Positions 1-64,000 of a DNA stretch of 64,000 nucleotides are shown here, in pieces. The stretch spans positions 4,960,001 through 5,024,000 of the forward strand of contig NZ_CP107989.1 of assembly GCF_041435015.1 (NCBI RefSeq), written 5' to 3'. The stretch's first letter is position 1. The number at the start of each line of letters is the position of its first letter. The notes under the pieces were generated by a model, which did no database searches, was not told the DNA's origin, and was given only the letters and a program-made list of their open reading frames with translations. This DNA is from Streptomyces canus (GTDB lineage: Bacteria; Actinomycetota; Actinomycetes; Streptomycetales; Streptomycetaceae). The position numbers and the translations under genes are program-made.

Positions 1-1347
1 GGGCTGCGGCTGCGGCTGTCGCACCGGCGCGGTCGCCGGTTCCCACCGGGCGACGGTGCGGACATAGCCGTAGATCACCGAGGCCATCGCCAGCAGGACA
101 AGGGGTCCGGCCAGCCAGGGGTATTCGGCCATGCGCACCGGCAGGAAGCGATACGACACCAGGAGCGCGACGAAGACCGTCGCGCCGTAGGCGGTCAGCC
201 GGAGCCCGGACCGGTCCCAGCCGCGGTCGAACGAGCGCAGTCCCGCCTCGATGGTGAGGGTGAACACCACGCCGGCGACGAGGTCCACGCCGTAGTGGTA
301 GCCGAAGCCCAGCGTGGCGCTGAGGGTGGCGATCAGCCAGAAGGTGCCCGCGTAGCGCAGGAGGCGTGGGCCCGTGCGGGAATGGATGAAGATCGCGGTG
401 GCCCAGGCCGTGTGCAGGCTGGGCATGCAGTTGCGGGGGGTGATCTCGTCGAAGGGTATGGAGTGAGGGGCGGATATCGGCGGCGCTGTCCGCGGCCACA
501 GGTTCGCCACCGCCCAGTGCCCGTCGCTCGGTATCTGCGGCGACCACAGTGCGATCGACGCCCAGTGGTCGGTGCCGGTGCCGTAGGCGAAGACCGGGCC
601 GACCACCGGGAAGATCATGTAGATGGCCGGTCCGAGCAGGCCGATCAGCAGGAAGGTGCGCACCAGGTGGTGGCGTGGGAAGCGGCGCTCCGCCGCCACG
701 TTGCGCAGTTGGTACAGCGCGACGACCACGGCGGCCACCGCGAGCTGGCCGTAGATGGTGTCGAGGAAGTTGAAGCCGATCGCTCCGGTGGCCGTGACGA
801 TCCGGCCCATGATCCACGACGGGTTGCCCAGGGCGTGGTCGGCCATCGCCAGATACGGGTCCAGCACCTGCGGCCGGCTCTTCGCGGTGATGAGGAGCCA
901 GGTGTCACCGGTCTTGCGGCCGGCCACCAGCAGCAGGCCCAGCCCGACGCCCTTCAGCAGCAGGACGCGCTCCGGGCCGGTGCGGCGGGTGACGGCGACG
1001 ACCGCGCAGCCCAGGAGCACCCACAGCGCACCGTTGCCGAAGGGGTGGCCGTGGGTCACCTTGACGTCGAAGATCCACCGGACCACCGCGAAGGCGAGGT
1101 CGATGCCGACCGCGGCACCGGTCACGATGAACCGTTGCCGCCAGGTGAGCACCACCATCATCAACGCCAGGCCGGCGTACAGCATCGGGCCTGATTTGGG
1201 CGGGCCCAACAGCTCTCGCGCCTGGGTGGTGAGCGGTCCCGGCACCCCGTAGTGACGCGCGGTGAGCTCCAGCGCGATGAAGAACCCGAGGGCCACGACA
1301 GCCGCCACGGCCCAGAGTCTCGCCCGCGCATCAATCCGCGGTGGCAT
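1..1347 (-). CDS. PAP2-family membrane phosphatase, 3' end outside the window
   Basis: Reading the minus strand from the ATG at 1347 gives 449 open codons that run off the left edge. The protein is hydrophobic with many predicted membrane segments. It carries the lipid-phosphatase signature as PRNCMPSLHTAWAT followed about 40 residues later by GFGYHYGVDLVAG, which match the conserved His-containing motifs of the PAP2/inositol-phosphotransferase group. The likely role is dephosphorylation or headgroup transfer on an isoprenoid or lipid phosphate at the membrane; the substrate cannot be told. The visible C-terminal side is Pro/Gln-rich. The start follows an AT-rich promoter-like stretch at 1345-1400. 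Confidence 0.85.
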   Translation of the reverse strand, partial: MPPRIDARARLWAVAAVVALGFFIALELTARHYGVPGPLTTQARELLGPPKSGPMLYAGLALMMVVLTWRQRFIVTGAAVGIDLAFAVVRWIFDVKVTHGHPFGNGALWVLLGCAVVAVTRRTGPERVLLLKGVGLGLLLVAGRKTGDTWLLITAKSRPQVLDPYLAMADHALGNPSWIMGRIVTATGAIGFNFLDTIYGQLAVAAVVVALYQLRNVAAERRFPRHHLVRTFLLIGLLGPAIYMIFPVVGPVFAYGTGTDHWASIALWSPQIPSDGHWAVANLWPRTAPPISAPHSIPFDEITPRNCMPSLHTAWATAIFIHSRTGPRLLRYAGTFWLIATLSATLGFGYHYGVDLVAGVVFTLTIEAGLRSFDRGWDRSGLRLTAYGATVFVALLVSYRFLPVRMAEYPWLAGPLVLLAMASVIYGYVRTVARWEPATAPVRQPQPQP

Positions 1348-1720
1348 ATGTATCAATTTCGGCCAATTTCACTAGATGCTCGTCAGAAAACCGCCCGCCC
1401 GACTGAGGAAGAGGCAAGGATCGCGGTCCGGGTTCCTGTGTCCCCCCTGAGAAGCCCGGCTCACCGAAGATGCAGGGTATGGCATGACGCCAACAATCGA
1501 ACAGCAGGCGGCAGCGGTCCGATCGGTCGCCCTGCTCGCGCGGGATCTGCGGACCGGCCGCAGTACGGGGCGACCGGCGGAGGGGTGGCGTCGGGACGAG
1601 TGGCGCCGAGCCCTCGCCAGGATGCGAGCCGGCCTCGAGGGCGGTGGAGTCGGTCTCCTGTCGGGGCTGCGCTCACCCGGGGCGCCGCATCAGGTGCCCG
1701 GCCTCCGGGTGGCGTTCTCG
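1348..1720. other. Intergenic stretch, no supported gene
   Basis: The part next to the PAP2 gene (about 1345-1400) is AT-rich and probably holds its promoter. The rest contains a 92-codon plus-strand frame from 1484 that runs into the 3' end of the regulator gene. It has no convincing ribosome binding site or recognisable domain, so it is not called a gene. Confidence 0.4.
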
Positions 1721-2557
1721 TCAGGAGATGGCACGGAGTCCGCCGTGGGCCGGACGGCGTAGGTCGTCGACGCTCTGGGCCGTCGCCTCGTCCGCGGGGA
1801 GGAGCACGACCAACTGCTGTGCGTCCGCGGCGAGTTCGAGCGTCTCGCGGACCAGCCGGAGTTCGCGTCCGGAGGGATGGTGGAGCCGGAGATCCCCGCG
1901 CTGCGGAACGACGTGCTGGTTCAGGCGCCGGGTGAGGTCGGGGCCGGCGAGGGGTGCGAGTTCCGCCGTGAACCATTCGTAGGTGTCCAGGGACGGGCCG
2001 AGCCACAGGTCGAAGGCCCGCTCGTCCGCGACGTCGTCCCAGTCGGGGAAGAACGACCGGGCACGGGGGTCGGTGAAGACGTACCGGGTGAGGTTCGGGG
2101 TGTCGGAGTCGAACAGTCCGGTCCCGTTCGTCACCGCCTCGAACGCGCTGGTGTGGGCGAGGACGTCGCCCATCCGGTTGGTCACCAGCGCGATACCCGG
2201 CTCCAGGAGGCGCAGCGTCCGCCGGACGGAGGGCCGTACCTGGCGCGGCGGCGGGGCGGGCCGGGTGTGGGCGACGCACTCACCGCCGCTGATCTTCGTG
2301 AGATAGCGCAGGTGGTTGCGCTCGGCGGGGCCGAGGCTGAGCGCGTCGGCCAGCGCGTTGACCACCGCGATCGAGGGGTTGCGGTCGCGGCCCTGCTCGA
2401 TCCGGGTCAGGTATTCGACGCTGATGCCGGCCCGGGCGGCGAGGTCTACTCGCCGCAGCCCCGGTGACCGGCGGCGGCCGCGGTCGGGCAGGCCCAGATC
2501 CGCCGGCTGGGTGCTGTCCCGCTTGGCACGGATGAAATCCCCCAGAGGTGTCCCCAT
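1721..2557 (-). CDS. XRE-family regulator with MmyB-like ligand-binding domain
   Basis: The 278-residue protein has an N-terminal helix-turn-helix (about residues 35-85, including RVDLAARAGISVEYLTRIEQ). It is followed by an MmyB-type sensor domain (FDSDTPNLTRYVFTDPRARS, FPDWDDVADE, and HHPSGRELRLV near the end). Members of this family are common in Streptomyces, usually sit divergent from a redox enzyme and repress it. Here the divergent neighbour is an NAD(P)H-dependent FMN reductase about 110 bp away, which fits that arrangement. The C-terminal residues beyond the sensor domain look unconserved. The effector is unknown. Confidence 0.9.
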   Translation of the reverse strand: MGTPLGDFIRAKRDSTQPADLGLPDRGRRRSPGLRRVDLAARAGISVEYLTRIEQGRDRNPSIAVVNALADALSLGPAERNHLRYLTKISGGECVAHTRPAPPPRQVRPSVRRTLRLLEPGIALVTNRMGDVLAHTSAFEAVTNGTGLFDSDTPNLTRYVFTDPRARSFFPDWDDVADERAFDLWLGPSLDTYEWFTAELAPLAGPDLTRRLNQHVVPQRGDLRLHHPSGRELRLVRETLELAADAQQLVVLLPADEATAQSVDDLRRPAHGGLRAIS

Positions 2558-2669
2558 GGCCCGAGCATAGGACGGCCCCCGCCGCCCGCCGAGAGCTCAG
2601 GGTGGCCCTCCGGGGGCCAGCCTGAACCCGGTCTGGCTGCGGCCTCGGCGGGATCCGATCGTGGTGGGC

Positions 2670-3266
2670 ATGGAAAACGACAAGCACAAGCTGGTGGTCA
2701 TCGTCGGAAGCGTCCGGGAGGGACGGTTCGGACCGGTCGTGGCCTCATGGGTGGCCGAACAGGCCGCGGCGCACGGTGGTTTCGAGGTGGAGGTCGTCGA
2801 TCTGGCCGGGATCGACGTTCCGTTGTCACTGCCCGCGGTGTCGCCGAAGTACGCCGGGGACGACTACCCGCGGCCGACCGGGATGGAGTCGCTGACGTCG
2901 GCTCTGGCGGACGCCGACGCGTTCATCGTGGTCACGCCGGAGTACAACCACAGTTACCCCGCGTCCCTGAAGGCCGCGATCGACTGGCACTTCACCCAGT
3001 GGACGGCCAAGCCCGTCGCCTTCGTCAGCTACGGCGGCGCGGCGGGCGGGCGGCACGCCGTGCTGCACCTGGAGAACGTCCTGACCGAACTGCACGCGGT
3101 GACCATCCGCGACGGTCTCGCCTTCCCCAACTACTTCACCGCCTGGCAGGACGGCCGCCCCCTCGACCCCGAGGCCGCGGGTTACGCCAAGACCCTCCTG
3201 GAGCAACTGTCCTGGTGGGCAGGCGCCCTGCGCACAGCACGCGAGACCACTCCCTACCCGGCCTGA
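2670..3266 (+). CDS. NAD(P)H-dependent FMN reductase
   Basis: This is a 198-residue flavodoxin-like protein. It opens with the strand-loop VVIVGSVREGRFGP that binds the FMN phosphate, and contains VTPEYNHSYPASLKAAIDW, the characteristic motif of the NADPH-dependent FMN reductase family (ArsH/azoreductase-like). It should reduce FMN, quinones or azo compounds in the cytosol. The start could also be the GTG at 2661, three codons upstream; neither has a strong Shine-Dalgarno sequence. It is divergent from the MmyB-type regulator and probably under its control. The last codons are repeated as a degenerate copy 125 bp downstream. Confidence 0.9.
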   Translation: MENDKHKLVVIVGSVREGRFGPVVASWVAEQAAAHGGFEVEVVDLAGIDVPLSLPAVSPKYAGDDYPRPTGMESLTSALADADAFIVVTPEYNHSYPASLKAAIDWHFTQWTAKPVAFVSYGGAAGGRHAVLHLENVLTELHAVTIRDGLAFPNYFTAWQDGRPLDPEAAGYAKTLLEQLSWWAGALRTARETTPYPA

Positions 3267-3431
3267 GCAAGCCGTCGAGGACGCACGTCCGGCTCGACGA
3301 CCCCGGCACGCCGACCAGCCGGAGGCCCCGGGGCGGCGGCCCGGGCAGCCGCCCCCCGCTCAGCGCGCAAGGCCACTCCCTACTCGACGCGAGCAGGCGG
3401 CAAGGGCGCACGTCCCGCTCGACGGCCCCGG
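3247..3431. repeat. Direct repeat containing the 3' end of the FMN reductase gene
   Basis: A block of about 60 bp beginning CCACTCCCTAC at 3247, which holds the last codons and stop of the FMN reductase gene, recurs at 3373 with roughly 80% identity and one base missing. Both copies end in CGCACGTCC, a variable base, then GCTCGACG. The second copy lies wholly in the intergenic region. The rest of 3267-3732 shows no gene. Confidence 0.75.
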
Positions 3432-3605
3432 ACCGGCCCGCCACCGCATCCCCCCTCCCGGTGCGCCCCCGGCGGGCACGCACCGGCGGGCACGGAGGAC
3501 GCGGAGGACGCGGAGGACACAGGGAGGCACCCGGGAGCACCCCCGCGAAAGATGCGTTGTGGATCACCCCACGTGTCGCGGCCGCTCCCCGGGATCTTCA
3601 GCGGA

Positions 3606-3641
3606 CCGCAAAAGTCTGCCGCGGCCGCGTCACATTTGCGG
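3606..3641. promoter_or_regulatory. Inverted repeat upstream of the MerR gene
   Basis: CCGCAAA at 3606-3612 pairs with TTTGCGG at 3635-3641 and encloses a GCCGCGGC core. It lies about 90 bp before the MerR start. It could be the binding site of that regulator or another factor; this is inference from symmetry only. Confidence 0.4.
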
Positions 3642-3732
3642 GCACGCCGCCGTTAGGGTTGTGACCACCTGGGGACCGTTTCGGTGCCGAGCCCGCCGGG
3701 GCCCCTGGAAGCGCCCCCGAAACGAAGGTGCC

Positions 3733-4053
3733 ATGCCCGCCGAGACCTCTCCCGTCGGCCATCTCGATGACGACGACTACCCCGCCTACACGATGGGGCG
3801 GGCCGCCGAGATCCTCGGCATCACGCCCGCCTTCCTCCGGGCCGTCGGCGAAGCGGAGCTGATCACGCCACTGCGCTCGGAGGGCGGTCACCGCCGGTAC
3901 TCCAAGGGCCAGTTGCGTATCGCCGCCCGGGCCCGTGAACTCGTCGACCAGGGCACCCCCGTCGAGGCGGCCTGCCGCATCATCACCCTGGAGGACCGGC
4001 TCGCCGAGGCCCTCCGCCTGAACGAGGCGATGAGTCGGCGACCGGACAAATAA
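3733..4053 (+). CDS. Small MerR-family DNA-binding protein
   Basis: The 106-residue protein consists almost only of a MerR-type winged helix-turn-helix: YTMGRAAEILGITPAFLRAV followed by LITPLRSEGGHRRYSKGQL, the wing with its Gly-His-Arg-Arg-Tyr. There is no C-terminal effector domain with metal-binding cysteines, so it resembles the short BldC-like architecture rather than a metal or drug sensor. The ATG at 3733 is chosen because the conserved domain starts soon after it; upstream in-frame sequence is unlike protein. It precedes the cold-shock gene on the same strand by 250 bp and may regulate it. Confidence 0.85.
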   Translation: MPAETSPVGHLDDDDYPAYTMGRAAEILGITPAFLRAVGEAELITPLRSEGGHRRYSKGQLRIAARARELVDQGTPVEAACRIITLEDRLAEALRLNEAMSRRPDK

Positions 4054-4302
4054 CTGTCGCGGCCGTAACAGATTCACGTGCGGGGCGCGGCGAAGTTTTC
4101 AGCCCGGTCGCCACCAGAATTCGGGGCGACGTAGATCCGCCCACCTACCGTGTGTTACCGTGATAAAAGTTGCAGTTTTGGTTTCCGGAGAATTTCTATG
4201 AAGTTCCCCGGCGTCTTTCCGGTCTTCCGGAGGGGAGTCCATCGCGGCGACTCGGGGTCCGTACAGTGCGGGTCCCGGCACTGCCCCCTAGGGAGATTCA
4301 AT

Positions 4303-4506
4303 ATGGCATCTGGCACCGTGAAGTGGTTCAACGCGGAAAAGGGCTTCGGCTTCATCGAGCAGGACGGCGGCGGCGCCGACGTGTTCGCGCACTACTCGAA
4401 CATCGCCACCTCCGGCTTCCGCGAGCTTCAGGAAGGCCAGAAGGTTACCTTCGACGTCACGCAGGGCCAGAAGGGCCCGCAGGCCGAGAACATCGTTCCC
4501 GCCTGA
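4303..4506 (+). CDS. Cold-shock domain protein (CspA family)
   Basis: This 67-residue single cold-shock domain begins [20 protein letters not shown] and carries RNP1 (GFGFI) and RNP2 (VFAHY). It should bind single-stranded RNA or DNA and act as an RNA chaperone. GGGAG lies seven bases before the ATG. The 5' leader (about 4150-4302) is less GC-rich than its surroundings and stays open in the same frame from an ATG at 4198. A strong hairpin follows the stop and a DEAD-box helicase gene follows that, a common cold-adaptation pairing. Confidence 0.97.
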
Positions 4507-4530
4507 CGCTGACGCGTATCTTCACGGCTG

Positions 4531-4557
4531 GGGCCCGCACTCTTGGGGTGCGGGCCC
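4531..4557 (+). terminator. Hairpin after the cold-shock gene
   Basis: Perfect 10-bp stem GGGCCCGCAC / GTGCGGGCCC with a 7-base loop, 24 bases after the stop. It probably ends or attenuates transcription between the cold-shock gene and the helicase gene. Confidence 0.8.
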
Positions 4558-4691
4558 TGTCCCATTGTCCCGAAGAATCTGATTTTCTTCGTTTCTCCCC
4601 GGCTCTTTCTTGCGAATTCTCGTGCGGTTTCGCCGCGCCCCGGAGGAATTCCTCGACACGTGCCGCACGCATCGAGGAAGGTTCCCCTCCC

Positions 4692-6128
4692 ATGAACCGC
4701 ACCCGCCGCACCGGGAACAACGGGAACAACACGTCCCGTTTCCGCTCCTCCCGTGGAGCGAGCCACCAGCGCTCGCGCCCGGCCGCCGCACCCGGCGGTG
4801 AGTTCACCCTCCCCACCACCGTCACCGAGGCGCTGCCCGCGGTGGAGGCGTTCGCCGATCTCGACCTGCCCGAGCGTCTGCAGGCCGCGCTTCGCGCCGA
4901 GGGCGTGACCACTCCCTTCCCGATCCAGGCGGCGACCCTGCCGAACTCCCTGGCCGGCCGTGACGTCCTGGGCCGTGGCCGCACCGGCTCGGGCAAGACG
5001 CTCGCCTTCGGTCTGCCCCTGCTCGCCCGCCTGGACGGCCGGCGCGCCGAGCCCCGGCATCCGCTCGCCCTGGTCCTCGTACCGACCCGCGAACTGGCCC
5101 AGCAGGTCACCGACGCGCTCACGCCCTACGCGCGGGCGCTGCGCCTGCGCGCGGCGACCGTCGTCGGCGGCATGTCGATCGGCCGGCAGGCGTCCGCGCT
5201 GCGGGCCGGCGCCGAGGTCCTCGTGGCGACCCCCGGCCGGCTCAAGGACCTCATCGAGCGCGGCGACTGCAGCCTGAGCCAGGTGACGATGACCGTCCTG
5301 GACGAGGCCGACCAGATGACCGACATGGGGTTCATGCCTCAGGTCACCTACCTGCTCGACCAGGTCCGTCCCGACGGCCAGCGGATGCTGTTCTCGGCCA
5401 CGCTCGACCGCAACATCGACCTGCTGGTGCGCCGCTATCTGCACGACCCGGTGGTCCACTCGGTCGACCCCTCCTCGGGCACCGTCACCACCATGGAGCA
5501 CCATCTCCTGCACGTCCGCGACGACGACAAGCACGCCACCGCCACCGAGATCGCCGCCCGCGACGGCCGCGTGATCATGTTCCTGGACACCAAGCACGCG
5601 GCGGAGCGGCTGGCCAAGCACCTGCTGTCGGTGGGTGTGCGGGCCTCGGCGCTGCACGGCGGCAAGTCCCAGCCGCAGCGCACCCGGACCCTCGGCCAGT
5701 TCAAGGACGGCCAGGTGACGGTCCTGGTGGCCACCAACGTCGCGGCCCGCGGGATCCACGTCGACGACGTCGACCTCGTCGTCAACTTCGACCCGCCCGG
5801 CGACCACAAGGACTACCTGCACCGCGGCGGCCGTACGGCCCGTGCCGGCGAGTCCGGCACGGTCGTCACCCTGGTCCTGCCGCACCAGCGGCGCGCGGTG
5901 GACCGTCTGATGTCCGACGCCGGCGTCTCCGCGCAGACCACCCGGGTCCGCCCGGGCGAGGCCGAGCTGAACCGCATCACCGGTGCCCGCACTCCCTCCG
6001 GCGTGCCCGTCACCCTCCCCGTCCCGGCCGCCGCCGAGCAGCCCAAGCGGTCCGGGGCCGCCGGGCGGAGCCGGAGCGGGCGGCCCTCGCGGGGCAGCCG
6101 CCGCCGCTCCACCCCCACCAGCCGCTAG
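4692..6128 (+). CDS. DEAD-box ATP-dependent RNA helicase
   Basis: The 478-residue protein has a full helicase core: GRGRTGSGKT (motif I), PTRELAQQV (Ia), VLDEADQM (II, the DEAD box), FSATLD (III), ATNVAARGI (V) and HRGGRTARAG (VI). N-terminal (about 40 residues) and C-terminal tails are basic, Arg/Ser-rich and low in complexity, as expected for RNA-binding tails. It should unwind RNA secondary structure. It lies downstream of the cold-shock gene behind a hairpin. Its 5' leader (4560-4620) is unusually T-rich, suggesting separate cold-responsive expression. GAGGAAGG precedes the ATG. Confidence 0.95.
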   Translation: MNRTRRTGNNGNNTSRFRSSRGASHQRSRPAAAPGGEFTLPTTVTEALPAVEAFADLDLPERLQAALRAEGVTTPFPIQAATLPNSLAGRDVLGRGRTGSGKTLAFGLPLLARLDGRRAEPRHPLALVLVPTRELAQQVTDALTPYARALRLRAATVVGGMSIGRQASALRAGAEVLVATPGRLKDLIERGDCSLSQVTMTVLDEADQMTDMGFMPQVTYLLDQVRPDGQRMLFSATLDRNIDLLVRRYLHDPVVHSVDPSSGTVTTMEHHLLHVRDDDKHATATEIAARDGRVIMFLDTKHAAERLAKHLLSVGVRASALHGGKSQPQRTRTLGQFKDGQVTVLVATNVAARGIHVDDVDLVVNFDPPGDHKDYLHRGGRTARAGESGTVVTLVLPHQRRAVDRLMSDAGVSAQTTRVRPGEAELNRITGARTPSGVPVTLPVPAAAEQPKRSGAAGRSRSGRPSRGSRRRSTPTSR

Positions 6129-6142
6129 CCGTACGACCCACG

Positions 6143-6179
6143 GACGGGGTCCGGTGGCCGCGCCACCGGCGTCCCCGTC
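6143..6179 (+). terminator. Hairpin after the DEAD-box helicase gene
   Basis: GACGGGG-t-CCGGTGG pairs with CCACCGG followed by CCCCGTC across a short loop, 14 bases after the helicase stop. Confidence 0.7.
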
Positions 6180-6252
6180 GAGAAGGAGACGAACAGGGCC
6201 GCACCCTGGCCGTTCTCACCGTCACGTCCCGACCGCTCCCCGTGGAGGCACC

Positions 6253-6555
6253 ATGCGCATCGTCATCGCACGTTTTCCCTTCGACCTGACCATGAGCGAG
6301 GTCGAGAGGTCGATGGAGGGCGTCCAGCCCGAACCCGCCACCGGCACGTGTGTGACCGTCGGCCGCCACGTCTACCCGGTCAAGCAGGTCGGCCAGGTGA
6401 TCACCCGTCAGGACCGCCGCGACTTCACCGCCAACGAGGTGAGCAGGGCCCTGACCCGGCTCGGCTTCACCTGCCACGAGGTCCAGCCGCCCCGCCCGGA
6501 GGCCTTCAACGACCCGTCGGCGTCCCTCCCCTGGGCCGACACCCCGCTGGGCTGA
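6253..6555 (+). CDS. Small conserved protein of unknown function
   Basis: A 100-residue protein beginning MRIVIARFPFDLTMSEVE. It has no transmembrane segment or known motif. The sequence reads as a compact alpha/beta domain and ends in a loose Pro-rich tail. GGAGG lies five bases before the ATG. It follows the DEAD-box helicase on the same strand, and the position next to cold-shock genes suggests a role in RNA metabolism; this is inference only. Confidence 0.75.
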   Translation: MRIVIARFPFDLTMSEVERSMEGVQPEPATGTCVTVGRHVYPVKQVGQVITRQDRRDFTANEVSRALTRLGFTCHEVQPPRPEAFNDPSASLPWADTPLG

Positions 6556-6813
6556 CCCGCCGGTCACCACGGCCGTAGCCGCGGAGTCTGCCGGAGCAGG
6601 AGTACGACCCGGCCCCGGCGCACGATCAACGGGGCTCGCCGGCAGGCCTGGACCAGCGCACTCCTTGTGCCGAGATCACTCCGTTCCGTATCCCGGCCCC
6701 GCCACCCCGTGCAAGACTGCGGCACCGCACGGCAGAGCCGCCGTGCGCCTCCTGCCCTCGCGTGCCTTCTGTCATCGCTTGAGCCGGGAGCTGCGCGGCG
6801 GGACGCTGGGGGC

Positions 6814-9249
6814 ATGGACAGCAGGGGCAGCACACCCGGAGGCACCGTGGACGGACGCGTACCCGAGGACCTGGCGGTCGTCGTCGACGCGGGCGGGACG
6901 GTCACGGTGTGGAGCGCCGGGGCGCGCCAACTGCTCGGATACGAGGCCGAAGAGGTCGTAGGACGTCCTGCGGCCGGACTGCTCGCGGCCGACCTGCCCG
7001 AGTCCGGGCGGCGCCATGTGGCCGTGGGCCGGCGCTGGGCCACCGAGGTGGCACTGCGGCACCGCGACGGCGGCCGTGTCGTCGTACGGCTGATGGGGAC
7101 ACCGCTCGCGGACGGCGACGGCGGGCGGCCGTGGCTGGTGACCCCCGCGGCCCCGGAGCATGTGGCCGGGCCCGTCGAAGCGGACGCGGAGACCCTGTGG
7201 GACCTCACGCTCGCGCAGCTGCCCGTGCCGGTGGCGGTGTACGACCGTGAGGCCCGGCTGGTGTCGGCCAACGAGGTCATGACCCAGGTGATGGGCCGCA
7301 GCGTGGCCGAGATGCGCGGTCTGACCCTGTGGGAGATGGAGCCGAACCCGCCCTTCGACGAGTACGACCGCCTCCAGCGGCAGGTCCTGCGCACCGGCGA
7401 GCCGGTCTTCCACGAGAACTTCGGACAGGCCCCCGGCGAGGTCCGCAACCACGCCTGGTCGATGTTCCTCTCTCCGCTGAAGGACGAGAGCGGGGCGGTG
7501 CGGGGCGTGTCCGCGGCCGTCTTCGACACCACGGAGCAGTACTGGGCCCGCCGTCGCCTCGCCATCCTCAACGACGCCAGCCTCCGCATCGGCAGCACCC
7601 TCGACGTGGCCCGGACCGCCGACGAGCTGGCCGAGGTGGCGGTGACGGGCTTCGCGGACTTCGTCACGGTGGACCTGCTGGAGTCGGTGGCACTCGGTGA
7701 GGAACCGGAACCGGTGCCGCCGAACCAGCCGGTCACCCTGCGCCGTACGGCCCAGCGGTCGGTCCTCGCCGGCTGCCCCGAGTCGGTGGTCCCGACCGGC
7801 GCGACGACGTTCTACCCGGTGGACACACCCCCGATGCGGGCCCTGATCGCCGGCCGCGGCACCCTGACGGCGGCCGGGGACCCCGGGATGCAGCAGTGGA
7901 TCGAGTCCTCCCGGGGCCGCGCCGAGTCCGTGACCAGGTACATGATCCACTCGGTGATGATGGTGCCGCTGCGCGCCCGTGGGGTCACCCTGGGCCTGGT
8001 GCACTTCCTGCGGCACCGTACGGCGGAGTCCTTCAGCGAGGACGACCTGCTGCTCGCGGAGGAGATCGTCGCGAGGGCGGCGGTGAGCGTGGACAACGCC
8101 CGCCGCTACACCCACGAACGCCGCACCGCGCTCACCCTCCAGCGCAGCCTCCTCCCCGACCGCCCGCCGGACCTGGCGGCCATGCAGGTGGCGTACCGCT
8201 ATCTCCCGGCGGGCTCCGGCGCGGACGTCGGCGGGGACTGGTTCGACGTCATCCCGCTGTCCGGCGCCCGGGTCGCCCTGGTCGTGGGCGACGTGGTGGG
8301 CCACGGCATCCACGCCTCGGCGACGATGGGCCGTCTGCGGACGGCCGTACGGACACTCGCGGACGTGGACCTCGCCCCCGACGAGCTCCTCACCCAGCTC
8401 GACGACCTGGTCGTCAGGCTCGACCGGGAGGAAGGGCCGCAGGCCGGCGGGCGGGCTGAGGCCCCGACGCCGGGCGAGGTGGGGGCCACCTGCCTGTACG
8501 CGGTCTACGATCCGGTTTCCCGACGCTGCACGATGGCCCGCGCCGGCCATCCGCCACCGGCCGTGGTCACCCCCGACGGCGAGGTCCGCTTCCTGGACCT
8601 CCCCACCGGCCCCCCGCTCGGCCTGGGCGGCCTGCCGTTCGAGTCCGTCGAGGTGGAGCTGGCGGAGGGCAGCCTGCTCGCCCTCTACACCGACGGCCTG
8701 GTCGAGGCGGCCGACCGTGACATCGAGGTCGGCCTGAACCTGCTGCGCGGGGCGCTCGCCGACAAGGCGGGCCCCCTGGAGGAGACCTGCGACCGGGTCC
8801 TGCGGACGGTCCTGCCGGCCCGTCCCGCCGACGACATCGTGCTGATGCTGGCCCGCACATCGGCCCTGGACACCGGGAAGGTCCGCACCTGGGAGCTCCC
8901 GCGCGACCCGGCGGCGGTGGCGCGGGCACGGAAGTCGGCGAGCGAGCAGGTGACGGCGTGGGGGCTGGACGACGCGGCCTTCGCGACGGAACTGATCGTC
9001 AGCGAGCTGGTCACCAACGCCGTCCGCTACGGCGACGACCCGGTCGTCCTCCGGCTGATCCGGGACTCGGCGCTGATCTGCGAGGTGTCCGACGGCAGCA
9101 GTACGGCTCCGCATCTGCGGCGGGCGCGGGTGTTCGACGAGGGTGGGCGGGGGCTGCTGCTGGTCGCGCAGATGGCGGAGCGGTGGGGGAGCCGTCAGAC
9201 GGCCACGGGGAAGACGATCTGGGCGGAGCTGGGGTTACCGGTCGATTAG
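6814..9249 (+). CDS. PAS/PAS/GAF/SpoIIE-type phosphatase with C-terminal HATPase domain
   Basis: The 811-residue protein reads as PAS (about 15-110), PAS (130-240), GAF (245-430), PP2C/SpoIIE phosphatase (460-675, with GADVGGDWFDVI, VGDVVGHG and LYTDGLVEA) and an RsbW-like HATPase domain (690-811, with LIVSELVTNAVRYG and GGRGLLLVAQMAERWG). This layout belongs to Streptomyces regulators that dephosphorylate anti-anti-sigma factors in response to small-molecule or redox signals. The fused kinase-like domain suggests both arms of a partner switch in one chain. The start is placed at 6814 because upstream residues are not protein-like. No sigma factor gene is adjacent, so its partner is elsewhere. 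Confidence 0.93.
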   Translation: MDSRGSTPGGTVDGRVPEDLAVVVDAGGTVTVWSAGARQLLGYEAEEVVGRPAAGLLAADLPESGRRHVAVGRRWATEVALRHRDGGRVVVRLMGTPLADGDGGRPWLVTPAAPEHVAGPVEADAETLWDLTLAQLPVPVAVYDREARLVSANEVMTQVMGRSVAEMRGLTLWEMEPNPPFDEYDRLQRQVLRTGEPVFHENFGQAPGEVRNHAWSMFLSPLKDESGAVRGVSAAVFDTTEQYWARRRLAILNDASLRIGSTLDVARTADELAEVAVTGFADFVTVDLLESVALGEEPEPVPPNQPVTLRRTAQRSVLAGCPESVVPTGATTFYPVDTPPMRALIAGRGTLTAAGDPGMQQWIESSRGRAESVTRYMIHSVMMVPLRARGVTLGLVHFLRHRTAESFSEDDLLLAEEIVARAAVSVDNARRYTHERRTALTLQRSLLPDRPPDLAAMQVAYRYLPAGSGADVGGDWFDVIPLSGARVALVVGDVVGHGIHASATMGRLRTAVRTLADVDLAPDELLTQLDDLVVRLDREEGPQAGGRAEAPTPGEVGATCLYAVYDPVSRRCTMARAGHPPPAVVTPDGEVRFLDLPTGPPLGLGGLPFESVEVELAEGSLLALYTDGLVEAADRDIEVGLNLLRGALADKAGPLEETCDRVLRTVLPARPADDIVLMLARTSALDTGKVRTWELPRDPAAVARARKSASEQVTAWGLDDAAFATELIVSELVTNAVRYGDDPVVLRLIRDSALICEVSDGSSTAPHLRRARVFDEGGRGLLLVAQMAERWGSRQTATGKTIWAELGLPVD

Positions 9250-9324
9250 GTTCCCCGGGTTGCCCGATGTGCACGGGACGGCAAATGGAACGGTGAATTC
9301 ACCCGCCTGTGCGACGATGCGCCC

Positions 9325-10416
9325 GTGAACGCACCCTCCAGCCCTTCCTCAGGCAGACCCCCCACGGCGTCGGCCCCCAAGTTCCCTGGTTTCGCGGCGG
9401 AGTTCAAGGACGCCGTGACGCTCAGGGCCTTCGGTCTGGTCCTCGGCGGCCTGCTGGTCCAACTGGCCTTCGTCGTCTCGTACGTAGGCGCCTTCCACTC
9501 CCCCACCCCCCAGCGGATCCCCGTGGCCGTGGTGGCCCCCGAACAGGCGTCCGCGAAGATCGTCGCCCAGCTGAACGCCCTGGACGGCGACCCGGTGAAG
9601 GCGACGGCGGCTTCCAGTACGGCTGTTGCCCGCGAGTGGGTCCTGACCCGCCGGACGGACGCGGCCTTCCTCTTCAACGCGACGGGCACCAACGACACCC
9701 TGCTCGTCGCGTCGGCGGGTGGCCCGTCGGTCTCCCAGACGGCGACCCAGATCGCCCAGAAGATCGAGGCGTCGGAGAAACGCCGGATCACCGTGACGGA
9801 CATCCGCTCCCCCAACTCCGGTGACGGCCGCGGCATGACGTCCTTCTACCTGGTTCTGGGCTGGGTGATCGGCGGCTACCTCACCGCGACGATCATGGGC
9901 ATGGCGTCCGGCTCCCGCCCGGCGAACCGCCACCGCACCCTGATCCGCCTGGCGGCCCTGATCCCGTACGCGGTCGTGTCGGGCGTGGCCGGAGCGGTGA
10001 TCGTGGGCCCGGTGTTCGACGCCCTGGGCGGCCACTTCTGGGCCCTGAGCGCGATCGGAGCCCTCACGGTCATGGCCGCGGCGGCGACGGCGCTGGGGTT
10101 GCAGACCCTGCTGGGCCTGCTGGGCACGGGCCTGGTCATCCTGCTGTTCGTGGTCCTCGGCAACCCGAGCTCGGGCGGCGTCTACCCGGCCCCGCTGCTC
10201 CCCGCCTTCTGGAGCGCGATCGGCCAGGCACTGCCGCCGGGGGCGGGGACGACGCTGGTCCGCAACACGGTGTACTTCTCCGGGCATGCGACGAGTTCGG
10301 CGCTGTGGGTGCTGGGGGCGTACGCGGTGGGCGGAGCGGTGTTGGCGTGGGGTGCGTCCTGGTGGCGGGAAGGCCGAGCGACCGACTCGGCGACGGAGGC
10401 GTCGGTGGCTGTCTGA
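9325..10416 (+). CDS. ABC-2/DUF3533-like integral membrane protein
   Basis: A 363-residue protein with one N-terminal membrane segment (LRAFGLVLGGLLVQLAFVVS), a periplasmic-like domain of about 140 residues (RIPVAVVAPEQASAKIVAQL and following) and about five C-terminal membrane segments. This matches the YhgE/Pip-like or ABC-2 permease fold (DUF3533 type). The family is linked to export or to envelope functions, but no ATPase is adjacent. The GTG start gives a short Pro/Ser-rich cytoplasmic tail. Confidence 0.8.
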   Translation: MNAPSSPSSGRPPTASAPKFPGFAAEFKDAVTLRAFGLVLGGLLVQLAFVVSYVGAFHSPTPQRIPVAVVAPEQASAKIVAQLNALDGDPVKATAASSTAVAREWVLTRRTDAAFLFNATGTNDTLLVASAGGPSVSQTATQIAQKIEASEKRRITVTDIRSPNSGDGRGMTSFYLVLGWVIGGYLTATIMGMASGSRPANRHRTLIRLAALIPYAVVSGVAGAVIVGPVFDALGGHFWALSAIGALTVMAAAATALGLQTLLGLLGTGLVILLFVVLGNPSSGGVYPAPLLPAFWSAIGQALPPGAGTTLVRNTVYFSGHATSSALWVLGAYAVGGAVLAWGASWWREGRATDSATEASVAV

Positions 10417-10468
10417 CGGGGCGGCAGGACACCTGCCTACGCCGGGTTGAACACCTCACGAAGTCTGG

Positions 10469-10693
10469 CTACACCTCGTCCGTGGCGAACAGTTCGAGGT
10501 GTCCGCACTTGGGGCAGCGGAAGGCCGCTATCTGCCGTCGGGGGCGCCCCATCCGCTTGGCGCCCCCGAAGATCCCCCGCTCCAACGCGCCCTCGATCCA
10601 ACGCGCGTACCCGCGCGAGTGCTCGCCGGCGTCCTCGATGAAACCGTCCGTCAGACCGACGGTGCCGCAGTGGGTGCACGTGTAGTTGTTCAT
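10469..10693 (-). CDS. Small zinc-ribbon protein
   Basis: The 74-residue protein has two CxxC knuckles, CTHCG near the N-terminus and CPKCG near the C-terminus, separated by about 50 residues, so it can form one zinc ribbon (DUF6487-like). Between them lies a charged region with KRMGRPRRQIAAF. The function is unknown; nucleic-acid or protein binding is plausible for a ribbon of this size. Confidence 0.8.
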   Translation of the reverse strand: MNNYTCTHCGTVGLTDGFIEDAGEHSRGYARWIEGALERGIFGGAKRMGRPRRQIAAFRCPKCGHLELFATDEV

Positions 10694-10717
10694 CCCGCGA
10701 GTGTAGGAAACGGTGCC

Positions 10718-11953
10718 CTACGTCACCGCCAGTGCCGGGGCCGGCGCCGGCGCCCTCCCCACCCGCGCCCTCCGCAGGAACGGCCTCTCGATGGCGTAGT
10801 ACGACAGCAGCGCCATCAGCAGCGTCAGCACCACCGTCGCCGCCAGCCGTCCCTCCTGCACGCCGAGAGAGGCCAGCAGCCGTACGACCGGGTAGTGCCA
10901 GAGATAGATGCCGTAACTCAGGTTGCGGCCCACCCAGGCCAGCGGGGTCAGCGCCAGCAGGCGGGACATACGGGCCTCGGGGCGCAGTTCGAGCGCCGTG
11001 ACCAGGGTGGCGGACAGGGCCGCCACGGCGAGGAAGCCGACCGTGTACCACGCGGCCGTCCAGGCGCCGAGGTCCTCCGTCACCGGTACCTGCCAGGCGA
11101 CCAGCCCCAGCAGGGCGAGCGCCGGCCACGCGAGGCGGCCGGACCAGGTGCGCAGGAGGGCCAGGCGGGGGTCGTCGGACCGCAGGCGTGCCAGGGCCAC
11201 GGCGACCAGGGCGCCGGCCAGCAGCTGGTCGGCGCGGGTGTCGGTGCCGTTGTAGATGCGGTGGGCCGCTTCCGGGTTCCACAGGACGCACCGCCACAGC
11301 AGCGGCAGCACGCACAGGGCCGCCGTGCACAGGAGGACCGTACGGGCGCGAAACCGTCGTAGGACAAAGAGCAGGACGAGCGGCCACAGCAGGTAGAACT
11401 GCTCCTCCACGCCCAGCGACCAGGTGTGCGCGAGCGGGCTGGTGAGGTCGGAGTACGGCCCGGACTCCATGGCCCGTACGACGTTGGTGAGGAAGGCGGC
11501 CGACAGGCCCGCGGCCTGGAGCGAGCCGTCGAATCCCCACAGCGAGGTCGTCGACGCCAGCAGCGCGCAGACCGCGCACAGGGCCAGCAGCGCGGGGACG
11601 AGCCGCAGCCACCGGCGCCGGTAGAAGGACATGAGGGAGATGCGGCCGCGGCGGACGTACTCGGCGAGCAGCAGGCGGGTGATGACGAAGCCGCTGATGG
11701 TGAAGAAGACGTCCACGGCGACCGCGCCGCCCGGCAGCACATCGGGCTCCACGTGGTGGACGATGACCAGCGCGACGGCGAGGGTACGCAGTCCGTCCAG
11801 TCCGCTCACCCGGCCGGTGCGGGACACCGCGGACGGAAAACCCCGGCTCGCACGGGGTGCGACCGGGGCTGGGGGTCTGCGGACGCCGACCGCCGTATCC
11901 GCTCCTTCCTGCTCCGTTTCCGCCGCGGCCGTCGAGTCCGGTGCCTTCGCCAT
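10718..11953 (-). CDS. Acyltransferase 3 family membrane protein (OafA/YrhL-like)
   Basis: A 411-residue polytopic protein with about ten membrane segments. The family signature is near the first one: LRTLAVALVIVHHVEPDVLP, with the catalytic-type His, then GGAVAVDVFFTISGFVITRL. It should transfer acyl groups to cell-surface carbohydrates or exported metabolites. The first 45 residues are a disordered Ala/Pro/Glu-rich cytoplasmic tail. It appears to be transcribed alone. Its natural substrate cannot be inferred from the neighbours. Confidence 0.93.
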   Translation of the reverse strand: MAKAPDSTAAAETEQEGADTAVGVRRPPAPVAPRASRGFPSAVSRTGRVSGLDGLRTLAVALVIVHHVEPDVLPGGAVAVDVFFTISGFVITRLLLAEYVRRGRISLMSFYRRRWLRLVPALLALCAVCALLASTTSLWGFDGSLQAAGLSAAFLTNVVRAMESGPYSDLTSPLAHTWSLGVEEQFYLLWPLVLLFVLRRFRARTVLLCTAALCVLPLLWRCVLWNPEAAHRIYNGTDTRADQLLAGALVAVALARLRSDDPRLALLRTWSGRLAWPALALLGLVAWQVPVTEDLGAWTAAWYTVGFLAVAALSATLVTALELRPEARMSRLLALTPLAWVGRNLSYGIYLWHYPVVRLLASLGVQEGRLAATVVLTLLMALLSYYAIERPFLRRARVGRAPAPAPALAVT

Positions 11954-12167
11954 GAAAGAGATCTCTTCTCACCTGCCCGCTGAATCGAGTAATCCCGGTG
12001 CGCCTAACCGGAAATCGCGCTCGCATGCCTCTCTGGGCGTGGACTGTGAGGAAAGGTGACGTGTTCATGACAAGAGCGGTCGATCGCCGACAAGGCCCAT
12101 GCCCCCTAGCCAGCGCGTACGGCGCGGGCCAGGGAGGCGGCCCGACCCAGAAGCGCTTCCAAACGAG
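11954..12167. other. Intergenic region upstream of the acyltransferase gene
   Basis: This stretch holds the acyltransferase promoter region. It also has a GAAGCGCTTC palindrome at 12150-12159, which looks like a LacI/GalR half-site pair but has no gene start next to it. A 34-codon plus-strand frame from about 12068 has a fair Shine-Dalgarno sequence but no other support. Confidence 0.3.
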
Positions 12168-12314
12168 CTAGGCCGCCTCGGGTCGCGGGAAGTCCTCGTC
12201 CTCGTCCTCCCCGAAGTCCGGGGCCTGGAACGGGTTCGTGGTGGGAGGCGGCAGAGCCACGGGGGTGCGCTGGGGCTGCCCTTCCGGAGCGGAGAACAGC
12301 GAGGTCAGATCGAT
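12168..12314 (-). CDS. Candidate 48-residue acidic protein without a standard start codon
   Basis: Directly after the TAG of the 73-residue gene, the same frame stays open for 54 codons to a TAG at 12168. The residues look like real protein: LIDLTSLFSAPEG, then a Pro/Thr stretch, then the acidic tail DFGEDEDEDFPRPE. A strong Shine-Dalgarno sequence, AGGAGAAAGG, overlaps the upstream stop. Nine bases after it lies ATC, with CTC one codon before, but no ATG, GTG or TTG. Either a non-canonical AUC/CUC start, stop-codon readthrough or a sequence error could explain it. Confidence 0.45.
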   Translation of the reverse strand: MDLTSLFSAPEGQPQRTPVALPPPTTNPFQAPDFGEDEDEDFPRPEAA

Positions 12315-12332
12315 GAGAGGGGGTCCTTTCTC

Positions 12333-12554
12333 CTACAGCTTGGTCATCTTGGAGTACGGACTCAGGATCCGCATCTGCGACGAGCCGAAATCCACGAGCA
12401 CGGCGATTCCGTCCTCGACGCCGATCACCCGGCCGAGGCCGTACATGTCGTGGGTGACCTGGTCGCCGACGGCGAAGTGCTTGGGCGCGGGGGCGACCGG
12501 GGCTTTGAAGGGACTGGTGGGCAAATGACGCTTCGGTGCAGCAGGCTTTGTCAT
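12333..12554 (-). CDS. Small conserved protein with CarD/KOW-like core
   Basis: A 73-residue protein. After about 25 Ala/Pro/Lys-rich residues comes a compact beta-rich core, HFAVGDQVTHDMYGLGRVIG followed by VEDGIAVLVDFGSSQMRILS. This is typical of CarD-N or KOW-like domains that bind RNA polymerase or nucleic acid. The ATG at 12554 is the only good start. The same transcript continues into the candidate acidic protein immediately downstream. The function has not been established from this sequence. Confidence 0.8.
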   Translation of the reverse strand: MTKPAAPKRHLPTSPFKAPVAPAPKHFAVGDQVTHDMYGLGRVIGVEDGIAVLVDFGSSQMRILSPYSKMTKL

Positions 12555-12785
12555 CCTCCTCAGTATGCGCCTACGGCGGCCCCGCCCGCTCCGTCTGTCC
12601 AGGTCCCGATTCGAACACGGACGGGCTACGGACCGTGTAGCGCGTCGCAACCCCCGCTCCGGCCGATCAAGAAATCGGTAAGAACCCCCTGCCCACCTAC
12701 AACTTTCGCTCCGGCCGCGTCGTCCAACTCGCGCCCGGTACCGGAGCACCGCGCCGGGGTCCTTTTGTCCCATGTGGGGTATGTC

Positions 12786-14114
12786 ATGAGTTTTGTTCGT
12801 GCCGGGGTCGTGGGGGCGCTGGTCGTCGCCGGGCTCGGGAGTGGGGTCGCGTTCGCCGACGACGCGGCGCAGAGCGACGGGCTGGAGATCCAGGCGCCGT
12901 ACGAGCAGGCGGTCGTCGTCGCGCCCGGTGACGGCGGTGCGGCGCAGTACCGGTCGATGGCGCTCGGGCTTCAGCACTACAACAGCGCCTTCACCGTGAC
13001 CGACGGGCGGCTGACCGTCGACGCCTCCGGGCTCGCCGGGGTCGCCGAGATCGCCTGGCCCGGCAACTGCGTGCCGGACGACGCCGGTACCGTCGCCGTG
13101 TGCGACACCGGTGACGTGCCGATCCGCTACAGCCCGCAGCTGCAGCTGAAGGTGCGGGCCGTGGCCGGCGCCGCCGTGGGCGCGCAGGGCGCGATCGAGT
13201 ACTCCGCCACGGCCACCGGCGGCCCCGACGGCACCCTGACCGCCCCGGAGTACTCCGCTGAGACCTTCGTCACTGTCGGCTCCGGACCCGACCTCGGCGT
13301 CACCGCCCCGCAGGACGTCACCGGCGTCGCGCCCGGCACCGACCTCACCGTGCCGTTCTCCGTCACCAACACCGGCAACGAGACCGCCCACGGCTTCACA
13401 GTGAAGCTGTGGGCGACGTACGGACTCGACGTCAGCACCCGCTACCCGCAGTGCACCTCCACCGGCCCGGACGACGCCGACAACCAGTACCCGGCCATGA
13501 CGTACGTGACCTGCTCCTTCGACACCGACGTCGCGCCCGGCGCCGGCGTGGAGCTGCCCGAGCCGCTGCGGCTCGCCGTCACCGACCACGCGCTGTACGA
13601 GCGGTTCGACTACGAGGTCGAGCCCGGCGGTGACGTCTCCGACCTCGACACCTCGGACAACGGCCGCGCCTGGCACATCGACGCCGACAACACCGCCGAC
13701 TTCGCCGTGCACGGCACCGAGGTGAGCGGCGCGCAGGGCGACACCGTCGACGCCGGTTTCCGCTTCGTCAACCGGGGCCCGGCCTGGGTCGCCGACGTCG
13801 CCTCGGGAGACCCGGTCCCCGCGATCGACTACTACCTCCCGCCGGGCACCACCGCCACGTCCGTGCCCAGCACCTGCCGGACCGCCCGGTCCTCCGCCGA
13901 CGACCCGGCCGTCCCCCACTACGTGTGCACCCTGCCGACCTGGACCAAGCCCGACCTGAAGGTCGGCTTCCCGTTCCGGCTGCGCGTCGACCAGGTCGTC
14001 CCCGACGCCACGGGCCGGGTCGTCGTCCGTCCCTACGACGGCAGCGCGTCCTTCGCCTTCGACCCGAGGACCAGGAACAACTCGGCGAAGGTGGTCGTCA
14101 ACCCGTCCGCCTGA
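12786..14114 (+). CDS. Secreted protein with Ig-like/CARDB-type repeats
   Basis: A 442-residue protein with a signal peptide (FVRAGVVGALVVAGLGSGVA followed by FADD). The mature part consists of beta-rich modules, with DLGVTAPQDVTGVAPGTDLT and VPFSVTNTGNETAHGFTVKL typical of DUF11/CARDB-like surface modules. Four cysteines in the later modules suggest disulfides. There is no LPXTG-like sorting signal or lipobox, so it is probably released. The ATG at 12781 leads straight to a stop, so the ATG five bases later is used. Confidence 0.8.
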   Translation: MSFVRAGVVGALVVAGLGSGVAFADDAAQSDGLEIQAPYEQAVVVAPGDGGAAQYRSMALGLQHYNSAFTVTDGRLTVDASGLAGVAEIAWPGNCVPDDAGTVAVCDTGDVPIRYSPQLQLKVRAVAGAAVGAQGAIEYSATATGGPDGTLTAPEYSAETFVTVGSGPDLGVTAPQDVTGVAPGTDLTVPFSVTNTGNETAHGFTVKLWATYGLDVSTRYPQCTSTGPDDADNQYPAMTYVTCSFDTDVAPGAGVELPEPLRLAVTDHALYERFDYEVEPGGDVSDLDTSDNGRAWHIDADNTADFAVHGTEVSGAQGDTVDAGFRFVNRGPAWVADVASGDPVPAIDYYLPPGTTATSVPSTCRTARSSADDPAVPHYVCTLPTWTKPDLKVGFPFRLRVDQVVPDATGRVVVRPYDGSASFAFDPRTRNNSAKVVVNPSA

Positions 14115-14120
14115 CGGCGG

Positions 14121-14150
14121 TGAGGGGGCGGGTCCGCGGCCGCCCCCTCA
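14121..14150. terminator. Bidirectional hairpin between convergent genes
   Basis: An 11-bp stem TGAGGGGGCGG / CCGCCCCCTCA with an 8-base loop. It lies just after the secreted-protein gene and overlaps the stop of the convergent TerD gene. Confidence 0.7.
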
Positions 14151-14678
14151 TCCCCGTACGTTCCCCATCTCCGCCATGAATCCCGTCGGGTTGCTGTCGA
14201 ACCCCCGGATCAGCTCCTGGAGACGCCACGCGCCGGACGCGTCCCTGGTGAACTCCGCGATGGTCGCGGCCGTGGCGTCCGCGACGCCCGCGAAGTCGTC
14301 GGCCAGCAGCCGGCGGTAGTTCTCGACGACGAGCACCCCGGCGTGGGAGAGGTCGCCGAAGGTGCGGGGGCCGCCGGTCTGGTGGATGGCGACGCCGACC
14401 ACCACCCGCCCGTAGGCGGACGACAGGCGCTCGAACTCCAGCTCCATCACCTCGACGAACCCGAGGCCGAGGCCGGTCTCGCTGTGCCGGGTCATGGTGA
14501 TGGTGCCGTCCGGCGAGCGGCTCTCGGTGTGCACGACGTACTCCGGCCGCCCGTACGGGTCGTCCACCGCGTAGGTCGCGGCGACGATGTCGAGATGCCG
14601 GGCCGGTTCCCCGTAGGGGCTCGGGTCCCACTTGAGCCGCACCTGGACCTTGCCAAGACCCACACCGTCGGCATGCAT
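14148..14678 (-). CDS. TerD-family protein
   Basis: The 176-residue protein reads as a TerD domain: VQVRLKWDPSPYG at the N-terminus, VVVGVAIHQTGGPRTFGDLS in the middle and GAWRLQELIRGFDSNPTGFM at the C-terminus. TerD proteins bind calcium and are associated with tellurite and stress resistance in membrane-linked complexes. The usual multi-gene ter cluster is absent here, so this is a stand-alone paralogue. GGGGAG seven bases upstream supports ATG 14678 over the TTG at 14681. Confidence 0.88.
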   Translation of the reverse strand: MHADGVGLGKVQVRLKWDPSPYGEPARHLDIVAATYAVDDPYGRPEYVVHTESRSPDGTITMTRHSETGLGLGFVEVMELEFERLSSAYGRVVVGVAIHQTGGPRTFGDLSHAGVLVVENYRRLLADDFAGVADATAATIAEFTRDASGAWRLQELIRGFDSNPTGFMAEMGNVRG

Positions 14679-14798
14679 CAAGCCGCTCCCCGTCAGAGTT
14701 CCCCCGGGACCCTCCCGCTTGCTGAAGTATGTGCTCCGAGCAGCCTCTTGATACCTCCTTGACGGTTATCTCCTGGTCAGATCTCCTCCAGGAGGCCG

Positions 14799-15593
14799 TC
14801 AGCCGGCCGCCGCCCCCGACCTGCGCCAGAGGTCGGTCGTCTCCTCGGCGGCGCCGGGCGCCACGAGCAGCAACGGCTGGTTGTGGGCGGGAAGTTCGGG
14901 CAGTGCCACCGCTCCCGCCTCCTGGGCGATCAGCAGCGCGGGGAGTCCGTCGACCGCGTGGAAGGAGCCGATCGCGGCCGCGGTCGCCCGGCCCGCAGCG
15001 ACCTGCGCGAGGGAGAGGGCCGTGGAGCCCATCACGCGCACCGTGCAGTGCCGGTCGGCGAGTTCGGCGAGCAGGACGTCCATGCCGGGCCAATGGGCGT
15101 GCGCCGCCCACTCGGTGAGGAAGACATGACCGGTGAGGGTGGTGTGGGCGGCCGCGTGGACCCGGGTGCCGTTCAGATACGCCCCCCTGCCGCGGACCCC
15201 GGTGAACGTCTCGCCGCGCCACGGGTCCGCCACCACGCCGAGCAGCGGGGTCCCGTCGGCTGCGGCCAGGCCCAGCGAGAAGGAGCACCAGCCCAGTCCG
15301 TGGGCGTAGTTGGTGGTGCCGTCGACCGGGTCGATGACCCAGTGCGGGGCACCGGCGGCGCCCTCCGACGTGCCGTACTCCTCGCCGACGATCCCGTGGT
15401 CCGGGAAGGCCCGCCCGAGTACCTCTCGGGTGTGCCTCTCCACCGCCTCGTCGGTGGCGGTCACGATGTCCGCGGGGCCGTCCTTCTCCCGCACCTCGGC
15501 ACCCGGGTCGCGCGGGCGCCGGATCGCCTGCGACGCCCATGCGGCGAGTTCCGTCGCGACCTCCAGGGCCCTGTCGAGATCCACGTCAGCCAT
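14799..15593 (-). CDS. Inositol monophosphatase-family protein
   Basis: The 264-residue protein has the Mg-dependent phosphatase motifs: GEEYG (first metal ligand), WVIDPVDGTTNYAHG (motif A) and, near the C-terminus, SFHAVDGLPALLIAQEAGAV in place of the usual WDVAAG segment. It should hydrolyse myo-inositol phosphate or a related sugar phosphate in the cytosol. The altered third motif, HAVDG, makes the exact substrate uncertain. GTG 15602 is an alternative start three codons upstream. It appears to be monocistronic. Confidence 0.88.
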   Translation of the reverse strand: MADVDLDRALEVATELAAWASQAIRRPRDPGAEVREKDGPADIVTATDEAVERHTREVLGRAFPDHGIVGEEYGTSEGAAGAPHWVIDPVDGTTNYAHGLGWCSFSLGLAAADGTPLLGVVADPWRGETFTGVRGRGAYLNGTRVHAAAHTTLTGHVFLTEWAAHAHWPGMDVLLAELADRHCTVRVMGSTALSLAQVAAGRATAAAIGSFHAVDGLPALLIAQEAGAVALPELPAHNQPLLLVAPGAAEETTDLWRRSGAAAG

Positions 15594-15695
15594 GCCGGCC
15601 ACCCTACGGGGACGGGGCCCGGCGACCGGCGACCTTCCGGTGAACCCCGGACGGCCACTGCCCCACCGTCCTGTCCCGCCGCGATGTCCCGCCCC

Positions 15696-16925
15696 TCACC
15701 CCGCCTCCTCCCCGCTCACCGACGGCTGCAACGGCAATGCGGTGCTCACCTCGAAGCCGCCCTCGGGCCGCGGCCCCGCCCGGAGTTCGCCGCCGATGGA
15801 GTGGGCGCGTTCGCGCATGCCCATGACGCCGAAGCCCTTCACGGGCTCGGGTGCGGCCGCGGTGGGCGGGCCCTCGTCGGTGACCGTGATGAGCAGGCGG
15901 GTGCCGGAGTAGACGAAGCGGACGTGCGCGGTCTGGGTGGCCGCGTGCTTGGTGACATTGGTGAGCGCCTCCTGGACGATCCGGAAGGCCGTCAGGTCCA
16001 CGCCCGGCGACAGGGGCTGCGGCTCCCCCTCGGTGGCGACGGTGACGGTGATGCCCGCGGAGGCGCACGAGGAGACCAGTTCGGGCAGCCGGGCGAGGCC
16101 GGGGGCCGGTTCCGGCGGTGCGGAGCCCTCGTCGTCGGTCTGCCGCAGCAGGCCCAGCGTGGCCTTGAGCTCACGCAGCGCGGAGGAGGTCGTGCCGGTG
16201 AGGTCGTGGAGGATCTGCTGGGTCTGCGGCGGGTTGACCAGCGCGAGGTGCTCGGCGGTACCGGCCTGGGCGTTGGCGAGGGCCAGGTGGTGGGCGACGA
16301 CGTCGTGCAACTCCCGGGCGATCCGCATGCGTTCCTCGGTGACCCGGAGCCGCGCCTCCTCCTCCCGGGTGCGTTCGGCGTGCTCGGCGCGGGCCTGCGT
16401 GGCCTCGAGATAGGCCCGCCGCAGCCGGGTCATGGTGCCGGCCGCCAGCGGCAGCAGCAGCCAGAAGAACGGGCCGATCGTGCGGAGCAGCAGCGACAGG
16501 TGGTCCATGGAGTCGGACACGGCCGCCGCGATCGTCAGCGCCGCCATGGTGGCGATGCCGTAGGAGCGGATGGTCTCCCGTTCGGTGCGGGTGGCCAGCC
16601 AGTACAGGGACGCCATGACCGGGGCGAGGAGGAGGGGGGTGAGCAGATAGCCCTGTGCGATCACGATGGCGGCGCAGACCGCGTTCACCACGACGGTGAC
16701 GCGCGGGTGGCTGCGGTGCAGGAACAGGGCGAGGCAGGAGACCCCCAGGAGGAGGACGGCGGTCTTGTCGTCGCCCGGCGTCTCGGCGTTGGGCAGGGTG
16801 AGCGAGGCTCCGAGGGTCGCGGAGCCCATCAGTACCGCGATCAGCGCCAGGTCGACGAGGAACGGATGGCGGTCCGCGAACTCCTCCAGGCGGTCCGTGT
16901 AGCGCCGCTCCGGGCTGGTGGTCAT
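15696..16925 (-). CDS. NarL-type sensor histidine kinase, no adjacent response regulator
   Basis: The 409-residue protein has about five N-terminal membrane segments, a coiled-coil linker rich in Arg/Glu (about 170-200) and a HisKA_3 dimerisation helix with the phosphoacceptor in RIARELHDVVAHHLALANAQ. Then follows an HATPase_c domain (RIVQEALTNVTKHA; DEGPP; GFGVMGMRERAHSIGGELRA). It should sense an envelope signal and phosphorylate a LuxR-type regulator. The usual partner gene is not present on either side: an inositol phosphatase lies downstream and an MMPL gene upstream, with a terminator-like hairpin between. Confidence 0.92.
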   Translation of the reverse strand: MTTSPERRYTDRLEEFADRHPFLVDLALIAVLMGSATLGASLTLPNAETPGDDKTAVLLLGVSCLALFLHRSHPRVTVVVNAVCAAIVIAQGYLLTPLLLAPVMASLYWLATRTERETIRSYGIATMAALTIAAAVSDSMDHLSLLLRTIGPFFWLLLPLAAGTMTRLRRAYLEATQARAEHAERTREEEARLRVTEERMRIARELHDVVAHHLALANAQAGTAEHLALVNPPQTQQILHDLTGTTSSALRELKATLGLLRQTDDEGSAPPEPAPGLARLPELVSSCASAGITVTVATEGEPQPLSPGVDLTAFRIVQEALTNVTKHAATQTAHVRFVYSGTRLLITVTDEGPPTAAAPEPVKGFGVMGMRERAHSIGGELRAGPRPEGGFEVSTALPLQPSVSGEEAG

Positions 16926-16969
16926 CGGGTTCTCCGGTGGGTGGTCTCAGGGACCCATCGTGAGGGAAC

Positions 16970-17003
16970 GGGGCCGCCCGTGCCGCACGACACGGGCGGC
17001 CCC
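16970..17003 (-). terminator. Hairpin after the MMPL gene
   Basis: A 13-bp stem GGGGCCGCCCGTG / CACGGGCGGCCCC with an 8-base loop just past the MMPL stop. It separates that gene from the kinase gene downstream. Confidence 0.8.
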
Positions 17004-17019
17004 TGGTGAGGGGTGGGAG

Positions 17020-19224
17020 TCAGACGCGTGCGGCCTCCTGGTCGGCGGGGGCGGGCTCGGGGTGGGCGGCGCCCCTGGTGAGCGCCTCGCCCTCCACGTC
17101 CACCCTGGGCAGGATCCGGTCCAGCCACGTCGGCAGCCACCAGGCCTTGTCGCCGAGCAGGGCGAGCACGGCCGGCACGATGGCCATCCGGACCACGAAG
17201 GCGTCGAGCAGGACGGCGGAGGCGAGGCCGAAGCCGATCATCTTGATCATGGAGTCGCTCTCGCCGACGAACCCGGCGAAGACCGCGATCATGATCAGCG
17301 CGGCGGCCACGACCACCCGGGCGCTGTGCCGGAATCCGGAGGTGACGGCCTGGTGGGACGTCTCTCCGTGGACGTACGCCTCACGCATCCGCGAGAGGAG
17401 GAACACCTCGTAGTCCATGGCGAGGCCGAAGACGATACCCACCAGGAAGATCGGCATCAGGCTCATGATCGGGCCCGTGGTCTCCACGCCCAGCAGTCCG
17501 GCGCCGTGCCCCTCCTGGAAGACCACGACGACCGCGCCGAGGGAGGCCAGGACGGAGAGCAGGAAGCCGAGAGCCGCCTTCAGCGGGACGAGCAGGGACC
17601 GGAAGACCACCAGCAGCAGCACGATCGCGAGGCCCACCACGACGATCAGATACGGCACCAGCGCGGACTGCACCTTCTCGGAGATGTCGATGTTCAGCGC
17701 GGTGGTGCCGGTGACCTCGTAGGTCGCGCCGGTCTCGGACTCGATGTCGGGGCGCTCGCCGCGGATGGCCGTGACGAGGTCCTTGGTCTTCTCGTCGGTC
17801 GGCGCGGTGGACGGCACGACCGAGAAGACGGCGGTGTCGCCGGCCTCGTTGAAGCGTGCCGGGGAGACGGACACGACCCCCTTCGTCGCGCCGATGTCCT
17901 TCGAGATCGCCGCCGCGGCCGCCTGCGCGTCGTCGTCGCCCCGCGCGTCCACCACGACGGTCAGCGGACCGTTGAAGCCCGGCCCGAAGCCCTCGGCGAG
18001 CGCGTCGTAGGCCCGGCGCTCGGTGGTGGAGGTCGGCTTGGCCTCGTCGCCGGGCATGCCCAGCTGGAGGGAGGTCATCGGGAGGGCGAGGGCGCCGAGG
18101 CCGACCACGCCGAGGATCAGCACGGGCAGCGGGCGGCGCAGGACGAACCGGGCCCAGCGGGTGCCACCGTTGTCCTTGGCCTCTTCCCCGGTACGGGCCC
18201 GCCCGCGGTCCCTGCGGCGCAGCACCGCGTTCGGCCAGAAGCCGAGGAACGCCGGGACCAGGGTCAGCGCGATCAGTACGGCGACGACGACCGCGCCCGC
18301 CGCGGCCAGGCCCATCTTGGTGAGCATCGGGATGCCGACCACCGCGAGCCCGGCGAGGGCGATGACGACGGTGAGACCCGCGAAGACGACCGCGGAACCG
18401 GCCGTACCGACCGCGAGGGCCGTCGCCTCCTGGGGTGCCCTGCCGTTGGCGCGTTCCTCCCGGTACCGGGAGACGACGAACAGGGCGTAGTCGATGCCGA
18501 CGGCGAGCCCCAGCATCATCGCCAGGGTGCCGGTGGTGGTGGACAGGCCGAGGGCGTCGGAGAGGGCGAGGATCGCGGCCATGCTGACGCCGACGCCGAT
18601 GAGCGCGGTCAGCAGCGGCAGTCCGGCGGCGGCCAGTGAGCCGAAGGTGACGAGGAGGACGACCGCGGCGATCGCGACACCGATCACCTCGGCCGTACCG
18701 CCCGCGCCACCGCCGTCGGCCATGGCGGAGCCGCCCGCGTCAACGGTCAGCCCGGTGTCCCGGGCCTCCTCGAGGGCGTGCTCCAGCTGTTCCTTGCTCG
18801 CGTCGGTGAGGTCGTCGGCGGCGACCTTGTAGGTGACGGTCGCGTACGCCGTCGTGCCGTCCTTGCTCACGGCCTTCGCCACGAACGGGTTCACGGCGCT
18901 CGCGACCTGGGAGCCGTCGGCCAGGTCGGCGACGGTGTCCTCGACGGCCTTCTTGTGGTCGGCGGCGGTGACCTTCTGACCGTTCGGCGCGACGAAGACG
19001 ACCCGCGCGGTCGCGCCGTCGGCGGTGGCCCCCGGGAAGCGCTCTTCCATCAGGTCGAACGCCTTCTGGGACTCGATGCCGGGCATCGAGAACCCCTCGT
19101 CGGCGGCGCCGGGCGCCTTCACTGCTCCCAGCCCGACGGCCGCCAGGACGGCCGCCCAGACCAGGGCGACGTACCAGCGTCGCCGGAAGGCCAGGCGGCC
19201 CACGCGATAAAGGAAAGTAGCCAC
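17020..19224 (-). CDS. MMPL-family RND transporter
   Basis: The protein has about 734 residues and two similar halves. Each has one membrane segment, a large extracytoplasmic loop and a cluster of five or six membrane segments. Family motifs GIDYALFVVSRYREER and AMDYEVFLLSRMREAYVHG follow the fourth segment of each half. Such proteins export lipids or hydrophobic compounds using the proton gradient. The GTG at 19224 gives the usual N-terminus ATFLYRVGRLAFRRRWYVAL; an ATG at 19242 would add six residues. It lies upstream of the histidine kinase but appears separately terminated. Confidence 0.92.
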   Translation of the reverse strand: MATFLYRVGRLAFRRRWYVALVWAAVLAAVGLGAVKAPGAADEGFSMPGIESQKAFDLMEERFPGATADGATARVVFVAPNGQKVTAADHKKAVEDTVADLADGSQVASAVNPFVAKAVSKDGTTAYATVTYKVAADDLTDASKEQLEHALEEARDTGLTVDAGGSAMADGGGAGGTAEVIGVAIAAVVLLVTFGSLAAAGLPLLTALIGVGVSMAAILALSDALGLSTTTGTLAMMLGLAVGIDYALFVVSRYREERANGRAPQEATALAVGTAGSAVVFAGLTVVIALAGLAVVGIPMLTKMGLAAAGAVVVAVLIALTLVPAFLGFWPNAVLRRRDRGRARTGEEAKDNGGTRWARFVLRRPLPVLILGVVGLGALALPMTSLQLGMPGDEAKPTSTTERRAYDALAEGFGPGFNGPLTVVVDARGDDDAQAAAAAISKDIGATKGVVSVSPARFNEAGDTAVFSVVPSTAPTDEKTKDLVTAIRGERPDIESETGATYEVTGTTALNIDISEKVQSALVPYLIVVVGLAIVLLLVVFRSLLVPLKAALGFLLSVLASLGAVVVVFQEGHGAGLLGVETTGPIMSLMPIFLVGIVFGLAMDYEVFLLSRMREAYVHGETSHQAVTSGFRHSARVVVAAALIMIAVFAGFVGESDSMIKMIGFGLASAVLLDAFVVRMAIVPAVLALLGDKAWWLPTWLDRILPRVDVEGEALTRGAAHPEPAPADQEAARV

Positions 19225-19481
19225 GGCGGGGGATCTCCACATCTGGTGCCGAACGGTCCACCCAGACTGGCCGGACGAGACCCGCCGAGTCGTCGTGCGC
19301 CTGCCGACAATCCCCGCTACTGAGAACGCAGTACGCGGCCGCCCCCGCGTCCACCTCCGGGACTACCGCCTTTTCCGTTCCCTCACGGCCCGGCGGGAAC
19401 CGGAACGCGTGTTCCTCTGTGTGTTCTCTGTGAGACCACCAGTTCTTTGAGGCTTGACCAGCCCAAGGGGGAACAGAACCA

Positions 19482-21083
19482 GTGAAGTTCAGACGACTCA
19501 GACTCGCCGGAGCCGCGGCGAGCGCGCTCGCCGTGGCCTGCACCGGGCCGCAGGTGTGGGCCTCCGAACAGCACGAGACCGCCCCGGTACCGACCCTGAC
19601 CTGGTCGGACTGCCAGGGCGGTTTCGAGTGCGCCGACGCCCGTGTGCCCCTGGACTACCGGGAACCGCAGGGCAGGACCATCACCCTGGCCGTCATACGC
19701 AAGAAGGCCGCCGACCCCTCGAAGCGCAAGGGCACGCTGTTCCTGCAGCCCGGCGGCCCCGGCAACTCCGGCGTGGACTTCGTGCGCGGCAACTACGACG
19801 ACCTGCCGGCCGCACTGCGCGAGGACTTCGACGTCTTCGGGTACGACGTGCGCGGGGTGGGCCGCAGCTCCCAGGTGGTGTGCTGGGACGACGCGACGTA
19901 CACGAAGGCCGTCACCGCCGCCAAGGGCGTCCCGGGCCCCGCCGCCTACAAGCCCGCCGTCCAGCAGGCCGCCGACTTCGACCAGGCCTGCCAGGACAAC
20001 GCGGGCGACCTGCTGCCGTACGTCGGCACCCAGTACGTCGCCCGGGACATCGACCTCCTGCGGCAGGCGCTCGGCGAGGACCAACTCACGTACTACGGAC
20101 GCTCGTTCGGCTCCTACATCGGTACGGTCTACGCCGCGATGTTCCCGGACCGGGTCCGCGCGCTCGCCCTCGACGGGGCCTACGACCCGGAGCACTACAC
20201 CAACCGGCCCTACGCCTACGACCGGCCGCAATACCTCGCCCTGGACGGCGCGATGGGCCGCTTCCTGGACTGGTGCAAGGCCGACCAGGCGACCTGCGGT
20301 TTCGGCGACGGCGATCCGTGGGCCGCGTTCCAGAAGCTCAAGGCGGACCTGGACGCCAACCCGGTGCCCACCGCCAACGGGGGCCAGGCCAACGGCTACA
20401 CCCTCGTCTACCGGCTGATGTTCAACATCAACGAGGGCAAGGTCATCTGGCCCTCCTTCGGCGAGGCCCTGCGCAAGGCGCAGCAGCGCGACAACACGTC
20501 GTTCCTGCTGCGGCCGCCGTCCCCGGCGAGCTACGACTTCCTCAACCCGAACGTCGTCGTCGAGTGCGTCGACAAGAAGTACCCGACCGACCGGGCCCTC
20601 CTGAGGAACCAGGTCACCACCAACGCCAAGCTGGCCCCGCTGCTGGGCCCGGCCATGGCCTACGGCCCGCCGACCTACGACCACCAGCACGCCACGGCCT
20701 GCGTGCAGTGGAAGGGCGAGCACGTCAGCCGCTACGGCGGTTCCTTCCGCGCGAAGGGCTCCGCACCGATCCTCGTCATCGGCAACACCGGTGACCCGGA
20801 CACCCCGTACCAGGACGCGGTGGCCCTCTCCCGTGAGCTCGACAACGGCCGTCTGCTCACCTTCAGGGCCGAGGGGCACACCGCCTTCGGCCGCAGCGCC
20901 TGCGCGTCGGACGCGATCACCGGCTACCTGGTGGACCTGAAGGTCCCGGCCCGCGGCGCGAGTTGCGCGGACGAGACCCAACCGCCGTCGTCCACCCCGA
21001 CGGTGGCTCCGCCCGGTACGACGCTCACGGAACTCCGCAACGGCGTGAGCGACCGGGTCGACCACATCGGCTCGCTGCGATAA
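19482..21083 (+). CDS. Secreted S33-family peptidase (tripeptidyl aminopeptidase-like alpha/beta hydrolase)
   Basis: The 533-residue protein has an N-terminal signal sequence ending near ALAVACTG, possibly a weak lipobox. It has the oxyanion-hole motif LQPGGPGNSG, the nucleophile elbow YYGRSFGSYIG (Ser), an acid in NTGDPDTPY and the catalytic His in EGHTAFGRS. This matches Streptomyces extracellular tripeptidyl aminopeptidases (Tap/SlpD type), which trim peptides from the N-terminus. The C-terminal 40 residues are Pro/Thr-rich. GGGGGAACAG precedes the GTG start. Confidence 0.9.
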   Translation: MKFRRLRLAGAAASALAVACTGPQVWASEQHETAPVPTLTWSDCQGGFECADARVPLDYREPQGRTITLAVIRKKAADPSKRKGTLFLQPGGPGNSGVDFVRGNYDDLPAALREDFDVFGYDVRGVGRSSQVVCWDDATYTKAVTAAKGVPGPAAYKPAVQQAADFDQACQDNAGDLLPYVGTQYVARDIDLLRQALGEDQLTYYGRSFGSYIGTVYAAMFPDRVRALALDGAYDPEHYTNRPYAYDRPQYLALDGAMGRFLDWCKADQATCGFGDGDPWAAFQKLKADLDANPVPTANGGQANGYTLVYRLMFNINEGKVIWPSFGEALRKAQQRDNTSFLLRPPSPASYDFLNPNVVVECVDKKYPTDRALLRNQVTTNAKLAPLLGPAMAYGPPTYDHQHATACVQWKGEHVSRYGGSFRAKGSAPILVIGNTGDPDTPYQDAVALSRELDNGRLLTFRAEGHTAFGRSACASDAITGYLVDLKVPARGASCADETQPPSSTPTVAPPGTTLTELRNGVSDRVDHIGSLR

Positions 21084-21087
21084 CAGC

Positions 21088-21127
21088 GTGAGGGCCCGGG
21101 CCTCGGGGGGAGGCCCCGGGCCCTCAC
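21088..21127. terminator. Strong bidirectional terminator hairpin
   Basis: GTGAGGGCCCGGG pairs with CCCGGGCCCTCAC. The stem extends inward as CCTC/GAGG with one bulged G around a G-rich loop. It sits between the convergent peptidase gene and the small secreted-protein gene. Confidence 0.85.
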
Positions 21128-21144
21128 CCGTCACGGCAAGCGGG

Positions 21145-21645
21145 TTAGTACAGCGCGATCCTCGGCTGCACGGTGCCCCGGGCGTCGGGGTCGACGACCG
21201 TGATCCGGTAGACCTGGGTGAGGGTCTCGCCGGCGTGGAGCGTGCGCTGAGCGGTCGTCAGGTCGGTGAAGAGCGTGCCGGTCTGGCTCGCGGTCTCCAC
21301 CGGCCGCCAGCAGCCGTGCGCGGTGCGCTGCTCGACCAGGACGTCCGACGGGGTGAGGAAGGGGCCCGCGTCCGGCGACTCCACCAGGAGCTGGGGGGCG
21401 ACGGTCCGGTCCGCCGAGGAGTCGTTGCGGTAGGTGACGGTGACCTCGTGCCGCTCGCCGTCGGCCCCGAGGGCCGTGGTGGGCAGGTCCACGAAGTCGA
21501 CGGGTACGGCGGACTGCTGGGCCGGGGCGGCCGCGGCAGGCTTGGCCGGGGCGGCCGCGGCGGCGGGACCGGCGGCTGCCAGACCCGCGAGGGCCACGGC
21601 GACGGAAACGAATGCGATCTTGAGACGCCTGGTGCTCTTCGACAC
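21145..21645 (-). CDS. Small secreted protein of unknown function
   Basis: The 166-residue protein has a clear Sec signal peptide (KIAFVSVAVALAGLAAAGPA followed by AAAAPAKP). An Ala/Pro-rich spacer leads to an Ig-like beta domain containing EVTVTYRNDSSADRTVAPQL and a single Cys in HGCWRPVE. The function is unknown; similar Streptomyces proteins are cell-wall-associated or released. GTG 21645 is preferred because GAGGA lies nine bases upstream; GTG 21651 is too close to it. Confidence 0.75.
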   Translation of the reverse strand: MSKSTRRLKIAFVSVAVALAGLAAAGPAAAAAPAKPAAAAPAQQSAVPVDFVDLPTTALGADGERHEVTVTYRNDSSADRTVAPQLLVESPDAGPFLTPSDVLVEQRTAHGCWRPVETASQTGTLFTDLTTAQRTLHAGETLTQVYRITVVDPDARGTVQPRIALY

Positions 21646-21916
21646 GTTCACTGTTCCTCGTGTTGCGTGGGGGGTTTCAGGAGTTACCCGTAGAGGAGAC
21701 CTCAACGAGGAGTAATACGTTGCCTGGATCTCGTGGACATTCCGTGGATACCGCCCGGTAGCCCACCTCGAACTCCCGTTGCCGTCATGGCGGACTGATA
21801 ACTTCCGCGTCACCGGCCTGGGGGAACGTCGTTGCCGGTACCTGACCTTCACAAATGAATCCAGGCGGAATTCCTTGCGCACCACTCGTGAATATCCAGG
21901 AGGAAGGCACCGCTGG

Positions 21917-24808
21917 GTGCCGAAAAGCCGACGCGGGAGAATACTCGCGGCTTCGGGCATGTCCGTACTGGCATTGGCCCTCGTCGCCCCTCTCGCCTCC
22001 GCGGCCCTGACCAGCCCCTCCGACCCGACCACCCCGACACCGGGGGACCGTGTCACCGACACCTCCCAACTGCCGTCCGGCTGGCAGAAGTCCGGCGACC
22101 GGATCGTCACCTACGACGGTGACGGCACCGGACTGCACGTCCTGGTCGCCGACGCGGCCGACGCCTACACGTGGCACACCGCGGCCACCCTGTCCGAGCC
22201 GGGCATCGACACCGACCAGTGGATCGGCCAGACCTGTGTGACCGGGTCCGGCGACCGTGCCGTCGTGGTCTACGCGCCCCGGCAGGCCGTCAACGACCAA
22301 CAGGGCTTCCAGCAGGGAGCGTTCGCGGCCGTGGTCGATCTGGCCGACGGCACCGTGACCAAGCTGCCCGAGCTGGTCTCCCTCGCCTACTTCAACCCCG
22401 GCTGCGGCGACGGCGAACAGGCCGTCCTCACCCGCCCCGAGGGCGACGGCACGCAACTGCTCACCGTCGACGCCCGGAAGGGAGAGCTGGTCCGGCAGCA
22501 GACCGTCGCCGGTCAGCTCACCTCCGCCGTGCCCTTCGGGAACAAGATCGCGGCCGCCCGGGGCGACTCCGTGGTCTCGGTGGACGCCAAGGGTGCGACC
22601 AGCACCCTGGCCAGGACGGACGGCACGCCGTTCCGGCTGGTGCCGGACGCACACAGCGGGCTCGCCTACCAGGTCCCGGCCGGGAAGAAGGTGCAGGTCC
22701 GCCGGGTCACCTCGGCGGGCTCCGACAGGCTCCTCGGCTCCGGCGCGCTCGGCGCCCTCGCGGTGCACGGCAACGGCGGCCGGGTCTTCGTGACCGGCAA
22801 GGACGCCGAGGACGCCGTGTCGGCCCTGCCGAAGAGCTGGCAGACGCTGGACGTGCCGGCCTCCGCCGAGGTCTCCACCACCGGCGACCTCGCGCTGACC
22901 TCCGTCGGCAACGGCACCGAGGCGGCCGGCGGCAGGAAGGCCGCCGCGGACATCGCCCAGGCGGTCGGCATCGACGCGGTGCTGCCCGGCTCCGACACCA
23001 GCGTCGGCTTCCGTGTGAAGCCCAGGGTGCCGAAGGGGACTCAGGGCGACGAGCAGTCCCCGGCGCTGACGGACGGGATCCACACCAACAGCATCACCCC
23101 CGGCGACGACGACCCGTCGACCTCCACCACCGACCCCGACCGCGCCTGCGCCGTCACCCGCAACGACCCGAAGCTCCAGTCGCTCCAGCCCTCGACCGCG
23201 CAGGCCGAGTGGGCGACGGACCTCGCCGTGCAGGGCAAGCTCGACGTGCGGCGCCGCAGCGGCTGGAACGGCAGCGAACTCCCCTCGTACACCCCGCAGG
23301 GCCTGTTCCCGTCCACCGCGCTCAAGGGCGGCGGCCGGGTGCCCGCGCAGATCATGCTCGGGGTGCTCTCCCAGGAGTCCAACCTGCTCCAGGCCAGTTC
23401 CCGGGCGGCCGCGGGTGAGAGCAGCAACTTCATCCAGGGCGGCTACTACGGCAACGCCGGCAGCGTCCACACCGTCAACTGGGCTGCCGCCGACTGCGGT
23501 TACGGCATCTCCCAGGTGACCAGCGGCATGGCCACGGCGGACACCACCTACACCGCCGAGCAGCAGCAGGCGATCACCGTGGACTACGCGGCCAACATCG
23601 CCGCGGGGCTCCAGATCCTCCAGGACAAGTGGAACCAGCTGTACGACAAGGGTCTGCTCGTCAACGGCGGCGACCCGCAGTACCTGGAGAACTGGTGGCT
23701 CGCGCTGTGGGCCTACAACAGCGGCTTCAACCTGCCCAGTTCGACCGACGCCACCGCCCCCTGGGGCCTGGGCTGGTTCAACAACCCGGCCAACGGCCTC
23801 TACCCGGCCGACCGGAAGATGTTCCTGTCGTCCGGCTACGACGACGCCCGCAACCCCAACCTGTGGTCGTACCCGGAGCGGGTGCTCGGCTGGGCGGCCT
23901 ACTCCCAGCAGAAGACCGACCCGGCGACCGGGGCGACCGTCAGGGCGTTCACCGTCGGCGACTGGCCCACCGGCAACGCGCCCGACGCCCAGCCGCCGCA
24001 CGACACGTTCTGCAAGCCCACGCTCAACGACTGCGACATCACCAAGCCGCGCAAGGTCGAGGGGTCGACCCAGCCCGAGGGGCCCTGCCAGCGGGACGAC
24101 TTCAAGTGCTGGTGGAACCAGCCGGTGAGCTGGACGGACTGCACGGCCACCTGCGGCACCGAGGTGCTGAAGTACCAGGCGACCGACCCCGAGCCGACGG
24201 TCGCGGCCCCGCACCCGGCGGCCTGCGCGTCCACGCTCCCGGCGAACGCGCTGATCGTGGACGACGTGCCGAACACGGTGAAGTTCCGGGTAGGTGGCGC
24301 CAACCCCTGTGCGGGCGAGAAGAACTGGACCAGCCGGGGGACGCTGAAGTTCACCTTCGGGTCGGCGCAGCAGAACGGCGCGACCGTCTATCCCTCGAAG
24401 ATCGACTTCCATCAGCTGGGCGCGGGCTTCGGCGGGCACTTCTGGCTCACCCACACCCGGGTGCCGAGCTATACCGACTCGGTCGTCACCGGCACCTGGA
24501 CGCCGGACCGGAAGATCGGCGGCTGGGCGGAGGTCATGGTGCACCTGCCCGACCACGAGGCCAACACCCCGTCGGCGACGTATCGCATCGACGTCGGTGA
24601 CGGCACGGTCGTGGAGAAGACGATCTCCCAGGACACCGGCGGCAAGAACACCTGGGTCTCCCTGGGCTCCTACGAGTTCAAGGGCACCCCGAGCGTGTCA
24701 CTGACCTCGGCCACGGCGGACGGCACCGGCGACGCCTCGATCGCCTGGGACGCGCTGGCATTCGTCCCGACGGACACGCCGTCCCCGTCCCCGTCCGCAC
24801 AGAAGTAA
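21917..24808 (+). CDS. Large secreted protein with lysozyme-like and golvesin C-terminal domains
   Basis: The 963-residue protein has a signal peptide (SVLALALVAPLASA) and a long N-terminal beta-propeller-like region (about 60-360). A central part has lysozyme/transglycosylase character (QIMLGVLSQESNLLQASSRA; CGYGISQVTSGMA; LWAYNSGFN). The C-terminal domain resembles golvesin (GFGGHFWLTHTRVP; GWAEVMVHLPDH; GKNTWVSLGSYEFKG). It probably acts on or binds the cell wall or an extracellular polymer. AGGAGGAAGG nine bases before the GTG decides the start. The gene ends in a Pro/Ser tail and is followed by a strong hairpin. Confidence 0.85.
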   Translation: MPKSRRGRILAASGMSVLALALVAPLASAALTSPSDPTTPTPGDRVTDTSQLPSGWQKSGDRIVTYDGDGTGLHVLVADAADAYTWHTAATLSEPGIDTDQWIGQTCVTGSGDRAVVVYAPRQAVNDQQGFQQGAFAAVVDLADGTVTKLPELVSLAYFNPGCGDGEQAVLTRPEGDGTQLLTVDARKGELVRQQTVAGQLTSAVPFGNKIAAARGDSVVSVDAKGATSTLARTDGTPFRLVPDAHSGLAYQVPAGKKVQVRRVTSAGSDRLLGSGALGALAVHGNGGRVFVTGKDAEDAVSALPKSWQTLDVPASAEVSTTGDLALTSVGNGTEAAGGRKAAADIAQAVGIDAVLPGSDTSVGFRVKPRVPKGTQGDEQSPALTDGIHTNSITPGDDDPSTSTTDPDRACAVTRNDPKLQSLQPSTAQAEWATDLAVQGKLDVRRRSGWNGSELPSYTPQGLFPSTALKGGGRVPAQIMLGVLSQESNLLQASSRAAAGESSNFIQGGYYGNAGSVHTVNWAAADCGYGISQVTSGMATADTTYTAEQQQAITVDYAANIAAGLQILQDKWNQLYDKGLLVNGGDPQYLENWWLALWAYNSGFNLPSSTDATAPWGLGWFNNPANGLYPADRKMFLSSGYDDARNPNLWSYPERVLGWAAYSQQKTDPATGATVRAFTVGDWPTGNAPDAQPPHDTFCKPTLNDCDITKPRKVEGSTQPEGPCQRDDFKCWWNQPVSWTDCTATCGTEVLKYQATDPEPTVAAPHPAACASTLPANALIVDDVPNTVKFRVGGANPCAGEKNWTSRGTLKFTFGSAQQNGATVYPSKIDFHQLGAGFGGHFWLTHTRVPSYTDSVVTGTWTPDRKIGGWAEVMVHLPDHEANTPSATYRIDVGDGTVVEKTISQDTGGKNTWVSLGSYEFKGTPSVSLTSATADGTGDASIAWDALAFVPTDTPSPSPSAQK

Positions 24809-24826
24809 CCCCGCGGGAGCGGACTC

Positions 24827-24871
24827 CGCAGCGCCCGCCGTCGGTCGACCTGACCGGTGGCGGGCGCTGCG
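24827..24871 (+). terminator. Terminator hairpin after the golvesin-domain gene
   Basis: Perfect 13-bp outer stem CGCAGCGCCCGCC / GGCGGGCGCTGCG, extended inside by CGGTC / GACCG. Confidence 0.85.
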
Positions 24872-24879
24872 GCGTGTAC

Positions 24880-25340
24880 GGCGGATCGGTCGGGGGCCGA
24901 CGGGCGACACCGGCCACCTCACGAAGGGGCCGAGGCGGCACCGGCCGACGGCAGCTCCACGGCCACAGACCGACGGACGACACCGGTCAACGGTCGATCC
25001 GCGAACACGCGCTGCCGACGGCACCAGCCAGCCGACGAAGGGGCCGAGGCGGCACCGGACAGCGGCCAACCCGCGGACACGGGTCAGCCGACGACACCGG
25101 CCAACCCACGAACGAGCCGGGGCAGCACCAGCCGGTGGCCGACCCACGGACACACATCGACAGACGACACCGGCCGGCCGACGAACAGGCCATCCGACCT
25201 CACCGGTCAACGGCCGACTCACGAACCAAGGCCGGCCGACGGCACCGGTCAACCCACGAACGGGCCGAGGCGGCACCCGCCAGCGGCCGACCCGCGAGCA
25301 CGCACCGGCCAGGTCACCCCACGTCACCGCTCGACCGATG
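24880..25340. repeat. Degenerate repeat tract in the intergenic region
   Basis: About 460 bp contain many imperfect copies of two linked motifs. One resembles CGACGRCACCGGYCAACSSR, the other CGAACGGGCCGAGGCGGCAC, with units of roughly 30-70 bp. Frames across it give only Pro/Thr/Gly/Arg low-complexity peptides with no conserved domain, so no gene is called in 24872-25399. Confidence 0.65.
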
Positions 25341-25399
25341 AGGTCGCGGCCGTACCCGACCTGGCTGATCGCACGGCAGGCCCCCGCGGCTTCAGGGTG

Positions 25400-26017
25400 T
25401 CACCCCGTGGTGTGGGCCCCGGCCCGGGCGGCCTCGACGAAGGCGGTGATCAGGGTCGGGTCCTTGACGCCCCGGCTTGCCTCCACGCCGCTGGAGACGT
25501 CGACGCCCCAGGGGCGGGTGACGTCGACGGCCTCCCGGACGTTCTCCGGCGTGAGGCCCCCGGCCAGGAGCCACTTCTCCCCGGCCCCGGCCCCCTGCTT
25601 GCGCGACCAGTCCCAGGCGATGCCGGACCCCGGCACCGGGGCGTCGAGCAGCAGCATGTCCTCGCCCAGTTCCCCGCAGCGCGGCACCGAGTCGCCGAAG
25701 GCGGCCGCGCGGATCAGGGTCCAGCCGCCGGACGCGAGTTCGGCGTAGTAGTCGCGGTCCTCGGGTCCGTGCAGCTGGACGGCCCCGATGCCCGACTCCG
25801 CGGCCACGGACCGTACGTACTCGAGAGGTTCGCGGCGGAACACCCCCACCGTCACAACGCTCTCAGGGACCCTGGCGGCCAGCCGCGCCGCCGTCGCGGG
25901 GTCGATGCGGCGCGGGCTGTCGGAGAAGACGAACCCGATGGCGTCGGCGCCGGCCTCGACTGCCGTGTCGACGTCCTGCTCGGTCCTCAGGCCGCAGATC
26001 TTCACGAAGAGCGTCAT
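25400..26017 (-). CDS. trpF: Phosphoribosylanthranilate isomerase
   Basis: The 205-residue (beta/alpha)8 barrel starts MTLFVKICGLRTEQDV; the Cys in KICG is the general base. It also has the catalytic Asp (LLLDAPVPGSGIAWDW) and phosphate-binding loops (LAGGLTPENV; GVDVSSGVEASRGVKDPTLI). It converts phosphoribosylanthranilate to CdRP in tryptophan synthesis. No other trp gene is adjacent. Streptomyces usually rely on the dual-function PriA for this step, so a separate TrpF is noteworthy. It is divergent from the pectate lyase gene. Confidence 0.93.
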   Translation of the reverse strand: MTLFVKICGLRTEQDVDTAVEAGADAIGFVFSDSPRRIDPATAARLAARVPESVVTVGVFRREPLEYVRSVAAESGIGAVQLHGPEDRDYYAELASGGWTLIRAAAFGDSVPRCGELGEDMLLLDAPVPGSGIAWDWSRKQGAGAGEKWLLAGGLTPENVREAVDVTRPWGVDVSSGVEASRGVKDPTLITAFVEAARAGAHTTG

Positions 26018-26069
26018 GCCGCCACCGTATCCAATTCGCGTCCATGAACAACGATCACATACGTAACCG

Positions 26070-26098
26070 TTGACGCGACCATGGCAAGCGCTTACCTT
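26070..26098 (+). promoter_or_regulatory. Promoter with overlapping LacI-type operator for the pectate lyase gene
   Basis: TTGACG at 26070-26075 and TACCTT at 26093-26098 are spaced by 17 bases, a good vegetative promoter. The palindromic TGGCAAGCGCTTACC at 26082-26096 overlaps the spacer and the -10 element. It resembles LacI/GalR-family operators (central GCGC), so repression by a sugar-responsive LacI-type protein is likely. Confidence 0.6.
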
Positions 26099-26143
26099 CC
26101 GAACGGTACGTGCCCCCGTCGCCGCACACCAGGGAGACGAACG

Positions 26144-27712
26144 ATGCACCTGAGACCAGTCATCACATCCGTCGGCCTCATCGCCGGCACGCTCGTCGCA
26201 CTGTCCGGCACCACAGCCCAGGCCGCCACCACCCGCTACGAGGCCGAGACGGCGCCCGCCACCTGCACCGGAGCCGTCGAGACCGAGTACGCCGGCTACT
26301 CCGGCAGCGGATTCTGCAACGGCACCAACGCCACCGGCGCCTACGCCCAGTTCACCGTGTCCGCACCCGCATCGGGCACGGCGACCCTGAGCGTCCGCTT
26401 CGCCAACGGCACCACCACCGCCCGCCCCGCGGACATCATCGTGAACGGCTCGACGGTCTCGTCGGCGTCCTTCGAGTCCACCGGCACCTGGACCGGCTGG
26501 ACCACGAAGACACTCTCCGTCCCGGTGAACGCGGGCAGCAACACCGTCCGGCTGAACCCGACCAGCGCGAACGGCCTGCCCAACGTCGACTACCTGGACG
26601 CCGAGACGTCCGGCACGACGACCCCGCCGTCGAGCAGCGCCCTGTACGTGTCACCGAGCGGCACCGACGGCGCGGCCGGCACGGTGACCGCCCCGACCAC
26701 CCTCACCTCGGCGATCAGCCGCATCTCCGCCGGCGGCACGATCTACATGCGCGGCGGGACGTACGCCTACTCCTCGACGGTGACCATCCCGGCCGGCAGC
26801 AACGGCACCTCGTCCGCACGCACCACGCTCTCCGCCTACCCTGGCGAGACTCCGGTGCTCAACTTCTCCGCGCAGAGCGAGAGTTCGACCAACCGCGGGA
26901 TCCAGCTCAACGCGAACTACTGGAAGATCTACGGCCTCGTCGTCGAACGCGCCGGGGACAACGGCATCTACGTCGGCGGCAGCAACAACGTCGTCGAGCG
27001 CACGGTGACCCGCTTCAACCGTGACACCGGGCTCCAGCTGGGCCGGATCGCCTCCTCCACCCCGGCGAGCCAGTGGCCCGCCAACAACCTGATCCTGAGC
27101 GCCGAGTCCCACGACAACGCCGACTCCGACGGCGAGGACGCCGACGGCTTCGCCGCGAAGCTCACCACCGGCACCGGGAACGTGTTCCGGTACGCCGTCT
27201 CGCACAACAACATCGACGACGGCTGGGACCTCTACACCAAGACCGACACCGGTGCGATCGGCCCGGTGACCATCGAGTACTCGCTGTCCTACGGCAACGG
27301 CACGCTCAGCGACGGCTCCCAGGCCGGCAACGGCGACCGCAACGGCTACAAACTGGGCGGCGACGACATCGCGGTCAACCACGTGGTGCAGCACAGCGTC
27401 GCCTACGGCAACGGCCATCACGGGTTCACCTACAACAGCAACCCCGGCTCGATGACCATCACGAGCAACGTCTCCGTCGCCAACACCGAGCGCAACTTCA
27501 ACTTCGAGACCGGCACCTCGGTCTTCCGCGGCAACACCTCGTGCAACAGCGGCGGCAACGACCGGTACGCCGGTGACGCCGACGGCTCCAACCAGTTCTG
27601 GTCCGGCACCAACGGCTCCCGCTGCTCCACCTACGCGGGCGCCCTGGGCTGGTCCTTCGCCTCCAACGGCAGCCTGGTCGTGACCTTCGGCGGCAAGCAG
27701 GTCACGCTGTAG
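26144..27712 (+). CDS. Secreted pectate lyase, PL9 family, with N-terminal CBM
   Basis: The 522-residue protein has a signal peptide (SVGLIAGTLVALSGTTAQAA). A carbohydrate-binding module of CBM35/CBM6 type follows (about 30-155, YEAETAPATCTGAVETEYAG to NVDYLDAE), then a short Thr/Ser linker and a right-handed beta-helix (about 165-522). The segments DADGFAAKLTTGTGNVFRYA and NIDDGWDLYTKTDTGAIGPV are the signature of polysaccharide lyase family 9, whose catalytic base is a Lys. It should cleave pectate by beta-elimination outside the cell. AGGGAG precedes the ATG. Confidence 0.92.
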   Translation: MHLRPVITSVGLIAGTLVALSGTTAQAATTRYEAETAPATCTGAVETEYAGYSGSGFCNGTNATGAYAQFTVSAPASGTATLSVRFANGTTTARPADIIVNGSTVSSASFESTGTWTGWTTKTLSVPVNAGSNTVRLNPTSANGLPNVDYLDAETSGTTTPPSSSALYVSPSGTDGAAGTVTAPTTLTSAISRISAGGTIYMRGGTYAYSSTVTIPAGSNGTSSARTTLSAYPGETPVLNFSAQSESSTNRGIQLNANYWKIYGLVVERAGDNGIYVGGSNNVVERTVTRFNRDTGLQLGRIASSTPASQWPANNLILSAESHDNADSDGEDADGFAAKLTTGTGNVFRYAVSHNNIDDGWDLYTKTDTGAIGPVTIEYSLSYGNGTLSDGSQAGNGDRNGYKLGGDDIAVNHVVQHSVAYGNGHHGFTYNSNPGSMTITSNVSVANTERNFNFETGTSVFRGNTSCNSGGNDRYAGDADGSNQFWSGTNGSRCSTYAGALGWSFASNGSLVVTFGGKQVTL

Positions 27713-27718
27713 GACACC

Positions 27719-27753
27719 GAGGGGACCCCGGGATCCGTGCCCGGGGTCCCCTC
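27719..27753. terminator. Bidirectional terminator between convergent genes
   Basis: Perfect 14-bp stem GAGGGGACCCCGGG / CCCGGGGTCCCCTC with a 7-base loop, between the pectate lyase gene and the heme-degrading enzyme gene. Confidence 0.88.
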
Positions 27754-27757
27754 GCCG

Positions 27758-28078
27758 TCACTGCTTGGGCGCCGCCTGCTGGACGACCTCGAAGGTCCAC
27801 AGCGTCGAGCCGGAGGCGGCGGGCCTGGGGCGGCCCTGCTCGCCGCCGCCCCCGTGCGAGGCCTGCGCCATCCCGGACATCCACTTCTGGAAGTCCTCCT
27901 CGCCACGCCAGCGCGTGTAGACGAGGTAGGTGTCGGTGCCCTCGACGGGCCGCAGCAGCTCGAACCACTCGAATCCGTCGGAGTTCTCGACGGTCCCCGC
28001 GCGGGAGGCGAACCGCTTCTCCAGCGTCTCGCGCTGCTCCTCGGGGACCGTGAGTACGTTGATCTTGACGATGCTCAT
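27758..28078 (-). CDS. Heme-degrading monooxygenase, MhuD/IsdG-like
   Basis: This 106-residue ferredoxin-like ABM-fold protein starts MSIVKINVLTVPEEQRETLE. The three residues needed in Mycobacterium tuberculosis MhuD (Asn7, Trp66, His75) fall at exactly the same positions: N7 in VKIN, W66 in EDFQKW, H75 in AQASH. The central ENSDGFEWFELLRPVEGTDT is also close to MhuD. It should cleave heme to release iron in the cytosol. ATG 28078 is preferred over ATG 28087 because family members start MSIVK or similar. No heme-uptake genes are adjacent. Confidence 0.88.
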   Translation of the reverse strand: MSIVKINVLTVPEEQRETLEKRFASRAGTVENSDGFEWFELLRPVEGTDTYLVYTRWRGEEDFQKWMSGMAQASHGGGGEQGRPRPAASGSTLWTFEVVQQAAPKQ

Positions 28079-28114
28079 GGCGCCCATTGTGCGCCAAAGG
28101 GCATCGGAGGGACG

Positions 28115-29113
28115 TCAGCGTGCCGCGGCCCGGGCGGGCACCTCGCCCTTCCCGCCGACGACGGCCGTCTGCATCACGGCGGTGGTGCCGAACAGGGTCT
28201 CGGTCGTGATGCCCCGGTCCGGGTCGGTGACGTAGAAGCGGGAGCCGAGCAGGGCGAGGGTCTCCTTGTCGAAGATCCACTCGTCGCGGGTGGCGAAGCC
28301 GGTGTCGTCGAGGGTGATGGCGATCCCGTGCCGGCCGGCCGCGTCGACGGCGTCGGGGATCTCCCGCACACCGGGCAGTTTCGCGGCCGCCTTGTAGAAG
28401 GCCGCGGCGTTCGCGGGCGGCATGATGGTGCCGCCGATCAGATCGCCGATCAGGGAGAACACCGCCTGGTCCCGTGACTCGCCCTCGGCCGGCCTGGCCT
28501 CCTTGCGGAGCCTGGCGAGCAGGGCGTCGGGGTCGGTGGGCAGCGAGGCCAGCCAGCGGTAGGTGGGGTGGTCGACACCCGCCGGACGGGGATCGGGGGA
28601 CTCGATGGGGAGCATCTGGTCCGGCATGATCGCGTCCTTGCCGCTGGCCTTGATCCACCCGGTGACCCGGAGCGGGCCGGGCTCCTGGGAGGTCCACCGC
28701 TCCTCGGTGTGCAGGGCGCCGAGCCGCACGGGGCCGCTGAAGTCGCCCATGTTCTCGCGCACCAGCGTCCTGACGTACACGAACTGGTAGTCCCGCACCC
28801 GGACCGTGTCGCTGGCCATGGCGGCCGTGGCGATCCGGTTGAGGGTGACGGAGGCGCCGGCCGTGGTCGCGGAGGGGGCGGGCCCGGTCGCCGGGCCACG
28901 GCCGTCCACGGAGAGGGTCACGAGCAGGGCGCCGGCCAGGGCCGCGGAGGCCAGCGGCACCAGTACGGCGGGCCGCAGGAACCGGCTCCGCCGAGGCGTG
29001 ACCGCTGTGTCGTGATCGATCTGCTGCATCAGTACGTCCTTGAAGTGACGGTGGCGCTCCGGCGGGAGGTCCCACTCCGCCGGGGTCGACAACAGCTCCT
29101 CGGCCTCGCTCAT
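28115..29113 (-). CDS. CU044_5270-family membrane protein, probable anti-sigma partner
   Basis: The 332-residue protein has a cytoplasmic N-terminus of about 45 residues, one membrane segment (FLRPAVLVPLASAALAGALL) and a long extracytoplasmic domain (DTVRVRDYQFVYVRTLVREN; WIFDKETLALLGSRFYVTDP). This is the CU044_5270 family, which regularly follows ECF sigma genes. Its ATG overlaps the sigma factor stop by four bases (ATGA), indicating translational coupling. By context it holds the sigma factor inactive until an envelope signal arrives; no zinc-binding HxxxCxxC motif is visible. Confidence 0.85.
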   Translation of the reverse strand: MSEAEELLSTPAEWDLPPERHRHFKDVLMQQIDHDTAVTPRRSRFLRPAVLVPLASAALAGALLVTLSVDGRGPATGPAPSATTAGASVTLNRIATAAMASDTVRVRDYQFVYVRTLVRENMGDFSGPVRLGALHTEERWTSQEPGPLRVTGWIKASGKDAIMPDQMLPIESPDPRPAGVDHPTYRWLASLPTDPDALLARLRKEARPAEGESRDQAVFSLIGDLIGGTIMPPANAAAFYKAAAKLPGVREIPDAVDAAGRHGIAITLDDTGFATRDEWIFDKETLALLGSRFYVTDPDRGITTETLFGTTAVMQTAVVGGKGEVPARAAAR

Positions 29114-29742
29114 CGGGTCTCCTCCCGCAGGAACAGGGCCGCGAGCGCGGCCTCACTCTCCATCTCTCCGTGGACCGCGGGCGGTTCCGTCCCGGTTCGC
29201 CCCTGTTCCTCCCCGCTCAGTCGCGCGAGCCGGGCCCGGGCGCGGGACAGCCGGGAGCGCACCGTGCCGACCGGGACGCCGAGCGCCTCGGCGGCCTGCC
29301 GGTAGTCGAGCCCGGCGGACACGCACAGCGCGAGCACCTCACGGTCCTGCCGTCCGAGCCGGCCCAACGCCCGGTGCACGACGGCCAGTCGGCGGGCGTC
29401 GTCGATCCTGCCCGCCGTCTCCTCGGCGAAGTCCTCGACCGGGCGCGGCTCGGGGCTGCGGGCCAGGAAGGCGAGCCTGCGCCGCAGACCCCGGTTGGCG
29501 TTGTACGCCTTGTGCGTGGCGATGCCGAGCAGCCAGGGCTTGAGCGAGCCGCCCTCCGGCTCCACCGTCTCCCTCGTCCGCCAGGCGGCGAGGAAGGTCT
29601 CGGACATCGCCTCCTCGGCCTCCGCCCAGTTCCCCGTCAGCCGCAGGGCGTGGTTGTGGACCGCCCGCGCGTACCGGTCGTACAACTCCCCGAACGCCGC
29701 CCGGTCCCCGGCCCGAATCCGCGCCCGGTCCGGTTCCGCCAC
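29110..29742 (-). CDS. ECF RNA polymerase sigma factor
   Basis: The 210-residue protein has sigma region 2 (GDRAAFGELYDRYARAVHNH; AEEAMSETFLAAWRTRETVE) and region 4 (LGRQDREVLALCVSAGLDYR; ALGVPVGTVRSRLSRARARL). The GTG at 29742 has GAGGGA seven bases upstream and gives a normal ECF N-terminus (AEPDRARIRAGDRAAF); longer frames upstream are not conserved-looking. It directs transcription of an unknown regulon. It is coupled to the CU044_5270-type partner gene and is probably autoregulated. Confidence 0.92.
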   Translation of the reverse strand: MAEPDRARIRAGDRAAFGELYDRYARAVHNHALRLTGNWAEAEEAMSETFLAAWRTRETVEPEGGSLKPWLLGIATHKAYNANRGLRRRLAFLARSPEPRPVEDFAEETAGRIDDARRLAVVHRALGRLGRQDREVLALCVSAGLDYRQAAEALGVPVGTVRSRLSRARARLARLSGEEQGRTGTEPPAVHGEMESEAALAALFLREETR

Positions 29743-29879
29743 TTCTGTTTCCCTCACACCCGTAACGCTCCGCACCGCGACCCGGAGTTCCTGTGCTCTG
29801 CGCCACACACCTGCCCTGCGACACACGCCGCCGGCATCGCCCCGCACAAGCCTCCCCGCGGAGCGCTTACGCTGCGTCC

Positions 29880-30227
29880 ATGGAGCAGCGAGAGGTCATG
29901 CAGAACGTCGTCGGCATCCTCACCGAGGCACTGGAGATGCGACGGCAGGTCCGCGAACACCCCGACCGGCAGGCCTCGCTGACCGGCGCGATCTCCGCGC
30001 TTCTCGTGGAGACCCTCCCACGGATCCACCTGCCCGCGGACGCCAGTGGCCTCGCGGCGGCGGACGCCGTGGCCGAGGAGCTGGGGCCCGCCATCGCGAG
30101 CATCGCCAACTGCTTCGCGTTCGCCTTCGTGCAACTGGCCGAGGTCCACGACGCGGGCCGCACCGACACCTCCGCGGAGGTGCTGCGGCACATCTCCCTC
30201 CAGTTCGCGGGCGGCGCGCCGAAGTAG
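29880..30227 (+). CDS. Conserved hypothetical protein, mostly helical
   Basis: A 115-residue protein beginning MEQREVMQNVVGILTEALEM. It appears all-helical, with Ala/Leu-rich amphipathic stretches and no transmembrane segment or metal motif. It is divergent from the ECF sigma gene, with about 140 bp between the starts. I do not recognise the family. The codon pattern and isolated position between a sigma factor and a strong terminator support it being a real gene. Confidence 0.65.
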   Translation: MEQREVMQNVVGILTEALEMRRQVREHPDRQASLTGAISALLVETLPRIHLPADASGLAAADAVAEELGPAIASIANCFAFAFVQLAEVHDAGRTDTSAEVLRHISLQFAGGAPK

Positions 30228-30307
30228 CCGCGAGCCCCGTCGACATTTCTGCGGCGCGACGACATCCGATCCGGCACGAGCGACGAACAGCATCAAGGGA
30301 AGCACCG

Positions 30308-30351
30308 GAACGGGCTCCCGGGGCGACGAGGGAGGCGCCGGGAGCCCGTTC
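30308..30351. terminator. Bidirectional terminator
   Basis: Perfect 14-bp stem GAACGGGCTCCCGG / CCGGGAGCCCGTTC between the convergent hypothetical and CPBP-protease genes. Confidence 0.88.
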
Positions 30352-30369
30352 GTGTGCGGTGGGTGCGCG

Positions 30370-31284
30370 TCACCGTGCGGGCAGGCCCAGCCGGCCCCGG
30401 GTCGCGGCCAGCAGGATCAGCGCCGCCGCCGTCGTGCTGAGGAGCAGCGCGTGGGCGAGGTCACCGTCGGACAGCGAGGGGAACATGTCCGACGAGGCGA
30501 TCGAGAAGAAGTTGTTGACGCCGGTGTGCAGCAGCATGACCAGCGGCATGCTCTCGCCGGACTTGTTGAACACCCAGGTCATCACGCAGCTGAACGTGAT
30601 CGTCATCGCGATGAACTCCACCGGCACGGTCCACGCCACATGCGGCCCGCCGCCCCACTCCGTGAGGAACAGCGGCAGGTGCCAGCAGCCCCACAGCGCG
30701 CCGACGAGGAGGGTCGCCTTCAGAGGGCCGTAGCGGCGCTGCATCCGCGGTATCGCGAACTCCCGCCAGCCGGGCTCCTCCGCGAGACCGGTGGTGATCA
30801 TCTGGATGAGCAGTCCGGGGAGAAAGGCGGCGAGGACCATCGCGGGCGGCAGTGCGGGACCGCGGCCGGCCAGCGCGGCCGAGGCGAGGATCAGCGTGGC
30901 CGGCACCGCGAGCAGGACGACCAGGTACCAGCGCCAACCGACCTTGAACTTGGTCATCCTGGCCCGCCAGGTCCGCAGCCCCGCGCGTCCCTCCGTGATC
31001 CCGGTGACCAGCAGGGCCGAGGCGATCGGGCCGAGGTAGGCGCCGGGCAGGACGCCCGTGAGCTGGGTGGCGCCGCCGGAGCCGGGGAAGGCGAAGTGCC
31101 AGACGCCGAGGCCGTTCTCGGAGAGGACGTACGGCGTCCAGGCGGCCCAGCTCAGTGCGAAGGCCAGTGTGAAGAACCAGGTCAGGGGGTTGCGGCGGAT
31201 GCTGCCGCGCAGGCCGCCGGCCGCCTGCGGAGCGGGTCGGTTTTCGGTGCCGGTGTCGGTGCTCACGGGGACTTGGACGCTCAC
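30370..31284 (-). CDS. CPBP-family intramembrane metalloprotease
   Basis: The 304-residue protein has about eight membrane segments and the Abi/CPBP motifs: GLAEEPGWREFAIPRMQRR (EExxxR-type Glu-Glu and Arg), GALWGCWHLPLFLTEW (FxxxH-type His) and LLHTGVNNFFS (HxxxN-type). These ligate the metal of a membrane-embedded peptidase or prenyl-processing enzyme. GTG 31284 has GAAGGG eight bases upstream. A 16-bp palindrome at 31374-31389, shared with the kinase promoter, lies 90 bp upstream, so the neighbouring two-component system probably controls this gene. Confidence 0.9.
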   Translation of the reverse strand: MSVQVPVSTDTGTENRPAPQAAGGLRGSIRRNPLTWFFTLAFALSWAAWTPYVLSENGLGVWHFAFPGSGGATQLTGVLPGAYLGPIASALLVTGITEGRAGLRTWRARMTKFKVGWRWYLVVLLAVPATLILASAALAGRGPALPPAMVLAAFLPGLLIQMITTGLAEEPGWREFAIPRMQRRYGPLKATLLVGALWGCWHLPLFLTEWGGGPHVAWTVPVEFIAMTITFSCVMTWVFNKSGESMPLVMLLHTGVNNFFSIASSDMFPSLSDGDLAHALLLSTTAAALILLAATRGRLGLPAR

Positions 31285-31373
31285 CGCGGATCCCTTCGGA
31301 GGGGGCTGATGTGATGGCTCCAGCACACCAGCGCGGCGCCCTCGGATCATTGCCGCGCACGCCCCGACTCCCG

Positions 31374-31389
31374 GTACAGCAGGCTGTAC
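31374..31389. promoter_or_regulatory. 16-bp palindrome, probable response-regulator site (copy 1)
   Basis: GTACAGCAGGCTGTAC lies upstream of the CPBP-protease gene and just after the response-regulator stop. Its exact reverse complement occurs at 33671-33686 before the kinase gene. Confidence 0.7.
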
Positions 31390-31390
31390 T

Positions 31391-32050
31391 TCAGCGGGCC
31401 CGGCGCGCGTCCTCCAGGTAGCGCAGCACCGCCGCCACCCGCCGGTCCACGTGGTCCGTGGGCGCCAGGTCCAGCTTCGCGAAGATGCTCCGGATGTGCT
31501 TGTGCACGGCCCCGTCGGTCACGAACAGCTTCTCCGCGATGGCGCTGTTGCCCAGCCCCTCGGCCATCAGGGCGAGTACGTCCTTCTCGCGCGGGCTGAG
31601 CCGCTCCAGTCGCGCGTCCTGACGGGACCGCGTGAACAACTGCGCGACGACCTCGGGGTCGATGGCGGTGCCGCCGGACGCCACCCGGCGCAGCGCGTCG
31701 AGGAACTCCTCGACCCGGCCGACCCGTTCCTTGAGCAGATAGCCCAGCCCGCCGACCCCGCCGGTCAGCAGCTCGGTCGCGAAGCTCTGCTCGACGTAGG
31801 CGGACAGCACGAGGACGGCGAGTTCCGGCCTGCGCCGCCGGGCCTCGACGGCCGCGCGGATCCCCTCGTCGGTGTGCGTGGGCGGCATCCGTACGTCGAG
31901 GATGGCCACGTCGGGCTTGTGCGCGTCGATGGCGTCCAGCGCCCCCTCGGCGGTGTCGGCGGTGCCGACCACGTCCAGCCCCTCGGCACGCAGCAGGAGG
32001 GCGAGCCCCTCCCGCAGCAGAGGGTCGTCCTCGGCGATCACGATCCGCAT
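31391..32050 (-). CDS. NarL/LuxR-family response regulator
   Basis: The 219-residue protein has a receiver domain (acidic pocket EDD at 7-9, phosphoacceptor Asp52 in AILDVRMPP, Lys in GYLLKE) and a C-terminal LuxR helix-turn-helix (LSPREKDVLALMAEGLGNSA; FVTDGAVHKHIRSIFAKLDL). Phosphorylation by the upstream kinase should let it dimerise on DNA. Two copies of the same palindrome flank the locus and are its likely targets. It lies 341 bp downstream of the kinase gene, separated by a tract of repeats derived from the kinase 3' end. Confidence 0.94.
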   Translation of the reverse strand: MRIVIAEDDPLLREGLALLLRAEGLDVVGTADTAEGALDAIDAHKPDVAILDVRMPPTHTDEGIRAAVEARRRRPELAVLVLSAYVEQSFATELLTGGVGGLGYLLKERVGRVEEFLDALRRVASGGTAIDPEVVAQLFTRSRQDARLERLSPREKDVLALMAEGLGNSAIAEKLFVTDGAVHKHIRSIFAKLDLAPTDHVDRRVAAVLRYLEDARRAR

Positions 32051-32195
32051 GGCAGGTCCTTCTCCAGGGTCATCGGGCCACCCGACACATTCGCCGGGCG
32101 AACAACGTCCTCACAGGGCCGCGCCACACCGCGCACGGCGGTGCGCACAGTCACAAACAGCCGCTCGGAGCCCCTACCGGCAGCCCCGAACCCCG

Positions 32196-32450
32196 TCACA
32201 CACCGCACGCCGGATCCACCTCCCCAGCCGACGGAGCCCCCAGGCGGGCCAGCCGAGCGAACAGCGTCCTCGCACCCGTCCCGCCACGCCCCGCCGCTCA
32301 CACACCGCACGGCACACCCACCTCCCAGCCGACGGACCCCCAGGCGGGCCCGCCAAGCCCAGGGCGTCACCACACGCGACCGCGCCGCCGGTCACACACC
32401 GCACGGCAGATCCGCCTCCAGTACCGTCGGGCCGCCCGGTGGGCTCGTCA
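32196..32450. repeat. Tandem repeats derived from the 3' end of the kinase gene
   Basis: The sequence TCACACACCGCACG, which contains the kinase stop at 32392, recurs at 32298 and 32196, giving periods of 94 and 102 bp. Each copy continues with a similar segment: CCTCCAG or CCTCCCAG, then a CGACGG/CGTCGG block and GGCGGGCC/GGCCGCCC. The intergenic region 32051-32391 therefore consists largely of degraded copies of the gene end and contains no gene. Confidence 0.8.
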
Positions 32451-33597
32451 GGTGGAGGGTGCCGTCGTGGGCGGCGATGCGGTGGCGGATGCCGGTGAGG
32501 CCGGAGCCGGCGTGCTCGTCGGCGCCGCCCCGGCCGTCGTCCGTGATCCGCAGCAGGAGCCGTGAGCCGGGGGCGCGGACCGTGATCGTGGCCCGGGACG
32601 CCCCGCTGTGCTTGGCGATGTTGGTCAGTGCCTCGGCCACGACGAAGTAGGCGGTCGCCTCGACGGAGGCCGCACACCGCCGCGGCACCTCGACATCGAC
32701 CGTGCAGGGCACCGCGCTCTCCGCCGCGAGCCCGGTGAGCGCCCCGGCCAGCCCCCGGTCCGCGAGCACCGGCGGCAGGATGCTGCGGGAGACGGTCCGC
32801 AGCTCGGCCAGCGCCTGTTCGGCCGCGGACTGGGCCCGTTCCAGGAGTTCGTCGGCCCCGGCCGGATCGCGGGCGACCATGCGGCGGGCGGCCCCGAGCA
32901 GCACGGTCACCGTGACGATCCGGTTCTGGGTGCCGTCGTGCAACGAGCGCTCGATGCGCCGCAGTTCGGTGGCGTGGGCGTCCAGCGCGGCGGCGCGGGT
33001 GGCGGTCAGCTCGGCGACGCGCAGGGAGAGATCCGCGTCCGGACCGGCCGACAGGAGCCGGCGCCCCGGGTTCGCCTGGAGCCGTGCCATGCCGGGCGTG
33101 AGCCCCAGCATGATGGCGATCCAGCCCACGCCGAGCAGGCACACGGCCAGGGCGTCCGGCCAGGAGTGCGCGACGCCGACCCCGATGGACGTGGCGGTCG
33201 CGTCCTTCGGGGTGAGCCGCCAGTACAGCGGAAACGCGGCGTCCCGTACGGCGAGCACCGGCAGGACGAAGCCCAGCAGCCCCAGCGGCAGGCCCAGGGC
33301 CAGATGCCGGACCAGCCACAGCAGTTCACGCCGGGTCGTGGGGTCGGCGAGGGCGGCCCACAGCCGCGTCGGCGGGGGCGCGGGGGCAATGACCTCGGGG
33401 CCCCACCGCGCGAGCCGGACGCGTTCCATGCCGGCCAGGGCGTGCAGCACGCGTACCCCGCCGGGCGCCAGCACCAGCCACAGCAGCACGAACGGCGCCA
33501 GGACGGCCGTACCGAGTCCGGAGACCAGCTGGCCGAGCGCGGCGGCCGCGGTCGTGGCGGTCCCCACGGCAAGGCGCTTGACGTCGGCGGTGGCCAT
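32392..33597 (-). CDS. NarL-type sensor histidine kinase
   Basis: The 401-residue protein has about four membrane segments with an N-terminal sensor-like region. The H box is LRRIERSLHDGTQNRIVTVT, the N box VVAEALTNIAKHSGA and the G box TDDGRGGADEHAGSGLTGIR. It should autophosphorylate and pass phosphate to the response regulator encoded downstream. ATG 33597 has AGAGGGGG upstream. The promoter region carries the shared 16-bp palindrome 74 bp before the start. Its last codons have been copied in tandem into the downstream spacer. Confidence 0.93.
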   Translation of the reverse strand: MATADVKRLAVGTATTAAAALGQLVSGLGTAVLAPFVLLWLVLAPGGVRVLHALAGMERVRLARWGPEVIAPAPPPTRLWAALADPTTRRELLWLVRHLALGLPLGLLGFVLPVLAVRDAAFPLYWRLTPKDATATSIGVGVAHSWPDALAVCLLGVGWIAIMLGLTPGMARLQANPGRRLLSAGPDADLSLRVAELTATRAAALDAHATELRRIERSLHDGTQNRIVTVTVLLGAARRMVARDPAGADELLERAQSAAEQALAELRTVSRSILPPVLADRGLAGALTGLAAESAVPCTVDVEVPRRCAASVEATAYFVVAEALTNIAKHSGASRATITVRAPGSRLLLRITDDGRGGADEHAGSGLTGIRHRIAAHDGTLHLTSPPGGPTVLEADLPCGV

Positions 33598-33670
33598 CCG
33601 AACCCCCTCTGGCTGGAGGACAACGACCCTAGGCGGAAAAGGAGTTCGGATCACGGCCGGGAGCCGGAAA

Positions 33671-33686
33671 GTACAGCCTGCTGTAC
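33671..33686. promoter_or_regulatory. 16-bp palindrome, probable response-regulator site (copy 2)
   Basis: GTACAGCCTGCTGTAC lies between the kinase gene and the divergent 52-codon gene. It is the exact reverse complement of the copy at 31374-31389, and the identity continues for three bases on one side. Confidence 0.7.
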
Positions 33687-33778
33687 CCCGGACCGGGCGG
33701 ACCGCTGGATCGGCCGGACCGGGCTCCGCCTCGTAGCGTCGTCACCACCGAGAACACCCGAGCCACTTGGAGTACCCC

Positions 33779-33937
33779 GTGAACCTTCTTCTCTGGCCCC
33801 TGCTCGTCCTCAGCGTGCTCGGCAACGCGGTGGCGTCCTTCACCCCCGCCGACACCGCGGTGCACCTGGCCTTCGGCACGGTCACCGCGCTGACGGCCAC
33901 CGCCCTTGTCGTACGACGACTGCGCACCGGCCCCTGA
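33779..33937 (+). CDS. Small two-helix membrane protein
   Basis: The 52-residue frame starts with GTG and encodes two hydrophobic helices (LLLWPLLVLSVLGNAVASF and LAFGTVTALTATALVVRR) joined by TPADTAVH and ending in a basic tail. It is divergent from the histidine kinase, with the shared palindrome between them, so it may belong to the same regulon. There is no clear family. Short size and a weak Shine-Dalgarno sequence lower the certainty, but codon use is typical for the genome. Confidence 0.6.
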   Translation: MNLLLWPLLVLSVLGNAVASFTPADTAVHLAFGTVTALTATALVVRRLRTGP

Positions 33938-33944
33938 GCAACGC

Positions 33945-35039
33945 CTACTTGAGGCCGATCGCCGCACAGTCCGCCGCGTACTCGGCGGTGCAGATCTGCT
34001 TCACGGTGTACACGCCGTCCTTGATCACCGTCTGCTGGATGTTGTCCCTGGTCAGCGCGACCACCGGCACCAGCAGGGACGGGATGTCCTTCTGGGTGGG
34101 GCTGTCGACCTTGTCGCGGATGAGCGCGTCGAACTGGAGGCCGCGGCCCTGGATCTTGTACACCGCGATCTGTGCCGCGTTGGTCGCCTCCAGCAGGAAG
34201 GACTTGTACACGGTCATGTACTGCTCACCCGACACGACCCGCTGCACCGCGGCGAGGCTCGCGTCCTGCCCGGTCACCGGCGGGATCTTCGTGGCCCCCG
34301 CCTCCTTGAGTTCGTCGATGACCGCGCCCGCCATGTCGTCGTTGGCCGAGTAGACGGCGGCGATGTTGTTCAGTCCGAACGAGGAGATCGCCGCCTTCAT
34401 GTTGGCCTTGGCGACCGACGGCAGCCAGTCCTTGGTGTCGTACTGCTTGGCGATGACGACCTTGCCGTTGAGCTCGTCCAGCGCGCCCTTCTTGAACAGG
34501 GCGGTGTTGGGGTCGGCGAGGGAGCCGTTCATCATGACGATCTTGCTGGTCTCGGCCTTGTCACCGAGCGCCTCGACGACGGCCCGGCCCTGCACCTCGC
34601 CGACGAGCTCGTTGTCGTGCGAGACATACGCGTCGATGGGGCCCTGGGCGAGCCGGTCGTAGGCGATGACGGGTATGCCCGCGTCCTTCGCCTTCTGGAC
34701 ATCCGGCTCGATCGCCTTGGCGTCCACCGCGTCCACCAGGATCACGTCCACCTTGTCGGCGACCATCTGCTGGAACTGCCGGCTCTGCCGCTTCTCGCTC
34801 GCCCCGGCGTTGGCGTAACTGACCTTGCCCTTGCCGCGGGTGAGGGTCGCGACCTCCTTCTTGATGAGCGGGTAGTCGAACCGGTCGAAGCGGCTGGTGT
34901 CCCGGTCGGGGAGCAGCAGACCCAGCGTGATGTCGTTGCCCTTCTTGGGGCTCACCGCGGTGTCGCTGCTGCCCACCCCGCAGGAGGTGAGCAGAAGGGC
35001 CGACACACAGACGGCCATGACGGAGGGGATGGGGCGCAT
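33945..35039 (-). CDS. Sugar ABC transporter substrate-binding lipoprotein (XylF/RbsB type)
   Basis: The 364-residue lipoprotein has the lipobox LLTSCGVG. It is a periplasmic-binding-protein fold of type I (DITLGLLLPDRDTSRFDRFD; VDVILVDAVDAKAIEPDVQK; AVYSANDDMAGAVIDELKEA), closest in pattern to xylose-binding proteins. It should capture a sugar outside the membrane. No permease or ATPase gene is adjacent, so it is an orphan that must either work with a distant transporter or serve as a sensor. The stop lies eight bases from the convergent small membrane gene. Confidence 0.9.
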   Translation of the reverse strand: MRPIPSVMAVCVSALLLTSCGVGSSDTAVSPKKGNDITLGLLLPDRDTSRFDRFDYPLIKKEVATLTRGKGKVSYANAGASEKRQSRQFQQMVADKVDVILVDAVDAKAIEPDVQKAKDAGIPVIAYDRLAQGPIDAYVSHDNELVGEVQGRAVVEALGDKAETSKIVMMNGSLADPNTALFKKGALDELNGKVVIAKQYDTKDWLPSVAKANMKAAISSFGLNNIAAVYSANDDMAGAVIDELKEAGATKIPPVTGQDASLAAVQRVVSGEQYMTVYKSFLLEATNAAQIAVYKIQGRGLQFDALIRDKVDSPTQKDIPSLLVPVVALTRDNIQQTVIKDGVYTVKQICTAEYAADCAAIGLK

Positions 35040-35149
35040 GGCGATCCTGTGGGTGGGGGGCTGTCACGTAGGCGCAACAGTAAGTGCCCTCTATCCCGAT
35101 CAAACACCCTGACGATTTCCTTCAAGGGATCGCCACTCGACGTACGCAA

Positions 35150-35800
35150 CTAATCTTCGATGTGCACAAGTTGTACGGCGGTCAGCGCGCGCACCATGAG
35201 GATCCCGGCGACGGCCGCGCCGACGACGGCGAGGTCGGCGACCAGCAGCGTGGTCACGCCGTGGTAGGCGCGGGCGATGAGGTCGTCGGTGTCGCCGTCG
35301 TACATCAGGCCGACGCCGGTGACCATGCCGACCAGCCACAGCGCCCACCACACGTTCACGACGACGGGCAGCTTCCGGTCCGGGGCGCTCTTGTGGTGGA
35401 TGTCGGCGACGATGCCGCGCGGGATCCACAGGTTGGCGATCGGCACGATCCAGGCGGCGTAGACCCAGATGCCGGAGTAGCGCGGGCGCTCGCCGGACAG
35501 GGCCCGCGCGTTGTCCCGCATCCGCCCCAGCCAGCCGATGAACAGGGCCGCGCACACCAGCGTGAGGAGGCCTCCGGCCGTACTGACCAGGTGGTACGAG
35601 TCCTCCAGGGCGTTCAGCGGCCGGTGCCGGCCCTCGCCCTGGTTCGGCGGACCGGAGGCGGGTTCCCCCGCGACGGCGAGCCGGATGTCCCACACGGCCC
35701 GCAGCGCATAGGCGGCACCGGCGAGCCCGAGCCCGGCGACGGCGAGGCGGGCGGAGCCACGCGCCGAGTGCACGGCGGGCCGGACGGTGTTCTCACTCAC
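35150..35800 (-). CDS. DUF4328-family membrane protein
   Basis: The 216-residue protein has about four membrane segments. Its pattern is typical of DUF4328: LLTLVCAALFIGWLGRMRDN, ARALSGERPRYSGIWVYAAW, then IVPIANLWIPRGIVADIHHK and VNVWWALWLVGMVTGVG. The function of the family is unknown. It is transcribed alone. The intergenic space upstream contains a repeat tract. Confidence 0.87.
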   Translation of the reverse strand: MSENTVRPAVHSARGSARLAVAGLGLAGAAYALRAVWDIRLAVAGEPASGPPNQGEGRHRPLNALEDSYHLVSTAGGLLTLVCAALFIGWLGRMRDNARALSGERPRYSGIWVYAAWIVPIANLWIPRGIVADIHHKSAPDRKLPVVVNVWWALWLVGMVTGVGLMYDGDTDDLIARAYHGVTTLLVADLAVVGAAVAGILMVRALTAVQLVHIED

Positions 35801-35899
35801 GAAGTCCCCCTTCGGAACGATCGGTTCACCCCCTCATCGTCCCGAACCCGGTGATCGGTTCACGCGGACGTTCTCGGGTGGTCCGGCGGAGAAACGGGG

Positions 35900-36120
35900 T
35901 GCTTGGCGGGCCCGGGTGGGGAAACAGCGCGCCCCGGCGGGCCCTGGCGGCGCAAAGGCGGTGGAACGCGCAGCCCGGCGGGCCGGGTGGCACGGCAAGG
36001 AGCGGCAAGCCCCGCGGAAAGGCGGGAAGCGAGCCCGGTGGGTCCCGCGGAAGGGCAGGAAGCGAGCCCGGTCGGCCCCGCGGAGAAGCAGGATGCCCCG
36101 TCGGGCCGAAGGCGGGAAGC
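35900..36120. repeat. Short degenerate GC-rich repeats
   Basis: Units of about 33-35 bp are best seen at 36021-36053 and 36054-36088: GGCGGGAAGCGAGCCCGGT and GGCAGGAAGCGAGCCCGGT, each followed by a CCCCGCGGA-like end. Weaker copies extend on both sides. They fill most of the 35801-36157 spacer. The frame upstream of the methyltransferase start runs through them but is low in complexity, so it is not taken as coding. Confidence 0.6.
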
Positions 36121-36157
36121 CGAGAAGAAAACCCGCGGGGCGAGGATCGTGGGAGCC

Positions 36158-36937
36158 ATGGACGGACAGCGATACGACGTGTGGGCGTCCGGCGCCGCCT
36201 ACGACCGTTACATGGGCCGCTGGAGCCGGGCGGTCGCGCGCGAGTTCACGGCCTGGCTCGGCCGTCCGGGCGGACTGCGGTGGCTGGACGTGGGATGCGG
36301 CACCGGGGTGCTGTCGGCGGTGGTCCGGGAACGCTGCCGGCCCGACCTGGTCGTGGGCTGCGACCGCTCCGAGGGCTTCGTCCGCGCGGGCCGGTCCGGG
36401 GTCGTGGCGGACGCCATGGCGCTGCCCGTCCGGGACGGCGCCTTCGACGTGGCGATCAGCGGTCTGACCCTGAACTTCCTGCCGGACCCCGTGGCGGCGG
36501 TCACCGCGATGGCCCGCGCGGTCCGGCCGGGCGGCGCTCTGGTGGCCGGGTACGTCTGGGACTACGCCGACGGGATGCGCCTGTTGCGCCTCTTCTGGGA
36601 CACCGCCGCCGAACTCGACCCGGCCGCAGCCGAGTTGGACGAGGGCCTGCGGTTCCCCGGCTGTCGCCCCCAGCCGCTGCACGACCTGTGGACGACCGCG
36701 GGACTCGCCGAGGTGATCGTGCGTGCGATCGAAGTCCCCACCGTCTTCGCCGACTTCGCCGACCTGTGGGGCCCCTTCCTGGCCGGCCAGGGCCCCGCGC
36801 CGGGCTATGTCACCACCCTCCCCCCGGCCGCCCGGGACGACCTGCGCGAAGCCCTGCGCGCGGCCGCCCCCACCGCCCCCGACGGTTCGATCCCCCTCTC
36901 GGCACGCGCCTGGGCCGTACGCGGACGAACCCCGTGA
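36158..36937 (+). CDS. Class I SAM-dependent methyltransferase
   Basis: The 259-residue protein has the SAM-binding motifs WLDVGCGTGVLSA (motif I), VVGCDRSEGF (acidic end of strand 2), DAMALPVRDGAFDVAISGLT and a C-terminal part that reads as a small-molecule methyltransferase of the Methyltransf_11 type. The substrate is unknown. ATG 36158 is used because all residues before it come from repeat-derived sequence with no conservation; a longer frame is open from 35903. GGGAG lies close to the start. Confidence 0.88.
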   Translation: MDGQRYDVWASGAAYDRYMGRWSRAVAREFTAWLGRPGGLRWLDVGCGTGVLSAVVRERCRPDLVVGCDRSEGFVRAGRSGVVADAMALPVRDGAFDVAISGLTLNFLPDPVAAVTAMARAVRPGGALVAGYVWDYADGMRLLRLFWDTAAELDPAAAELDEGLRFPGCRPQPLHDLWTTAGLAEVIVRAIEVPTVFADFADLWGPFLAGQGPAPGYVTTLPPAARDDLREALRAAAPTAPDGSIPLSARAWAVRGRTP

Positions 36938-37033
36938 ACCACACCCCGAGCGAGGCCCATGCGACACCTCACGCCCCGGTTACGTTTCGCTCAACCTCTG
37001 GTTGCGAGGCGGTGAGCGGGCGACGATGGGCGC

Positions 37034-37432
37034 ATGACTCTGGCCGAGCGCGCCCTGGAGCGCCTGGAGGCGTGGTCCGACCTCAGCACGGGCCTGCCCA
37101 GCTGCGGAGCCGGGCTGGCGCTGCGCTCCGGGCACAGCGAGATCGTGCACTTCCACCCGGGGCGGGACGTGGATCTGCACCTCACCGAACCGGCCATCCG
37201 CAGATTCCACGACGACCTCCAGGAATCGACGGCGGTCCGGCTACTGCCGGGCTCCCGCTGGGTCACCGTCCACCTCGACTGCGAGACCGACGTCGACCTG
37301 CTGATGAGCCTGGTCAGCATGGCCCTGAAGGCCCACCAGGCGGGGCCCCGGCCCGTCGGCCCGGCCGCATGCAACTTCCACCGGGTCACCGTGGTCCCCC
37401 GGGACTCCCCTTTCGTCCCGATTAGGCGATAA
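37034..37432 (+). CDS. Luciferase-domain (DUF5519-like) protein
   Basis: The 132-residue protein matches the small domain annotated as 'luciferase family' in actinomycetes: EIVHFHPGRDVDLHLTEPAI, then STAVRLLPGSRWVTVHLDCE and VDLLMSLVSMALKAHQAG. Despite the name, no bioluminescence activity is implied; the molecular role is unknown. It is followed after seven bases by the DUF6479 gene and probably co-transcribed. Confidence 0.8.
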   Translation: MTLAERALERLEAWSDLSTGLPSCGAGLALRSGHSEIVHFHPGRDVDLHLTEPAIRRFHDDLQESTAVRLLPGSRWVTVHLDCETDVDLLMSLVSMALKAHQAGPRPVGPAACNFHRVTVVPRDSPFVPIRR

Positions 37433-37439
37433 TCGGAGT

Positions 37440-37811
37440 ATGAGTACCGCGACGTTTGTCCTGGCGGCCTCGTCGAGCGAAGTACTCAACGTGATCGCCG
37501 CCTTTGCCGGTGGGCTGTTCATCGCCGGCGCGCTGGTGTGGGCCGTGGTGTTCGGCATGCGGGTCCAGGACCGGGAGCTTCCACGGCCGCTCGACAAGGA
37601 GCAGCCGCACCTTCCGGAGAATGGGCCGATCCGTGAGATGCGGGAGATGCGCGAGCCGGACGAGCTGCCGGTCACCGTGGACGAGCAGGAACGGCTGATG
37701 CCGTACCAGCTCCATCACTCGGGAAGCAGACGAGGAAAGGACCAGCACCGCAAACGCTGGCTGCCCGGATCCAGCGGCGGCTTCGGCAGCGGCGGCCTCG
37801 GCCACGTGTGA
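37440..37811 (+). CDS. DUF6479-family small membrane protein
   Basis: The 123-residue protein has one membrane segment (VIAAFAGGLFIAGALVWAVVFG), a charged middle (REMREMREPDELPVTVDEQE) and a Gly/Ser-rich C-terminus. This layout is typical of the DUF6479 group found widely in Streptomyces; the function is unknown. It follows the luciferase-domain gene closely. Its downstream neighbour is a rearranged DUF7144 gene. Confidence 0.8.
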   Translation: MSTATFVLAASSSEVLNVIAAFAGGLFIAGALVWAVVFGMRVQDRELPRPLDKEQPHLPENGPIREMREMREPDELPVTVDEQERLMPYQLHHSGSRRGKDQHRKRWLPGSSGGFGSGGLGHV

Positions 37812-37830
37812 CCGCGCCCCCCGTTCGGGA

Positions 37831-38180
37831 TCAGGCCCGCTTCTCCGGCTTGTACGACTCGGGGTCGTCACCGGCGCGTTCGTCCTCAAGGGTGCCGCCT
37901 GGGCCCGGATGACCGGGCTCGCGAAGGACGGCGTCTGGACCCGCGTCGGCGACTACGTCTACAAGATCAACCTCACCGGCTGGGGTGTGATCCTCCTCTG
38001 TCTGGGCGCCAGCAGGGAGATGCCCTGGAAGATCGCCAGGACGCCGTTCATCAGCATCAGCACACCGGCGAAGACGACGCCGCCGGTGGCCCACGCCATC
38101 CCGGTGGGCGTCGGGCCGAGGCCCGGCGCGGGGGCCGGGCCGGGGGTGTGCCCGCGGACGGCTGTGTGGCGTGTGGTCAC
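37831..38180 (-). pseudogene. DUF7144 membrane protein gene broken by local inversions
   Basis: On the minus strand, from GTG 38180, a normal DUF7144 N-terminus appears (AWATGGVVFAGVLMLMNGVL, then AIFQGISLLA) but ends at about 38010. The following family segment (KDGVWTRVGDYVYKINLTGW, then GVILLCLG) is found on the plus strand at 37921-38007. The next segment (VVTGAFVLKGAAWARMTGL) is also on the plus strand at 37864-37920. The last ten codons (PESYKPEKRA and stop) are again on the minus strand. The remaining C-terminal membrane helices are missing. The gene cannot make a normal product. Confidence 0.75.
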
Positions 38181-38335
38181 TGCGTCATGACCGTGTCCCG
38201 CCTTTCGGGGTCGATGTGCTTCGACCATCGGGCGCAGCGGGGGCGGCCACCACGGGAGTGGGCCGTTCGGGTGACGCCGGGCGTGCGGCCGCAGGGACGG
38301 GGCCCTTCACTGGAGGGACACCCGCTGGAGGCGAG

Positions 38336-38794
38336 ATGACACGCTGGACGACTGCCGCGCTGCTGACGACTCTGGCCGTCGTGGGCCTGACCGCTTGCTC
38401 CGACGACGACAGCCCGTCATCGGTGGCGAGCAAGGTCGCGTCGGCCGCCTCCCGCGCCGGGGAGGCGGTGTCGTCGGCCACGGCGGAGGCGGGCAGGCGG
38501 TTCGACGACATCAGCAACGGCGTCGACGCCAGGGACGACGTACGGCTCGGCACCCCCGCCACCGCTTCGGACGGCCGTACGACGGTGGAGGTCACCGCCA
38601 CCAACTCCGCGGACTCGGCGAAGTCCTTCACCGTCGAGGTCGACTTCACCGACCGGAGCGGCAAGCTGCTGGACGTGGTGGTGCTGACCGTGTCGGACGT
38701 CCCCGCGGGTGGTTCGGGGAAGGGAACCGCCCGCAGCACGCACGACCTGTCGGGGGAGGTGCGGGCGAAGGTGCCGAGAGCGGTCCGCCACTAG
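38336..38794 (+). CDS. Lipoprotein of unknown function
   Basis: The 152-residue protein has a lipoprotein signal (LLTTLAVVGLTAC; lipobox LTAC). An Ala/Ser-rich helical spacer (VASKVASAASRAGEAVSSAT) leads to a beta-sandwich-like domain (DGRTTVEVTATNSADSAKSF; TVEVDFTDRSGKLLDVVVLT) resembling FxLYD/DUF4352-type extracytoplasmic domains. It should sit on the outer face of the membrane. GGAGGCGAG directly precedes the ATG. No operon partners are visible. Confidence 0.8.
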   Translation: MTRWTTAALLTTLAVVGLTACSDDDSPSSVASKVASAASRAGEAVSSATAEAGRRFDDISNGVDARDDVRLGTPATASDGRTTVEVTATNSADSAKSFTVEVDFTDRSGKLLDVVVLTVSDVPAGGSGKGTARSTHDLSGEVRAKVPRAVRH

Positions 38795-38813
38795 GGCCTG
38801 CCCCAGGGCGTGG

Positions 38814-39494
38814 TCACGCCATCCAGAAGAAGACGGCCGTCATCCGCTTCTCCTCCAGTGTGCTGCCGGAGTAACCGGTCGCGCTGTGCACGAGGTTGGC
38901 GTTGTAGAGGAGCAGCCGGTTGTACCGGTGCGGCACGCGCACGTCCTCCTCGAAGGCGTCCGGCGCGACGAACCGGGTGCCGAGGGCCTCGACGAGGTTG
39001 TTGTGCGGGGCCTGCACCACGTTGCCGCCGAGCCGGCCGCCGGGCATGGCCTGCCGGTAGAAGCTGGTGCCGCAGTCCTTGGGGACGCCGGGGTTGAGAT
39101 ACAGCACGGCGGCGTATCGGCACAGCGCACGCGAGTCGGTGTGCGGCCGGGGCTCGCTCTCGCCCTCCCCCACGACCTGCACGCAGTTGTGGTTGAGGGT
39201 GCCCCCGCCGGGCGCCCGCTGCACCCACAGCTCCTTGACTCCGGTCGCCCGCTTCACCAGCCGCTCGACCCTCCCGAGTTCGGCGGGTTCGAGCCCCGGC
39301 ATGGTCCGCAGTCCCGGCCAGGTCTCCGAGGTGTACGGATATCCCTTCACCCAGTCGTCCTTGGCGAGACAGCGTTCCCGTACGGCGTCGACGTCCGGGA
39401 GCACGTCGTCGATCACCCAGTAGTCGCGGCCCTTGGTGGGCTTGCGGTAGGGGAGGACGGGAAGCGGCCGCTGCGACCGCTGTGGCATGGACAT
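38814..39494 (-). CDS. DUF6445-family protein, 2OG-Fe(II)-oxygenase-like
   Basis: The 226-residue protein has a double-stranded beta-helix pattern with a likely iron-binding triad: PHTDSRALC (HxD), then LLYNANLVHSATGYSGSTLE (distal His), with nearby Arg/Lys residues for a 2-oxoacid. This matches DUF6445, which resembles prolyl-hydroxylase-type oxygenases. The substrate is unknown. It is convergent with the lipoprotein gene 19 bp away. Confidence 0.8.
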   Translation of the reverse strand: MSMPQRSQRPLPVLPYRKPTKGRDYWVIDDVLPDVDAVRERCLAKDDWVKGYPYTSETWPGLRTMPGLEPAELGRVERLVKRATGVKELWVQRAPGGGTLNHNCVQVVGEGESEPRPHTDSRALCRYAAVLYLNPGVPKDCGTSFYRQAMPGGRLGGNVVQAPHNNLVEALGTRFVAPDAFEEDVRVPHRYNRLLLYNANLVHSATGYSGSTLEEKRMTAVFFWMA

Positions 39495-39722
39495 GCGGCG
39501 AATCTAGGTCCGGGGCCCGTCAGGTCTCTCCCGCGATTTGCCCCGGACTTCCCCGTGAACCGGTCAACGGACGGTCAACCGGCGTCCGGGGTCTGTCCTG
39601 ACGGTGCGTCTGTGAGCCCGGTCATCCTGCGAAGAGGTGATGAACAACTACGCCCCGGCGTGCGTACTCCTGTGCGTCCGACCCGCTTCTCGGCGGGCAA
39701 CCCCTACCGGGCAGGAGGCACG

Positions 39723-40511
39723 GTGCCACTCTCGCGCAACGCGATGGGAACGCTGTTCGTGGGCGGAGCCCTCACTCTCACTTTGGGCGCTCTCGCGTAC
39801 CCGTCCATGCTGGGTGTCAGCCAGGCTGCGACCGCACAGGACAGAATCATCGCCCAGACGCAGTGGGGCCCGCTGACCGAGCAGGACCGCGACTTCGTCG
39901 TCAAGGTGCGGGCGGCGGGCCTGTGGGAGTACCCGCTGGGACAGGTTGCCCTGCAGAAGGGCACCACCCCGGAGGTGAAGGAAGCCGGAAAGCATCTGAT
40001 CGACGGACACGCGGCCCTGGACGCCGCCTGCCGCAAGATCGCCCCGATGCTCAACGTCACCATCCCGAACGTGGCGAGCCCGCAGCAGGTCGGCTTCGTG
40101 AACACGATCGAGTCGAGCAGCGGCCAGCAGTTCGACACGAACTTCGCCAACATCCTGCGCGTGACGCACGGTTCGATCTTCAACGCGATCTCGAAGATCC
40201 GCTCCACCACCAAGAACTCGCTGGTGCGGTCGCTGGCCGACATGGCCAACGACACGGTGCTCGACCACATGACGGTCATGGAGAAGACCGGCTTCGTCAA
40301 CTTCGACCAGGCCCTCTTCATGCAGACCACTCCGCCGAAGCTGCCCAGCAGCGACCTCACTCCGCCGGCCCCGCAGCCCGGCGCGCCGATGGTCGTGCTC
40401 ACCCCGCCGCCGAATCCGACGTCGACGCCGCTCGCGGTTCCCGGCGAGAACGCGAACGGCGCCACCCCGGCCGCGGGCGCGGGCGCGACCCCGACACCGA
40501 CCGTGGGTTAG
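39723..40511 (+). CDS. DUF4142 (ferritin-like) secreted protein
   Basis: The 262-residue protein has a signal or anchor segment (GTLFVGGALTLTLGALAYPS). A four-helix DUF4142 domain follows, with LTEQDRDFVVKVRAAGLWEY, VKEAGKHLIDGHAALDAACR and SLVRSLADMANDTVLDHMTV. The C-terminal tail (about 200-262) is rich in Pro/Thr/Ala. The role of DUF4142 proteins is not settled. AGGAGG sits just before GTG 39723; GTG codons further upstream in the frame are possible. It ends two bases from the convergent glucosidase gene. Confidence 0.83.
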   Translation: MPLSRNAMGTLFVGGALTLTLGALAYPSMLGVSQAATAQDRIIAQTQWGPLTEQDRDFVVKVRAAGLWEYPLGQVALQKGTTPEVKEAGKHLIDGHAALDAACRKIAPMLNVTIPNVASPQQVGFVNTIESSSGQQFDTNFANILRVTHGSIFNAISKIRSTTKNSLVRSLADMANDTVLDHMTVMEKTGFVNFDQALFMQTTPPKLPSSDLTPPAPQPGAPMVVLTPPPNPTSTPLAVPGENANGATPAAGAGATPTPTVG

Positions 40512-40513
40512 AC

Positions 40514-42175
40514 CTAGCCGAGCCAGGCGGTCGTGTCGGGCCCCAGCAGCCCGTCCTCCAGCGGGCTGCTGCTGAGCAGTACCGCCCCCGCCGGGAGCGG
40601 GACGGCCCGGTCCGACAGATTGGTGACGCATCGCCAGCCCTCGTGCCGGACGAAGTCCAGCACGCCGGCCGGGGAGGCGTCCGCCCAGGTGAGGTCCTCC
40701 CCCTGAAGGAGCTTGCGGCGCAGGCGCAGGGCGGTGCGGTACAGCTCCAGCGTGGAGCCCTCGACACCGTCCTGGGCCTCCACGGCGTACCCGGCGAACC
40801 ACTCCGGCTGCGGCAGCCAGGCACCGCCGGCTCCGAAGCCGTACGACGGACCGCTCGTCGTCCACGGCAGCGGCACCCGGCATCCGTCGCGCCCCTTGCG
40901 GACCCGGCCCGTCTGCTCCCAGATCGGGTCCTGGAGCACCTCGAAGGGCAGGTCGGCGACCTCGGGCAGACCGAGTTCCTCGCCTTGGTAGACGTACGAC
41001 GATCCCGGCAGCGCGAGCATGAGCAGCGTGGCCGCGCGAGCGCGTCGCAGGCCCCGGTGTCCGTCGACGGCGGGCGCGTGGCCGCCGGACAGCAGCCAGG
41101 CGTTCTCGTCGGTGCCGGGCGGGAGGACGAGGCGGGAGGCGTGCCGTACGACGTCGTGGTTGGAGAGCACCCAGGTGGCCGAGGCGTGGGCCGCGCGGGC
41201 GGTGGTGAGGGAGTCGGTGATGACCTGGCGCAGCTCGCCGGCGTCCCAGGCGGTCTGGAGGTACTCGAAGTTGAAGGCCTGGCCGAGTTCGTCCGCGCGG
41301 GCGTACAGCGCGCGGCGCGGGCCCGGGACCCAGGCCTCGGCGACGGCCATGCGGGGCGGGGTGTAGGAGTCGAGGATCGCGCGCCAGTCGCGGTAGATCT
41401 CGTGGACCTCGTCGCGGTCCCAGTAGGGATGGCCGCCCGGCGGCAGGTGCCCCAGGGCCTCCTCCGCGACGCCGGGCAGGTCACCGAGGTCGCGCAACGG
41501 CTCGGTCAGGTCCTTGGCCAGCGCGTGCGCCACGTCCACGCGGAAGCCGTCGACCCCGCGGTCGGACCAGAAGCGCAGGGTGGTGCGGAAGTCCTCGCGG
41601 ACCTCGTCGTGCGACCAGTTGAGGTCGGGCTGTTCGGGGGCGAACAGATGCAGGTACCACTGCCCGTCCGGCACCCGCCGCCAGGCGCTGCCGCCGAAGA
41701 CGGACTGCCAGTCGGTGGGCGGGAGTTCGCCGTGCGCGCCGCGCCCGTCCCGGAACACGTACCGCTCGCGCGCCGCGGATCCGGGGCCGGCGGCGAGGGC
41801 CTCCTGGAACCAGACGTGCTGGTGGGAGGTGTGGTTGGGGACGAGGTCGACGATCACCTTCAGCCCGAGCCGGTGTGCTTCGGTGACCATCGCGTCGAAG
41901 TCGTCGAGCGTCCCGAGGCGCGGGTCGACGTCCCGGTAGTCGGCGACGTCATAGCCTCCGTCGGCGAGCTCGGAGGGGTAGAAGGGGCTCAGCCACAGGG
42001 CGTCGGCGCCGAGGGCGGCCAGGTGCGTGAGGCGCTCGGTGACGCCCCTGATGTCCCCGAGGCCGTCACCGTCGGCGTCGGCGAAACTGCGCGGATAGAC
42101 CTGGTAGACGACGGCCTGCCGCCACCAGTCGGGATCCTTGCCGGAGAGGTCGGGCGTGGTGGTGCGGGCGGTCAC
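40514..42175 (-). CDS. Alpha-glucosidase, GH13 family
   Basis: The 553-residue protein has the full GH13 set: DLVPNHTS (region I), GFRVDVAHAL (catalytic Asp, region II), MAVAEAWVPG (acid/base Glu, region III) and VLSNHDVVRH (region IV). It begins WWRQAVVYQVYPRSFADADG, typical of oligo-1,6-glucosidase/alpha-glucosidase (AglA-like) enzymes. No signal peptide is present, so it acts on imported maltose or isomaltose-type oligosaccharides. No sugar ABC transporter or LacI regulator is adjacent. GAGGAG precedes the GTG. Confidence 0.94.
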   Translation of the reverse strand: MTARTTTPDLSGKDPDWWRQAVVYQVYPRSFADADGDGLGDIRGVTERLTHLAALGADALWLSPFYPSELADGGYDVADYRDVDPRLGTLDDFDAMVTEAHRLGLKVIVDLVPNHTSHQHVWFQEALAAGPGSAARERYVFRDGRGAHGELPPTDWQSVFGGSAWRRVPDGQWYLHLFAPEQPDLNWSHDEVREDFRTTLRFWSDRGVDGFRVDVAHALAKDLTEPLRDLGDLPGVAEEALGHLPPGGHPYWDRDEVHEIYRDWRAILDSYTPPRMAVAEAWVPGPRRALYARADELGQAFNFEYLQTAWDAGELRQVITDSLTTARAAHASATWVLSNHDVVRHASRLVLPPGTDENAWLLSGGHAPAVDGHRGLRRARAATLLMLALPGSSYVYQGEELGLPEVADLPFEVLQDPIWEQTGRVRKGRDGCRVPLPWTTSGPSYGFGAGGAWLPQPEWFAGYAVEAQDGVEGSTLELYRTALRLRRKLLQGEDLTWADASPAGVLDFVRHEGWRCVTNLSDRAVPLPAGAVLLSSSPLEDGLLGPDTTAWLG

Positions 42176-42351
42176 GCGGGCTCCTCTGCAATGCGTCCGT
42201 GCGGGAAATAAAGGGGATATCTGCCCGCTCGCCGGAAACGTGAACCCGAGGTTATGCGGAGCGGATCATTCCCTGTGTGTCGAAATTGTGATGGCTCATG
42301 AACTGACCTTGCATCACCGCAGGTTGACAGCGTTCCACAAGGAGATCCACC

Positions 42352-42441
42352 ATGTGCGGACAGTGTGGCGCATGTGACCAATGGGCCCAGTGTTTTCTGA
42401 GACCACTTACTCTCATCCTGACGGGATACGTATGTCCATAG
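42352..42441 (+). CDS. Candidate 29-residue Cys-rich leader peptide
   Basis: An AAGGAG lies seven bases before ATG 42352. The frame encodes MCGQCGACDQWAQC and then a hydrophobic stretch (LRPLTLILTGYVC), ending at TAG 42441. It overlaps the start of the LAETG surface-protein gene by ten bases; that gene lacks a good Shine-Dalgarno sequence of its own. Translation of the small frame therefore probably delivers ribosomes to the surface-protein start. Cysteines occur as CxxCxxC near the N-terminus. Confidence 0.5.
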   Translation: MCGQCGACDQWAQCFLRPLTLILTGYVCP

Positions 42442-43376
42442 CGAGACGTGTCACCCTGCGGCGGCTGCTGGGGACGGGCGCCGCGACGCTCGCCTTCTCC
42501 GCTGCTCTCGCCTCCGTCGCCTCGGCATCCGACTGCCCCGGCGGCAAGGGCTGGGAGGACGGCGGAAGCTACAAGCCGGGTACGGGCGCCGGCTCGAAGA
42601 CCGAGACCGACCGCTGCGAGTTCTCCCTCGACGGCAAGAACTTCTTCGCCTCGGTCAAGGTCGACGACCTGAACCTGAAGCCGACCGACGACGGCAAGGT
42701 CCACGTCAAGGTCCGCGCGGCGGGCGACGCGTCCACCTGCACGGCCTCTCTCGCGTCCTACCGCGCGCACGGCCCGACGTTCGCCACCTCCGGCGAGCAG
42801 GTCTTCCACGACTTCGACACCGTGACCGTCAAGGCCGGCGCCGTCGACTCCCTCGACATCTCGATCCCGGACGTCGGCTGCTACGCGCAGATCGACCTCT
42901 ACCGGGGCAACACGAAGTTCGACGGCAAGCTGGACGCCAAGGACGGCCTTCCGCACGGCGACCTCCCCAAGGGCCCGGACCACCCGGTCATCAAGGACAA
43001 GCTGATCGCGGCCTGGAACGGCGGCACGAAGGACTGCACGACCACGCAGACGACGCCTCCGGCGACCCCGCCTGCCTCGGAGAGCACTCCGCCGGCCTCG
43101 GAGTCGACCCCGCCTGCCTCGGAGTCCACCCCGCCGGCCTCCGAGAGCACGCCTCCCGCCTCGGAGACCCCGTCGACGTCCACCCCGACCCCGTCGGCCT
43201 CGGAGTCCACGACGACTCCGGGTGCGCCCACCCCCAACGGTGGCGGCGGCGACAACCTCGCCGAGACGGGCGCCAGCAGCAACACCCCGCTGATCGCGGG
43301 CGGTGCGGCGGTGCTGCTCGCGGGTGGCGCGGGCATCGTGCTCGCCACGCGTCGCCGTAAGGCCTCGCGCGCCTGA
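42432..43376 (+). CDS. LAETG-anchored cell-wall surface protein
   Basis: The 314-residue protein has a twin-Arg-containing signal region (ARRVTLRRLLGTGAATLAFS). A folded domain (about 35-195, with three Cys pairs possible) follows, then five tandem TPPASES-type repeats forming a Pro/Ser/Thr stalk. The sorting signal is LAETGASSNTP, a hydrophobic helix and RRRKASRA. LAxTG is recognised by class E sortases of Streptomyces, so the protein should be linked covalently to peptidoglycan. The N-terminal domain is not recognised. The stalk repeats may vary in number between strains. Confidence 0.88.
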   Translation: MSIARRVTLRRLLGTGAATLAFSAALASVASASDCPGGKGWEDGGSYKPGTGAGSKTETDRCEFSLDGKNFFASVKVDDLNLKPTDDGKVHVKVRAAGDASTCTASLASYRAHGPTFATSGEQVFHDFDTVTVKAGAVDSLDISIPDVGCYAQIDLYRGNTKFDGKLDAKDGLPHGDLPKGPDHPVIKDKLIAAWNGGTKDCTTTQTTPPATPPASESTPPASESTPPASESTPPASESTPPASETPSTSTPTPSASESTTTPGAPTPNGGGGDNLAETGASSNTPLIAGGAAVLLAGGAGIVLATRRRKASRA

Positions 43377-43393
43377 CCCCTTTCCCACTGACC

Positions 43394-43425
43394 GGGCCGT
43401 CCCACCGTTCGCGGTGTGGGCGGCC
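43394..43425. terminator. Terminator hairpin between convergent genes
   Basis: GGGCCGTCCCACCG pairs with CGGTGTGGGCGGCCC with one mismatch or bulge, followed by TTTC. It lies between the LAETG protein gene and the DHFR-like gene. Confidence 0.7.
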
Positions 43426-43445
43426 CTTTCGGTTGTCCGCCGCGC

Positions 43446-44021
43446 TCAGTGAAGGGTGGGCCGGTAGACGAGCTCCTGGGTGTGACCGTCGAGCGTCCGG
43501 CTCTCCAGCAGCTCCAGATCGAAGTCGGCGGCACCCTGGAAGACCGGGTCGAGCCCGGTCCGGCCGGTGATGACGGGGAAGAGCGTGACCTGCACGCGGT
43601 CGACCAGACCGGCGGCCATCAGCGCCCGGTTCATCGCCAGGCTGCCGTGTGAACGCAACGGCACGTCGGACTCCTTCTTGAGCCGCGCCACGACATCGAC
43701 GGCGTCGCCGCTCACGACGGTCGCGTCCGGCCAGTCGAGGGGGCCTTCCAGCGTCGTCGACACCACGGTCGTCGGCAGGTTCCTCATCCGGGTGACCCAG
43801 GGGTCACGCACGTCGGAATCCTCGGTGCTCTCGGCCAGCATCTGCGCGAACGCCCGGTAGGTGGTGGCCCCGAAGACCATCCGCTGCTCCTCGCAGTAGA
43901 GGGCGAGCCGGTGGTCGAGCAACTCGGGCCCCTGCTTGCCCCAGTAGCCGGTCCAGTCGCCGCCGGCGGCGGCGTAGCCGTCGAGGCTGGAAAAGACGTC
44001 GAAGGTGTAGGTGGCGCTCAT
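43446..44021 (-). CDS. Dihydrofolate reductase-like (RibD C-terminal) family protein
   Basis: The 191-residue protein reads as the RibD_C/DHFR fold: TYTFDVFSSLDGYAAAGGDW, MVFGATTYRAFAQML, PTTVVSTTLEGPLDWPDATV and GSLAMNRALMAAGLVDRVQV. These stand-alone proteins are common in actinomycetes, bind NADPH and are usually of unknown substrate. It is not expected to be the main DHFR. ATG 44021 gives the standard N-terminus. Confidence 0.88.
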   Translation of the reverse strand: MSATYTFDVFSSLDGYAAAGGDWTGYWGKQGPELLDHRLALYCEEQRMVFGATTYRAFAQMLAESTEDSDVRDPWVTRMRNLPTTVVSTTLEGPLDWPDATVVSGDAVDVVARLKKESDVPLRSHGSLAMNRALMAAGLVDRVQVTLFPVITGRTGLDPVFQGAADFDLELLESRTLDGHTQELVYRPTLH

Positions 44022-44137
44022 GTCGTTCTCCGGCTTCTCGATGGGCTTGCGTCGTCCTGGTGGACCCGGCACCTCTCCGGAACTCATCGCCGTGGCCGCC
44101 ATGGCCCAATAAATCGAACACATGATTGAATTCGGGC

Positions 44138-44374
44138 ATGCGATCGTTCCCCGACGACCTCGCCCGGGCACAGCGGGAGTGGAGTGCCATCTACCACGAG
44201 CTCGCCGAGCGCCCCGGCCACACCGAGCTGCGCCGACGCCTGCACCAGCTGTCGGCCCAGGTCTTCTTCCATCCCCACTGGCAGCGAGGGCGCCCGCGCC
44301 CCGCCGAGTGGCGGGAACTGCGCGACCTGGGACGGTCGGGCATCGGGAACGCGAGCGAACGGTTCGAGCGATGA
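44138..44374 (+). CDS. Hypothetical small protein
   Basis: The 78-residue, Arg-rich helical protein contains DLARAQREWSAIYHELAERP and an aromatic/His patch (FFHPHWQRG). No known domain is visible and the Shine-Dalgarno sequence is weak. It overlaps the next gene by four bases (ATGA), so the two are probably translated together. The pair may have a joint but unknown role. Confidence 0.6.
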   Translation: MRSFPDDLARAQREWSAIYHELAERPGHTELRRRLHQLSAQVFFHPHWQRGRPRPAEWRELRDLGRSGIGNASERFER

Positions 44375-44643
44375 CGGACCGACGTGCGGGACCGTACGCC
44401 CCGGACGATCCTGAGGACATGTCCGGACCGATCCGCGTGATCGTGCACCCCCCGTCCCCCACCGGCGGCCGCCGCGTACGCGTCGACGGCGAGATCCTCG
44501 GCCTGGCACACAACCTGACCGACGTCGCGGAGTTCCTCCGGCGGGCGGGCCTGGAGATCGACGCGGCGGAGGTGGCGCAGTCGCCGTGGATCGAGTGGAA
44601 GGGGGGCGGGCCCGAGCACTGGGGCCCGGAAACGGGCGGCTGA
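44371..44643 (+). CDS. Hypothetical small protein, translationally coupled
   Basis: The 90-residue protein begins MTDRRAGPYAPDDPEDMSGP. Its core, RRVRVDGEILGLAHNLTDVA followed by EFLRRAGLE, suggests a small alpha/beta domain. It starts inside the stop of the preceding gene (ATGA overlap). An internal ATG (at DDPEDM) could give a shorter form starting MSGPIRVIVHPP. No family is recognised. Confidence 0.65.
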   Translation: MTDRRAGPYAPDDPEDMSGPIRVIVHPPSPTGGRRVRVDGEILGLAHNLTDVAEFLRRAGLEIDAAEVAQSPWIEWKGGGPEHWGPETGG

Positions 44644-44729
44644 CGGCTCAGAGAAAGCTGAGAGGTTGCTGTGCCAGGCTGGCGCGCCCGAGCCACGTAC
44701 CTCGTGGCGGATCCGCTGGAGGATTTCCG

Positions 44730-45248
44730 ATGGGCCTGGTCAACGGCCTCCCCGCGCACGTCCTGTTGGTGCACTTCGTCGTCGTACTCGTCCCCCTGAC
44801 CGCGCTCGCTCTGACGGCCGGCGCGATCCTGCCGAGGGTGGCGCAGCGCATGGGTGTCGTGCTGCCGCTGCTCGCCCTGATCACGCTCGTGAGCGTGCCG
44901 CTCACCACGGGGGCCGGGGAGTGGCTGGAGGAACACGTCGGCGACGACGCGCTGGTGCGCCGCCACGCGGAACTGGGCGACGGCCTGCTGCCCTGGGCGC
45001 TGGGCCTGTTCGTGCTCTCGGCCGTCATCTGGTGGGCGGCCCGCCGTACGGCCGCGGCCGGACCGGCCGCCTCGGGCGGTACGCGCTGGTCGACCCTGCC
45101 GGTGCGGGCCGCGGCCGTGGTGCTGTCGCTCGTGGTGTCCGCGGGAGCCGTCGTGGACGTCTACCGCATAGGCGACTCGGGGGCCAAGGCCGCGTGGCAC
45201 GGCGGCTTCTCCAAGACGGCGACCGGCACCGACGGCGACAGCCGCTGA
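44730..45248 (+). CDS. DUF2231-family membrane protein
   Basis: The 172-residue protein has four membrane segments and the DUF2231 pattern: GLPAHVLLVHFVVVLVPLTA, GEWLEEHVGDDALVRRHAEL with conserved His residues, then WALGLFVLSAVIWWAARR. Conserved His in the first segment and after the second suggests heme or metal binding within the membrane; the function is unknown. GGAGGA precedes the ATG. Confidence 0.87.
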   Translation: MGLVNGLPAHVLLVHFVVVLVPLTALALTAGAILPRVAQRMGVVLPLLALITLVSVPLTTGAGEWLEEHVGDDALVRRHAELGDGLLPWALGLFVLSAVIWWAARRTAAAGPAASGGTRWSTLPVRAAAVVLSLVVSAGAVVDVYRIGDSGAKAAWHGGFSKTATGTDGDSR

Positions 45249-45569
45249 ACGGCCCCGCACGGGACCGTCGGCGGGGCTGCTCGCTCCGCCGCGGGGGGCT
45301 GCGCGGCGCGAGGTGACGCGCGCACGCTCCTGACGCCGGCCTCCGCCCGGTCGCGCCCCGCACGGCGACCGGGTCCGTGTCACCTCGCCCGCCGACACGG
45401 CCGACTGCGGGCGCCGGGCACGTGGACGGCGCACGGGCGGCCTGGCCGTGGTCGGCGCGGGCGACCACGCGATGCCGCGCCGGCACCGCCTCCGGCGACG
45501 ACGGCCACGGCCGTCGTCGCCCGCCTGCTCGACCCCGATGGCACCCCCCGACCCGTTGCCCGGGGACAG
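45249..45569. other. Intergenic stretch, no supported gene
   Basis: The stretch is very GC-rich. Frames across it give only Arg/Pro-rich, low-complexity translations on both strands, and no clear promoter, operator or RNA gene was seen. Confidence 0.5.
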
Positions 45570-46481
45570 CTACGGCGCCGGGGACTTCCCCGTGCTCCGA
45601 CCACGGGCCCCCGCGAGTTCCGCCGCGAACTGCGCTCCCGTGAGCAGGGCCAGGTTCGACAGCCACAGCCAGATCAGGAAGACGACGACGCCGGCGAGCG
45701 AGCCGTAGAGCCGGCTGTAGGCGCCGAGCGTCGAGGCGTACGCCGAGAAGCAGGCGGAGACCGTCAGCCACAGGGCCGCGGCGAGCGCCCCGCCCGGCAG
45801 GCTGTGGCCGCGCCGGCGCGCCGGTGCCGGGCCGGTGCGGAACACGACCACGACCAGGAGCGCCACCAGGCACAGCAGCACGGGCCAGCGCAGCAGGCTC
45901 CACGCCCAGGAGGCGGTGCCGTCCACGCCCAGGGTGCGGCCCGCGGCCTGCGCGAGCGGGCCGGTCAGCAGCAGGGTGAGCGAGCCGACCAGGAGCAGCC
46001 CGAGCAGCAGGAGCGCGGTGAGCGCGATGCGGGGAGCCGTGCGCCAGGGCGAACGCCGGTCCTCGACGCGGTGCATGCGGTGCAGGGAGCGGCGGAAGAC
46101 GGCGAGGTAGCTGGACGCCGACCACAGGGCACTGGCCGCACCGGCCGCCGGCAGGGGCCAGGCCGTGCGGCCGTTGCCGAGCGCGTGGGTCAGGACGGAG
46201 TGCAGGTCGGTACCGGACTCGGCGGGGGCGTACGCGGTGACGTGCCGGACGAACTCCTCCGCCGTGTCCGGGCTGATCATGCCGAACGCCAGGACGGTGG
46301 CGAGCATCGCCGGCAGCACCGCGAGGATCGCGTAGTACGTCAGCGCCGCCGCGTCGTCCGAGAGATCGTCGTTCCACAGCGACACCGGGGTGCGGCGCAG
46401 CGCGGGCCACCAGGCGGCGGGCGGCCGGGGCCACCGGCGTCGGGGCCGGCGGGCGGCGCCGGAGCAGGGTTCAGCGGACAT
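45570..46481 (-). CDS. YihY/BrkB-family membrane protein
   Basis: The 303-residue protein has six membrane segments and the family pattern: WNDDLSDDAAALTYYAILAV at the N-terminus, ASALWSASSYLAVFRRSLHR in the middle and LGAYSRLYGSLAGVVVFLIW near the end. YihY/BrkB proteins are membrane proteins of uncertain activity. Here it is the last gene of the Asp23 operon and overlaps the gene before it by 11 bases, suggesting that it works in the same envelope-stress system. Confidence 0.88.
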   Translation of the reverse strand: MSAEPCSGAARRPRRRWPRPPAAWWPALRRTPVSLWNDDLSDDAAALTYYAILAVLPAMLATVLAFGMISPDTAEEFVRHVTAYAPAESGTDLHSVLTHALGNGRTAWPLPAAGAASALWSASSYLAVFRRSLHRMHRVEDRRSPWRTAPRIALTALLLLGLLLVGSLTLLLTGPLAQAAGRTLGVDGTASWAWSLLRWPVLLCLVALLVVVVFRTGPAPARRRGHSLPGGALAAALWLTVSACFSAYASTLGAYSRLYGSLAGVVVFLIWLWLSNLALLTGAQFAAELAGARGRSTGKSPAP

Positions 46482-46797
46482 ACGGCACGCGGTGCGACAC
46501 GGCACTCGGGCGGACCCGGGCGCGCACTTCGCAGGGCACCGCCGCCTGTTCGGCCTCCTCGGTCACCGCGCGCGGGCCGGGCAGGACGGCATCCGGGGGT
46601 GTGTCCGGTTCCCGCCGGACGCGCAGGCCGCCCTCCGGCCGCTGTCCCGGCCGGGTCAGCACGCGGACCCGGTTGCGGGCGACGCCGGGAAGGACGGACA
46701 AACGCGCCGTCAGTGCCTCGGCCGGCGCCCGCGGACGGACCCTGCGCACCGCCCGTTCCGAAACGGTGGTGGTGCCCCGCTGAGCGGCGGCGGTCAT
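46471..46797 (-). CDS. Asp23-like partner protein, degenerate
   Basis: The 108-residue basic protein starts TAAAQRGTTTVSERAVRRVR, an opening often seen in short Asp23/Gls24-operon proteins of Streptomyces. The remainder is Arg/Pro/Val-rich and poorly conserved, possibly because the domain has decayed. It overlaps both neighbours (four bases with the upstream gene, 11 with YihY), so it belongs to the Asp23 operon. Function unknown. Confidence 0.6.
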   Translation of the reverse strand: MTAAAQRGTTTVSERAVRRVRPRAPAEALTARLSVLPGVARNRVRVLTRPGQRPEGGLRVRREPDTPPDAVLPGPRAVTEEAEQAAVPCEVRARVRPSAVSHRVPYVR

Positions 46798-46979
46798 CGG
46801 CGGCTCCGTTCGAAGACGTCCCGTACGTCCTGGACGCCACCGCCGCGCTCGACCCACCGGCCCAGCGCCCAGCCCAGGCCGCCGAGCGCGGCCACCAGCA
46901 GGAAGGCGCCGAAGCCGCCGAAGAACCCCGCGAACGCCAGGGCCATGCCCGCGACCATCCCCGTGAACGGTGTGCTCAT
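46794..46979 (-). CDS. Small Gly/Ala-rich membrane protein of the Asp23 operon (DUF2273-like)
   Basis: The 61-residue protein has two adjacent hydrophobic helices (FTGMVAGMALAFAGFFGGFG; AFLLVAALGGLGWALGRWVE) and a charged C-terminus. DUF2273/AmaP-type membrane anchors accompany Asp23 genes and tether the soluble Asp23 protein to the membrane; this gene fits that position and size. ATG 46979 is preferred to a longer frame. Confidence 0.75.
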   Translation of the reverse strand: MSTPFTGMVAGMALAFAGFFGGFGAFLLVAALGGLGWALGRWVERGGGVQDVRDVFERSRR

Positions 46980-47034
46980 TCCCCTCCGCCTCTCACCCGG
47001 ATCCACTCCTGTCTGCTTCCGCGCCGGGCCGCGT

Positions 47035-47559
47035 TCACTCCACCCGGGTCCCGGTCTGCTGCGAGGTGTCCTCCTTGTCCTCCTTGTCCTCCTCGTCCTC
47101 CGGCAGCCGGACGTCGTTGACCGTGACGTTGGCCTCGACGACCTCCAGGCCGGTGATGCGCTCCACCGCGGCGATGACGTTCTCCCGGACGTCCTGTGCC
47201 ACGTCCATGACGGGTGCCCCGTACTCGACGACGAGGTCGAGATCGATGGCGGTCTGCCGCTCGCCGACCTCGACCTTCACGCCCCGTCCCACGTTGGGAC
47301 GGCCACCGGGCACCCGGTCGCGTACGGCGCCGACGGTGCGGGACAGGCCACCGCCCATGTCGTACACACCCGGGATCTCCCGGGCGGCGATGCCGGCCAC
47401 CTTCAGGACGACGATGTCGGCGATGGAGGTGCGGCCACGGTTCGCGGCCGGCTGGTCGATCCCGGCCCTGCCGTCGGACACGGACGTGGTGGCCCGGGAC
47501 GTCTCACCGTTACGAGGGGTGGACATGTCCTTGGCGACGGGTGCGGTCTGTGTGGTCAT
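47035..47559 (-). CDS. Asp23/Gls24-family envelope-stress protein
   Basis: The 174-residue protein has a central Asp23 domain: RTSIADIVVLKVAGIAAREI, TAIDLDLVVEYGAPVMDVAQ and VIAAVERITGLEVVEANVTV, followed by NDVRLP. The termini are disordered, and the C-terminus has acidic EDEEDKEDKED repeats. Asp23 proteins gather at the membrane and are needed for envelope homeostasis. It is the first gene of an operon with a membrane anchor-like gene, an Asp23-like partner and YihY. It is divergent from an ECF sigma factor gene. Confidence 0.92.
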   Translation of the reverse strand: MTTQTAPVAKDMSTPRNGETSRATTSVSDGRAGIDQPAANRGRTSIADIVVLKVAGIAAREIPGVYDMGGGLSRTVGAVRDRVPGGRPNVGRGVKVEVGERQTAIDLDLVVEYGAPVMDVAQDVRENVIAAVERITGLEVVEANVTVNDVRLPEDEEDKEDKEDTSQQTGTRVE

Positions 47560-47789
47560 GTCGTGCTTCCCTTCTGCCGTGCTGCTCGGTTGCTCTCTCC
47601 TTCCTTGGACCCGCCCCGGCCGGCTCTGTGACGCGCTGGTCCGCGACCGCTTCGGCTGCGGATATCCGGTTCACCGCTTTTTCCACGCGCCCGCTGCGTC
47701 CATGGGACGCCCTGGTTGCGAAGTCCTCCGTAACGGGGAGGACGCAGCCGTGTCCAACCCTCGGAAGACCGGACGAGAGGAGCCGCCCA

Positions 47790-48374
47790 GTGGCGGGGGC
47801 CCGCACACAGAGCGCACCACCGGACACCCGGGCCGACACCGACGACGCCCTCCTGGCGGTCCGGGCCGCGGAGGGGGACGAGGCCGCCTTCGCCGTGCTC
47901 GTGCAGCGGCACGCCCCGGCGCTGCTCCGGCTCGCCACGAGTCTGCTCGGGACCGCGGCCGAGGCGGAGGACGCCGTACAGGACGCCTTCCTCAGCGCCT
48001 GGCGCAGGCTTCCCGAGTTCCAGGGGCGCGCCGCCTTCGGCACCTGGATGTACCGGATCGTCACCAACCGCTGCCTGAACGTCCTGCGGGCCCGCAGACC
48101 CGTGGCCCCGCTGGAGGCGGCGGGCGAGGTTCCCGCGGCCGAACACACCGTCTCCCCGGCCCGTATCACCGAGGGCCGCGACGCGGTGCGCGAACTGCGG
48201 GACGCGCTGGACCTGTTGTCGGCGGAACAGCGCGCCTGCTGGGTCCTGCGGGAACTGGACGGCCGGTCCTACGAGTTCGTCGCGGACGCGGTCGGCATCA
48301 GCCAGGAGGCCGTCCGCGCCCGTGTCTTCCGCGCACGCCGTTGTCTGACACAAGCACTGGGGGCCTGGCGATGA
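47790..48374 (+). CDS. ECF sigma factor of the Asp23 locus
   Basis: The 194-residue protein has region 2 (EGDEAAFAVLVQRHAPALLR; AEDAVQDAFLSAWRRLPEFQ) and region 4 (LSAEQRACWVLRELDGRSYE; VADAVGISQEAVRARVFRAR). GAGAGGAG lies shortly before GTG 47790. Its stop overlaps the ATG of the zinc-finger/Asp23 fusion gene. By position it should transcribe the divergent Asp23 operon and its own operon, under control of the next gene's product. Confidence 0.93.
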   Translation: MAGARTQSAPPDTRADTDDALLAVRAAEGDEAAFAVLVQRHAPALLRLATSLLGTAAEAEDAVQDAFLSAWRRLPEFQGRAAFGTWMYRIVTNRCLNVLRARRPVAPLEAAGEVPAAEHTVSPARITEGRDAVRELRDALDLLSAEQRACWVLRELDGRSYEFVADAVGISQEAVRARVFRARRCLTQALGAWR

Positions 48375-49015
48375 CCGTCCACACCGACCCGCCGAACCGG
48401 GCGTCCGGCCACGGCGCCGACGACGAAGTCCTGCCGTGTGGACGGCTGTTGTCGAGAACCTGGGAGGACTGGGAGCAACGGCCCGACGACGCGCACCTGC
48501 GGTCCTGCCCGTACTGCCGGGACGCCGTGCGCGAACTCGACCGGCTGGAGTCCGCCGTGCGCGACCTGCGCACGGAGGGGGTGGGCGGCTCCTTGTACGA
48601 CGCCGAGCCGCTGACCCGGCGGATCATGGACGTGGTCCGTATGGAACTGCGTCCCGGCCGTCCCCTGCCCCTCGGCGAGCCCGCCGAGGACCTGTGGATC
48701 ATGGAGGCGGTCGCGGCCCGCACCCTGCGTGCGGCGGCCGAGACGGTCGCCGGCGTCCGGGCCGGATCCTGCCGTCTCCTCGATGCCGGTACGGACGACG
48801 CCGGTACGGACGGCGTCGTCGAAGGGGTCGGCGTCCGCCTCGACATCCACGCCCCGGACGGCGCCCCGCTGCCGGAACTCGCCGCACAGGTGCGGGAACG
48901 GGTGTGGGAGGCCGCCGACCGTGAGCTGGGTCTGGTCGTCGCGGTGGTGGACATCCGTGTCACCGACCTGGTCCCCGCGGGAACCGAGCACGGTCAGGAG
49001 GGCCGTACACGATGA
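48371..49015 (+). CDS. ZAS-type anti-sigma motif fused to an Asp23-like domain
   Basis: The 214-residue protein has an N-terminal zinc-binding motif HLRSCPYC (HxxxCxxC, as in ZAS anti-sigma factors), followed by helices (ELDRLESAVRDLR). Residues about 105-205 align in pattern with the neighbouring Asp23 protein: LWIMEAVAARTLRAAAETVA and VRLDIHAPDGAPLPELAAQV, ending VVAVVDIRVTDL. No membrane segment is visible. Coupling to the sigma gene (ATGA overlap) argues that it is the sigma factor's regulator, with the Asp23 domain acting as the sensor. Confidence 0.82.
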   Translation: MTVHTDPPNRASGHGADDEVLPCGRLLSRTWEDWEQRPDDAHLRSCPYCRDAVRELDRLESAVRDLRTEGVGGSLYDAEPLTRRIMDVVRMELRPGRPLPLGEPAEDLWIMEAVAARTLRAAAETVAGVRAGSCRLLDAGTDDAGTDGVVEGVGVRLDIHAPDGAPLPELAAQVRERVWEAADRELGLVVAVVDIRVTDLVPAGTEHGQEGRTR

Positions 49016-49380
49016 CCTTCGACACTGCGGACACCGCGGATCCCGCGCACGCGGCCCTCGTGGAGCAGGCCGCCGCGGCCGCGGCGGGCGTGAGCGGCGT
49101 GGCCTTCCTCCGGCCGGGCCTGGCCGACCGGCTGCGCTCCGTCCGGCACCGGGCCACGAACGGCAACAACAGCAACAGCGGAAGGCCCGCCGGGGTGCGG
49201 ATGACCCGCCCGGACGCCGACAGCCCCTGGCACGTGGAGATCCATGTCGTCGCCCTCCGGGAGGCCAGGACGGTGGACGTGGCCCGCGCCGTGCGGGTCA
49301 CCGTCGCACGCCGGCTGGGGGCCCTGTCGCCCCCGCAGCCCGCGCCGCGGATCACCGTGACGGTCACGGGCCTCGTCTGA
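49012..49380 (+). CDS. Asp23-like short protein
   Basis: The 122-residue protein is translated from an ATG overlapping the previous stop. It has an Ala-rich N-terminal helix (LVEQAAAAAAGVSGVAFLRP) and the closing part HVEIHVVALREARTVDVARA then RITVTVTGLV, which resembles the last strands of an Asp23 domain. It is the third gene of the sigma factor operon and may form mixed complexes with the other Asp23-domain proteins of the locus. Confidence 0.75.
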   Translation: MTFDTADTADPAHAALVEQAAAAAAGVSGVAFLRPGLADRLRSVRHRATNGNNSNSGRPAGVRMTRPDADSPWHVEIHVVALREARTVDVARAVRVTVARRLGALSPPQPAPRITVTVTGLV

Positions 49381-49496
49381 GCACCCGGTGGCGGTTTCGA
49401 CGGTGACGCCCCTGCCCGCCGCGCCGTCGACACCCCTGCCACTGCTGTGACCCAGGTCTCACCAGGCGGCCCTGCTGTCTCCGTACCTCCACCGGC

Positions 49497-49844
49497 TCAG
49501 GACACCTGCGCCAACAGCACCCGCACCGCCTCGTCCACCACCCGGTACCGCACCACGCGCCCCTCCTTCTCCCCCGCCACCACCCCGGCCGCCCGCAGCA
49601 GCCGTAGCGCCTGCGACACGGCGGGGTCGTTCATTCCCGTCGCGATCGCGAGGTCGGAGACCGCCAGCGGGCCGGTCCGGTGCAGGGCGAGCAGGAGGGA
49701 GAGGCGGTTCGGGTCGGCCAGGAGGGCGAAGCGGTCGGACCAGGTGCGGACGTGTCCCGGGTCGCCGATCGCGGCGATGGCGTCGCACACCCGGTGTCCG
49801 TCGATGGTGCGGCGGTCGGCTCGGTCGGCCGGGACGAGGTGCAT
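49497..49844 (-). CDS. ArsR/SmtB-family metalloregulator
   Basis: The 115-residue winged-helix protein has the recognition core LAVSDLAIATGMNDPAVSQA and LRLLRAAGVVAGEKEGRVVR. There are His/Asp residues near the N-terminus (MHLVPADRADRRTIDGHRVC) and again in IGDPGHVRTW, suitable as nickel/cobalt ligands as in NmtR-type members. GAGGA eight bases upstream supports ATG 49844. It is divergent from the cobalt transporter gene, with an operator-like palindrome just upstream, so it probably senses excess cobalt or nickel. Confidence 0.88.
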   Translation of the reverse strand: MHLVPADRADRRTIDGHRVCDAIAAIGDPGHVRTWSDRFALLADPNRLSLLLALHRTGPLAVSDLAIATGMNDPAVSQALRLLRAAGVVAGEKEGRVVRYRVVDEAVRVLLAQVS

Positions 49845-49880
49845 GGGCCACATCCTCGCAGGCAGCCTTGTGTGATCTTC

Positions 49881-49898
49881 CATACCTGCGCAGGTGTG
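49881..49898. promoter_or_regulatory. ArsR-type operator
   Basis: CATACCTGCGCAGGTGTG is an almost perfect 18-bp palindrome 37 bp upstream of the ArsR start and just before the riboswitch. It has the size and symmetry of ArsR/SmtB operators. Confidence 0.55.
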
Positions 49899-49940
49899 CA
49901 GCTATGCAGGAGACCCCGCCCCCGCCTACGGTGGGCGGGC

Positions 49941-50124
49941 CGTGGTGCTCGGGAAGCCGGTGACGACCCCTCAAAGGTCCATGCCGGTGCGGCCCTCGCC
50001 ACTGTGATCGGGGAGTTTCCCTCCCACGTCCCTCGCGGGACAGCCACTGGCCGTCACCATCGGGCCGGGAAGGCGGGCAGGGAAACGCACGACCCGTAAG
50101 CCAGGAGACCGGCCACGGCAGCTC
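49941..50124 (+). ncRNA. Cobalamin (B12) riboswitch
   Basis: The order of conserved blocks is diagnostic: GGGAAGCCGGTGA, then GCCACTGTGATCGGGGAG, then GCCACTGG, CCGGGAAGGCGGG and finally AAGCCAGGAGACCGGCC (the B12 box). It lies in the leader of the cobalt transporter gene and should reduce its expression when adenosylcobalamin is plentiful. Confidence 0.95.
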
Positions 50125-50160
50125 ACGCGTTCATCCACGAGGTGCTGGAGTGACCACCGT

Positions 50161-51255
50161 ATGACCGATCCTGCGCTGCCCGAGACCGCCGCCGCCTCCT
50201 TCCGCTGGCGACGCGAGGACACCGTCAAGACGGTCGGTCTGATGGCCGCGATAGCCGCTCTGCACGTCGTCGCCTTCGGCATCCTCTTTCTGCTGGTCGT
50301 CCCGGAGCACTACGAGGTGGGCGACAAGGCCTTCGGCATCGGACTCGGCATCACCGCCTACACCCTCGGTATGCGGCACGCCTTCGACGCCGACCACATC
50401 GCCGCGATCGACAACACCACGCGCAAGCTGATGGCGGACGGCAAGCGGCCGGTGTCCGGGGGGTTCTGGTTCGCGCTCGGGCACTCCAGTGTCGTGGTCG
50501 TGCTCGCCGCGCTGATCGCCGGCGGCACCCAGCTGGCCGGCAAGGTCATGAACGAGGGGTCACGCACCCACCAGGTGCTCGGATTTCTCGGTACGACGGT
50601 CTCCGGGTCGTTCCTCTATCTCATCGCCGCTCTCAACCTGGTCGCCCTGATGGGCATCCTGAAGGTCTTCCGGGCGATGCGGGAGGGGACGTACGACGAG
50701 AAGCAGCTGGAGCAGCATCTCGACTCGCGCGGCTTCATGAACCGGATTCTCGGGCGGCTCACCAAGTCCATCACCCGGCCGGGGCAGATGTATCCGCTGG
50801 GCTTCCTGTTCGGGCTCGGCTTCGACACGGCCACGGAAGTGACCCTGATGGTGATGGCCGGGTCGGGCGCGGCCGCGGGTCTTCCCTGGTACGCCATCCT
50901 CTGTCTGCCGCTGCTCTTCGCCGCCGGCATGAGCCTGTTCGACACCCTCGACGGCACGTTCATGAACTTCGCCTACCAGTGGGCCTTCTCCAACCCCGTC
51001 CGCAAGGTCTTCTACAACCTCGCCATCACCGGGCTGTCCATCGCGGTCGCCTTCTTCATCGGCACGATCGAGCTCGTCGGCGTCCTGCACGACAAGTTCG
51101 ACCTCACCGACGCCCTCACCACCTGGATCGCCGACATCGATCTCGACAACGTCGGTTACGTCATCGTCGGCCTGTTCGTGGTGGTGTGGGCGGCGGCGAT
51201 CGCCTACTGGCGGCTCGCGAAGGTGGAGCAGCGGTGGGGCGTCAGCAGTTCTTGA
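50161..51255 (+). CDS. NiCoT-family nickel/cobalt transporter, probably cobalt
   Basis: The 364-residue protein has eight membrane segments and the class II NiCoT signature RHAFDADHIAAIDN (HX4DH), followed by FWFALGHSSVVVVLAAL and LGFLFGLGFDTATEVTLMVM. It imports Co2+ or Ni2+ with high affinity. The B12 riboswitch in its leader indicates that the physiological metal is cobalt for cobalamin synthesis. The divergent ArsR protein probably adds metal-dependent repression. Confidence 0.95.
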   Translation: MTDPALPETAAASFRWRREDTVKTVGLMAAIAALHVVAFGILFLLVVPEHYEVGDKAFGIGLGITAYTLGMRHAFDADHIAAIDNTTRKLMADGKRPVSGGFWFALGHSSVVVVLAALIAGGTQLAGKVMNEGSRTHQVLGFLGTTVSGSFLYLIAALNLVALMGILKVFRAMREGTYDEKQLEQHLDSRGFMNRILGRLTKSITRPGQMYPLGFLFGLGFDTATEVTLMVMAGSGAAAGLPWYAILCLPLLFAAGMSLFDTLDGTFMNFAYQWAFSNPVRKVFYNLAITGLSIAVAFFIGTIELVGVLHDKFDLTDALTTWIADIDLDNVGYVIVGLFVVVWAAAIAYWRLAKVEQRWGVSSS

Positions 51256-51268
51256 GGGACCCGGGTGG

Positions 51269-52231
51269 TCAGGCCCCCTCCACCGCCGTCAGCCACAGCT
51301 TCACGTACCGCTCCACGTCGACGCCCAACCCCACGTCCACGAGGGTCACTTCACGTTCGCCCTCGTGGATCTCGGACTCGCCGGGACGGCGGCGGCGGTC
51401 GACGACGGTCTGGCCGCGGGTCGGGCCCGGGGCCAGGCTCACCTCCACCGGCAGGAGTTCGGTGGTCAGGCCGTCCGGGTCGACGACCGCGCAGACCGCG
51501 CCCGCGTCGCCGAGGCCGCCGGTGGGGGTGGGATCGCCGGTAGCGGCCGGGTCGCGGTGGGCGAGGAGTTCCCCGGCCATGCGAAGGGACGGCTCCGAAC
51601 TAGCCCGCAGCCGCTCGACGTCGGCGGCGGGGACGACGACCCGCTCGAACACGTCCAAGCCGTACATCGTGATCGGCACCCCAGCGGTGAGCAGCACGGC
51701 GGCCGCCTCGGGATCGTGCCAGACGTTGAACTCCGCGACGGGCGTGGCGTTCCCGGTCGCCACCGCGCCGCCCATGAACACGATCCGCTCGATGTTCCGC
51801 ACCACGTCCGGGTGCGTACGAAGGAGCAGCGCGATGTTGGTGAGCGGCGCGGTCGGGATCAGCGTGACCGGGCGGGGCGAGGCGAGGATCTCCCGCCTGA
51901 GCAGGGTCACCGCGTCCACGTCCACCGCCACCCGGGTCGGCGCGGGCAGCCCCAGGTCACCCATGCCGTCGAGGCCGTGCACGTGCTGCGCGGTGCGCAC
52001 GGGCTCGATCAGCGGCCGTGCGGCACCCCGGGCGACGGGGATGTCCCCGGCCCCGGCCTGCTCCAGGACGGTCAGCGTGTTGCGGACGACGCCGTCGACG
52101 TCGGTGTTCCCGGCGACACAGGTGACCGCGCGCAGGTCGATGCCCGGATGCCGTACGGCGAACAACAGGGCCAGGGCGTCGTCGACGCCGGTGTCGCAGT
52201 CGATGATCACCGGGATGGGCTGACCGGTCAC
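51269..52231 (-). CDS. Nucleoside hydrolase (IunH family)
   Basis: The 320-residue protein has the calcium-binding N-terminus PVIIDCDTGVDDALALLFAV, LIPTAPLTNIALLLR, VFMGGAVATGNATPVAEFNV with WHDPEAA, and GLGDAGAVCAVVDP. It hydrolyses ribonucleosides to base and ribose for salvage. GTG 52231 has AAAGGA upstream; GTG 52264 is an alternative that would place the start within a tandem duplication. It is convergent with the cobalt transporter gene. Confidence 0.92.
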   Translation of the reverse strand: MTGQPIPVIIDCDTGVDDALALLFAVRHPGIDLRAVTCVAGNTDVDGVVRNTLTVLEQAGAGDIPVARGAARPLIEPVRTAQHVHGLDGMGDLGLPAPTRVAVDVDAVTLLRREILASPRPVTLIPTAPLTNIALLLRTHPDVVRNIERIVFMGGAVATGNATPVAEFNVWHDPEAAAVLLTAGVPITMYGLDVFERVVVPAADVERLRASSEPSLRMAGELLAHRDPAATGDPTPTGGLGDAGAVCAVVDPDGLTTELLPVEVSLAPGPTRGQTVVDRRRRPGESEIHEGEREVTLVDVGLGVDVERYVKLWLTAVEGA

Positions 52232-52247
52232 GGCGGGGGTCCTTTCG

Positions 52248-52273
52248 TCACTGGCGTACGTCACTGGCGTACG
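52248..52273. repeat. Perfect 13-bp tandem duplication
   Basis: TCACTGGCGTACG occurs twice back to back just upstream of the nucleoside hydrolase gene. Confidence 0.9.
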
Positions 52274-52282
52274 GAACCGACC

Positions 52283-53515
52283 TTACGCAGCCGCCCAGAG
52301 TTCGGTCCCGCGATCACCGGCCCGGGCACCGATCCGCCCCAGCAGCTCGTCGACCGGCACGGCTCCTGGTCTACGGCCGTCCCGCAGTCGTACGGCCGCA
52401 CAGCCGGCGCCGGCCTCCCGCTCCCCGATCACCGCCTGGTACGGCACGAGGCGCGCGGCGCGGACGCGGGCACCGAGGGTGCCGTGGCCGGGGCCCGAGA
52501 GTTCGGCCCGGATACCGCGCGCTTCGGCCCGCCGTACGACGTCATGAGCCCGTTCCTCCTGGGCGTCGCCCACCGGCAGAACCACCAGCTGTACGGGGGC
52601 GAGCCACACGGGGAAGGCGCCACCGTGCGCCTCGATGAGATGCGCGACCAGCCGCTCCACACTCCCGATGATGCTGCGGTGGACCATCACCGGGCGGTGT
52701 TTGCCGCCGTCGGGGCCGATGTAGTGGAGGTCGAAGCGTTCGGGCTGGTGGAAGTCGATCTGGACGGTGGAGAGGGTGGACTCCCGTCCGGCCGGGTCGG
52801 TGATCTGCACGTCGATCTTGGGGCCGTAGAAGGCGGCCTCGCCTTCGGCGGACTCGTACTCGACGCCGTCCAGGACCTCTTCGAGGAGGTCGGTGGCGCG
52901 GCGCCAGAGCGCGGGGTCCGCGACGTACTTGCCGGAGTCTCCCGGGAGGGACAGACGGAACCTGGACGCTCGGATGCCGAGGTCGTCGTAGGCGCGCCGG
53001 ATGAGTTCGAGGGCGGCGCGGGCCTCCTCGACCGCCTGTTCCAGGGTGCAGAAGATGTGGGCGTCGTTGAGCTGGATGGAGCGGACGCGGGTGAGACCGC
53101 CGAGGACGCCCGACAGTTCGGAGCGGTACATGCCACCCAACTCGGCGATCCTGAGGGGCAGTTCACGGTAACTGTGGGACCGTGACCGATAGATGAGCGC
53201 GTGGTGCGGGCAGAGGCTGGGCCGCAGCACCACCTCCTCGCCGCCCAGCCGCATCGGCGGGAACATGTCGTCGCCGTAGTGCGACCAGTGCCCGGAGATC
53301 TCGTACAGCTCCCGCTTCCCGAGCACCGGCGAGTACACATGCCGGTACCCGGCGGCCCGCTCCGCCTCCCTGACGTACTCCTCCAGGACATGCCGTACGA
53401 CGGCCCCGTCGGGCAGCCAGTACGGCAGCCCCGCGCCCATCAGCGGATCGGTGTCGAACAGCTCGAGCTCACGACCGAGTCGGCGGTGGTCGTGCATGGG
53501 GTTCATGGGGTTCAT
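52283..53515 (-). CDS. Short threonyl-tRNA synthetase without TGS and editing domains
   Basis: The 410-residue class II synthetase has the ThrRS catalytic core (LGRELELFDTDPLMGAGLPY; RPSLCPHHALIY with the zinc Cys; HIFCTLEQAVEE; AFYGPKIDVQ; VMVHRSIIGSVERLVAHLIE) and an anticodon-binding domain (VWLAPVQLVVLPVGDAQEER). The N-terminal TGS and editing domains of standard ThrRS are missing, so it cannot clear mischarged Ser-tRNA. It is probably a secondary enzyme. Translation can begin at any of three ATG codons in an ATGAACCCC repeat; GAGGGAG favours ATG 53515. The leader contains a Thr-codon attenuator. Confidence 0.93.
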   Translation of the reverse strand: MNPMNPMHDHRRLGRELELFDTDPLMGAGLPYWLPDGAVVRHVLEEYVREAERAAGYRHVYSPVLGKRELYEISGHWSHYGDDMFPPMRLGGEEVVLRPSLCPHHALIYRSRSHSYRELPLRIAELGGMYRSELSGVLGGLTRVRSIQLNDAHIFCTLEQAVEEARAALELIRRAYDDLGIRASRFRLSLPGDSGKYVADPALWRRATDLLEEVLDGVEYESAEGEAAFYGPKIDVQITDPAGRESTLSTVQIDFHQPERFDLHYIGPDGGKHRPVMVHRSIIGSVERLVAHLIEAHGGAFPVWLAPVQLVVLPVGDAQEERAHDVVRRAEARGIRAELSGPGHGTLGARVRAARLVPYQAVIGEREAGAGCAAVRLRDGRRPGAVPVDELLGRIGARAGDRGTELWAAA

Positions 53516-53561
53516 GGGGTTCTCCCTCGCGGTGGGGGGCGAGGAACCGACGGGAACGACA

Positions 53562-53589
53562 AAGCCCCGGGGCACTCGCCCCGGGGCTT
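53562..53589 (-). terminator. Attenuator terminator in the ThrRS leader
   Basis: Perfect 12-bp stem AAGCCCCGGGGC / GCCCCGGGGCTT with a 4-base loop, followed by TTTGTC on the minus strand. It lies between the leader peptide and the synthetase start, so it can stop transcription before the gene. Confidence 0.9.
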
Positions 53590-53605
53590 CGGACTGCGTC
53601 AGCTG

Positions 53606-53674
53606 TCAGCGCACCGGGACCTGCTCCGGCGTCGTCGTGATCGACGGGATGGCGATGGCTTGAGCACGCTGCAT
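53606..53674 (-). CDS. Threonine-rich leader peptide of the ThrRS gene
   Basis: The 22-codon frame runs from ATG 53674 to TGA 53606. It encodes MQRAQAIAIPS, then Ile followed by three consecutive ACG Thr codons, then PEQVPVR. The strong attenuator hairpin begins 17 bases after the stop. This is the classic arrangement for ribosome-mediated attenuation: stalling at Thr codons when charged tRNA-Thr is scarce would favour an alternative fold and let polymerase continue into the synthetase gene. The alternative fold has not been computed. Confidence 0.85.
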   Translation of the reverse strand: MQRAQAIAIPSITTTPEQVPVR

Positions 53675-53784
53675 GGGGTGAGGGTAGGGGAGGGGTGGGG
53701 GTGGGGCGAAGGGTTTTTTTGGTGCGGTGGGGTGGGGTGACCTGTGCGGAGCTGCCCGCGTCTGCTGCGGTTGTCCGGAGTGGG

Positions 53785-54060
53785 TCAGGTCAGTGCCCGG
53801 TACTCGGGGGACGGATCGGCCAGTTCGGGATGCTCGACGGGGTAACGCTCCCCGTGGATCCGACTCATCGCCCAGTGCCAGGCCTCGTCGTGGAAGACGA
53901 GCCCGCGGTGCGGGTGGCCGGCGGGTTCATAGGGGTAGCAGCGCAGTGCCGCCGCCCGGGACGCGGGCAGGGACATGCCGCCGTGGTGACGCATGACCCA
54001 GGCGTAGGCGCGGCGCTCGGCCTGGAGGAGGTCGAGGTATTCGGCTTCGGTCCAGGTCAT
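53785..54060 (-). CDS. Hypothetical small protein next to the WhiJ-like set
   Basis: The 91-residue protein begins MTWTEAEYLDLLQAERRAYA and is rich in His, Trp and Tyr (MRHHGG; HDEAWHWAMSRIHGERYP). It is not an established domain to me. It lies 13 bases downstream of the DUF397 gene on the same strand and is probably co-transcribed with the regulator pair. Confidence 0.7.
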   Translation of the reverse strand: MTWTEAEYLDLLQAERRAYAWVMRHHGGMSLPASRAAALRCYPYEPAGHPHRGLVFHDEAWHWAMSRIHGERYPVEHPELADPSPEYRALT

Positions 54061-54073
54061 GGGGGGGGGCTGG

Positions 54074-54259
54074 TCAGGCGTGGGCGTGGTGCAGGGAGCG
54101 TATGAAGGTGGTCCAGGTGTCGGGGACGACCTGGAGTATCGGTCCGTGGGGGGTCTTGGAGTCGCGGACGGCGATGGTGCCGGGGCGGTTGCGGGCGACT
54201 TCGACGCACTCGCCGTTGCCGCTGCTGTGGCTGGACTTGGCGAACTCGAAGGGCGGCAC
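54074..54259 (-). CDS. DUF397 protein
   Basis: The 61-residue protein is a typical DUF397: FAKSSHSSGNGECVEVARNR, then GTIAVRDSKTPHGPILQV and TFIRSL. DUF397 proteins nearly always lie next to an XRE/DUF5753 regulator and are thought to modulate it, as with the WhiJ locus. It follows the regulator gene with overlap or near-overlap; GTG 54259 has AAGGAG eight bases upstream. Confidence 0.9.
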   Translation of the reverse strand: MPPFEFAKSSHSSGNGECVEVARNRPGTIAVRDSKTPHGPILQVVPDTWTTFIRSLHHAHA

Positions 54260-54261
54260 GG

Positions 54262-55143
54262 TCACAGCTCCTTGCGGATGCGTTCGATCAACTCGACGGA
54301 ATCGTGAAGAGCGAGTCCGTTCCTTGCGATCCGCTCGAACTTGGTGTTGTGCCGTGCGGCGTCCGCCTCGCTCTCCAGCCACAGCGTAGACGAGGTCGTA
54401 TCCATGTAGACCACGTCCATCGCGCCGGGTTCGGCGAAGGAGACGACGCTGAAGGCGCTGGTCATGCCGGGGTGCGAGCCCGCGAGGAACGGGACCACCT
54501 GAAGCTTGACGTTGGGGAGCCGGGACGCCTCGACCAAGTGCTCCAGTTGGGTCCGCATGACCTCGCGGCCGCCGACCAGTTGACGCAGCGCCCCCTCACC
54601 GACAACGGTCCACAGGCCGAGCGGGCTGCTGTCCGTCAGCCGCCCCTGCCGGGCGACCTTCGCCTCCACGAACCGCTCGATCTCACTTGGCTCGTCCCAG
54701 TCGGCGTTGCCGATCGCCAGCGCCCTGGCGTAGTCCGGCGTCTGCAGCAAGCCCGGTACGAAGGCCCCTTGCCAGGTGCGGATGCTGGTCGCGATGTCCT
54801 CCAGGGCGACGTACTCCACCAGGGAACGCAGCTCGGGGTACTGGTTCCACCACCCCTTGGCCTTGCGGCGCTCCCGGTCGGTCCTGGCGAGGCTCAACAA
54901 CCGCTCCACGGCCTTCGGGTCGGTCACCCCGTACAGCTCGCAAAGGATCTTGATGTCGGGATCGCGGAACGGCACCCACCCGCGCTCCATCTTGGCCACC
55001 TTGGCGGCCGTCGCCGACAGTGCCTCAGCAGCCTGCGGCTGGGTCAGGCCGGCCCGGTCCCGCAGCCTCAGCAGTTCACCGCCCAACTTGCGCGCGAGGA
55101 CGGTGGATACGCGGGTTCCGCGCGTGAACTGGCCTGTGGACAC
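54262..55143 (-). CDS. XRE-family regulator with DUF5753 domain (WhiJ-like)
   Basis: The 293-residue protein has an N-terminal helix-turn-helix (LRDRAGLTQPQAAEALSATA; AAKVAKMERG) and a DUF5753 domain (WQGAFVPGLLQTPDYARALA; LRQLVGGREVMRTQLEHLVE; DTTSSTLWLESEADAARHN). This is the WhiJ-type architecture linked to control of development and secondary metabolism. A DUF397 gene downstream and a divergent RsbW-like ATPase gene complete the usual trio. AGGAGG lies upstream of GTG 55143. A perfect palindrome in the divergent promoter is a candidate operator. Confidence 0.93.
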   Translation of the reverse strand: MSTGQFTRGTRVSTVLARKLGGELLRLRDRAGLTQPQAAEALSATAAKVAKMERGWVPFRDPDIKILCELYGVTDPKAVERLLSLARTDRERRKAKGWWNQYPELRSLVEYVALEDIATSIRTWQGAFVPGLLQTPDYARALAIGNADWDEPSEIERFVEAKVARQGRLTDSSPLGLWTVVGEGALRQLVGGREVMRTQLEHLVEASRLPNVKLQVVPFLAGSHPGMTSAFSVVSFAEPGAMDVVYMDTTSSTLWLESEADAARHNTKFERIARNGLALHDSVELIERIRKEL

Positions 55144-55226
55144 CTCGGGTCACCTCCTGATCGTGGCAAGTGTGCGGTTCACCGGAACCACAGCACAAGC
55201 GAAACTGGAGACATATTTCCCCGAGA

Positions 55227-55242
55227 CCGCTTGCGCAAGCGG
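55227..55242. promoter_or_regulatory. Perfect 16-bp palindrome in the divergent promoter
   Basis: CCGCTTGCGCAAGCGG lies between the WhiJ-like gene and the divergent ATPase gene. A second, looser repeat, GGTTC-ACCG-GAACC, is at 55176-55189. Both are possible binding sites for the XRE regulator. Confidence 0.55.
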
Positions 55243-55361
55243 CGAGCACATCACTACCGTCAGTACTCGATCGCCCACACAGTGAAACCAGTTGGCGGAA
55301 GAGCACCGTGCTGCCCGCACGGCGGAGCCACCCCAACTCCCCCCACTCCCCGGAGGCTCCT

Positions 55362-55820
55362 GTGACCGACTCCTGCCCTCCCGGCCCGCCCAAGTCGTAC
55401 GACCGCCACGACGAGGTCAGCTACACCCCGTACCCGCGCAGCATCCCCCTCGCCCGCAGACGCGTGGCCGGGCTCGCGGTCGACTGGGGCCATCCGGCCC
55501 TCGCCGGCGACGCAGCCCTGTTGGCGAGCGAGTTGTGCACGAACGCCCTGCTGCACGGCTGCCTACGAGACCGCCTCTTCCGCGTCGAAACGACCCTCAC
55601 CGACACCGCCCTCCGCATCGCGGTGACCGACCCGAGGGGCGAACGCCTCCCCGGGGCCCGGCCACCCCAGCCTGACGACCAGTTCGGACGGGGGCTGCTC
55701 ATCGTCCGCGTGCTGGCGGGTCGTTGGGCGGTGGAGAGGCTCACGGTCGGCAAGACGGTGTGGGCGGAACTGGATCTCCCCGAAGACGCGCGATGCGCAG
55801 CCACAGGGATCCGCAGGTGA
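55362..55820 (+). CDS. RsbW-like ATP-binding protein (HATPase_c_2)
   Basis: The 152-residue protein has the anti-sigma-kinase fold: LASELCTNALLHGCLRDRLF (N box), RIAVTDPRGERLP (Asp of G1) and DDQFGRGLLIVRVLAGRWAV (G2). In WhiJ-type loci such ATPase genes (AbaA-like) accompany the XRE regulator. It may act as an anti-sigma factor or serine kinase. CGGAGG precedes GTG 55362. Confidence 0.9.
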   Translation: MTDSCPPGPPKSYDRHDEVSYTPYPRSIPLARRRVAGLAVDWGHPALAGDAALLASELCTNALLHGCLRDRLFRVETTLTDTALRIAVTDPRGERLPGARPPQPDDQFGRGLLIVRVLAGRWAVERLTVGKTVWAELDLPEDARCAATGIRR

Positions 55821-56071
55821 TCGCGTTGCCGGTGACGGACCACCGCGGCATGGGGCACCGCGGCCAGGAGGCGGAGAACGTCAGGGACGTGCTCAGCGCG
55901 ATCGCGCACCGAGTCGTGGTCCACGACAAGCGCGCCGTCGGGCAGAGCATTACCGAATATCCGCCGAGGGGAACACCGCTGCTGACGCGGACGACCACGA
56001 TGCGCTTGGCTCCCCTCCGTCGTAGCCGCCAGCGGCTCGATCAGTTGAAGGGACTGCTTCGCCGGGCTTAG
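55793..56071 (+). CDS. Hypothetical small basic protein, uncertain
   Basis: The 92-residue frame overlaps the ATPase gene by 28 bases. It encodes a basic peptide with AENVRDVLSAIAHRVVVHDK in the middle and an Arg-rich end (LRRSRQRLDQLKGLLRRA). There is no domain and no clear Shine-Dalgarno sequence for ATG 55793; GTG 55817 is another option. It could be a remnant of a larger gene. Confidence 0.35.
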   Translation: MRSHRDPQVIALPVTDHRGMGHRGQEAENVRDVLSAIAHRVVVHDKRAVGQSITEYPPRGTPLLTRTTTMRLAPLRRSRQRLDQLKGLLRRA

Positions 56072-56773
56072 CCCTGTGGGCGGTTGGGCACCTCACCCCC
56101 ATGCGACCGCACTGGAAGCGCGCAGGACTAGCTATCGGTCTCGTTCTGCTGTTGTCCGGTTACGTCATCCTGCTATGGCAGGGTCCCTGGTGGTTGGACG
56201 GTCGACACCTGAGAACAGACAACTTGCAGCCAGCAGACGGCGTTGTAGTTACAGGCGTCCGCACAGCTTTGGTGGCCCTCGGGGCAGGAGCAGTCGCAGC
56301 AGCAGGTCTCTACTACACCGATCGCAGCTTGCGGCACACCCGAGATCGGGACCGCGAGCAAGCCGAGTTATCGCGAGAAGCGCAGGTGACTGACCGCTAT
56401 GTGGAGGCCATCAAGCTCTTGGCTTCGGATCGGACTGTCGAGCGCCTGGGCGGCATTTACGCTCTAGAACGCATCATGCGTGACTCGCCCAAGGACCACC
56501 TGACGGTCGTCGAGGTTCTCGCCTCGTTCATCAGGGAGCACACACTGATGGCTACAGACGAAGAAGAGCCGCTCCAAACAGACCACCATCCGACCGAGCC
56601 CGTTCAGGCAGCATTGACCGTGCTGGGGCGTCGACCCATAGCGCACGAGCCTTTCCGCATCGACTTGCGTGGGACGGACCTAAGAGGCGCTGACCTTAAG
56701 CAGGCTCGATTGGACCGCGTTCGTCTGGGCAGCGCGAGACTGGACGGCTCGGATTTGACTGAAGCCCGACTAG

Positions 56774-57609
56774 AGGTTGTCCCGTATGGGGCGTGAGCTA
56801 TCCGGTGAGGGCCAGGTTGTGGAGCCGGGCGATGCCGAGCATGGCCTGGTGAACGCCGTTGCCCTTGAGGCGGCAGTCCCGAAGGATCTTCCAGTTCTTC
56901 AGCCGGGACAGGGCGTGTTCGACTCGTGCCCGTGCCCGGCGGTGGACGGCGTTCTCTGCTTCCTGTTGCGGGCTGAGGTGTCTCTGGCCTCGTCGCCTGC
57001 GGTGCGGGATGAGAAGGCCAGTGCCCTGGTAGCCACCGTCGGCGATGGTCGGGGCACCGCGGCAGACCCGGTCCACACCGGACTCGGTGAACGCCCGGCA
57101 GTCGTTGCGACTGCCGGGCAGCGGCAAGCCGATCGCCACCACCAGGCGGCTGTTGGCGTCGATGACGACCTGCAGATTCGTCGAGTACCGATAGTTCTTG
57201 CTGGACGCGGCGACGCTGCGGTCCCGGGTAGGCACCAAGGTGCCGTCGACGATGTAGACAGTGTCCCTGCGCGGACGTCGGGCCGGCGCGATGGCCAACA
57301 GCGGTGCCAGGTGATCGAGGATACGGTCGGCCGCGGACTTCGAGACCCCGAACAACGGTGCCACCTGCCGCAACGTCAGGTTCGTGCGCCAGTACGTCGC
57401 CACCAGCAACACCCGGTCCTCCAGCGGCAACCGCCAGGGACGGCCCCGCTGAACGTCACCCCCGCGACGCCGCACCGACGCCACCAGCCTGGCGAACTGC
57501 ACCTCGCTCAACCCGGAGAACGGCTCGATCCACTTCGGATCATCAGCTGAAATCACCCCACCCATACCCAGCCAACGCACCAACCACCCCACCGGTTACG
57601 GGACAACCT
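56774..57609 (-). mobile_element. IS5-family element (IS427-like), 836 bp
   Basis: Perfect 13-bp terminal inverted repeats AGGTTGTCCCGTA / TACGGGACAACCT are flanked by the 4-bp target duplication CTAG at 56770-56773 and 57610-57613. One transposase gene is inside. Confidence 0.93.
56798..57565 (-). CDS. IS5-family transposase (DDE_Tnp_4 type)
   Basis: The 255-residue transposase has an N-terminal helix-turn-helix (NLTLRQVAPLFGVSKSAADR) and the DDE triad: Asp in VYIVDGTLVPTRD, Asp in TIADGGYQGTG and Glu in ARARVEHALSRLKNWKILRD. It looks intact and probably active. It may start at ATG 57565 or at a GTG nine codons upstream. Confidence 0.92.
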   Translation of the reverse strand: MGGVISADDPKWIEPFSGLSEVQFARLVASVRRRGGDVQRGRPWRLPLEDRVLLVATYWRTNLTLRQVAPLFGVSKSAADRILDHLAPLLAIAPARRPRRDTVYIVDGTLVPTRDRSVAASSKNYRYSTNLQVVIDANSRLVVAIGLPLPGSRNDCRAFTESGVDRVCRGAPTIADGGYQGTGLLIPHRRRRGQRHLSPQQEAENAVHRRARARVEHALSRLKNWKILRDCRLKGNGVHQAMLGIARLHNLALTG

Positions 57610-57847
57610 CTAGAAGACGCATGGTTGCAAGAGACCCGGCTGGAAGGTGTCTGGCTGGACCGTGCATACCTGAGCGCGGCGAATCTGCGCGCTGCCAACC
57701 TGCGGGGAGCAAGTCTCGTAGATGCCAATCTGGCGCAAGCCAAGCTGATAGGGACAGATCTCTCGACAGCGCACGGTTGTACAGCTGAGCAAATCCAAGC
57801 AGCTGCGGTACTGGAGGGTCTGGTGCAGCTTTGGGTGACAGGTTCGG

Positions 57848-58721
57848 TCACGCGGCCTGGAGAGCCGGTGTGGTCATGACGCTCTCGAATTCGACGGGGG
57901 TCAGCCGGCCGAGCGAGGCTTGTCTGCGGCGCCGGTGGTAGGTCCTCTCGATCCAGGTCACGATCGCAATCCGCAGTTCCTCGCGGGTGGCCCACGATCG
58001 ACGGTCGAGGACGTTCTTCTGCAGCAGGCTGAAGAAGGACTCCATGGCCGCGTTGTCGCCTGCCGCCCCGACCCTCCCTATCGAACCGACGATCCGGTGA
58101 CGATCGAGCGCCCGGACGAACTTCCGTGACCGGAACTGCGACCCGCGATCGCTGTGCAGAATGCACCCGTCGACGTGTCCACGCCGGGCGACAGCGTTGT
58201 TGAGGGCTGTGACGGCCAGGCGGGACTTCATCCGCGTGTCCATCGAGTAGCCGACGATCCTTTTGCTGAAGACATCCTTGATCGCACAGAGATACAACTT
58301 GCCTTCGCCGGTGGCGTGTTCGGTGATGTCGGCGAGCCACAGCCGGTTCGGGCCAACCGCGGTGAAGTCACGGCGGACCAGGTCGTCGTGCACCGGCGGG
58401 CCGGCCTTCTTGGCCTTGCCGCGCTTCTTGCCGAACACGCTCCACCAGCGGTTGTCCCGGCAGATTCGCCACGCGGTCCGGTCCGCCATCACGGCCCCGG
58501 CACCGCGCGCTTCGTCTGCCAGGAAGCGGTAGCCGAACTCCGGGTCGTCACGGTGCGCGTCGAACAGCGCGTTCGCGCGGTACGCCTCCTCCAGCATGGC
58601 ATCGGTCACCGGCTGGTCCAGCCAGCGGTAGTAGGGCTGCCTGGCGAGCTTCAGCACCCGGCACGCAACCGTGACGGGCACCCCGTCCCCGGCCAGCTCC
58701 TTCACGAGCGGGTAGATCCTT
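57848..58721 (-). CDS. IS3-family transposase orfB (integrase domain)
   Basis: The integrase-type domain has the DDE residues: LWLADITEHATGEGKLYLCA, CILHSDRGSQFRSRKFVRAL and DNAAMESFFSLLQKNVLDRR. No good start codon lies at its beginning. The frame is entered from orfA by a -1 shift at an AAAAG run (58719-58723, complement), where the Lys codon AAA can slip back one base. The product is therefore an OrfAB fusion with an HTH N-terminus. Confidence 0.9.
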
Positions 58722-59010
58722 TTCCCGGCAGATGCGCCTGTGACAGATAGGCCGCGGCCCGCCGCAGAACCTCGTTCTCCTGCTCCAGCAGCTTGATCCG
58801 CCGACGAGCTTCCCGAAGCTCTGCGCTCTCCTGGCCGGTCGTTCCGGGCTTGGTTCCGTCGTCGATGTCCGCGCGACGCATCCACTTCCACAACGTCATC
58901 GGATGGACTCCGAAGTCGGTGGCCACCTGCTCGACCGTCACACCCGGACCGCGGTTCCTCGCGACCCGCACAACGTCCTGGCGGAACTCCTCCGGATAAG
59001 GCTTGGGCAC
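58702..59010 (-). CDS. IS3-family transposase orfA (helix-turn-helix)
   Basis: The 102-residue protein begins PKPYPEEFRQDVVRVARNRG, has the HTH VTVEQVATDFGVHPMTLWKW and a Leu-zipper-like coiled coil (SAELREARRRIKLLEQENEV). GGAAGG lies shortly before GTG 59010. It binds the IS ends and is also the N-terminal part of the frameshifted OrfAB transposase. Confidence 0.9.
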   Translation of the reverse strand: MPKPYPEEFRQDVVRVARNRGPGVTVEQVATDFGVHPMTLWKWMRRADIDDGTKPGTTGQESAELREARRRIKLLEQENEVLRRAAAYLSQAHLPGKGSTRS

Positions 59011-59234
59011 AGCGACATCCTTCCCACCCGCCCCACAGGGCAAGCCAGTTCAGATGTCACCCGATCGTGCGGCAGACCCCACCTCACCTCCGAGAGAAGC
59101 AACATGAGCGCGAGCCATCTCAGAAGCTGTTGTCTTTTCGGGCGTGATCGGTGCGTTTCCGCTGGTCGGGGATAGCAGTGGTGATTCCGTGGGAGTCGTG
59201 GCCTGTCGGGTCGTCGCTCCCCGGGAGGTCACGA

Positions 59235-59771
59235 ATGCCGTCCGTCGTCGGACTGCTGGAACAGCACGAGGTCGCCGCTCGCCGTCGAGTCGACGGGCTG
59301 CGGGAGGAGGCCGACCGCATCCAGGCCGAACTGGCCGCGGCCGAGCAGGAATGGCAGGAGTGGGCGATTGCCCGCAGGCGGGTCGACACGGTGCTGGCTC
59401 CGGACGGCGGCAACACCGCCGGCACAGAGGTCACTGAGGAAGCGCGGGATGCGGACGCGCCGCCGGAACCCCGGGACGCGGCGAAGCCGAAGTCGCAGGT
59501 TCCGGTGTGGCGCCAGGGGCTGGCCTGGTCGGTGCTGTCGGTCGACTACCAGCGCATCCTCACGACGCTCGCAGACCGGGACCGGCTCCATCAAGGGCCG
59601 CTGACCTGCCAGGAGATGGCCCAAGCGTTCGGCATGGACGTGGTGCCGGCACGAGTGGAGGCACTGCGGTCGAAGGCGAAACGCCTGGTCGCGCGGGGCT
59701 GGCTGGCCGAGCGGCAGCCGGGCCGGTTCACCCTCGCGGCAGGCGTGACCGGGCCAGGCGGCGCGTCATGA
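59235..59771 (+). CDS. Passenger protein of the IS5-family element
   Basis: The 178-residue protein has an N-terminal coiled coil (LLEQHEVAARRRVDGLREEA; DRIQAELAAAEQEWQEWAIA), a variable acidic linker, and a C-terminal winged-helix-like domain (LTCQEMAQAFGMDVVPARVE; ALRSKAKRLVARGWLAERQP). It resembles DNA-binding proteins with a coiled-coil dimerisation arm. It lies entirely between the inverted repeats, and its 3' end overlaps the transposase 3' end by 44 bases. The role in transposition or host regulation is unknown. Confidence 0.8.
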   Translation: MPSVVGLLEQHEVAARRRVDGLREEADRIQAELAAAEQEWQEWAIARRRVDTVLAPDGGNTAGTEVTEEARDADAPPEPRDAAKPKSQVPVWRQGLAWSVLSVDYQRILTTLADRDRLHQGPLTCQEMAQAFGMDVVPARVEALRSKAKRLVARGWLAERQPGRFTLAAGVTGPGGAS

Positions 59772-60624
59772 GCAGGGTCATCGACCAGTAGACCATCGCC
59801 TCGGCGCTGGCCGTGCGCCGCTCGAAGTCGCGCACCAGACGGCGGCTTCGCATCAGGTGGGCGAAGAACCGCTCGACGATCCACCGCTTGGGCAGCACCA
59901 CGAAGCCGCGCATGTCGTCGCTGCGTTTCACGATCGCCAGGACCAGCGCGAGCGTGGCCAGGCAGTGCTCGACCAGGCTGCCGGTGTAGCCGCCGTCGGC
60001 CCAGACCAGTTCCAGCCGGTGGTGCACGTCGGCGACCTGCCCAAGCAGGCCCTGGGCGGCGATGCGGTCACCGGTGTCCGCGGCGGTGACCATCACACCC
60101 AACAGCAGGCCGAGCGTGTCGACCACGACATGCCGCTTGCGCCCGTTGACCAGCTTGCCGCCGTCGAAGCCCCGGCTGTCCGCGCCGACCACCGCGTCCG
60201 CTTTGACGGACTGCGAGTCGATCACCGCGGCCGTCGGCTCCGCATCCCGCCCCAGTTCCTCGCGGGCCCTCGCGCGCAACCGGTCGTGGAACTCCTTGAC
60301 CAGAGCGTTGTCCCGCCAGCGGCGGAAGAATGCGTAGACGCGGTCCCACGGAGGGAAGTCGGCGGGCATCGCCCGCCACTTGATCCCGTTGTCCACGAGA
60401 TACCGGATCGCATCGAGCATCGCCCGGTGGCAGTACCCCTCCGGCCGGCCTCCCCGGCCGCGCATCCAGCCCGGCACCGGCAGCAGCGGGCAGACCGCGG
60501 CCCACTCTCCGTCCGTCATGTCGGTCGGGTAGCGAGGCTGCCGCTTCCCGTTGTCGGCGGCGTTTCCGAACCGGTGAGCCAGGCAGTCACACTCCCAGGT
60601 GACCGCGCTGGACTGCCCGGCCAT
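59728..60624 (-). CDS. IS5-family transposase
   Basis: The 298-residue transposase has an N-terminal DUF4096-like region (YPTDMTDGEWAAVCPLLPVP; RPEGYCHRAMLDAIRYLVDN) and the DDE triad: AVIDSQSVKAD, VWADGGYTGSL and IVERFFAHLMRSRRLVRDFE. It appears intact. The start is uncertain; ATG 60624 is the best candidate. It faces the passenger gene. Confidence 0.92.
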   Translation of the reverse strand: MAGQSSAVTWECDCLAHRFGNAADNGKRQPRYPTDMTDGEWAAVCPLLPVPGWMRGRGGRPEGYCHRAMLDAIRYLVDNGIKWRAMPADFPPWDRVYAFFRRWRDNALVKEFHDRLRARAREELGRDAEPTAAVIDSQSVKADAVVGADSRGFDGGKLVNGRKRHVVVDTLGLLLGVMVTAADTGDRIAAQGLLGQVADVHHRLELVWADGGYTGSLVEHCLATLALVLAIVKRSDDMRGFVVLPKRWIVERFFAHLMRSRRLVRDFERRTASAEAMVYWSMTLLMTRRLARSRLPRG

Positions 60625-60824
60625 CGGCACGCAAGACTGCTGCACCAGGGCCTCCTGCTGCTCGGTGATTCGACACCAACGAGCTGTTCAGGAGGCCCTG
60701 TTCGTATGCGCCCAGCGTCCCGCGACCACCCGATCGGGACTCCCGTTCGACGCGCATCCCTCAAGATCGAAAAGACAACAGTTTCTCAGGCATGCTCATG
60801 CCTAGGGACATAAGGAAACGTCAG

Positions 60825-61793
60825 ATGTTCGTGCGAAGAAGCATGGCCACACGTCGCCGCTTGCTACCGGCGGCAGCAATGGCGGTTACGGTCGGGGCGA
60901 CCGGGCTGGCCGGAGCAGCGCCTGCGGCGGCGGCCTTGGAGACCCAGGTCAACTGCACTGCCAACCCCGGTGCCCTGCAGCCGGCGATCGACGCTGCATC
61001 GCCGGGCGACACCCTTCGAGTGAGGGGGACCTGCACCGGCCCCTTCACCATCGACAAGGTCCTGACCCTGCGGGGGAACGGTCAGGCGGTGCTCGACGGC
61101 AACTCCGCCGGACTTCCCGCCGTGACGATCGGCGACCTGGGCGGGAGTCAAGCCCATGTCACCCTGGACCACCTGACCATCACCCACGGCAACGCCGGCG
61201 TCGGTGGCGGCATCCGCAACAATCCCTCCGCCACAGTGACACTGATCAACTCCACAGTGGAAGGCAACACCGCCCAATACGGCGGTGGGATCTACACCTA
61301 CGGCACGGTGCACCTGATCCGCTCCACGGTGAGGAACAACACGGGCGGTGCCGGCGGCGGCATCATGAGCGACACCACCGTCGTGGTGACACTGGACAAC
61401 TCCACTGTGGAGCGCAACAGCGCGGGCGGCGGCGGCGGCCTCTACATCCGAGCCGGCAGCACGGCGACGCTGACCCACTCCACAGTGAGGGACAACACCG
61501 CCCAGGTCGGCGGCGGCATCACCAGCGAAGGCACCGTCACACTGAACCTTGTCCATTCCACGGTGAGAGGCAACACCGCGTCGGACCGAGGCGGCGGCAT
61601 CGACAACGGCGGCACGGCGACGCTGACTCACTCCACGGTCGAGCGCAACACCTCACAGGGCGGCCCCGGCAGCGGCGGCGGCATCAACCAACAAAGTCCC
61701 AGCGCCACGGTGACGCTGAGCCAGTCCCAGGTCCGTAACAACACCCCGGACAACTGCGCACCATCCGGCAGCGTCCCAGGCTGCGTCGGCTGA
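60825..61793 (+). CDS. Secreted right-handed beta-helix protein
   Basis: The 322-residue protein has a signal peptide (LLPAAAMAVTVGATGLAGAA). Then come repeated coils of the form HSTVxxNTAxxGGGI, for example NSTVEGNTAQYGGGIYTYG, HSTVRDNTAQVGGGITSEG and HSTVRGNTASDRGGGIDNG. These are typical of Pmp-like parallel beta-helix proteins. It has no catalytic motif of known lyases, so it may bind a polysaccharide or act as a surface protein. AAGGAAA precedes the ATG. It begins 40 bases from the end of the IS element, which might affect its expression. Confidence 0.85.
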   Translation: MFVRRSMATRRRLLPAAAMAVTVGATGLAGAAPAAAALETQVNCTANPGALQPAIDAASPGDTLRVRGTCTGPFTIDKVLTLRGNGQAVLDGNSAGLPAVTIGDLGGSQAHVTLDHLTITHGNAGVGGGIRNNPSATVTLINSTVEGNTAQYGGGIYTYGTVHLIRSTVRNNTGGAGGGIMSDTTVVVTLDNSTVERNSAGGGGGLYIRAGSTATLTHSTVRDNTAQVGGGITSEGTVTLNLVHSTVRGNTASDRGGGIDNGGTATLTHSTVERNTSQGGPGSGGGINQQSPSATVTLSQSQVRNNTPDNCAPSGSVPGCVG

Positions 61794-61811
61794 ACGCGCC
61801 GGGTCGGCACC

Positions 61812-61848
61812 ACGGTGCTGCCCGGGGGCGTACCCCGGTCAGCACCGT
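61812..61848 (+). terminator. Terminator after the beta-helix gene
   Basis: ACGGTGCTG-c-CCGGGG pairs with CCCCGG-t-CAGCACCGT around a 5-base loop, 18 bases after the stop. Confidence 0.85.
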
Positions 61849-62108
61849 CGATCCGTAGGGAGGAACCACGGTTCAGCTTCACATCGCCCTACGAACGCCC
61901 GTGGCCCCGTATGAGCTGTAGGTCAAGAACGCCAGCCGGGCAGCAGAGCGGCGGCTGCTGTGAGTGCTTCACTGCGTGACAGCACCGACGCACAGTCGCA
62001 GACGAGTACGGACGTCTGCGGACCATCAGCACAGGTGGAAGGCACACCACCCCAAGGCCCAGCCACCACCCAAGTTGCTTCGGGACGAAGCAGTCGCTCG
62101 GTCGAGGC

Positions 62109-62810
62109 ATGAGTGCTCGCGATGGGGACCCAGCTCGTCCAAAACCCACTCACACCGAGGCTTCTGGCGCTGGCATGCTGGCAAGTCCGAGTATCGGACC
62201 GCAGCCCCAGGGGGACAGCTTGATCGTGAACCGGCGTATCGGCAGCGAACAGCCTGATGAGTACGACGAGCTAGAACGGCACCTCACCCAGAAGCTCAAC
62301 GTCCCGCTCGACTGGCCCGAAGATAGCGGCCTCACTGTCAGCCACGTTGCCAAAATCGCCGCTGCTGCAACCTGTGACACCGCGTACAGCCAAGCTGCCA
62401 ACGGTCACTTGATCGACCTGTTCGCGGCGCTTCCGTTGCCGGGAACCACAGAAGGGAAGGACTTCTGGGAGCGCATCCGCGACACCGGAGGCAGCGCAGC
62501 CTGGAACATCCATCCTGCCAACATGGGCGGGCCCTTCTTCGACCGTATCCATGACGGCAACGAGAGCGGCATCGCCTCCCGCGTCCTGAGCTTCCTGGAG
62601 GAGCTGACGCCAGCTCAGCGCACGGCTGTGGCAGAAGCCATCGGCTCAGTCCTCGACAACGGCACCATTGGCGTCAGTGGTCGCTACGGGGGCGAGATGT
62701 GGCTACGGGACGCAGAGATGAGCGCATGGCGCGTCGCGCTGGCCAGTCGGCGGGAGCTCGAAACGGCACAGGACCGTGAGCGATTCTTCGAAGCATGGCG
62801 CCGCGCCTGA
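62109..62810 (+). CDS. Hypothetical protein
   Basis: The 233-residue protein is not recognised. Its first part (about 1-55) is low in complexity. The remainder looks like a folded helical domain (EYDELERHLTQKLNVPLDWP; AEAIGSVLDNGTIGVSGRYG; WRVALASRRELETAQDRERF). GAGG lies just before ATG 62109; ATG 62175 or an internal TTG near 62221 could also be used. Base composition is somewhat lower in GC than the neighbours, so it may have come in with the mobile elements. Confidence 0.6.
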   Translation: MSARDGDPARPKPTHTEASGAGMLASPSIGPQPQGDSLIVNRRIGSEQPDEYDELERHLTQKLNVPLDWPEDSGLTVSHVAKIAAAATCDTAYSQAANGHLIDLFAALPLPGTTEGKDFWERIRDTGGSAAWNIHPANMGGPFFDRIHDGNESGIASRVLSFLEELTPAQRTAVAEAIGSVLDNGTIGVSGRYGGEMWLRDAEMSAWRVALASRRELETAQDRERFFEAWRRA

Positions 62811-63715
62811 CCGCCTGGCGCACCTCAAGTCTCGTACAGCAGAGAAGTACCGCAACCACAGCAACCAACCCCGTCTAACAGGATCCGCCCATGGCTCCTC
62901 AACGACCGGTCTGCCCCTCACTGACCGATCCACATAGAGCTACGGATCAGAAGGTTCCGGCATCAACGACGGCCGGACGGGGGGATACGCCGACAACCCT
63001 GTGATGTGTGCACTGCGCCGCGAGAACCGCGAAACATCGGATGCCCGAAATGTGCACCAGGCATAGCATGAAAGCGGGTCGGCACACTCTCACGTGCGAC
63101 CGGCCCGGAAGGGCGACCCCGGTGTGTATACGCCGGGGTCGTTGAAGCACGGCGGACGCGGCCGGCCCAGCACGGCGTGATCGTTCCGCCGAAGTCCGGA
63201 GTGGCGCGGCCACGGCGTCGTGGACCCGACATGGCGCAGGATCGGCATTCTGGAAGCGGTCTGCGCGAACACCGCGACCGACCAGTCGCCAACGGCCACC
63301 ATCGGCCCCCCTGTGATCAGGTCCGAGGGCCCGGACCCGGCCCGCTGACCGGTCGGCCTCCCCCTGTCTCCGTCGGCCCAAGCCTTTGTGGTGAACGGAA
63401 TTCGGGGGCGACATGCTGCCCATGGCGCAATCGGCGCGTTGGACCGGTCGGCGATGCGAGCCTGTGCCGGTCGACGGCGTCGTCCCGCGCTGATCGCGTG
63501 CCTGCTGGTGGATCCGAGAGGGGCAGGGTGTGCGTTGCTACGGGCACCGCGTCGGGATACGTCGTCGGGGTGCCGGCGGCGCTGTTCCGGCCGCCACCGC
63601 CCCGCATCGGCTGTGGTGGGACGAGGCCGGGGCACCGGGCCTCCCGGCGAACACCGCGTGGACGCAGCCACCCCGCTGAGTTCCTCATGTCAGAGGACGA
63701 AGGGAAGCAGAAGCC
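62811..63715. other. About 0.9 kb without a supportable gene
   Basis: Several overlapping frames are open on both strands, but their translations are Arg/Pro/Gly-rich without domains or good Shine-Dalgarno sequences. The first part (62811-63110) is less GC-rich than average. The region may hold decayed mobile DNA; no RNA gene was identified. Confidence 0.5.
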
Positions 63716-64000
63716 ATGACGGACCGTGGGCGAAGGCCGGACAGGGTCGGGGTGGACCGGTCCGAGGGGTTCGGCGAACGGCTGCTCGGGGTGCTGCTGG
63801 ACCGCGCACACGAGATGCCGCCGGAGTTGATCGCCCCGCTCGTCGCGGAAGAGGTGGCCAGGGTCGGGGGGCGAGAGGTCTCCATCCTCCTGCAGGACTA
63901 CGAACAGGTGCTGCTGGTGCCGCTGCCGGGCCGGCGGCTGAAGGTCGGCGGCCCCGAGCCGGTCGAGGACTCCCCCGCCGGCGAGGCGTTCCTGGGCCGC
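63716..64000 (+). CDS. PP2C/SpoIIE-type phosphatase, 5' part only
   Basis: Ninety-five codons are visible from ATG 63716 to the window edge. The segment GFGERLLGVLLDRAHEMPPE, then LIAPLVAEEVARVGGREVSI and LLQDYEQVLLVPLPGRRL, matches the N-terminal sensor part found in many Streptomyces PP2C/SpoIIE phosphatases that act on anti-anti-sigma proteins. The catalytic domain lies beyond the window. GGGAAGCAGAAG precedes the ATG. Confidence 0.75.
   Translation, partial: MTDRGRRPDRVGVDRSEGFGERLLGVLLDRAHEMPPELIAPLVAEEVARVGGREVSILLQDYEQVLLVPLPGRRLKVGGPEPVEDSPAGEAFLGR

Follow-up and report, generated by a model that had tools for sequence, protein, structure and literature searches.

A conserved threonine-codon leader and a predicted helix relay upstream of an auxiliary threonyl-tRNA synthetase gene in Streptomyces

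In the window analysed here, a 64,000-nt stretch of the 10.7-Mb genome of Streptomyces canus, the gene of a short threonyl-tRNA synthetase (ThrRS2; thrS2) is almost certainly controlled by a threonine-codon attenuator, as judged from sequence comparison. The leader, its Thr codons, their spacing and a hairpin (T) are conserved, and two further pairings downstream (Q and S) covary. The arrangement suggests a ribosome-mediated attenuator that would sense charged tRNA-Thr and act through a relay of six RNA segments on thrS2 translation initiation, a mechanism towards which we lean with some reserve. The leader-peptide attenuation proposed in the initial annotation is strongly supported by the kept Thr codons, the 9-nt spacing and the antiterminator. 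The simple intrinsic termination at a T-run that it also proposed is not supported; an SD-hiding relay is predicted downstream instead.

Organization of the Locus

The locus lies on the minus strand, with the 22-codon leader ORF, a gap of 14 nt, hairpin T and 44 nt in this order before the ThrRS start codon (ATG 53515), which is preceded by the Shine–Dalgarno (SD) sequence GAGGGAG (Table 1). The claim of a 22-codon frame with three consecutive Thr (ACG) codons was borne out by the leader at 53674-53606 (-), with its ATG start at 53674. The perfect 12-bp hairpin was likewise recovered, as 12 consecutive Watson–Crick pairs, or 14 pairs with one G-U and the closing C-G, and the 47 bases given between the hairpin and the ThrRS start were close to the measured distance. 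The T-run described after the hairpin was an error: all three T of CTTTG are stem bases, and the tail reads TCGTTCCC. The folding energy of the leader region was better than that of 200/200 shuffles (z = -4.1). In addition, a mechanical frame of 430 aa opens at GTG 53575; it overlaps hairpin T, and this GTG is unlikely to be the real start.

Table 1. Features of the thrS2 leader and gene, with positions in the window.
Feature	Position	Strand	Basis
A-run at the position of the WblC/WhiB7 site; strict GAAAWY not matched	53714..53720	-	motif comparison
Predicted -10 element TACCCT, for a leaderless transcript from the leader ATG	53681..53686	-	motif placement
Leader ORF, thrL-like, MQRAQAIAIPSITTTPEQVPVR followed by stop	53606..53674	-	ORF list; conserved in relatives
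Segment 1, at the start of the leader; forms protector helix 1:2 (-14.8 kcal/mol) with segment 2	53663..53673	-	folding
Three Thr control codons, ACG ACG ACG	53630..53638	-	identical in 79/80 loci
Segment 2, GTC CCG GTG CGC (VPVR); partner of segment 1 or 3	53609..53620	-	9-nt gap from Thr codons
Segment 3, 5' arm of hairpin T; pairs with segment 2 in antiterminator P	53578..53591	-	folding
Segment 4, T loop, 3' arm and last GGGGC of 5' arm	53560..53582	-	folding, covariation
Segment 5, CGGTTCCTCGCCCC; alternative partner of segments 4 (in Q) and 6 (in S)	53536..53549	-	covariation, folding
Segment 6, GCGAGGGAGAACCCCATG; SD and start codon, hidden in S	53513..53530	-	covariation
Short ThrRS (410 aa), thrS2-like, with a catalytic core and an anticodon-binding domain	52283..53515	-	PF00587, PF03129, TIGR00418

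Other features were observed in the neighbourhood. A cobalamin riboswitch (49926-50131, +) lies directly 5' of a NicT-type nickel/cobalt transporter gene (50161-51255), and a nucleoside hydrolase family gene (51269-52264, -) lies directly downstream of the ThrRS gene on the same strand. Upstream of the leader, a DUF397 protein is encoded next to an HTH/DUF5753 protein (54074-55143, -). The frame 56798-57592 (-) resembles a DDE transposase, judged by eye.

Conservation and Distribution

The close set comprised the best 80 of 553 relatives, 79 of which are titled Streptomyces and one 'Actinobacteria bacterium'. The leader was present in all of these best 80 relatives, and its Thr run read ACG ACG ACG in 79 loci and ACG ACG GCG in one. 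Conservation of the run across Streptomyces, which the initial annotation had named as a check, thus held, with ACG ACG invariant in 80/80 relatives. The codons 3' of the run were CCG (80 of 80 loci), GTC (77), CCG (79), GCG (78), CGC (74) and TGA (75), and those on its 5' side differed in kind and number. Among 60 further Streptomyces regions, the leader was recognized in 54 by the ORF pattern and in 57 by the Thr-codon core. The three regions without the core were L110, which has lost the leader and kept the hairpins, and L136 and L137, which belong to extra ThrRS copies.

A covariance model (R1) built on the leader core and the hairpin gave strong matches (E <1e-9) in 77/150 Streptomyces genomes. 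Among the matches listed, 78 ThrRS2 copies (at least 57% identity) occurred in 76 of the 150 genomes, and R1 lay 28-208 nt upstream on the same strand in 75/78 of these listed copies (75/76 genomes). The listed copies without R1 were that of G041 and extra copies in G094 and G014, and R1 without a listed ThrRS2 was seen in G099 and G119, the latter being a relic. In 197 genomes of the order, 13 strong matches were found outside Streptomyces, 12 in a second family and one in another genus of the same family as Streptomyces; 12 of these loci were fetched, and all were upstream of ThrRS2 (66.5-78.8% identity). Furthermore, 246 genomes of the class gave 27 strong matches outside the order, in three further families, and weak matches in two additional families. 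The 20 loci fetched from this search (19 strong, one weaker) all precede ThrRS2 at 65.6-76.7% identity. The pairing of leader and ThrRS2 was found in four families beyond the own one, and the core ACG ACG ACG was present in 32/32 loci from outside Streptomyces, which form the distant set (four other families and one sister genus).

Eight other model matches (L191-L198) were fetched, six of them without a ThrRS at E 1e-10. These six were read as chance matches (L193, L194 and L196), a bare hairpin (L195) and decayed leaders (L191 and L197). In the remaining two, L192 and L198, the leader stands before a ThrRS2 that is broken or truncated. L191, L192, L197 and L198 are relics of loss or duplication.

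Hairpin T, Antiterminator P and Protector Helix

Hairpin T (53591-53560, -) had a folding energy of -30.6 kcal/mol when folded alone, and the antiterminator P reached -22.0 kcal/mol in the window. The distance from the last Thr codon to segment 2 (the VPAR codons) was 9 nt in 73/73 parsed loci. When the stretch from segment 2 to the loop was folded, the P stem appeared in the lowest-energy structure of 73/73 parsed loci, so that the antiterminator pairing for which the initial annotation had suggested a folding check was indeed found. The other 7 of the 80 loci (L007, L028, L036, L060, L069, L072 and L077) were unparsed for P and spacing. Since P hardly varies, it is without covariation support.

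With the usual ribosome footprint, segment 2 is accessible when the ribosome stalls at the Thr codons; at the stop codon, the ribosome covers segment 2 and T is free. The predicted short ORF carries a run of codons that matches the synthetase it precedes, and the antiterminator and attenuator hairpins exclude each other and are in register with the predicted stall site. The predicted T, P and 1:2 thus have the textbook arrangement of an attenuator. In two loci, L069 and L072, T is shortened, the loop and inner arms being absent and leaving GAAGCCCCGGGGCTT; the leader and ThrRS2 are kept there.

Downstream Pairings Q and S

In helix Q (4:5), the T loop and its inner flanks, including GGGGCGAG (53582-53575) of segment 4, pair over 9-14 bp with the segment just 5' of the SD. 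A loop-only kissing pseudoknot is less likely for Q because of this length and the loop flanks taken in. In helix S (5:6), which alone had -13.1 kcal/mol in the window, segment 5 pairs with the SD/start region. Of the segment 5 bases engaged in Q, 69% on average were shared with S, and S paired at least half of the SD bases in 135/136 sequences; therefore, Q and S are largely mutually exclusive.

Covariation was evaluated by permutation tests in which partners were swapped between sequences, with the 4:6 pairing as a control. The first test gave 0/5000 for both Q and S with 77 loci, and 27/5000 and 6/5000, respectively, with 13 representatives. In the larger test with 136 of 141 sequences (L036, L069, L072, L136 and L137 were dropped), Q (z = -9.2) and S (z = -8.2) each gave 0/10000, and the control gave 3956/10000. 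For 37 representatives at <85% identity, the values for Q, S and the control were 0/10000, 2/10000 and 4105/10000, respectively; for 13 representatives at <78% identity, Q gave 2/10000 and S was weak (376/10000), the control itself being low (76/10000). The distant set (n = 32) gave 0/10000 for Q, 0/10000 for S and 3053/10000 for the control, and its 13 representatives 22/10000, 43/10000 and 3529/10000. An SD-hiding helix and its competitor were thus both found to covary, with S weak at <78% identity.

A 24-row alignment, hand-picked from one structural type, showed 96.6% standard pairs for Q, against 40.3-47.1% when slid, and 91.3% for S, against 30.8-61.2% when slid. Doubly changed cells numbered 6 in Q (reached by 2/500 shuffles) and 9 in S (1/500). 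In the same alignment, neither the pairs with double changes (279/500 for Q and 207/500 for S) nor the further pair types (468/500 and 500/500) were above shuffles. One S pair was broken in 6/24 rows, mostly rows keeping Q. A joint change from GCGAG/CTCGC/GCGAG to GCAAG/CTTGC/GCAAG in the loop, segment 5 and the SD region was seen in L093, L101, L107 and L149, which look closely related, and it is perhaps one event. In L103, the loop change was kept and the full SD change was absent.

The T loop read CGAGT in 98/136 sequences. Because most loops are alike, the Q signal rests on a minority. The own Q pairing was above the column median in 9/77 loci. Tested singly, with L069, L072 and L077 dropped, Q beat shuffles (p<0.05) in 31/77 loci and in none of L004-L011, the nearest eight relatives of the window. 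In 65/76 loci, a set without L023, L069, L072 and L077, SD accessibility was lower with the native upstream sequence than with a shuffled one. Under equilibrium folding, the mean SD accessibility was 0.21 in both modelled states, and ON exceeded OFF in 37/76 loci. When P was forced, Q replaced S in 3/14.

Proposed Mechanism

Translation of the leader, the kinetic order of the helices, release of the start site, and initiation rather than termination as the main output are steps that we infer. The mRNA would be leaderless and begin with the ATG of the leader. When Thr-tRNA is sufficient, the ribosome would reach the stop codon and cover segment 2, T (3:4) would form, and segment 5 would fold on the SD/start region (S), giving the OFF state. 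A stall at the ACG codons would cover segment 1 and leave segment 2 free to capture segment 3 (P, 2:3). Segment 4 would then capture segment 5 (Q), and the thrS2 start site would be exposed, giving the ON state. When no ribosome is present, 1:2 would bring back OFF. OFF would thus consist of 1:2, 3:4 and 5:6, and ON of 2:3 and 4:5. Since the equilibrium models keep T and S, and P and Q overlap in GGGGC, the relay would need a co-transcriptional order, in which 2:3 would form first and 4:5 would follow before segment 6 is made.

The ThrRS2 Enzyme

Only PF00587 (class II core) and PF03129 (anticodon-binding) were found by Pfam on the 430-aa frame, and TIGR00418 was above its cut-off. The nearest solved relative by sequence was 1nyq, a 645-residue ThrRS that we take to be the Staphylococcus enzyme. 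Another ThrRS, with 43% identity to the short one, is encoded in a 688-aa open frame of the same genome, so the short ThrRS is an auxiliary copy. The initial annotation had described a stand-alone ThrRS gene with an attenuator; the gene is a second ThrRS copy.

The motif-assigned position of E. coli L489, a borrelidin contact, was Gln in 81/81 ThrRS2, and the single housekeeping copy examined, that of the same genome, had Leu there. Mutations of L489 raise the borrelidin Ki (PMC4389257). An obafluorin-type change at G463 was not seen, the motif-assigned position being Gly in 81/81 ThrRS2. Borrelidin resistance of ThrRS2 would be a guess, and an inducible back-up under ThrRS inhibition is a plausible role. 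Among the zinc ligands, the Cys was found in 81/81 ThrRS2, the second ligand was His in 68 (13 unmatched) and the third was His in 80 (1 unmatched). The thrS2 of Anabaena is under zinc-starvation (Zur) control (PMC6103462). Zur control of the Streptomyces gene was set aside; the zinc ligands are kept where the patterns matched.

Predicted Upstream Promoter

A TANNNT element 5-9 nt 5' of the leader start was found in 133/133 loci, against 1.5 expected in shuffles. A WblC/WhiB7 site was defined as GAAAWY 3 nt upstream of the -35 region together with a TANNNT -10 element, with the GAAAWY motif taken from PMC7157823. Strict GAAAWY at the right spacing occurred in 55/133 loci, against 0.01 expected; both this motif test and the TANNNT distance range were chosen after the sequences had been inspected. 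The window is not among the 55 loci: its -10 element is present, and an A-run stands in place of GAAAWY. In S. coelicolor, the list of WblC-activated genes includes thrS2, alaS2 and trpS (PMC7157823). Moreover, binding by sigma E during ethanol stress is given for SCO3778, named as a threonyl-tRNA synthetase gene (PMC10771440), and in our reading SCO3778 and thrS2 are one gene.

Terminator Question and Alternative Explanations

The main competitor of the relay is classical transcription attenuation, in which T would terminate without a U-tract (or with Rho), P would be the antiterminator and S would only tune translation. We regard it as the less probable account, though one that carries real weight. 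P, T and 1:2 stand in the arrangement such an attenuator would have, start-site release is absent in the equilibrium model, and attenuators have been predicted for Streptomyces trpS and leuS (PMC1262725). An intrinsic terminator consists of a GC-rich hairpin and a U-tract, and almost all of the hairpins here were without a U-tract. The 8 nt 3' of the stem held 0-4 T in 80 loci (a few stems misparsed), the longest T stretch was at most 2 in 32/32 distant loci, and no intrinsic terminator was found by a terminator scan of the window. A true T6 tract 3' of the hairpin was seen in one locus, L126 (G103), as transcription attenuation would have it. Against this account, termination is described as unclear in the RNA-seq study of S. 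lividans for want of a U-rich stretch (PMC8079986), and a T loop that covaries with sequence made only after T is left unexplained. The label of intrinsic terminator was rejected for T for want of a U-tract and kept as a rival output; termination at T may be an alternative or added output.

The leader might also sense ribosome-targeting antibiotics or slow translation generally, like the whiB7/wblC uORF, with the Thr codons being incidental. The listing of thrS2 as WblC-activated (PMC7157823) and the enrichment of the WblC-type promoter motif agree with this, but ACG ACG is fixed in 80/80 loci while the preceding codons vary, and the gene is a ThrRS, so that such general sensing appears improbable. 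A chance ORF beside an ordinary hairpin, with no regulatory role, would find some excuse in the many short ORFs expected in GC-rich DNA (70 of at least 20 aa in 6.5 kb). Codon-level conservation across families and the strict tie to one gene speak against chance, as does the second-best match within the own genome, at 28 bits vs 96, and the chance reading is in effect refuted by conservation.

Comparison with Known Systems

In S. lividans TK24, thrL (SLIV_19412) upstream of thrS (SLIV_19410) was reported in 2021 (PMC8079986). The printed peptide, MKRVRPFLETTPGFVPAR followed by stop, occurs letter for letter in L138 before ThrRS2, and the S. lividans thrL/thrS pair is the orthologue of the leader and gene described here. 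The two agree in the leaderless start, the single hairpin and the tail that is not U-rich. They differ in that the report covers one species and two Thr codons; its accessible part calls termination unclear and gives no antiterminator, Q/S pairing or distribution (PMC8079986). In 2005, attenuators were predicted for Streptomyces trpS and leuS, and the same survey reported that threonine operons lacked conserved RNA structures in their upstream regions (PMC1262725). The Streptomyces trpS, leuS and alaS genes resemble thrS2 as synthetase genes with cognate-codon leaders (PMC1262725, PMC8079986), and trpS and alaS2 are, like thrS2, among the genes listed as WblC-activated (PMC7157823). An attenuated ThrRS is thus less unusual in Streptomyces than initially annotated, with thrL known from S. 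lividans and attenuators predicted for trpS and leuS.

A trpS copy in the genome of the window (L200) is preceded by a leader, MTTRTCTQQWWAA followed by stop, with two adjacent Trp codons, and by GC-rich inverted repeats. Transcription attenuation of the indolmycin-resistant trpRS1 was reportedly described by Vecchione and Sello in 2010, and Lopatovskaya and others are said to have published a comparative survey of attenuation in the same year. In the translational attenuators of ermC and ermA, stalling of a ribosome on the leader rearranges the hairpins so that a hidden SD becomes free. The cue there is a drug, whereas here it is a codon run cognate to the synthetase, and an extra alternating helix pair is predicted here to link the leader and the start site. 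T-boxes bind tRNA directly, without a leader peptide. In an Rfam scan, the locus had no match at the gathering score, to a T-box or other family, and the only match elsewhere in the window was the cobalamin riboswitch. The actinobacterial ileS T-boxes are alike in that a synthetase gene is controlled by SD hiding (PMC1262725).

The leader and its link to Thr in S. lividans are already known, and so is thrS2 as a WblC target. The open-access literature searched contained the S. lividans thrL report and no Q/S relay, and as far as this literature shows, what is new is how widely the leader is distributed, together with the antiterminator model and the Q/S relay. The full picture that emerges is more tentative than the relay itself, and we would not yet put it at even chances: a relay of three alternating helices, shared by at least five actinomycete families, would connect ribosome stalling on Thr codons with the start codon of an auxiliary synthetase, without a terminator, and together with a WblC antibiotic-stress promoter it would form a two-key switch (stress AND uncharged tRNA) for a ThrRS whose borrelidin pocket is altered. 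If true, the relay would explain how the S. lividans thrL could work without a clear terminator, and it would provide a testable RNA mechanism for the amino-acid-specific control of a stress synthetase. It suggests that a second control, through the charging of their own tRNA, may act on WblC-activated spare synthetases.
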